Part shown: positions 1-20,361 of the stretch, piece by piece
Position numbering within the stretch: position 1 is the first letter of the stretch
How the letters are laid out: each line of letters opens with the position of its first letter
Assembly: GCA_017411935.1 (NCBI GenBank)
Contig: JAFQPC010000098.1
Span: 1-20,361, forward strand
From: Clostridia bacterium
Lineage (GTDB): Bacteria; Bacillota; Clostridia; Oscillospirales; CAG-272
Length of the DNA: 20,361 bases
Direction of reading: 5' to 3'
The notes under the pieces: model-generated
What the model was told of the DNA's origin: nothing
Seen by the model: only the letters and a program-made list of their open reading frames with translations
The model's database searches: none
Position numbers and translations under genes: made by a program

Positions 1-987
1 TATATGAGAAGAATGCTGTCGGTCGGTGTCCGCACGCTCGTGATGGAAGTCTCCTCGCAGGCACTCAAGATGGCGCGCGTCTTTGGGATCCATTTTGACG
101 TATGCGTCTTTACGAACCTCTCGCCCGACCATATCGGAGAGTTTGAGCACCCTGACTTTGACGACTACAAGAAATGCAAGCAGTCTCTCTTCAGCGATTA
201 CGGAGCAGCCTATATCGTATATAATGCCGACGATGAATACGCGCCCGAAATGATCGGCGCGGCACGTTGCGCCAAGGCAGGTGTTTCGCTGCGTTCGACC
301 GATGCGCTCTTCTATGCGTCGGACGTTGCCTTCTACCGTTCGCCCGCCAACATCGGCGTTGGCTTTACCTGCCACCACGCAGGCGAGGAATATCCCGTCT
401 CGGTTGCTTTCCCCGGCGAATTCAGTGTCTATAACGCAATGATCGCGCTTGCCGTTTGCGCTCGTCTCGGTCTGAAGCCGAGCGAGGTGGCACGAACGAT
501 GCGAGATATTCGCGTCAAGGGTCGATTTGAGACCTACGAGCTTCCCAACGGCGCGACCGCCGTCATTGACTACGCGCACAACGGTGTCAGCCTCAAGGCG
601 GCACTGCAAGCGCTTCGTGTGTATGAGCCGAACCGCCTGATCTGCCTCTTTGGTTCGGTAGGCGGACGCACGCGAAACCGCCGCGCAGAGCTCGGTCTCG
701 TTGCTTCGCGTGACGCCGACTTCTGTATTCTGACTTCGGACAACCCCGACAGCGAGCCGCCCTCTGCCATCATCGGCGAGATCGCGACCTACTTCACGAA
801 CGGCACCTGCCCCTACATCGCGATCGCCGACCGCCGTAAGGCGATCGAGTATGCCCTCTCGCATTCCGAAAAGGGCGATATTATCCTGCTTGCGGGAAAA
901 GGTCACGAATCCTATCAGCTCATCTGCGGCGTCCGTCAGGACTTTTCCGAAGCCGAGATCATTCGTCAGTTTTGTTTGATTAATTAA
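1..987 (+). CDS. murE: MurE-type UDP-MurNAc-peptide ligase (5' part outside window)
   Basis: This is an ATP-dependent cytoplasmic amino-acid ligase of peptidoglycan precursor synthesis. The reading frame is open from base 1 and about 327 residues are visible, against roughly 480 in the family, so the UDP-binding domain and the ATP P-loop lie upstream and the ATG at base 4 is not the true start. Visible family blocks are EVSSQAL, TNLSPDHIGEFEH, YKKCKQSLF, a GRFE junction, DYAHNGVSL, and GKGHE near the C-terminus. Two features diverge from typical MurE: the substrate loop reads TSDNPDSE where diaminopimelate-adding enzymes have DNPR, and the glycine-rich block reads GSVGGRTRNRR. It could therefore be a MurE paralog with a different third residue. 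Family membership is secure; the exact substrate is not. Confidence 0.85.
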   Translation, partial: YMRRMLSVGVRTLVMEVSSQALKMARVFGIHFDVCVFTNLSPDHIGEFEHPDFDDYKKCKQSLFSDYGAAYIVYNADDEYAPEMIGAARCAKAGVSLRSTDALFYASDVAFYRSPANIGVGFTCHHAGEEYPVSVAFPGEFSVYNAMIALAVCARLGLKPSEVARTMRDIRVKGRFETYELPNGATAVIDYAHNGVSLKAALQALRVYEPNRLICLFGSVGGRTRNRRAELGLVASRDADFCILTSDNPDSEPPSAIIGEIATYFTNGTCPYIAIADRRKAIEYALSHSEKGDIILLAGKGHESYQLICGVRQDFSEAEIIRQFCLIN

Positions 988-1003
988 CATAGGGATGGAT
1001 TTT

Positions 1004-1155
1004 GTACCTTTTCTTTTGGAAAAGAAAAGGTACCCAAAAGAAAACGACACAATTTTATGATTGCTCCGCCATATTGTCCGTGCAGCCTTCGGCTTTCTGA
1101 GGAACAAACTTGTCGGACAGCACGCTACCGACAAGTTTGGGATGCGATTTTTATT
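1004..1155 (+). repeat. Two-hairpin dispersed repeat, copy 1
   Basis: The element begins 16 nt after the Mur ligase stop codon with a perfect 14-bp inverted repeat around a GG centre (1004-1033). An AAAAGAAA..CACAATT stretch follows, then a conserved block reading GGCTTTCTGAGGAAC. Next is a second 12-bp inverted repeat, CAAACTTGTCGG (1105-1116) with CCGACAAGTTTG (1128-1139), and the element ends GGGATGCG-ATTTTTATT. A copy of the same architecture and length lies inverted at 4218-4371. No coding potential was seen. Confidence 0.85.
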
Positions 1156-1161
1156 AAAAAA

Positions 1162-1183
1162 GTAGCTGTGATTTCACAGCTAC
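1162..1183. terminator. Bidirectional intrinsic terminator
   Basis: GTAGCTGTGA-TT-TCACAGCTAC forms a perfect 10-bp stem. It is followed by TCTTTTTATTTT on the + strand and by a T-run on the - strand (AAAAAA on the + strand before it). It lies between the convergent Mur ligase and decarboxylase genes and can serve both. Confidence 0.85.
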
Positions 1184-1188
1184 TCTTT

Positions 1189-2523
1189 TTATTTTACGAC
1201 CTCGCATTGGGTGATGCCGTAATATTGCAGGCAAGCGATCGTCTGCCCGTCGATCACTTCGCCGCAGACGGCGACGGGAACCGCGGGCGGGCAGGAAACG
1301 CTCATTGAAGCAAAGACGCGTCCGAGGCAGTTCTCAATCGGCAGTCTCTCCTTGGGAGAAAGCATTGCCTTGCGAATACTCATTGCGCGTTCGGCGCGGC
1401 TCGGGATCGGCGCAGATCCGCAGATTGCCGCACGGCGCGGCAACGCGAGAAATGTCTCTTTCAATCGGGCAAGCTCGTCCGACGAATGCGCCGTTGACAG
1501 CATTGCCACAAGAAAATCACGGTCATAAAACTCACATTCGATATTCTTCTCAGCAAGAAGATCGGCGAGCTCCTCTCCCGTATATCCGTAAGATTTCGGT
1601 GCGATCGTGAGCTTTGTCGGCTCGTCACCAAGAAGCGTCCAGCCGTGCTCCGAAAGATTGGCACAAAGCCTTTTCATATCATCGCAAAGTCTCGCCAAAT
1701 CCTTTTGAAAATCCCCGTCAAGCCTTGCGTTCAGCGCATCGAGCGACTGCAACAGCAGATAGGACGGGCTTGTCGAGGCAAAGAGCGACATCGCGCCCTC
1801 GGCTTCGTCAAGAAAAAGCTTTGGCGCGCGCTCCGACAGATGCAGATATGCGCATCCCGTCAGTGCGGGAAGCGTCTTATGCGCCGAGTCGCATGAGGCA
1901 TCAGCTCCGAGTGTGATCGGGTGACGGTCCTCGGGCAGAAATTTCAGATACGCTCCGTGCGCATTATCGACGAGCAAAAGCACGCCGTTTGCGTGGCAGA
2001 TCTCGGCGATCGCCGCAAGATCGACCGTATTTCCGAGATAATCGGGGCTCGTCAGATAAACAGCCGTGGGAAGCTCCTCACATTGTTCCAAATATGCGCG
2101 AACCGTCTCGGCGGTGATCTTACAGCAAAGCAAGCTCTCGCCATAGAGCCAATCAATCTCAAAATCCAGAAGCGCCGCCGCGCTGACGAGCGTCTTGTGG
2201 GCGTTTCTTCCCGCCGCGATGCGACAAGTCTCTCTGCCCTGCTCCTTGGCATAAAGGCAGGCAAGATAGAGCATCGCGCGGAGTGAGAGCGACGAGCCCT
2301 CGGTCGAATAGAGCGTCTTTGCCGTGCCAAACAAACGGGAAGCATTCTCCTGACTCTCGCGGATCACTCCGCGCGCGCCGTAGAGCACGTCAGCTCCCGT
2401 CACTTCGGTAATGTCGAGTGCTTCGACCCCCAGCGACGAAATGCCTTTATGCCCCGGCATATGCAATCGCATCGGCGCTTTTTCGGCATACGCGCGAACA
2501 AAATCACAGATCGGAGTCGTCAT
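1189..2523 (-). CDS. PLP-dependent Orn/Lys/Arg decarboxylase family protein
   Basis: 444 residues, a fold-type I PLP enzyme of the short SpeA/YaaO-like clade, about the size of the roughly 480-residue Bacillus members and much shorter than enterobacterial LdcC. Seen: the N-terminal LHMPGHKG signature (residues 20-27), DNAHGA (186-191) whose Asp should contact the PLP pyridine nitrogen, and SAHKTLP with the Schiff-base lysine at about residue 216. The start was chosen at the ATG that overlaps the scfB stop as ATGA; the longer in-frame extension reads through scfB coding sequence. The family decarboxylates arginine, lysine or ornithine to polyamine precursors; which substrate is used cannot be told here. 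Translational coupling to scfB ties its expression to the SCIFF locus. Confidence 0.85.
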   Translation of the reverse strand: MTTPICDFVRAYAEKAPMRLHMPGHKGISSLGVEALDITEVTGADVLYGARGVIRESQENASRLFGTAKTLYSTEGSSLSLRAMLYLACLYAKEQGRETCRIAAGRNAHKTLVSAAALLDFEIDWLYGESLLCCKITAETVRAYLEQCEELPTAVYLTSPDYLGNTVDLAAIAEICHANGVLLLVDNAHGAYLKFLPEDRHPITLGADASCDSAHKTLPALTGCAYLHLSERAPKLFLDEAEGAMSLFASTSPSYLLLQSLDALNARLDGDFQKDLARLCDDMKRLCANLSEHGWTLLGDEPTKLTIAPKSYGYTGEELADLLAEKNIECEFYDRDFLVAMLSTAHSSDELARLKETFLALPRRAAICGSAPIPSRAERAMSIRKAMLSPKERLPIENCLGRVFASMSVSCPPAVPVAVCGEVIDGQTIACLQYYGITQCEVVK

Positions 2524-3905
2524 TCGTCGCTCCCAAGCGTCTTTGCCGCTTCGAGCATAATGGCACATTCCATTCTCTTGCGGAAGAGCTCACAGCCCGT
2601 GGCATAAACGCCCGTGACCGAGCCCGTAGCGTGATACGCGTTTGCCGCACAGCCACCCGAGCAGTAGAGCTTTGCCCAACAGTCGGCGCATTCGGGTCTG
2701 GCATAGACGTTGCACGCCTCAAATTCGCCTTGAATTTCGTGGTTGTCAACCCCGTCAAAGACGTTGCCGAGCTTGAATTTTTCCTCGCCCACAAACTGAT
2801 GGCAGGGATAGAGATCGCCCCACGGCGTGACCGCCATATACTCGGTTCCCGAGCCACAGCCCGAAATTCGCTTATAGATGCACGGACCGCCCGAAAGGTC
2901 GATCATATAGTGATAGAAGGTAAAGGGATTGCCCTCTCTGTGACATTTGAGCATCAGCTCTGCGAGCTTTTCATACTGCTCCATCACGATCGGCAGATCC
3001 TCTGCCGTGAGTGCCGAGGGATCGTCCGGCGCGCAGACGACGGGCTCCATACTCAGCTCGCGGAAGCCGAGCGAGAGCATCACCTCAATGTCCTTGAGAA
3101 AATCGGGATTTGCGTGGGTAAACGTACCGCGCATATAATAATTCTTTCCGCCGCGCGCTTCGACGAGCTTCTGGAACTTGGGAACGATGGTGTCGAAGCT
3201 TCCTCTGCCCGCGTGATCGACGCGGAAGCGGTCGTGGATCTCCTTGCGGCCGTCAAGGCTCAATACAACGTTCGAGCACTCGCGGTTGGCGAACTCGATC
3301 ACGTCGTCGTCGATGAGCATTCCGTTGGTCGTCAGCGTAAAGCGGAAATTCTTGCCGCACTCCTTCTCACGCTCGCGCGCGTACGCCACAAGCTCCTTGA
3401 CGACCTCAAAGTTCATCAGCGGCTCGCCGCCGAAAAAGTCGACCTCAAGATTTCTGCGCGTACCCGAGTTTTCAATGAGAAAATCGAGCGCGCGTTTTCC
3501 GACCTCAAGGCTCATCAGCGCTCGCTCGCCGTGATACTTTCCCTGACTGGCAAAGCAATACGAGCAATCGAGGTTGCAGGTGTGCGCGATATGCAGACAA
3601 AGTGCCTTGACGACACCCGAGGTCTTCTTTTTGAGGTCTCCCGCCTTGTCACGAAACGTATCGGGCGCAAAGAGCGAGCCTGCGGCTTTGAGTTCTCCGA
3701 TCTGCTCGTAAAGCTCCTCGAGCTCCTCCCTCGTTACGTCCTCGCGGTCGCCGTATTTGTCGAAAAGACGCGAAATGAGCTCGTCTTTTGTCACTTCCTC
3801 ATAGAGCCCGATCGCGTCGTAGGCGATCTCGTCTACCACGTGCACCGAGCCCGAATAAATATCCAGGACGATGTTAAGTCCTCCCAGCTGATAACGGTGA
3901 ATCAT
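2520..3905 (-). CDS. scfB: SCIFF peptide maturase, radical SAM/SPASM protein
   Basis: 461 residues. This radical S-adenosylmethionine enzyme installs thioether cross-links in the SCIFF precursor encoded just upstream. Seen: an N-terminal peptide-recognition-like region (1-95), then the CxxxCxxC cluster motif at Cys110, Cys114 and Cys117 (HTCNLDCSYCFA), then FFGGEPLMNFE, which is typical of radical-SAM peptide maturases. The C-terminal SPASM region (about 345-450) is cysteine-rich, including SGCGSG, GDLYPCHQF, ECADCWAKLYCSGGCAAN and YATGCELF, for auxiliary iron-sulfur clusters. The start follows AAGGAG by 8 nt. The gene is 62 nt downstream of scfA and overlaps the decarboxylase by 4 nt. Length and motif order match the thioether SCIFF maturase family, so the call is strong. 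Confidence 0.96.
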   Translation of the reverse strand: MIHRYQLGGLNIVLDIYSGSVHVVDEIAYDAIGLYEEVTKDELISRLFDKYGDREDVTREELEELYEQIGELKAAGSLFAPDTFRDKAGDLKKKTSGVVKALCLHIAHTCNLDCSYCFASQGKYHGERALMSLEVGKRALDFLIENSGTRRNLEVDFFGGEPLMNFEVVKELVAYAREREKECGKNFRFTLTTNGMLIDDDVIEFANRECSNVVLSLDGRKEIHDRFRVDHAGRGSFDTIVPKFQKLVEARGGKNYYMRGTFTHANPDFLKDIEVMLSLGFRELSMEPVVCAPDDPSALTAEDLPIVMEQYEKLAELMLKCHREGNPFTFYHYMIDLSGGPCIYKRISGCGSGTEYMAVTPWGDLYPCHQFVGEEKFKLGNVFDGVDNHEIQGEFEACNVYARPECADCWAKLYCSGGCAANAYHATGSVTGVYATGCELFRKRMECAIMLEAAKTLGSDE

Positions 3906-3930
3906 ACTATAACTCCTTTTTCTTCAAGAA

Positions 3931-3954
3931 AAATGCCGCCCCAAGGCGGCATTT
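3931..3954 (-). terminator. Terminator-like attenuator between scfA and scfB
   Basis: On the - strand, AAATGCCGCC-TTGG-GGCGGCATTT forms a 10-bp GC-rich stem followed immediately by TTTTTC. It sits in the 62-nt gap after the scfA stop and before the scfB ribosome binding site. Partial termination here would give much more precursor mRNA than maturase mRNA. Confidence 0.75.
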
Positions 3955-3967
3955 CCCAATGGACGAA

Positions 3968-4117
3968 TTAGTCCTGCTTTGCGTTTTCGCACTGCTGATT
4001 TGCAATACCGCAGCTGGTCTTGCAAGCAGACTGGCAGGAAGTCTGGCACTCGCCGCATCCGCCGTTCTTTGCGCTCTCGCAGAGGTTCTTGGTGTTCAAA
4101 GTCTGAATATGTTTCAT
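3968..4117 (-). CDS. scfA: SCIFF ranthipeptide precursor
   Basis: 49 residues, the ribosomally made substrate of the adjacent maturase. It starts MKHIQTLNTKNLC and carries seven cysteines (13, 21, 24, 28, 32, 36, 43). The core reads GCGECQTSCQSACKTSC, the hallmark 'six cysteines in forty-five' spacing. The leader is short with the conserved MKHI start, and the tail is QQCENAKQD. A GGAGG lies 8 nt before the ATG and a strong promoter lies upstream. The residue after Cys36 is Gly37, followed by IAN; in the SCIFF peptide studied biochemically the thioether acceptor is, as I recall, a threonine at this position. The function of mature SCIFF peptides is debated, with a quorum or redox role proposed. 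Confidence 0.96.
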   Translation of the reverse strand: MKHIQTLNTKNLCESAKNGGCGECQTSCQSACKTSCGIANQQCENAKQD

Positions 4118-4149
4118 TTTTGATGCCTCCAAATAAAATGGTTTGATTT

Positions 4150-4178
4150 ATTATAACATACTTTCTCGGAGAAGTCAA
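4150..4178 (-). promoter_or_regulatory. Sigma-A promoter of scfA-scfB-decarboxylase
   Basis: On the - strand, TTGACT (4178-4173), a 17-nt spacer and TATAAT (4155-4150), with a TG dinucleotide ahead of the -10 region. It lies about 33 nt upstream of the scfA start codon. It is among the best promoter matches in the window. Confidence 0.85.
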
Positions 4179-4217
4179 TCACCGACGACAATTTTTTTGC
4201 ATTTTTTCAAATAATTC

Positions 4218-4371
4218 AATAAAAATCCGCATCCCAAACTTGTCGGGACGTAGGGTCCGACAAGTTTGTTCCTCAGAAAGCCGACGTTTGCACAGAGAAT
4301 GTGGCATAAGCAATTGCCAAATTGTGTTGCTTTCTTTTGCTTACTTTTCTTTCCGCGAAAGAAAAGTAAGC
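4218..4371 (-). repeat. Two-hairpin dispersed repeat, copy 2 (inverted)
   Basis: Read on the - strand it starts 6 nt after the GNAT stop codon with a perfect 15-bp stem around CGC (4339-4371). An AAAAGAAAGCAACACAATT segment follows, then the block shared with copy 1 (GGCTTTCTGAGGAAC). The second inverted repeat is CAAACTTGTCGG (4235-4246 on +) with CCGACAAGTTTG (4257-4268), and the element ends GATGCGGATTTTTATT. The stems are conserved as pairings although their sequences differ from copy 1. Confidence 0.85.
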
Positions 4372-4377
4372 GCTTCC

Positions 4378-4845
4378 TTACAAAACGATCTCCATTCCGA
4401 TCTTCTGAGGTACCAAACCAAGCGATTGATAAAATCTCAATGCCGATTCATTGCACGACCAGACGTTGAGCGTCAGGTTGTAGCAACCAAGTGAGCGAGC
4501 AAGATCGAGCGAGGCTTCATAGAGAAGCGTTCCGATCTTCTTTCCACGCGCCGTTTCATCGACGCAGAGGTCGTCGATATAGAGCGTTTTGATGTCGGTC
4601 ATCACGGGGTGATCCACGTGCTGTTGCACGATACAGAAGGAATAGCCCCACACGGCATCGTCCTCATCGACGGCAACGAGGATCGGACGGTTTTTGTCCG
4701 AAAGAAGCTTGCGAAGCTCGTCCTCGCCGTATTTCGTGCCTATCCCAAAGAGGTCGGGACGACCATTGTGATGCACAAGGCAAACCTGTCTCAGCAGGTC
4801 CATCATTTTGGGAATATCTTTTTCGGTCGCAAAACGTGTTTTCAT
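4378..4845 (-). CDS. GNAT family N-acetyltransferase
   Basis: 155 residues, about one complete GNAT domain. Motif A is visible: LYIDDLCVDETARGKKIG supplies the beta4 strand and the acetyl-CoA pyrophosphate loop (R-G-K-K-I-G), followed by LLYEASLDLARSLGCYNLTL and the motif-B segment NESALRFYQSLGL. The family moves an acetyl group from acetyl-CoA to an amine; the acceptor is unknown. The start ATG overlaps the stop of the upstream HAD gene as ATGA, and its Shine-Dalgarno (AAAGGAGA) lies in the last codons of that gene. It is the last gene of the operon; the two-hairpin repeat follows the stop codon directly and may act as its terminator. Confidence 0.9.
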   Translation of the reverse strand: MKTRFATEKDIPKMMDLLRQVCLVHHNGRPDLFGIGTKYGEDELRKLLSDKNRPILVAVDEDDAVWGYSFCIVQQHVDHPVMTDIKTLYIDDLCVDETARGKKIGTLLYEASLDLARSLGCYNLTLNVWSCNESALRFYQSLGLVPQKIGMEIVL

Positions 4846-5699
4846 AGAAGTTCTCCTTTGTCGATGATCGTTTCGATCTCGGCGATCACCTCGGCGATCA
4901 CCCCTCGGTCGTGATGACAGAGCGTTTTTCGGCAGATCGCCTTGACCTCGTCCACGGCATTTTCGGGACAAAACGCAAGATCTGCCACCGACATCATTTC
5001 GAGATCGTTATGATAGTCGCCCGCAACGACGAGTGTCATTGGACGGTCGAAGCAAAGCTCGCAAAGACGGCGAAGTCCGAGCGCTTTCGTGACACCGAGC
5101 GCTTGCACGTCGATGAGTGTATCGTCCGACTGCGAGATCTCAAGTCTGCCGTGAAAATGCTCGGCAAGTCTCGGTTTCAAATCGTTGACGATCTCGAGCT
5201 CATCGCGAATGGCAAGCTTGTAAAGTCCGTATGCCCCCCACCCGTCGATCGGAACGAGACGCGATTCTCTTTTGGGAGAGAGCCACGCAAAATCGGCTTC
5301 CATCATCGGATTGGAAAGCTCGGTATAGATCACTGCTTCGTCGGTAATGGCGCGAAGTCCCGCCGTAGGTGCTATGCGCTTCATTTCAAAATACAGCTTG
5401 CGCACAAGCTCATAGGGGATCGGCGTTTTTTCGAGCACAGAGCCATTCGCATAGTCGTAAAGACAAGAACCGTTCCCCGTGACGGCAGGAAGATTGAGGA
5501 GCTCCTCGGAGCGAAAATAGCTTCCGCCGAGCACCGCGGTGTGATAGCGTCCCGTCGCAAAGGTAAAGTGACCGCCGTTTTCCTTAAAATATTGAATTGC
5601 GTCCAAGTTGCGGCGGCGACCGTCGGGGTCTTTCGTCAGAAACGTGCCGTCAAGGTCGGTCGCAAGGACGATATTTTGAAACTTTTTGGGATTTTTCAT
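4842..5699 (-). CDS. HAD-superfamily Cof-type phosphatase, tandem copy A
   Basis: 285 residues. HAD hydrolases of the Cof/IIB class dephosphorylate small phosphorylated metabolites through an aspartyl-phosphate. Seen: motif I DLDGTF (Asp15 nucleophile, Asp17 acid/base), FATGR, the cap-domain GNGSCLYDYANG, a TKALGLRRLCEL lysine segment (motif III), and GDYHNDLEMMSVAD (motif IV). The start was chosen at the ATG overlapping the upstream HAD stop as ATGA, with GGAGA 4-5 nt before it. It is a paralog of the next gene upstream: the first roughly 40 residues and the C-terminal third are near-identical, while the cap region is longer here and has diverged. The substrate is unknown. Confidence 0.9.
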   Translation of the reverse strand: MKNPKKFQNIVLATDLDGTFLTKDPDGRRRNLDAIQYFKENGGHFTFATGRYHTAVLGGSYFRSEELLNLPAVTGNGSCLYDYANGSVLEKTPIPYELVRKLYFEMKRIAPTAGLRAITDEAVIYTELSNPMMEADFAWLSPKRESRLVPIDGWGAYGLYKLAIRDELEIVNDLKPRLAEHFHGRLEISQSDDTLIDVQALGVTKALGLRRLCELCFDRPMTLVVAGDYHNDLEMMSVADLAFCPENAVDEVKAICRKTLCHHDRGVIAEVIAEIETIIDKGELL

Positions 5700-6472
5700 A
5701 GTTCTCCTTCGTCGATCATTCGTTCGAGCGTTGCCACAACGTCTGCCATCAAGCCCTTGTTGTGATCGCAAAGCGTTGCGTGTGAAATGGCTTTGATCTC
5801 ATCGACGGCGTTTTCGGGACAAAACGCGAGGTCGGCTTCCTTCATCATGGCAAGGTCGTTGTGATAGTCGCCCGCAACAACGAGCGTCACAGATCTCTCA
5901 AAAGACAGCTCGCAAAGCTTACGCAGTCCGAGCGCCTTGGTATAAGCAATTGCCTGCACGTCAAAAAACTCTTCTGAGGGTTTGGTAAAGACGAGCCGAT
6001 CGCCAAAATGATGCGAAAGTGCGCTCATCAGCTCGTCAAGCGAGCCGTCTGACGTACGAATATCCAATTTATAAAAATCGCCCTCTCGCCACGTATCGGG
6101 GTCTCCCAAGGGATCTTCCCACTTCGGTGTAAGTACGGCGCTCGGCGAGAGGCGTTTCATTTCGTCATATAGCTCCCGCAAAAGAGCACGCGGGGTATTG
6201 GCTTTCCACACAGCCGTTCCCGTCGCGTAATCATAGAGCACCGAACCGTTTCCCACAACTGCGGGAAGATTCAGGAGCTCCTCGGTCACAAAATAATCCT
6301 CGCCCACGACGTTAAACTGTGCGCGTCCTGTGGCAAAGGTAAAGTGACCGCCGTTTTCCTTAAAATATTGAATTGCCTCAAGATTTCGGCGGCGACCGTC
6401 GGGATCCTTCGTCAGAAATGTGCCGTCAAGGTCGGTCGCAAGGACGATCCCGGAAAATTTACCTTTCATCAT
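5696..6472 (-). CDS. HAD-superfamily Cof-type phosphatase, tandem copy B
   Basis: 258 residues, with the same HAD IIB architecture as its downstream neighbour: DLDGTF (Asp14, Asp16), FATGR, GNGSVLYDYATG, TKALGLRKLCEL and GDYHNDLAMMKEAD. It is 27 residues shorter than copy A, mainly through a smaller cap insert, so the two probably act on different substrates. Two adjacent ATGs (6472 and 6469) follow AAAGGAAAT; either could be the start, and the second has better spacing. The last codons (EGEL) form the ribosome binding site of copy A, and the stop overlaps that start by 4 nt. It lies 15 nt after the amidotransferase-like gene. Confidence 0.9.
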   Translation of the reverse strand: MMKGKFSGIVLATDLDGTFLTKDPDGRRRNLEAIQYFKENGGHFTFATGRAQFNVVGEDYFVTEELLNLPAVVGNGSVLYDYATGTAVWKANTPRALLRELYDEMKRLSPSAVLTPKWEDPLGDPDTWREGDFYKLDIRTSDGSLDELMSALSHHFGDRLVFTKPSEEFFDVQAIAYTKALGLRKLCELSFERSVTLVVAGDYHNDLAMMKEADLAFCPENAVDEIKAISHATLCDHNKGLMADVVATLERMIDEGEL

Positions 6473-6487
6473 ATTTCCTTTCTCTTT

Positions 6488-7597
6488 TTAATGTTTTAAC
6501 GTTTCACCTTTGAACCAAAATCCTGTGCGAAGCGTTCCGTTTTGATCGATGATACGGCTCTTGAGACGTCCCTCGCGGTAAAAGCTCCAAAGGATTTCAT
6601 AGATCAGGACAACATACGGCTTGAAACAGCCCGTGGGGGAAGCAAATTTACTGTCCACCATCGGCTCGTGCCACGCGTCGCGCCACTCCTCGTAGGCGGG
6701 AAAATCGTAAATCGACTTGGGATCGGCTTCGGTTGCCGTCGAAAGGATTGCCTCGATTCGATCATAAAAGAGCTTTTTGGTGCGCGCATCAGCTTGCTCT
6801 ACACGGACGCCGTCCATCGTCGTCGAGCAAAGCGTCACACCGCCCGCCGTGACCTGCGCCACGCTCGTAGGCGGAAGCAAGGTAATCGGTATATTTACAA
6901 ACGTGTCGGGAAACGAGATCGGGGTGGTCGAAAGATAAACCTCTCCCTCACCAACGCCAAAAAACATCGGACGGCTCAGCGTTCCGACCGTGATCGTGTC
7001 GGGCGTGCGCTCGTGTACACCGAGCATAATAATATCGGCGGGAATACTGCCCAAAGTGTCACGGAAGGCGCGTGCCATCGTTTGCTTTTCCTCGCCATCC
7101 TTGGCAGCCGCCATCGTTTCTCCCACCGTCAGCGCGTAATATTCCGAGGGGTGGAAGCCGCGACCGTCGGGCAGAGGAAGATTCCACTTCGGCTTGTCGG
7201 TCACCACTCCGCTACGCACGGGAAGACCGCGACGGTACAGATCGGTCATTGCCGCGTCAAAGGCAGCAAAAAATTCGGGACAAAGCGCATCGCGGAAGGT
7301 TCCGTTGAGCACAAACGCGCCGCGCGCATCGGCAGAAAGAAAGGGGTGCCCATGCTCAATATAATTGCCCGCCGTACGCGAATGAATCAATCCCACCGTG
7401 CCGGGGAGATCGATCGCATCGGTCGAGCGAAGCAATTCGTCCACGTCGCCGATGACCTTTCGCCAATGGAGCTTGCCCTCGTGAATCGTTGCGATTCCCG
7501 TGCTAAGACCGCCGTCGATATATTCGGTTTTCTTTAACATTTCAATCAGAATCGGTGCCGCGCGACGAGAACCCGCATAGCCTGCAATGATACACAT
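6488..7597 (-). CDS. Class-II glutamine-amidotransferase-like (Ntn) protein
   Basis: 369 residues. Translation from the ATG at 7597 gives MCIIAGYAG, placing Cys2 for exposure as the N-terminal nucleophile of an Ntn-hydrolase glutaminase. Further family-like elements are GLIHSRTAGN (Arg74, where GlmS/PurF-type domains have a glutamine-binding Arg), HPFL (84-87) and FVLNGTFRD (Asn98-Gly99, the oxyanion-hole region). No SIS, phosphoribosyltransferase or synthase domain follows; residues 190-369 match nothing I recognise, so the acceptor reaction is unknown. A start at 7660 would bury the cysteine and was rejected; AAGGAG lies 9 nt before the chosen ATG. It is the first gene of the amidotransferase-HAD-HAD-GNAT operon. 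Confidence 0.75.
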   Translation of the reverse strand: MCIIAGYAGSRRAAPILIEMLKKTEYIDGGLSTGIATIHEGKLHWRKVIGDVDELLRSTDAIDLPGTVGLIHSRTAGNYIEHGHPFLSADARGAFVLNGTFRDALCPEFFAAFDAAMTDLYRRGLPVRSGVVTDKPKWNLPLPDGRGFHPSEYYALTVGETMAAAKDGEEKQTMARAFRDTLGSIPADIIMLGVHERTPDTITVGTLSRPMFFGVGEGEVYLSTTPISFPDTFVNIPITLLPPTSVAQVTAGGVTLCSTTMDGVRVEQADARTKKLFYDRIEAILSTATEADPKSIYDFPAYEEWRDAWHEPMVDSKFASPTGCFKPYVVLIYEILWSFYREGRLKSRIIDQNGTLRTGFWFKGETLKH

Positions 7598-7631
7598 CAG
7601 AAAAATCTCCTTGGATCTGTTTTTCGTGTCC

Positions 7632-7660
7632 ATTATAACATAAAGGAACGGAAAATGCAA
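7632..7660 (-). promoter_or_regulatory. Sigma-A promoter of the amidotransferase-HAD operon
   Basis: On the - strand, TTGCAT (7660-7655), a 17-nt spacer and TATAAT (7637-7632) with an upstream TG. It is about 35 nt before the start codon. The -35 box touches the left arm of the long inverted repeat at 7659-7704. Confidence 0.8.
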
Positions 7661-7966
7661 TAAAAGAGCGGCAAATTAATATCAGCACCGATAACGAAGT
7701 TTTAAATTTTTGACAGTCAGAAACAAAAAAGGCTCCCCCTTTGGGGGAGCTGTCACCGTAAGGTGACTGAGAGGGCATTCCGTCAAGAACCCTCTCCGTC
7801 ACGCTACATACTTCGCTTCGCTTCGTTGCGAGTTTTCTTACGAAAACTCGGCGTGCCACCTCTCCCAAAAGGAGAGGCTATTTTTATGCCATTCTTCGAT
7901 AAGAAGACCGTTGTTTTGTGATAAACCTTCGTTATCGGACATCAAATGATCTTACCGCTCTTTTAT
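7659..7966. repeat. 46-nt inverted repeat arms flanking a MITE-like element
   Basis: The left arm (7659-7704) and the reverse complement of the right arm (7921-7966) align without gaps. The outer 13 nt AATAAAAGAGCGG and the inner CCGATAACGAAG are identical, the ends match as TTTA, and the middle 16 nt are only partly conserved. The right arm overlaps the rluD stop codon and the left arm touches the promoter of the amidotransferase operon. The MITE-like copy at 7725-7885 lies inside. Confidence 0.75.
7725..7885 (+). mobile_element. MITE-like palindromic element, copy 1
   Basis: Ends are AAAAGGCTCCCCC and GGAGAGGCTATTTTT, which are imperfect terminal inverted repeats. The left end folds as GCTCCCCC-TTT-GGGGGAGC. 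Internal landmarks CTGAGAGGG, CCCTCTCCGTCA and GCCACCTCTCCCAAA occur in the same order and orientation in the copy at 19401-19520. This copy is about 40 nt longer, with extra hairpin-forming sequence around 7801-7855. It encodes no protein; non-autonomous mobility is inferred from the repeat structure. Confidence 0.8.
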
Positions 7967-8958
7967 TCGCATTCCTTGCGCAGAAGCGCGAGCAATTCTT
8001 CAAAATCCGCGGGGAGCGGGATCTCAAAGGTCATCTCGGCGCCGTTTTTCGGATGTGTCAGCATCAGCTTTGCCGCCACGAGACACTGTCCCGCGAGAAG
8101 CTTTGCGTGCTTCTTTTCAAACGCCGTACCGCCACCGCCGTACAGCTCGTCACCGAGCAAGGGGTGTCCGATCGACGACAGATGCACACGGATCTGATGC
8201 GTGCGCCCCGTTTCGAGCTCACAGCGAACGAGCGAGTACCGACCGAGCCGCTCGACAACGCTCCAATGCGTCACCGCATCTCTTGCGCGCTTGGCGGGGT
8301 CACGCACGACCGCCATTCGCTTGCGGTCGACGGGGTGTCGACCGATCGGCGCATCGACCGTTCCCTCATCCTCGCGGAAATTTCCCTGTACGATGGCATA
8401 ATAAATTCTGCGGATCTCGTGCGTTTTGATTCGCTCGGCAAGATACAGATGCGCCGCGTCGTTCTTTGCCACAACGAGAAGTCCCTCGGTATCCTTGTCA
8501 ATTCGATGCACGATCCCCGGTCGAATGACGCCGCCGATGCCCGAAAGGCTTCCCTTGCAATGATAGAGAAGCGCATTGACGAGCGTTCCCGTCGGATTGC
8601 CCGCCGCGGGATGAACGACCATCCCCTTGGGCTTGTGCACAACGACGATGTCCTCGTCCTCATAAATAATGTTGAGCGGAATATTTTCGGGCTCGGCACG
8701 GTCGGGGGTCGGCGTGGGAAGCGCGACACAATAAACTGCTCCTGCCACGACCTTATCTTTTTTGGAAACCGTTCTTCCGCCGACCGTCACGCGTCCCGTC
8801 TCCATCAGTCGAACCGCCGCCGATCGCGTCAGTTCACTTTTTTCCGAGAGAAAGACGTCAGCGCGTTTTCCCGCATCGTTCGCCTCGGCAAGAAGCTCGA
8901 GCGTCGAACCCTCGTCGAGCTCCTCGATGTATTCCTGATCTTCCAAAAACTCAGACAT
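7963..8958 (-). CDS. rluD: RluD-family 23S rRNA pseudouridine synthase
   Basis: 331 residues. It converts uridines of RNA (in E. coli RluD, helix 69 of 23S rRNA) to pseudouridine. Seen: an acidic N-terminal stretch of about 25 residues, an S4-like RNA-binding domain (about 28-85, with RADVFLSEK and TGRVTVGG), then the catalytic domain with VVVHKPKGMVVHP and HRIDKDTEGLLVVAK (catalytic Asp154), and a C-terminal ETGRTHQIRVHL block. Family members usually read HRLDKDTSGL, so Ile and Glu are minor substitutions. The start overlaps the lspA stop by 8 nt. It is the last gene of the miaA-ylm-lsp operon; its stop codon lies within the right arm of the long inverted repeat. Confidence 0.93.
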   Translation of the reverse strand: MSEFLEDQEYIEELDEGSTLELLAEANDAGKRADVFLSEKSELTRSAAVRLMETGRVTVGGRTVSKKDKVVAGAVYCVALPTPTPDRAEPENIPLNIIYEDEDIVVVHKPKGMVVHPAAGNPTGTLVNALLYHCKGSLSGIGGVIRPGIVHRIDKDTEGLLVVAKNDAAHLYLAERIKTHEIRRIYYAIVQGNFREDEGTVDAPIGRHPVDRKRMAVVRDPAKRARDAVTHWSVVERLGRYSLVRCELETGRTHQIRVHLSSIGHPLLGDELYGGGGTAFEKKHAKLLAGQCLVAAKLMLTHPKNGAEMTFEIPLPADFEELLALLRKECE

Positions 8959-9466
8959 TCTGTCCTCCGTCGGTTTCTTTTTCGGCTTTTTCTGCCTTTT
9001 CTTTTCGCCAGTCCCCGATCATCGAAACGATGAGCCAGACGAGCAAAATGCCCGCGCCGACACAGACACACGCATCGGCAAAATTAAACACCCACATCCA
9101 AAGATTCGGAAACGCGCAAAAGTCGATCATATCAATCACATACGGAAGCCGTATGCGGTCGATCATATTTCCGATGCCGCCGCCGATAATGAGCGACATC
9201 GCCACACACGCCCACACGCGTTCGGGGCGGAACTTCCAAAGGTATATCAAAAGCGCAACGATCGCCACCGACGAGATGAGCATAAAGACCCATCGGTGAT
9301 CGGAAAGCATTCCGAACGCCGCGCCCTCATTCTGCACGTAAGTAAAATGAAGCACATTGGGAATGACTGCCACCGATTCGCCCTCGGCGAGCATTGCCAC
9401 CGTCAGGAGCTTGGTCGCTTGATCCACAAGGACCGATGCGGCAATCACACAAAGCCAGATCCACAT
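8951..9466 (-). CDS. lspA: Lipoprotein signal peptidase (signal peptidase II)
   Basis: 171 residues, a four-helix inner-membrane aspartyl protease that removes the signal peptide from diacylglyceryl-modified prolipoproteins. Hydrophobic helices fall at about 1-22, 58-77, 84-100 and 126-152. Conserved blocks are DQATK, NEGAAFG, GGGIGNMIDRIR, VIDMIDF (catalytic Asp112) and FNFADA (catalytic Asp131). The C-terminal tail (DWRKEKAEKAEKE) is charged and probably cytosolic. The gene follows ylmH after 33 nt and overlaps rluD by 8 nt; an lspA-rluD pair is a common arrangement in Firmicutes. Confidence 0.96.
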   Translation of the reverse strand: MWIWLCVIAASVLVDQATKLLTVAMLAEGESVAVIPNVLHFTYVQNEGAAFGMLSDHRWVFMLISSVAIVALLIYLWKFRPERVWACVAMSLIIGGGIGNMIDRIRLPYVIDMIDFCAFPNLWMWVFNFADACVCVGAGILLVWLIVSMIGDWRKEKAEKAEKETDGGQNV

Positions 9467-9499
9467 AAATTTCTCTCTTTTCGTTTTTTCGTTTGTCTT

Positions 9500-10306
9500 T
9501 TATTCGTATTTTTCCGCCAAAAGGCGAAGTCTTCCCTTTTTGGTCTTCTCGGCGAGGGAGATCACGCGATAGCGTCCTACGCCGCGCACCGAAAGAATGG
9601 CGGGAACTTCGACCGTACGGTCGGGACGCGTTTCTTTTTCGAAGTTGAGCTCGACAAGCTCGCGTTCGACGCACTCTCTCGCACGTTCCCGCGAGAGCCG
9701 ACACAGCGCCGCCACGACGCAGTCAAGACGCGCGGATGCGACGGTATCCGAGATCGGCGTCATCCGACGCTCGGGACAGATCGTTCGAAGCTCGTCCGCA
9801 TCGACGAGGGAGAGCGTTACCTTATCATTCCCCACACGTTCAAGATGCGTCAAAAGAAACGGAACGATCCCACTCTCACAAAGCACGACCGCTTCTCTTT
9901 GCCCCTCACCGCACGGGAGAATATCTCCCATCACGCTCCGTGTAAGCCCAAGCCCGAGAAGCGATCCCAGAAAGTCGCGGTGCGAAAGCGCACGGTAGCC
10001 GCTTCCGCGGACGCGAAGCGCTGAGATCTCGCTCGCAAAGCCAAAGTCGCAAAGCGCGTCGGAAAGGTTCTCCTCGTCTTCGATCTCGATATATTCGGGC
10101 AACAGATACAGCCGTCTTCGCTCGGCATTGGGAATGCCGCCAAACGAGATGGCACGCACGCCACCTTTCGCAAGATAGCCCTCGGCAAAATGCCTCTCTC
10201 TGGGAGATAAAAAAGGAGAGATCGCGACCTCTCCCTTTGCCGAACGAGCCGTAAGGTCGTCCAGTCGGGCAAACAGGAGCCCGAATTCCTCTTGATTTCG
10301 TTCCAT
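9500..10306 (-). CDS. ylmH: YlmH-family S4-domain RNA-binding protein
   Basis: 268 residues. The family consists of an N-terminal domain (about 1-175) plus a C-terminal S4 RNA-binding domain. In Bacillus, YlmH has been linked to ribosome rescue or quality control and lies in the division-associated ylm cluster. Seen: SPRERHFAE near residue 35, RDFLGSLLGLGLTRSVMGDI (about 125-145), and an S4-like C-terminus with ARLDCVVAALCRLSRERA followed by VRGVGRYRVIS. The start was chosen at the ATG preceded by GGAGA at 8 nt. It lies 17 nt after yggT and 33 nt before lspA. Membership rests on motif order plus neighbourhood. Confidence 0.88.
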   Translation of the reverse strand: MERNQEEFGLLFARLDDLTARSAKGEVAISPFLSPRERHFAEGYLAKGGVRAISFGGIPNAERRRLYLLPEYIEIEDEENLSDALCDFGFASEISALRVRGSGYRALSHRDFLGSLLGLGLTRSVMGDILPCGEGQREAVVLCESGIVPFLLTHLERVGNDKVTLSLVDADELRTICPERRMTPISDTVASARLDCVVAALCRLSRERARECVERELVELNFEKETRPDRTVEVPAILSVRGVGRYRVISLAEKTKKGRLRLLAEKYE

Positions 10307-10323
10307 TTGGTTTTCTCCGTCTC

Positions 10324-10593
10324 TCACATTGCCAGCACGAACGAAAGCAAGCTCAGCAAAAGATACGAGACCATAAAGGAAATGTCGATCGGCAGGTTCT
10401 GAAACCAACCGAGCTTTTCAAACAACAGTCGGATGGGCACGATGAAGGGCTCGGTGATCGCATATAAAAAGTCAACGAACTTGTTGGAATCAATGGGAAA
10501 CCAAGAAAGGATCGCACGAAGCATCATTGCGATCTGAATCCCCAGAAGCAACAGTACGACGATGTCCGTTACAACGGTCAAAACGGTTGGCAA
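10324..10593 (-). CDS. yggT: YggT-family small membrane protein
   Basis: 89 residues with two hydrophobic segments (about 3-30 and 66-88). Between them lies the family loop PIDSNKFVDFLYAITEPFIV, followed by PIRLLF. The family is widespread next to sepF/yggS/ylmH; roles in division-site organisation or osmotic tolerance have been proposed but are not firmly established. The frame begins at TTG, preceded by GGAGG at 8 nt, and no better ATG exists at the N-terminus, so this is a strong ribosome binding site with a weak start codon. It is separated from sepF by 133 nt containing a stable hairpin. Confidence 0.88.
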   Translation of the reverse strand: MPTVLTVVTDIVVLLLLGIQIAMMLRAILSWFPIDSNKFVDFLYAITEPFIVPIRLLFEKLGWFQNLPIDISFMVSYLLLSLLSFVLAM

Positions 10594-10657
10594 AATAGAG
10601 TCCTCCTTCGGTCGGATACCCCGACGCGTATTTCATCTCGGCAAAAAAACGCCGATG

Positions 10658-10686
10658 GGTCTGTTGCACACAAGGTGCAACAGACC
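10658..10686 (-). terminator. Stable hairpin between sepF and yggT, possible attenuator
   Basis: On the - strand, GGTCTGTTGCAC-CTTGT-GTGCAACAGACC forms a perfect 12-bp stem with a 5-nt loop. A run of seven T follows about 9 nt later, so it is not a textbook terminator. It could attenuate, or stabilise the sepF 3' end. No promoter was found between it and yggT. Confidence 0.55.
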
Positions 10687-10726
10687 GTCTTTGACTTCTG
10701 TCAATTGTTCTCAGATCCTGTCAAGA

Positions 10727-11146
10727 TCAGTCAGCGCTGACCATCGTCTCGATCGAGCTGACGTCGACGTTCTTGGGAGCAACCACGATCGTGCTCTTGC
10801 TGACACGGGTCATCACGCCGCCTGCGACGTGAACAGCACCCTGCAGGTAAGAAACTACGCGAAGTGCGAGGCTCTGATCCTTTTCCAGACCCTCTACGTT
10901 CATCAGAACGGTGTTACCGTTCATCATCAGGTTGGCGATCTCAACGGCATCCTTGAACTCCTTGGGGTTCACGATCTTGAGCGCAGCGGTAGCGGGAGCA
11001 CCGAACGCAGGTGCGGGCTCTGCGGGAGCACCGAAGATCGCGTCCTCGTTCTCCTCTGCTTCCATCGTGTCAAAGCCTTCGTCTGCAGCAAATGCGCCAT
11101 TGTCCTCGAACTCATCGTAATTGTCGGTCTTCTTGAATTTCAACAT
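10727..11146 (-). CDS. sepF: SepF cell-division protein
   Basis: 139 residues, a cytoplasmic FtsZ-associated protein that anchors the Z-ring and shapes the septum in Firmicutes. The N-terminus MLKFKKTDNYDEF is where membrane-tethering helices usually lie, though it is more acidic and less amphipathic than in Bacillus. Next is an acidic, Ala/Pro-rich linker (about 15-55), then the conserved C-terminal domain (about 56-130) with ALKIVNPKEFKDAVEIA, GNTVLMNVEGL and SYLQGAVHVAGG. A GGAGG lies 6 nt before the ATG. It is preceded by yggS and followed by yggT, as in other ylm clusters. Confidence 0.94.
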   Translation of the reverse strand: MLKFKKTDNYDEFEDNGAFAADEGFDTMEAEENEDAIFGAPAEPAPAFGAPATAALKIVNPKEFKDAVEIANLMMNGNTVLMNVEGLEKDQSLALRVVSYLQGAVHVAGGVMTRVSKSTIVVAPKNVDVSSIETMVSAD

Positions 11147-11189
11147 AACTTCCTCCGATTTTTATTTATATTTTTTTATTTTTTCTTTG

Positions 11190-11900
11190 TTAGGTATGAA
11201 CGAAAAGCCCGCGTCCGATCCGAACGAGATCCGAGCCCGAGGCGATCGCCTCTTCAAAGCTCTCACTCATCCCCATCGAAAGGATCGGTTTTTCGGTCCT
11301 ATTTATATTATGCAATTTTTTTGTCCAAATGTCAAGAACTTGTTTGTAAGTTCTTCGAAAATATTTCAAATAATCTTCTTTTTCGTCACATTTCGGTGCC
11401 ATCGTCATAAAACCGCAAAGGCGCAGGTGAGGATATTCCGAAAGACGATCGCAAAATGCCTCGACTTCGGCAGGGGCGAGTCCGCCCTTGTTTTCCTCCT
11501 CTCCGCTATTGATCTCAACAAGCACGTCCATCGTAATCCCTCGCTTTGCCGCTTGCTTTTCGATCTCGGCGGCAAGACGCTCGGAATCGAGCGAATGGAT
11601 CATCACAACCTTGTCGATGATATATTTTACCTTGTTGGTCTGAAGCGAACCGATAAAATGAAAGCGAACTCCCTCTCGCATCTCTCCGAGTGCCTCGTAG
11701 TGCGCAAGAAGCTGTTGCACACGGTTCTCTCCGAGCTCGCGTACGCCGAGCTCACACAGTGCGCGGATCTCTCCGTCGTCGGCATATTTGACCGCGGCGA
11801 TCATTCCGACGCTTCCCGCTTCGCGTCCTGCCGCGGCTTCTGCGGCACGGATACGCTCCGTGATCGCGTCCAGATTTTTTTGAATGTATTCGTATGCCAC
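11190..11900 (-). CDS. yggS: YggS/PROSC pyridoxal-phosphate homeostasis protein
   Basis: 236 residues, a single-domain TIM-barrel PLP-binding protein (YlmE in Bacillus) that buffers cellular PLP; no enzymatic activity is known. Seen: the PLP lysine in IAAVKYAD (Lys38), GENRVQQL, FHFIGSLQTNKVK, and the C-terminal SMGMSESFEEAI and VRIGRGLF, which hold the phosphate-binding loop. The start codon is GTG, only 2 nt after the stop of the preceding gene, with a weak GGTGG upstream, so translation is probably coupled. Length matches the family. It is followed by sepF after 43 nt. Confidence 0.95.
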   Translation of the reverse strand: MAYEYIQKNLDAITERIRAAEAAAGREAGSVGMIAAVKYADDGEIRALCELGVRELGENRVQQLLAHYEALGEMREGVRFHFIGSLQTNKVKYIIDKVVMIHSLDSERLAAEIEKQAAKRGITMDVLVEINSGEEENKGGLAPAEVEAFCDRLSEYPHLRLCGFMTMAPKCDEKEDYLKYFRRTYKQVLDIWTKKLHNINRTEKPILSMGMSESFEEAIASGSDLVRIGRGLFVHT

Positions 11901-11902
11901 GC

Positions 11903-13129
11903 TCAGTTCACCACCATTCCGTCAAAAAGTTGTTTTCCGTTGAGAATGATCAGATCGTTGACCTGAAGATATTCGACCTCCCCGTCGCCCTCAAGTCCCG
12001 ACTTCACAAGATAATAATCACTGCCCTCATAAAGAATATCAATCTGTCGGAAATGTACCACGCTTCCGCGCAGAATATAGACTCCGCGCATTCCGTCGAG
12101 CTTTTTCACACAGTCCTTCGGAACGTAAATTCCACTCGTCGAATCGACCGTGATCCGCACGCTCTGACGGCGCAGAAGCGAAAAATCCTCGGGCAATCGG
12201 TCACACGAGAGAACGATGAGCCAAACGCCCTGCTCCGAATCCTCAATACTCTTTTCAAACGTCATCGGGAGAGACGTTCTTCCGTTCTCCTCAAAGAGAA
12301 CGTCGTACACGCCTCCGTCCTCAAAATATTTTTGCTCGCCCGGCTTCACGGGAATCACGAGATACCACTCGCTCGTATAAGAAATTTTTCCGTAGGCGTT
12401 CGCGGTCGATGCGGGAGAAGATTCGATCAGATCAAAGAAGCTCTCCCCCGTCAAGCTCTCAATTGCCGCACCGGTAAATGTGTTCTCAAAGCCGTCGGGC
12501 GAGGAATAGAAATATCCGCTCTGCTTTGCCGAGTAGCTTGTCCCCGTTCCGCAGGATGAGAGGAGCTCCTCACGTTCGGCACGCAATGCTTCCAGCGTCT
12601 TCGAGGCAGCAGCCTGCTCGCCGTTCCAAAGCGTGTCCATTTGATTGAGTCCCGTCAGAAGCTGGTTCACCTCGGAAGAAAGACCTCCGCTCTCGCCCGA
12701 AGCGAGCATTTTGATGAGCGTTCCGTAGGAGTCGTTCACCGAATCCTTGACCTTTGAGGGGTCAGTACTTCCCCCAAGTCCGTCCATACTTTGCTCAAGG
12801 AGCTTGATCTCGCTGTCAATGCGCCTCAGGCGTCCTTGAAGATCGGCTCCGCCCTCGTATACCGTGGCAAGTGTCTGCCCACGGGAAACCTTCGTGCCGT
12901 CCGAGACGGCATAATCGGCAAGTCCGCCACCCTTGGCAGTCAGCAGCGTTTCGTCGCGGAAAAAGTAGCCGTCATAGCTGAGCGTCGTGTGCTCGGTCGT
13001 AACTCCCGCCGCAAAGGTAGAAAGCTCACCGTCAAAAAGACCGATCAGATGATAGAGCGTGTAGACCGCCACGAGCAAGCAAACAAGTCCGACGGCAAAT
13101 CGGTTTTTCAAAAGCTTTTTTCCTCGCAT
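11903..13129 (-). CDS. HlyD/membrane-fusion-like single-pass protein
   Basis: 408 residues. One N-terminal transmembrane helix (about 10-31) is followed by an extracytoplasmic region. It contains a lipoyl/barrel-like start (about 45-92, with LADYAVSDGTKVSRGQTLATVYEG), a helical hairpin-like stretch (about 95-190), and beta-rich C-terminal parts. The order resembles HlyD/RND adaptor subunits, but no partner ABC or RND pump gene is adjacent. It sits between miaA (60 nt upstream) and yggS (2 nt downstream), inside a division cluster, so an envelope role linked to division is possible; that is inference. An AAAGGAG is placed correctly before the ATG. Confidence 0.7.
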   Translation of the reverse strand: MRGKKLLKNRFAVGLVCLLVAVYTLYHLIGLFDGELSTFAAGVTTEHTTLSYDGYFFRDETLLTAKGGGLADYAVSDGTKVSRGQTLATVYEGGADLQGRLRRIDSEIKLLEQSMDGLGGSTDPSKVKDSVNDSYGTLIKMLASGESGGLSSEVNQLLTGLNQMDTLWNGEQAAASKTLEALRAEREELLSSCGTGTSYSAKQSGYFYSSPDGFENTFTGAAIESLTGESFFDLIESSPASTANAYGKISYTSEWYLVIPVKPGEQKYFEDGGVYDVLFEENGRTSLPMTFEKSIEDSEQGVWLIVLSCDRLPEDFSLLRRQSVRITVDSTSGIYVPKDCVKKLDGMRGVYILRGSVVHFRQIDILYEGSDYYLVKSGLEGDGEVEYLQVNDLIILNGKQLFDGMVVN

Positions 13130-13189
13130 CGCACGCGCTCCTTTCCCATCGGTTTTTTCAATCCCTATTTTATATATTGTACCACAAAA

Positions 13190-14128
13190 TCAGAAATTTT
13201 GGAAGAGCTCCGACGCATTTTTTAAAAGATTTTTTTGTGTGGTTTCTCCCGATACCGTCAGCGGTCGGGCATAGGGCTTTGCCGAAAACCAGGTGATCTG
13301 CCGCTTGGCGTAGCGCCGCGTCGCCGTTTTGAGGTCTTCTGCCGCCTCGGCAAGAGAGACGTGTCCGTCAAGATAGGGCAAGATCTCCTTGTAGCCGATC
13401 GCCTGCGCCGCCGTACGGTTCTTCTCAAAGACCCCCTCGGCGCGAAGCGCAGCGGTCTCCTCGACAAGCCCATCGTCGATCATGATATCCACGCGGGCGT
13501 TGATGCGCTCGTACAGCTGCTCGCGGTTCTCATAACTCAGATAGAGCACGCACGCGTCATAGCGCATACCGCCCTCGAGCGAGCGACGGTCGAGCTCGGT
13601 TTTGGTAATCCCCGCGGTTCGGTAAATTTCGATCGCGCGAAGCACGCGCTTGACATTGTTCGGATGCGTTGCTTCGGCGCTCTCGCGGTCGATCTCATAC
13701 AGCTCGCGCCAAAGGGCATCCGCCCCCTCTCGCTCGTAGCGAGCCCAAAGCTCGGCGCGAAGATCTTCGTCCACTGTGTCGGGCGCGAGGTCGTTCTTTC
13801 GCAGAAGCGCGTCGAGATACAGCCCCGTGCCGCCGCAGACGATGGGAAGCTTTCCGCGAGACGAGATTTCCTCAATAGCGCGCGTGGCGAGGGACACGTA
13901 GTCGGCGCAGGAAAAGTCCTCATCGGGCTCGCAAACGTCGATCAGGTGATGAGGAACGCGCGCGAGCTCGTCTGCCGTCGGCTTCGCCGTGCCGATATTC
14001 ATACGACGGTAGATCTGCATCGAGTCGCAGGAGACGATCTCTCCCCCGAGCTCTTCCGCAAGAGCGAGCGCCAGCGCGCTCTTTCCGCTTGCCGTCGGTC
14101 CTGCGACGGCGATGATTTTTTCGTTCAT
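13190..14128 (-). CDS. miaA: tRNA dimethylallyltransferase
   Basis: 312 residues, the usual family length. It transfers a dimethylallyl group from DMAPP to N6 of A37 in tRNAs that read UNN codons. Seen: P-loop GPTASGKS (10-17), CDSMQIYRRMNIGTAKPT (about 34-51), VPHHLIDV, GGTGLYLDALL (family signature), and the C-terminal TRRYAKRQITWF block that contacts the tRNA anticodon. The ATG overlaps the stop of the DUF2442-HTH gene as ATGA, with AGAGGAAG upstream, so translation depends on that gene. It is followed by the membrane-fusion-like gene after 60 nt. Confidence 0.97.
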   Translation of the reverse strand: MNEKIIAVAGPTASGKSALALALAEELGGEIVSCDSMQIYRRMNIGTAKPTADELARVPHHLIDVCEPDEDFSCADYVSLATRAIEEISSRGKLPIVCGGTGLYLDALLRKNDLAPDTVDEDLRAELWARYEREGADALWRELYEIDRESAEATHPNNVKRVLRAIEIYRTAGITKTELDRRSLEGGMRYDACVLYLSYENREQLYERINARVDIMIDDGLVEETAALRAEGVFEKNRTAAQAIGYKEILPYLDGHVSLAEAAEDLKTATRRYAKRQITWFSAKPYARPLTVSGETTQKNLLKNASELFQNF

Positions 14129-14565
14129 AAGCTTCCTCTGTCACGTCCGTTTCCATATTCGCGTTTCATCGCGTCCACAGAAACCACCCACTGTTTTCCG
14201 AATTTGCAAACGTCAACGCCGTTGACAAGCTTTCCATAAGAAATTGCTTTGCGAAGCGTGCTTTCGTTGAGCCCCCAAAGCTCGGTCGCGTCGCTGAACG
14301 CCATCAGTCCGTCAAAAGGGGTATCCACTTGAACGCCGTTCTCCCAAAGCTCATCGCAAGATAAGTCAAGATCATCATTCCAAACAATGCCGTATCCGCC
14401 GACATCTACGGCGACACAAGCAAACTCGGCGTCATTGATTTCTGCAAATATAGGAATCCGTTCCATGAGCGGCTTCACGTCATAAATTTTTGTGATCCCC
14501 TCCGCAAATTGAACGCTCAATTTGTATTCAGGGAGCGCAGAAACGGTTTTTATTTTGTGAAACAT
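14125..14565 (-). CDS. DUF2442 protein with C-terminal helix-turn-helix
   Basis: 146 residues. The N-terminal 75 residues fit DUF2442 (FHKIKTVSALPEYKL, YDVKPLMERIP, then VDVGGYGIVWNDDLDLSCDE, then LWENG). The C-terminal about 60 residues (FSDATELWGLNESTLRKAI, YGKLVNGVDVCKFGKQWVVS) look like an excisionase/MerR-type winged helix-turn-helix for DNA binding. The start was taken at the Met before FHKIK; the 14-residue upstream extension lies within the promoter region. Its promoter carries an inverted repeat between -35 and -10, suggesting autoregulation. It overlaps miaA by 4 nt and leads the long operon. DUF2442 function is unknown; relatives often occur with DUF4160 or toxin-antitoxin-like genes. 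Confidence 0.75.
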   Translation of the reverse strand: MFHKIKTVSALPEYKLSVQFAEGITKIYDVKPLMERIPIFAEINDAEFACVAVDVGGYGIVWNDDLDLSCDELWENGVQVDTPFDGLMAFSDATELWGLNESTLRKAISYGKLVNGVDVCKFGKQWVVSVDAMKREYGNGRDRGSL

Positions 14566-14597
14566 ACCGCACCTACTTTGATTTATTTTCAAACTAT

Positions 14598-14626
14598 ATT
14601 GTATCACGATACCGTGATTTTGTCAA
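14598..14626 (-). promoter_or_regulatory. Consensus promoter with internal palindromic operator
   Basis: On the - strand, TTGACA (14626-14621), a 17-nt spacer and TACAAT (14603-14598). The spacer contains ATCACG-GTAT-CGTGAT (14603-14618), a perfect 6-bp inverted repeat around 4 nt, placed to block RNA polymerase when bound. It is the only strong promoter found ahead of the miaA-to-rluD operon. Confidence 0.85.
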
Positions 14627-14641
14627 TGGTTATACAGAAAA

Positions 14642-14670
14642 ATCCCCAAGAAAATTTCTTCCTTGGGGAT
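14642..14670 (-). terminator. Intrinsic terminator of the coiled-coil gene
   Basis: On the - strand, ATCCCCAAG (14670-14662) pairs with CTTGGGGAT (14650-14642) across an 11-nt loop, followed by TTTTC. It lies 15 nt after the stop codon at 14686 and just upstream of the next promoter. Confidence 0.85.
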
Positions 14671-14685
14671 AAGTTTCATTTGATT

Positions 14686-15339
14686 TTAAATCTTGTCACA
14701 AAGAACATCGGTGCAAAGCGCATCGAGACGGGCTTCAACTCTATGTGCACAATCAAGCAAATCATTCTCGTCAAGAACCATTCTCATTTGATCGATGATT
14801 GAAAGCTGAATTGACTTAACCAACTCAATTTTCTCTGCCCTTTGATCTTCTTTTTGCTGAATATCATCGTACATCTTCTCATACATTTCAAGCATTTTGA
14901 GCAGTGTTATCTCTCGAGTTTTGAATACGTCACAGATCTCTGTAATCTGCTCGTAGCGCGCCTCATTTTCTTCTTCGACAATCGAAGTGATCGCATCGCC
15001 CAAACGATGTAGCGAGGTGTTGCTATTTTCGGTAAGCTGTTTTTGCAGAATTGTGAGTTGTACAAAGATTTCTTTTGCGGTTAATGTATTCTGTTCCATT
15101 TTCTTTTCCTCCAAAATTTGATCCGGAGGACACGCAAGGCATATTTTATTTTCACCTACGAAGCGTGCCCTGCCGTTCTTTACAAGACCTTTTGCCCGTT
15201 TCGGGTAGGTCGCTTCATATTCATTTCCTTGCTCATCAACTACAATCACGTTTTTTTCGATGGGTGTCGCCCCCTTTGTATTGAATTTGCAACTGTTCTG
15301 TGACGCTGTTTTTTCTGATGGGTGCCGTCCCCGATTCAC
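14686..15339 (-). CDS. Hypothetical protein: small N-terminal domain plus coiled coil
   Basis: 217 residues on the longest frame; function not recognised. Residues 31-72 (VIVVDEQGNEYEATYPKRA, KNGRARFV, ICLACPP) form a compact strand-rich segment of a type I associate with clostridial hypothetical proteins. Residues about 85-215 are charged and helical, probably coiled coil. The start is unclear. The GTG at 15339 coincides with the predicted transcription start. The position where I would expect the initiator (before EKNVIVV) is ATC at 15261, with GGGGG 8 nt upstream. A GTG at 15249 is also in frame. A further ATG at 15099 follows a perfect GGAGG by 8 nt and would give a 137-residue coiled-coil-only product. 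The gene is monocistronic with its own promoter and terminator. Confidence 0.65.
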   Translation of the reverse strand: MNRGRHPSEKTASQNSCKFNTKGATPIEKNVIVVDEQGNEYEATYPKRAKGLVKNGRARFVGENKICLACPPDQILEEKKMEQNTLTAKEIFVQLTILQKQLTENSNTSLHRLGDAITSIVEEENEARYEQITEICDVFKTREITLLKMLEMYEKMYDDIQQKEDQRAEKIELVKSIQLSIIDQMRMVLDENDLLDCAHRVEARLDALCTDVLCDKI

Positions 15340-15345
15340 ATATTC

Positions 15346-15374
15346 AGTTTAGCATAGCCGGAAAGATTTGTCAA
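15346..15374 (-). promoter_or_regulatory. Sigma-A promoter of the coiled-coil gene
   Basis: On the - strand, TTGACA (15374-15369), a 17-nt spacer and TAAACT (15351-15346). The predicted transcription start near 15339 leaves no leader for the GTG start there and argues for a downstream initiator. Confidence 0.75.
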
Positions 15375-15380
15375 GTGCTA

Positions 15381-15408
15381 TTTTATTAAATCAACATCGC
15401 GTCCACAA
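15381..15408 (-). repeat. Direct repeat of the queA 3' end, distal copy
   Basis: This 28-nt stretch matches the queA terminus (17021-17048) at 24 of 28 positions, including an uninterrupted ATCAACATCGCGTC. On the - strand it still reads VDAMLI followed by a stop, echoing the QueA C-terminus GDAMLIE. The repeats bracket the AT-rich toxin-antitoxin-chaperone island. Confidence 0.7.
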
Positions 15409-15430
15409 TGTGTACGGAATATACGTCAAT

Positions 15431-15480
15431 CGTAGGGGCGTGCATTGCACGTCCGCGGACGACCGATGGTCGCCCCTACA
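15431..15480. repeat. Palindromic GTAGGGGCG element
   Basis: GTAGGGGCG (15432-15440) and CGCCCCTAC (15471-15479) are inverted ends. Inside are the palindromes TGCATTGCA and GTCCGCGGAC and a small GACCGATGGTC stem. It is GC-rich against an AT-rich background and resembles short palindromic repeats common in clostridial genomes. It seems to have interrupted the repeat starting at 15381. Confidence 0.65.
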
Positions 15481-15493
15481 AGTATAGGGGGGC

Positions 15494-15678
15494 TTTTATC
15501 CTATAAACATCGCATCTACGATGTTGATGCTATATAAGAAATTACCGCTTGGTAATGTTGCACAAATATCTTGGAATTTTTCTGCAACGACATTCATGAA
15601 AATTCCGTAGAAACTCACTGAATCCCCACTACGACTGGGGACTTTCTTTATAAGCATCGGGGTTCCGATGCTTATCAT
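15494..15678 (-). other. Second queA-end-like repeat with a short ORF and hairpins
   Basis: 15494-15521 matches the queA terminus at 22 of 28 positions. The same strand carries a 60-codon open frame (15496-15678) ending in INIVDAMFIG; the distal repeat reads a similar YSVHIVDAMLI. There is no promoter or convincing ribosome binding site. The start of the frame lies in an 11-bp hairpin, ATAAGCATCGG-GGTT-CCGATGCTTAT on the + strand (15650-15675). Next to it is a TCCCCA..TGGGGA hairpin (about 15622-15641). It may be a decayed gene end, a repeat module or a structured RNA; coding is doubtful. Confidence 0.35.
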
Positions 15679-15724
15679 ATGTAAGAAATAACTGCATTAA
15701 TTTGCACATGTCAATCCATAAACA

Positions 15725-15752
15725 AAAAATGGCAAAGAATTCTGCCATTTTT
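15725..15752 (-). terminator. Intrinsic terminator after the secB-like gene
   Basis: On the - strand, AAAAATGGCA pairs with TGCCATTTTT around an 8-nt loop, followed by more T residues. It lies 21 nt past the stop codon and closes the hicA-hicB-secB transcript. Confidence 0.8.
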
Positions 15753-15773
15753 CGTTATTGTAACATTCAGAAA

Positions 15774-16166
15774 TTATTTAGCTTTGGCAATTTCAATCGC
15801 AGAAAAGTCTATATTCACCTTTTCCAACATTAGTGGAGGCATTCCTGCTTTTGTTGTTAACTCTGCAATCATTGATTGCATATATGGGAACAATATATCG
15901 TATGCTTCAGCATGCACATTTTTCTTGTCTATATCGGTTTGTACTTTTCCACAGTTAAAAAAGCCCAAAACCTGAACGGTTACGGAAAACCAGTCCGGAT
16001 GTTCTTTGCATACTGCCGAAACATTAAAGGTAGCCAAGCAGTTTTCTTTATTTTCATCGAAATCTACAGTTAAGCCAAAACGATTTTCAATTTCTATCGT
16101 ACCCTCATCTTTAATGTCTATTAAAGATTGTATTTTAGGGTAAACTACTTTTTGTGTTTGTAACAT
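15774..16166 (-). CDS. SecB-like chaperone of a toxin-antitoxin-chaperone module
   Basis: 130 residues. The C-terminal part matches the SecB fold signature: AYDILFPYMQSMIAELTTKA (about 89-107) and MPPLMLEKVNIDFSAI (109-124) parallel the ILFPYAR..I and FPQLNLAPVNFDALF blocks of proteobacterial SecB. The N-terminal half is strand-rich. Classical SecB holds preproteins unfolded for SecA, but Gram-positive bacteria usually lack it. Solitary SecB-like proteins encoded after toxin-antitoxin pairs, such as Rv1957 of Mycobacterium tuberculosis, instead fold and protect the antitoxin. The start was chosen at the ATG with AGAGGTGA 5 nt upstream, 16 nt after the hicB stop; a longer frame into hicB was rejected. 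The third gene of the operon, AT-rich like its partners. Confidence 0.85.
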   Translation of the reverse strand: MLQTQKVVYPKIQSLIDIKDEGTIEIENRFGLTVDFDENKENCLATFNVSAVCKEHPDWFSVTVQVLGFFNCGKVQTDIDKKNVHAEAYDILFPYMQSMIAELTTKAGMPPLMLEKVNIDFSAIEIAKAK

Positions 16167-16182
16167 ATTACTCACCTCTAGA

Positions 16183-16686
16183 TCAATTAATATAACTATT
16201 AGAATATGGAGAACCGTATGAAAGAGGAAGCATAACTGTATAACTTGCATTAGATATTTCTTTACTCTCACTTATTGCAGTAACAGCCATCATTTTAACT
16301 TTTTCCACAGCTTTCTTAACAGCGGGCATTACATAATCCAGTGTTGATATACTACTATTTTGAGCAACAATTGCATCATTAACATACTGGTTCAAACTTA
16401 TCCCTTGCTTTTCAGCTAACTCTACAGCTCTGCGATGAACGGCAGGAGAACACCTAACTGTAAATTTCCCACTACATTCTCTAATTGCTTCACATGGTAC
16501 CTCTGGAATATCGATGCCATATTCTATAGCTGTTGCTAACCACTCTTCCTCATTCATTTGCAATTCTAATATTGCTTCCTCTTGCGTATCACCTTGACCA
16601 ACACAACCATTTAACAAAGGAGATTCTGCAATCCAAAACTCATGATTCTCCACTTTAGTTTTATATACTGTAAATGGATATTTCAT
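16183..16686 (-). CDS. hicB: HicB-like antitoxin with extended C-terminus
   Basis: 167 residues, longer than usual HicB antitoxins. Residues 1-60 fit the degenerate RNase-H-like HicB domain (YPFTVYKTKVENHEFWIAES, GCVGQGDTQEEAI). Residues 73-107 form a ribbon-helix-helix DNA-binding unit (GKFTVRCSPAVHRRAVELA, GISLNQYVNDAI). A further 60 residues (108-167), with hydrophobic patches YVMPAV, MMAVTAI and YTVMLPLSYG, match no HicB core element and may be a chaperone-addiction segment recognised by the SecB-like protein. The ATG overlaps the hicA stop as TGATG, with AAGGAGG in the hicA 3' end. It likely neutralises HicA and represses the shared promoter. Confidence 0.88.
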   Translation of the reverse strand: MKYPFTVYKTKVENHEFWIAESPLLNGCVGQGDTQEEAILELQMNEEEWLATAIEYGIDIPEVPCEAIRECSGKFTVRCSPAVHRRAVELAEKQGISLNQYVNDAIVAQNSSISTLDYVMPAVKKAVEKVKMMAVTAISESKEISNASYTVMLPLSYGSPYSNSYIN

Positions 16687-16937
16687 CACTGTTCCTCCTT
16701 GATTCTATCTATTAATTTCTTAATTTCTTTAATATATGCTTCTGCTACTGTATCTCCGTGAGAAGGTATTGGTATTACTGTTCCGGTTGGTTTGTGCACA
16801 ATCTTCATTTGATGTCTACCGCCTGAAACAACAATACATCCAAATGCTCTTACAATTTTTTCAATTTCAGCGACACGCATATCATTGGGCACTGGTTTCT
16901 TATAAAGTTTTTCCAAATACTTATCTAACTGTGCCAC
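16686..16937 (-). CDS. hicA: HicA-like mRNA interferase toxin
   Basis: 83 residues, a small dsRBD-fold toxin that cleaves mRNA independently of the ribosome. An N-terminal stretch LDKYLEKLYKKPVPNDMR precedes the core IEKIVRAFG, then VVSGGRHQMKIVH with His42 at the expected catalytic position, then IPIPSHGDTVAEAYIKEIKK, the C-terminal HicA signature. The start is GTG, with GGAGG 11 nt upstream. It is the first gene of the TAC operon; its promoter carries a short palindrome over the -10 box. It lies directly downstream of queA on the same strand, and no queA terminator was seen. Confidence 0.85.
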   Translation of the reverse strand: MAQLDKYLEKLYKKPVPNDMRVAEIEKIVRAFGCIVVSGGRHQMKIVHKPTGTVIPIPSHGDTVAEAYIKEIKKLIDRIKEEQ

Positions 16938-16969
16938 AATATTTTTATCCTCCTATATCAGCAGTATTC

Positions 16970-17000
16970 ATATGGTATCATATTTGCCACCATTTGTCAA
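16970..17000 (-). promoter_or_regulatory. TAC promoter with candidate HicB operator
   Basis: On the - strand, TTGACA (17000-16995), a 17-nt spacer and TACCAT (16977-16972). The palindrome ATATG-GTAT-CATAT (16970-16983 on +) covers the -10 box, a typical site for ribbon-helix-helix autorepression. Confidence 0.7.
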
Positions 17001-17020
17001 GATATAAATTGTAAATTTTC

Positions 17021-17048
17021 TTTTATTCTATCAACATCGCGTCACCAA
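17021..17048 (-). repeat. queA 3'-end repeat, proximal copy (candidate att site)
   Basis: This covers the last queA codons, the stop codon and 2 nt beyond. Copies lie at 15381-15408 (24 of 28 identical) and 15494-15521 (22 of 28), all in the same orientation. The intact copy completes the QueA terminus FGDAMLIE. Confidence 0.65.
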
Positions 17049-18093
17049 AGCTGAAGAAGCGATATTCTTCCCTCACTGCCGTCTCGTAGGCTTCCATCAT
17101 TTTCTCGCGGTTATAGAACGCCGAGACGAGCATCAGCAGCGTGCTCTCGGGCAGGTGGAAATTTGTAATGAGCGCGTCGACCGCCTTGAAGCGGTAGCCG
17201 GGGTAAATGAAAATGCCCGTGTCGCCCGACATCGCGGGGATCGTTCCGTCCTCGCGCGCCACGCTCTCGATCGTACGGCACGAGGTCGTTCCGACGCAAA
17301 TGAGCCGTCCGCCCTTGGCTTTGCAATCGTTGATGAGATCGGCGCTTTCCTTCGATACCGAGAAAAACTCCGAGTGCATCACGTGCTCGTCAATGCGCTC
17401 TGCCTTGACGGGGCGGAAGGTGCCAAGTCCGACGTGAAGCATCACGGGCGCGATCTTCACTCCCTTTGCCTTAATTTTTTCCAGCAATTCGGGCGTAAAA
17501 TGCAGTCCTGCCGTGGGCGCTGCCGCCGAGCCCTCCTCGCGGGCGTAGACCGTTTGATAACGGCTGTTGTCCGAGAGCTGCTCGGTGATATACGGTGGCA
17601 GCGGCATCAGACCGATGATGTTGAGCACCTCGTAGATATTTTCGTATTTTTCCTTGTCGTAAGTAAAGCGAATGATGCGGTTTCCCTCCTCGACGAGGTC
17701 GATCACCTCACCCGTCAGGATCCCACCGCCAAAGACCGAACGAGATCTCAGCCGCGCGCGCTTGCCCGGTTTGACGAGACACTCCCACGTGTCAAGGTCG
17801 CGCTGACGCAGAAGAAGCAGCTCGAGCGCCGCGTCCTCTCTGCCCTCGGCGTGTCCGTAAAGGCGCGCGGGAATGACCTTGGAATCGTTGATGACGAGCA
17901 CGTCGCCCTCGCGAAGATAATCGAGAATATCGTAAAACCGGCGGTGCTCCAGCGTTCCCTTTTCGCGGTCGAGCACCATCAGGCGCGAATGGTCGCGCTG
18001 CTCTGCGGGGTGCTGCGCAATGCGCTCGGGGGGCAGCTCATAATAAAAATCCGAGGTACGAAGCTCGGTTGGCTTTTTTTCGTTGACGATCAT
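17023..18093 (-). CDS. queA: tRNA preQ1(34) S-adenosylmethionine ribosyltransferase-isomerase
   Basis: 356 residues, close to the family norm of about 345. It transfers and isomerises the ribose of SAM onto preQ1 at tRNA position 34 to form epoxyqueuosine. Seen in order: [105 protein letters not shown], and the terminal FGDAMLI. The start was taken at the ATG with AGGA 5 nt upstream; the longer frame would need a TTG start. It is divergent from dapA. The queA 3' end is the boundary of the AT-rich island. Confidence 0.97.
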
Positions 18094-18131
18094 AAATTTC
18101 CTATTTTCCTTTATAAAAATCAAAAAAGTTA

Positions 18132-18160
18132 TTGACAGACGGACAAAGATATGCTATCAT
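18132..18160 (+). promoter_or_regulatory. Sigma-A promoter of dapA-dapB
   Basis: TTGACA (18132-18137), a 17-nt spacer and TATCAT (18155-18160). The transcript would start about 15 nt before the riboswitch aptamer. Confidence 0.85.
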
Positions 18161-18182
18161 TAATTGGAAGATACATATAATT

Positions 18183-18370
18183 ATGATAGAGGTGCATCGC
18201 GTCACCGCGCTCCGTCAAGGCTGCCGAGCCGCAGAGACGGTCCTGCGAGGGCGGGTTGCCGAAGAGGCGGTACGTCGGCGCGTCCGTTCTCTGGTCCTGC
18301 CGATTCATAGTCGGCGGACTGTCATCAAAGATGCAGAATATCGTTTGATGGAGAGCTATCTGTTGTTGTC
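18183..18370 (+). promoter_or_regulatory. Lysine riboswitch (L-box) aptamer
   Basis: The conserved landmarks occur in order: GATAGAGGTGC at the 5' side, TTGCCGAAG (GCCGAAG at 18258-18264), CTGG, GGACTGTCATC, and TTTGATGGAGAGCTATCTGTTG at the 3' side, the same series I recall from the Bacillus lysC leader. P1 pairs GATAG (18185-18189) with CTATC (18356-18360). P5 pairs CATCAAA (18323-18329) with TTTGATG (18344-18350). A GTCC..GCCGA / TCGGC..GGAC stem fits P4. It sits in front of dapA, the first committed step to lysine, so lysine should switch expression off. Confidence 0.93.
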
Positions 18371-18371
18371 G

Positions 18372-18437
18372 TAAGTAGTCGCAATTCCGCTACTTATATT
18401 ATAGTACAATTACAGCTGGTTTTCAACCGGTTTTTTT
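18372..18437 (+). terminator. Riboswitch expression platform: hairpin and terminator
   Basis: A TAAGTAG/CTACTTA hairpin (18372-18378 with 18390-18396) is followed by CTGGTT-TTC-AACCGG (18416-18430, one G-U pair), then seven T residues and another T-rich run. GTTGTTG at the aptamer end could pair with CAAC of the terminator as an antiterminator; that pairing is inferred. Confidence 0.75.
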
Positions 18438-18495
18438 ATTTTTTATATGAAATCTTACACGTTTTCGCAAGAAAAGGAACAAAAGGAGTAAAATT

Positions 18496-19389
18496 ATGAG
18501 CAAACTCAAGAAAACCATCTTTACGGGTGCGGCAACCGCCATCGTTACGCCCTTCAAGCAGGGCAAGATCGACTACGACAGCTTCGGCAAGATCATCGAA
18601 GACCAGATCGCCAACAAGATCGACGCCATCGTCGTCGCAGGTACGACGGGCGAGGCGGCAACGCTGACGCACGAGGAGCACTGCGACTGTATGCGTTACG
18701 TCGTCGAAAAGGTCGAAGGACGCGTTCCCGTCATCGCGGGCACGGGCTCGAACGACACCGCTTACGGCATTGAGCTCTCGCAATACGCTTGCGAGGTCGG
18801 TGCTGACGCGCTTCTGCTCGTCACCCCCTACTATAATAAAGCAACCCCCAAGGGACTGATCAAGAACTTCCTCGAGACGGCGGAAAAGACCACCAAGCCG
18901 ATCATTCTTTACAACGTTCCCTCGCGTACGGGCTGTAACATTCCCCTCTCGGTCTACAAGGAGCTTGCCAAGCACGAGCGCATCGTCGCCGTCAAGGAAG
19001 CTTCGGGCAACATCAGCGCGATCGCCGAGCTGATCTCCGAGTGCGGAGACAGCTTTGACATCTATTCGGGCAACGACGACCAGATCGTTCCGATCATGTC
19101 GCTCGGCGGTAAGGGTGTCATCTCGGTGCTCTCGAACGTACTTCCCCGCCAGACGCACGAAATGGTCAAGATGTGCCTGGATAACAACTACCACGGTGCA
19201 ACGCAAATGCAGCTCTACTACCTCAAGCTCATCAACGCCCTTTTCTGTGAGGTCAACCCCGTTCCCGTCAAGACGGCAATGGCAGAGCTCGGCTGGTGTG
19301 ACGTGGAAATGCGTCTGCCTCTTTGCGAAATGGACGATGCCAACAAGGCAAAGCTTCTCTCGATCATGAAGGACTACCGACTGCTGTAA
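18496..19389 (+). CDS. dapA: 4-hydroxy-tetrahydrodipicolinate synthase
   Basis: 297 residues, the usual length. It condenses pyruvate with aspartate-semialdehyde in the first committed step of diaminopimelate/lysine synthesis. Seen: TAIVTPFKQGKIDY, AGTTGEAATLTHEE (Thr50-Thr51), TGSNDT, TPYYNKATPKGL, YNVPSRTGCNIP (Tyr139), and the Schiff-base lysine in VAVKEASGN (Lys167). AAAAGGAG lies 8 nt before the ATG. It is controlled by the upstream lysine riboswitch and followed by a MITE-like element and dapB on the same strand. Confidence 0.97.
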   Translation: MSKLKKTIFTGAATAIVTPFKQGKIDYDSFGKIIEDQIANKIDAIVVAGTTGEAATLTHEEHCDCMRYVVEKVEGRVPVIAGTGSNDTAYGIELSQYACEVGADALLLVTPYYNKATPKGLIKNFLETAEKTTKPIILYNVPSRTGCNIPLSVYKELAKHERIVAVKEASGNISAIAELISECGDSFDIYSGNDDQIVPIMSLGGKGVISVLSNVLPRQTHEMVKMCLDNNYHGATQMQLYYLKLINALFCEVNPVPVKTAMAELGWCDVEMRLPLCEMDDANKAKLLSIMKDYRLL

Positions 19390-19400
19390 AGCACCCTAAG

Positions 19401-19520
19401 AAAAGGCTCTCCCCTTGGGAGAGCTGTCGAACGAAGTGAGACTGAGAGGGTTCTTCGCAAAGCCCTCTCCGTCATTTTCTAACGAAAATGCCACCTCTCC
19501 CAAAGGGCGAGGCTTTATTT
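19401..19520 (+). mobile_element. MITE-like palindromic element, copy 2, between dapA and dapB
   Basis: The left end AAAAGGCTCTCCCC and the right end GGGCGAGGCTTTATTT are imperfect inverted repeats. The left end folds as CTCTCCC-CTT-GGGAGAG. It shares CTGAGAGGG, CCCTCTCCGTCA and GCCACCTCTCCCAAA with the 7725-7885 copy, in the same orientation. It begins 12 nt after the dapA stop and ends 27 nt before the dapB start. Confidence 0.8.
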
Positions 19521-19547
19521 GAAAGACCAAAAGAAAGGATTTTGAAT

Positions 19548-20315
19548 ATGACGAATATCATTCTCTGCGGTTGCGGCGGACGAATGGGTCAGGCAATCGT
19601 TCGGGCGACCGAGCAAGGTGACACGCTCCGCGTCGTTGCGGGCGTGGACGTCAATGCCAATGCCGTAGCTCCTGCCTGCGCGTTTCCCGTCTACACGAAC
19701 ATCTCGGAGTTTCCGGGAAGTGCCGACGTGATCGTTGATTTTTCCCATCATACCGCCCTGCCCTCTCTGCTTGACTACGCCGTGAGAACGGGCACGCCGC
19801 TTGTCGTTTCCACCACGGGTCACACCGAGGAAGAAATGAAAATGATGAAGGACGCATCCGAGAAGGTCGCGATCTTCTTCTCTCGCAATATGTCGATCGG
19901 CATCAATCTGATGATCGAGCTTGCCAAGAGCGCCGCAAAGACGCTTGGCATTGCCTTTGACGTTGAGATCGTCGAGAAGCATCACAACCAAAAGCTCGAT
20001 GCTCCCAGCGGCACGGCGCTGATGATCGCCGAAGCCATTGCCGAGGAGCGCGAGGAAAGTGAATTTATTTACGACCGTCACGCTGTCCGTCAAAAGAGAG
20101 CGCCTCGCGAGATCGGTATTCATTCGATCCGCGGCGGAACGATCGTCGGAGAGCACGACGCGATCTTTGCGGGCAAGGACGAGATCGTGACGATCTCGCA
20201 CACGGCAACCTCGCGCGAGGTCTTTGCCGAGGGCGCGCTCCGCGCCGCCGCGTATCTCGCAGGCAAAGGCGCAGGTCTTTACAATATGTCGGATCTCATT
20301 CACGAGCAGGCATAA
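19548..20315 (+). CDS. dapB: 4-hydroxy-tetrahydrodipicolinate reductase
   Basis: 255 residues, normal for the family. It reduces the DapA product with NAD(P)H. Seen: the nucleotide-binding GCGGRMGQAI (8-17), VDFSHHTA, VSTTGHTEEE, SRNMSIGIN, and the substrate/catalytic motif EKHHNQKLDAPSGTA (143-157) with the conserved His pair and Lys149; the C-terminal part includes IHSIRGGTIVGEH. The start was chosen at the ATG preceded by AAAGGA; the longer frame begins inside the MITE-like element. There is no separate clear promoter, so it is probably read from dapA through the repeat. Confidence 0.96.
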   Translation: MTNIILCGCGGRMGQAIVRATEQGDTLRVVAGVDVNANAVAPACAFPVYTNISEFPGSADVIVDFSHHTALPSLLDYAVRTGTPLVVSTTGHTEEEMKMMKDASEKVAIFFSRNMSIGINLMIELAKSAAKTLGIAFDVEIVEKHHNQKLDAPSGTALMIAEAIAEEREESEFIYDRHAVRQKRAPREIGIHSIRGGTIVGEHDAIFAGKDEIVTISHTATSREVFAEGALRAAAYLAGKGAGLYNMSDLIHEQA

Positions 20316-20321
20316 CATCTC

Positions 20322-20345
20322 AAAAGGACTCTACGGAGTCCTTTT
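20322..20345 (+). terminator. Intrinsic terminator after dapB
   Basis: AAAAGGACTC-TACG-GAGTCCTTTT forms a 10-bp stem with a 4-nt loop and a T-run, 6 nt after the dapB stop codon. It ends the dapA-dapB transcript. Confidence 0.92.
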
Positions 20346-20361
20346 TTGTGTACTCGGTGCA

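What the first reader, a model, noticed from the sequence alone, without database searches (positions are those of the whole stretch)
15774..16937. Candidate HicA-HicB-SecB toxin-antitoxin-chaperone (TAC) operon in a Clostridia-like genome
Three consecutive small genes on the - strand encode a HicA-like toxin, a HicB-like antitoxin and a SecB-like chaperone, with one promoter at the front and one terminator at the end. The SecB call rests on the ILFPY and PPLMLEKVNIDF blocks. Canonical SecB is essentially a proteobacterial export factor, so a solitary SecB-like gene in a Gram-positive-type genome, directly after an antitoxin, points to a TAC system. The best-known TAC is HigBA-Rv1957 of Mycobacterium; a HicAB-linked version in a Clostridia background would be little explored.
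Basis: partly seen in the sequence, partly recalled or inferred. Interest (0 to 1): 0.85.

Follow-up and report, generated by a model that had tools for sequence, protein, structure and literature searches.

The report
HicAB toxin-antitoxin module with SecB chaperone
Three small bacterial genes form a self-poisoning switch in which a toxin is held back by an antitoxin that itself seems to need a dedicated helper protein; switches of this type are already known, and this one is a new copy, apparently acquired as mobile cargo by a Clostridia-type genome.

Summary
On the minus strand lie hicA (16686-16937), hicB (16183-16686) and a SecB-like gene (15774-16166), tightly coupled. Family scans and a confident SecB model (pLDDT 90; nearest solved structures SecB and the M. 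tuberculosis TAC chaperone Rv1957) support the calls. It reads as a toxin-antitoxin-chaperone (TAC) module. The strongest new evidence is in HicB: a 60-residue C-terminal extension, its end predicted disordered, as in chaperone-addicted antitoxins. Among 88 related hicB loci, 15 of 20 with a tail of 40 residues or more have a SecB-like gene next door (10 of 20 by the strict test), against 0 of 68 with shorter tails. The module looks like cargo: 36% GC in a 52% GC window, bounded by a 23-bp repeat of the queA end found only twice in the draft genome, and missing in the nearest relative. A HicAB TAC is not new: Bordes 2016 tested one from Methylomonas. The premise that SecB hardly occurs in Gram-positives is weak: SecB-like genes without a toxin-antitoxin neighbour are common in this bacterial family. 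Most novel lead: a second, diverged chaperone-like lineage also sits behind hicAB. Chaperone dependence and the trigger, perhaps phage, are inferred.

The parts
16686..16937 (-). hicA: HicA-like toxin, 83 aa, GTG start
   Evidence: Pfam HicA_toxin E 8.4e-6, 26.2 bits against a cut-off of 27; 11 of 13 aligned HicA proteins match the family; His42 (in GGRH) and His60 invariant in 13 of 13
16183..16686 (-). hicB: antitoxin, 167 aa, with N-terminal UPF0150/HicB-like domain and a HicB (PF05534) domain of the ribbon-helix-helix kind
   Evidence: Pfam HicB PF05534 E 4.6e-15 over cut-off; AlphaFold2 model pLDDT 83.6; best PDB matches are HicB structures, though none reaches E 0.001 (6g26, E 4.6e-3)
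16186..16365 (-). C-terminal extension of HicB (residues 108-167), candidate chaperone-addiction (ChAD) region; a helix to about residue 137, then mostly disordered
   Evidence: segments with pLDDT under 50: 142-156, 163-167; absent from short HicB relatives; occurs with a SecB-like gene in 15 of 20 loci against 0 of 68
15774..16166 (-). secB-like chaperone gene, 130 aa
16972..17000 (-). sigma-70-like promoter site TTGACA-17-TACCAT ahead of hicA
   Evidence: 10 of 12 matches; the number of such sites in the region is at chance level
15721..15756 (-). terminator-like stem with T-run just behind the SecB-like gene
   Evidence: inverted repeat I7; listed by the scan on the + strand, reads as stem plus T-run on the minus strand too
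17021..17043 (-). direct repeat copy 1: 3' end of queA
   Evidence: GACGCGATGTTGATNNAATAAAA; exactly two copies with up to 2 mismatches in the 1.3-Mb draft genome; the repeat finder D1, 86% over 28 nt
15381..15403 (-). direct repeat copy 2: far end of the insert
15381..17020 (.). segment of about 1.64 kb that carries the module, 36% GC (window 52%)
   Evidence: missing in the nearest relative, where queA is followed directly by the orf217 gene (L223); GC

Best explanation
A chromosomal toxin-antitoxin-chaperone (TAC) module of the HicAB type. HicA is a small mRNA-cleaving toxin. HicB blocks it and probably represses the operon through its ribbon-helix-helix domain. HicB carries a 60-residue tail, its end disordered, that should make it unstable until the SecB-like protein, as a tetramer, binds that tail. 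When the chaperone is titrated away, by unfolded proteins or possibly by a newly made phage protein, HicB is degraded and HicA is released to stop growth. The module arrived as mobile cargo at the queA-miaA slot. Shown here: gene order, families, predicted SecB fold, HicB tail, tail-chaperone association, presence/absence at the slot with flanking repeat. Inferred: RNase activity, HicB's dependence on the chaperone, the tetramer, the trigger, the benefit to the host.
For: Families and order; SecB fold, with Rv1957 bound to its ChAD peptide (5mtw) among the closest structures; HicB tail and predicted disorder; HicB proteins fall into two length classes: 13 of 113 at most 125 aa, 98 of 113 at least 146 aa, 2 between; 15 of 20 loci with tails of 40 aa or more have a SecB-like gene behind hicB, 0 of 68 with shorter tails (Fisher p 5e-13; strict class 10 of 20, p 4e-8); HicA-like ORF upstream in L020, L023, L024, L035, L038, L045, L068; slot evidence; a relative with a decayed SecB remnant and a shortened HicB tail (L044); functional precedent of a HicAB TAC (PMC5105189 section 8); anti-phage precedent for CmdTAC and MqsRAC (PMC9519451, PMC11618068, passages).
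Against: No experiment on this module. Five of 20 long-tail HicB loci (L040, L042 and the Chloroflexota L052, L053, L055) have no SecB-like gene seen behind them. Fisher's test ignores relatedness: with it taken into account only 4 well-supported independent pairs remain; none goes the wrong way, but the sign test cannot reach 0.05 (median p 0.25 broad, 0.5 strict). The tail cut-off of 40 was set after seeing the lengths. The HicB tail lacks the LAA end reported for CmdA. HicA is just under Pfam's cut-off and its profile matched no solved structure. Of the module's three proteins only the chaperone matched any PADLOC model; no defence-island context was tested.
Confidence: 0.85

Rival explanations
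1. An ordinary two-gene HicAB system that happens to sit ahead of an unrelated solitary SecB-like chaperone gene; HicB needs no helper.
For: SecB-like genes without a toxin-antitoxin neighbour are frequent in this bacterial family (28 of 43 rows with known surroundings). HicAB-type loci with short HicB and no SecB are common among relatives (68 of 88 loci). Five long-tail loci lack the chaperone.
Against: The 68 loci with a short HicB tail have no SecB-like gene behind hicB (0 of 68). The genes are coupled with a 16-nt gap and lie together in one segment that is absent as a whole in the nearest relative. In the tree the window SecB groups with L020, also hicB-linked (100/99 support).
Confidence: 0.08
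2. The third gene is a general export chaperone working with SecA, placed by chance in a toxin-antitoxin operon.
For: The tested TAC chaperones (Mtb, Mmet, Vcho, Glov) can replace E. coli SecB when overproduced (PMC5105189 section 8).
Against: Its best NCBIfam SecB score is 39.2 bits against a cut-off of 143. By low-identity profile alignment the three acidic residues named for SecA binding (PMC6377645 passage) are not acidic here: Hi-D27, Hi-E31 and Ec-E77 face K11, L15 and T63. No match in 29 same-genus genomes.
Confidence: 0.04
3. A decayed or inactive remnant of a mobile toxin-antitoxin system.
For: Patchy distribution; one related locus (L044) does show decay.
Against: All three frames are open, with starts and RBS-like stretches; four database proteins 76-92% identical to the SecB keep full length (130 aa, P0001-P0004), which suggests constraint.
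Confidence: 0.03

Closest known systems
Mmet-TAC, HicAB-SecB of Methylomonas methanica (Bordes 2016, PMC5105189; passages and section 8 read)
   Same: HicA toxin, HicB antitoxin with C-terminal extension (ChAD taken as residues 119-159 there, tail 108-167 here), SecB-like third gene; chaperone needed for neutralisation there
   Different: A proteobacterium (recalled), not Clostridia; I did not fetch its sequence, so no direct comparison was made
HigB1-HigA1-Rv1957 TAC of M. tuberculosis (5mtw; PMC6377645 and PMC3968373, passages)
   Different: Toxin and antitoxin families differ (HigBA against HicAB); chaperones only distantly related
CmdTAC / PD-T4-9 anti-phage system of E. coli (PMC9519451, PMC11618068, passages)
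   Same: SecB-like third component; PADLOC PD-T4-9_C matches the window chaperone at E 1.7e-10
   Different: CmdT is an ADP-ribosyltransferase and CmdA another kind of antitoxin ending in LAA; no PADLOC model matches the window's toxin or antitoxin
Two-gene HicAB systems (for example solved HicB 6g26, 6hpb)
   Same: HicA and HicB families; HicB model matches these structures best
   Different: Those HicB chains are about 137 residues long against 167 here, and have no chaperone gene (recalled)
Streptococcus proteins of unknown function 2o2a and 2hng (SP1558)
   Different: Weaker match, rmsd 4.6-4.8; no toxin-antitoxin link examined

Membership tests
TAC (toxin-antitoxin-chaperone) | Toxin, antitoxin and SecB-like chaperone genes in one operon | tested here: met
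   gene order and spacing; transcription as one unit not shown
TAC (toxin-antitoxin-chaperone) | Third protein has the SecB fold | tested here: met
TAC (toxin-antitoxin-chaperone) | Antitoxin carries a C-terminal extension absent from two-gene relatives | tested here: met
   60-residue tail; SecB-like gene in 15 of 20 long-tail against 0 of 68 short-tail loci; five long-tail loci without it
TAC (toxin-antitoxin-chaperone) | Chaperone required for neutralisation of the toxin | not testable with these tools
   needs co-expression
TAC (toxin-antitoxin-chaperone) | Chaperone binds the antitoxin tail | not testable with these tools
   no complex prediction offered; ChAD regions of tested TACs share no significant similarity (PMC5105189 section 8), so no motif to look for
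HicAB type II toxin-antitoxin | HicA family toxin | tested here: inconclusive
   Pfam HicA_toxin E 8.4e-6 and best match, but 26.2 bits against cut-off 27; 11 of 13 aligned relatives match at E 0.01; no match to a solved HicA by sequence profile. I take it as HicA on this and on its place
HicAB type II toxin-antitoxin | Conserved catalytic histidine of HicA | tested here: inconclusive
   a His after the glycine-rich stretch (GGRH in the window) is invariant in 13 of 13; that this is the catalytic one is recalled, not aligned to a solved HicA
HicAB type II toxin-antitoxin | HicB family antitoxin | tested here: met
   PF05534 E 4.6e-15, over cut-off
CmdTAC / PD-T4-9 | ADP-ribosyltransferase toxin and CmdA antitoxin | tested here: not met
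   no PADLOC match for the window's toxin or antitoxin at E 1
CmdTAC / PD-T4-9 | Antitoxin ends in LAA (ClpXP tag) | tested here: not met
   HicB ends SYIN; none of the 98 long HicB proteins printed (the window's included) ends in LAA
Export SecB (SecA partner) | Acidic SecA-binding cluster | tested here: not met
   K11, L15, T63 at the three sites, by a low-identity alignment
Export SecB (SecA partner) | Score over the curated cut-off of an NCBIfam SecB equivalog | tested here: not met
   seven SecB models matched, none over cut-off; best 39.2 bits against 143

The most novel reading that the evidence does not exclude
HicAB operons of Clostridia have acquired SecB-like helpers more than once, from resident chaperones. 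The window type uses a SecB proper. A second, very diverged type sits behind hicAB in L085, L086, L087 and L183 (and on a viral contig, L082) and is kin to an orphan family encoded beside a comM-like gene in 14 genomes of one genus of the same family (profile match probability 98.8%), while only faintly matching SecB (48%). If so, chaperone addiction evolves by capture of whatever SecB-like protein is at hand, and the HicB tail evolves with it.
Probability: 0.3. Interest if true: 0.6.

Novelty: new member of a known kind. Interest (0 to 1): 0.4.

Why it matters
How TAC modules gain their chaperone dependence is an open question (stated as such in PMC4257090, passage). This set of loci, mostly from Clostridia, gives a natural series: hicB with short tail and no chaperone, with long tail and chaperone, with long tail and no chaperone, and with decayed chaperone. 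That makes the evolution of chaperone addiction testable by comparison. It also shows that SecB-like genes with no toxin-antitoxin neighbour, whose work in Gram-positives is unknown, are common in this family and recur in the same chromosomal places.

Tried and rejected
Phage or plasmid origin of the SecB: no tblastn match in 50,697 phage or 72,556 plasmid records at E 0.01, and of 87 pattern matches in viral contigs none encoded a relative. HicB relatives are on 3 viral contigs (L080, L081, L082); L080 and L081 have a 136-aa HicB and no SecB-like ORF seen behind it, L082 has the diverged type.

One origin of the hicB-linked SecB genes: the tree splits them, but a single clade is not rejected (p-AU 0.099); several rows have long branches, so origins stay open.

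CmdTAC membership: rejected for the window. CmdTAC-like loci occur elsewhere in the order: L013 clearly (toxin model E 3.6e-8, chaperone model 5.3e-15), L143 weakly (toxin 0.0036); in L166 only the chaperone model matched. L144 resembles L143 by eye and was not tested.

Sequence-only comparison with solved SecB: E 0.14 at best for the single protein, 6.6e-7 with a profile; hence the fold model.

Literature: seven searches over open-licence PubMed Central papers only. None of the papers listed and opened describes a Clostridia HicAB TAC, but Sala 2013, the main survey, is not held, and the 2014 review counts TA-linked SecB outside alpha-, beta- and gamma-proteobacteria (44 of 70), so I do not claim absence from print. 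PMC12795458 and PMC12619734 were opened at passages and proved beside the point.

Weak points of the tail count: the window was put into the strict class by hand on its Pfam match, because its longest ORF start fell outside the gap range of the script; the weakest strict members are L038 (E 0.018) and L181 (E 0.0026). The five 'broad' loci (L082, L085, L086, L087, L183) were added by shared motif and by the profile match. Of 105 hicB rows, 8 duplicates, 8 with incomplete HicB and 1 with too little downstream DNA were dropped before the count. Short HicB rows were not each checked for a hicA partner.

On re-checking, one search showed that one tree row called solitary, L006, comes from another family of the same order, and that no row called solitary has a toxin-antitoxin-like ORF within 200 nt upstream.

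Full report
What is there. Between queA (17023-18093) and a small gene of unknown function, three minus-strand genes follow each other: hicA 16686-16937 (83 aa), hicB 16183-16686 (167 aa), secB-like 15774-16166 (130 aa). hicA and hicB overlap by one base and 16 nt separate hicB from the SecB-like gene. Pfam gives HicA_toxin (E 8.4e-6, 26.2 bits, just under the cut-off of 27), HicB (E 4.6e-15) and SecB (E 7.8e-11). The promoter and terminator are plausible, but such sites occur at near-chance numbers.

The antitoxin tail. HicB has an N-terminal HicB-like domain, a PF05534 domain and then 60 more residues, with pLDDT under 50 at 142-156 and 163-167. Of 113 HicB proteins found (the window's included), 13 are at most 125 aa, 98 at least 146 aa and 2 in between. 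I gathered hicB loci from named genomes, viral contigs and whole genomes and measured tail and downstream gene. To avoid circularity the SecB profile for the strict test used 17 SecB genes not next to hicB. Of 105 hicB rows, 88 were used (8 duplicates, 8 with incomplete HicB, 1 with too little DNA dropped). Tail of 40 residues or more: 10 of 20 with a SecB-like gene in the strict class (the window put there by its Pfam match), 15 of 20 when five loci with a diverged chaperone-like gene are added. Shorter tail: 0 of 68. On the tree of the HicB core both traits change at least 9 times. Paired comparisons never go the wrong way, but only 4 supported independent pairs exist, too few for significance. 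Against the rule stand five long-tail loci without such a gene (L040, L042, L052, L053, L055). L044 (Eisenbergiella tayi) has a HicB tail of 28 residues and only a remnant of a SecB gene, which looks like joint decay.

Order in relatives. A HicA-like ORF, hicB and a SecB-like gene are seen in a row in L020 (Ruminiclostridium MAG, the nearest by HicB, 67% over 107 columns), L023 (Eubacteriaceae), L024 (Firmicutes UBA1702), L035 and L038 (Mediterraneibacter), L045 (Clostridiales VE202-21) and L068 (Atribacteria); L046 (Lachnospiraceae) has hicB and the chaperone gene but no upstream hicA in my listing. So linkage in Clostridia is real.

Mobility. The segment 15381-17021 has 35.9% GC in a 51.8% window. 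It is bounded by GACGCGATGTTGATNNAATAAAA, the end of queA, at 17021-17043 and again at 15381-15403; with up to 2 mismatches these are the only two copies in the 1.3-Mb, 67% complete draft. A third, weaker copy with 3 mismatches is at 15494. In the nearest relative (L223, QueA 92% identical) queA is followed directly by the orf217 gene and the module is missing; in L224 and L229 queA and miaA lie next to each other; in L230 and L235 the same slot holds a RelB-YafQ toxin-antitoxin pair. Of 29 same-genus genomes none has a SecB match, and the own draft has only this one. No recombinase was seen in the insert; how it moved is open.

Mechanism. By precedent, HicA cleaves RNA (recalled), HicB holds it, and the chaperone folds and protects HicB by binding its tail. 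Bordes 2016 showed for the HicAB TAC of Methylomonas methanica that toxin inhibition requires the chaperone (section 8). In CmdTAC, phage capsid protein takes the chaperone, ClpP degrades the antitoxin and the toxin is freed; MqsRAC also protects against a phage (passages). A phage trigger here is a guess. The window's HicB does not end in LAA, so a different degradation signal would be needed.

What is known and what is not. TAC is known, a HicAB TAC is known and tested, SecB-like genes in Firmicutes are in print, and TA-linked SecB outside alpha-, beta- and gamma-proteobacteria has been counted (44 of 70 there; PMC4257090, passages). This is therefore a new member of a known kind. Of 43 rows with known surroundings in the SecB tree, 28 have no toxin-antitoxin-like gene within 200 nt upstream (judged by eye). 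Their neighbours include spoIIIAH (L113, L116), recX (L133, L134), a SIS-domain glmS-like gene (L131), a murJ-like gene (L128) and a U32 peptidase (L126), each confirmed by Pfam. A HigBA-like link (L008: antitoxin clear, toxin weak) and CmdTAC-like loci (L013, L143) occur too. And hicAB in L085, L086, L087, L183 and L082 is followed by a diverged protein that matches a comM-linked orphan family (98.8%) far better than SecB (47.6%). For four of these five (L082, L085, L086, L087) I asked Pfam and got no SecB match, and the ten members of the orphan family got none either.

Verdict. A sound TAC module of the HicAB type, apparently acquired as cargo, of moderate interest by itself; the wider series of tail and chaperone states in Clostridia is the more useful result.

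Noticed in passing
L145-L147, L150-L154, L156, L160-L164 (14 genomes of genus g9), for example L160:1962-2393: Orphan family of about 140 aa (A6) with a comM/Mg-chelatase-like gene on the same strand in all 14 loci, directly ahead in 13 and only as a partial ORF 1 kb away in L156; only faintly SecB-like (32% profile probability), no SecB match in Pfam, strongly related to the diverged gene behind hicAB in L085-L087.
   Followed up: partly
L113, L116, L119, L122: SecB-like gene 90-150 nt behind spoIIIAH (Pfam confirmed in L113 and L116, by eye in the other two) in genomes of the window's family; its function there is unknown.
   Followed up: partly
L133, L134; L131, L132; L005, L128; L126, L135: Other SecB-like genes in recurring places: behind recX, behind a glmS-like gene, behind a murJ-like gene, ahead of a U32 peptidase gene.
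   Followed up: partly
L230:2237-2774, L235:1279-1825: The same queA-miaA slot holds a RelB-YafQ toxin-antitoxin pair in two same-genus genomes: perhaps a small hotspot for such modules.
   Followed up: partly
window 14125-14607: DUF2442 plus helix-turn-helix gene that matches a PHROG annotated excisionase (E 5.8e-41); it lies in the same variable slot.
   Followed up: no
window 14686-15339: Protein with a start (VVDEQGNEYEATYPKRAKGLVKNGRARFV) shared with relatives, no Pfam match over cut-off; it is the gene directly behind queA in the relative without the module.
   Followed up: no
window 18179-18366 (+): Lysine riboswitch (55 bits) ahead of the gene at 18496-19389, which reads as a dihydrodipicolinate synthase (recalled, not searched).
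   Followed up: no
L044:3300-3650: Eisenbergiella tayi: remnant of a SecB gene behind a hicB with shortened tail.
   Followed up: partly
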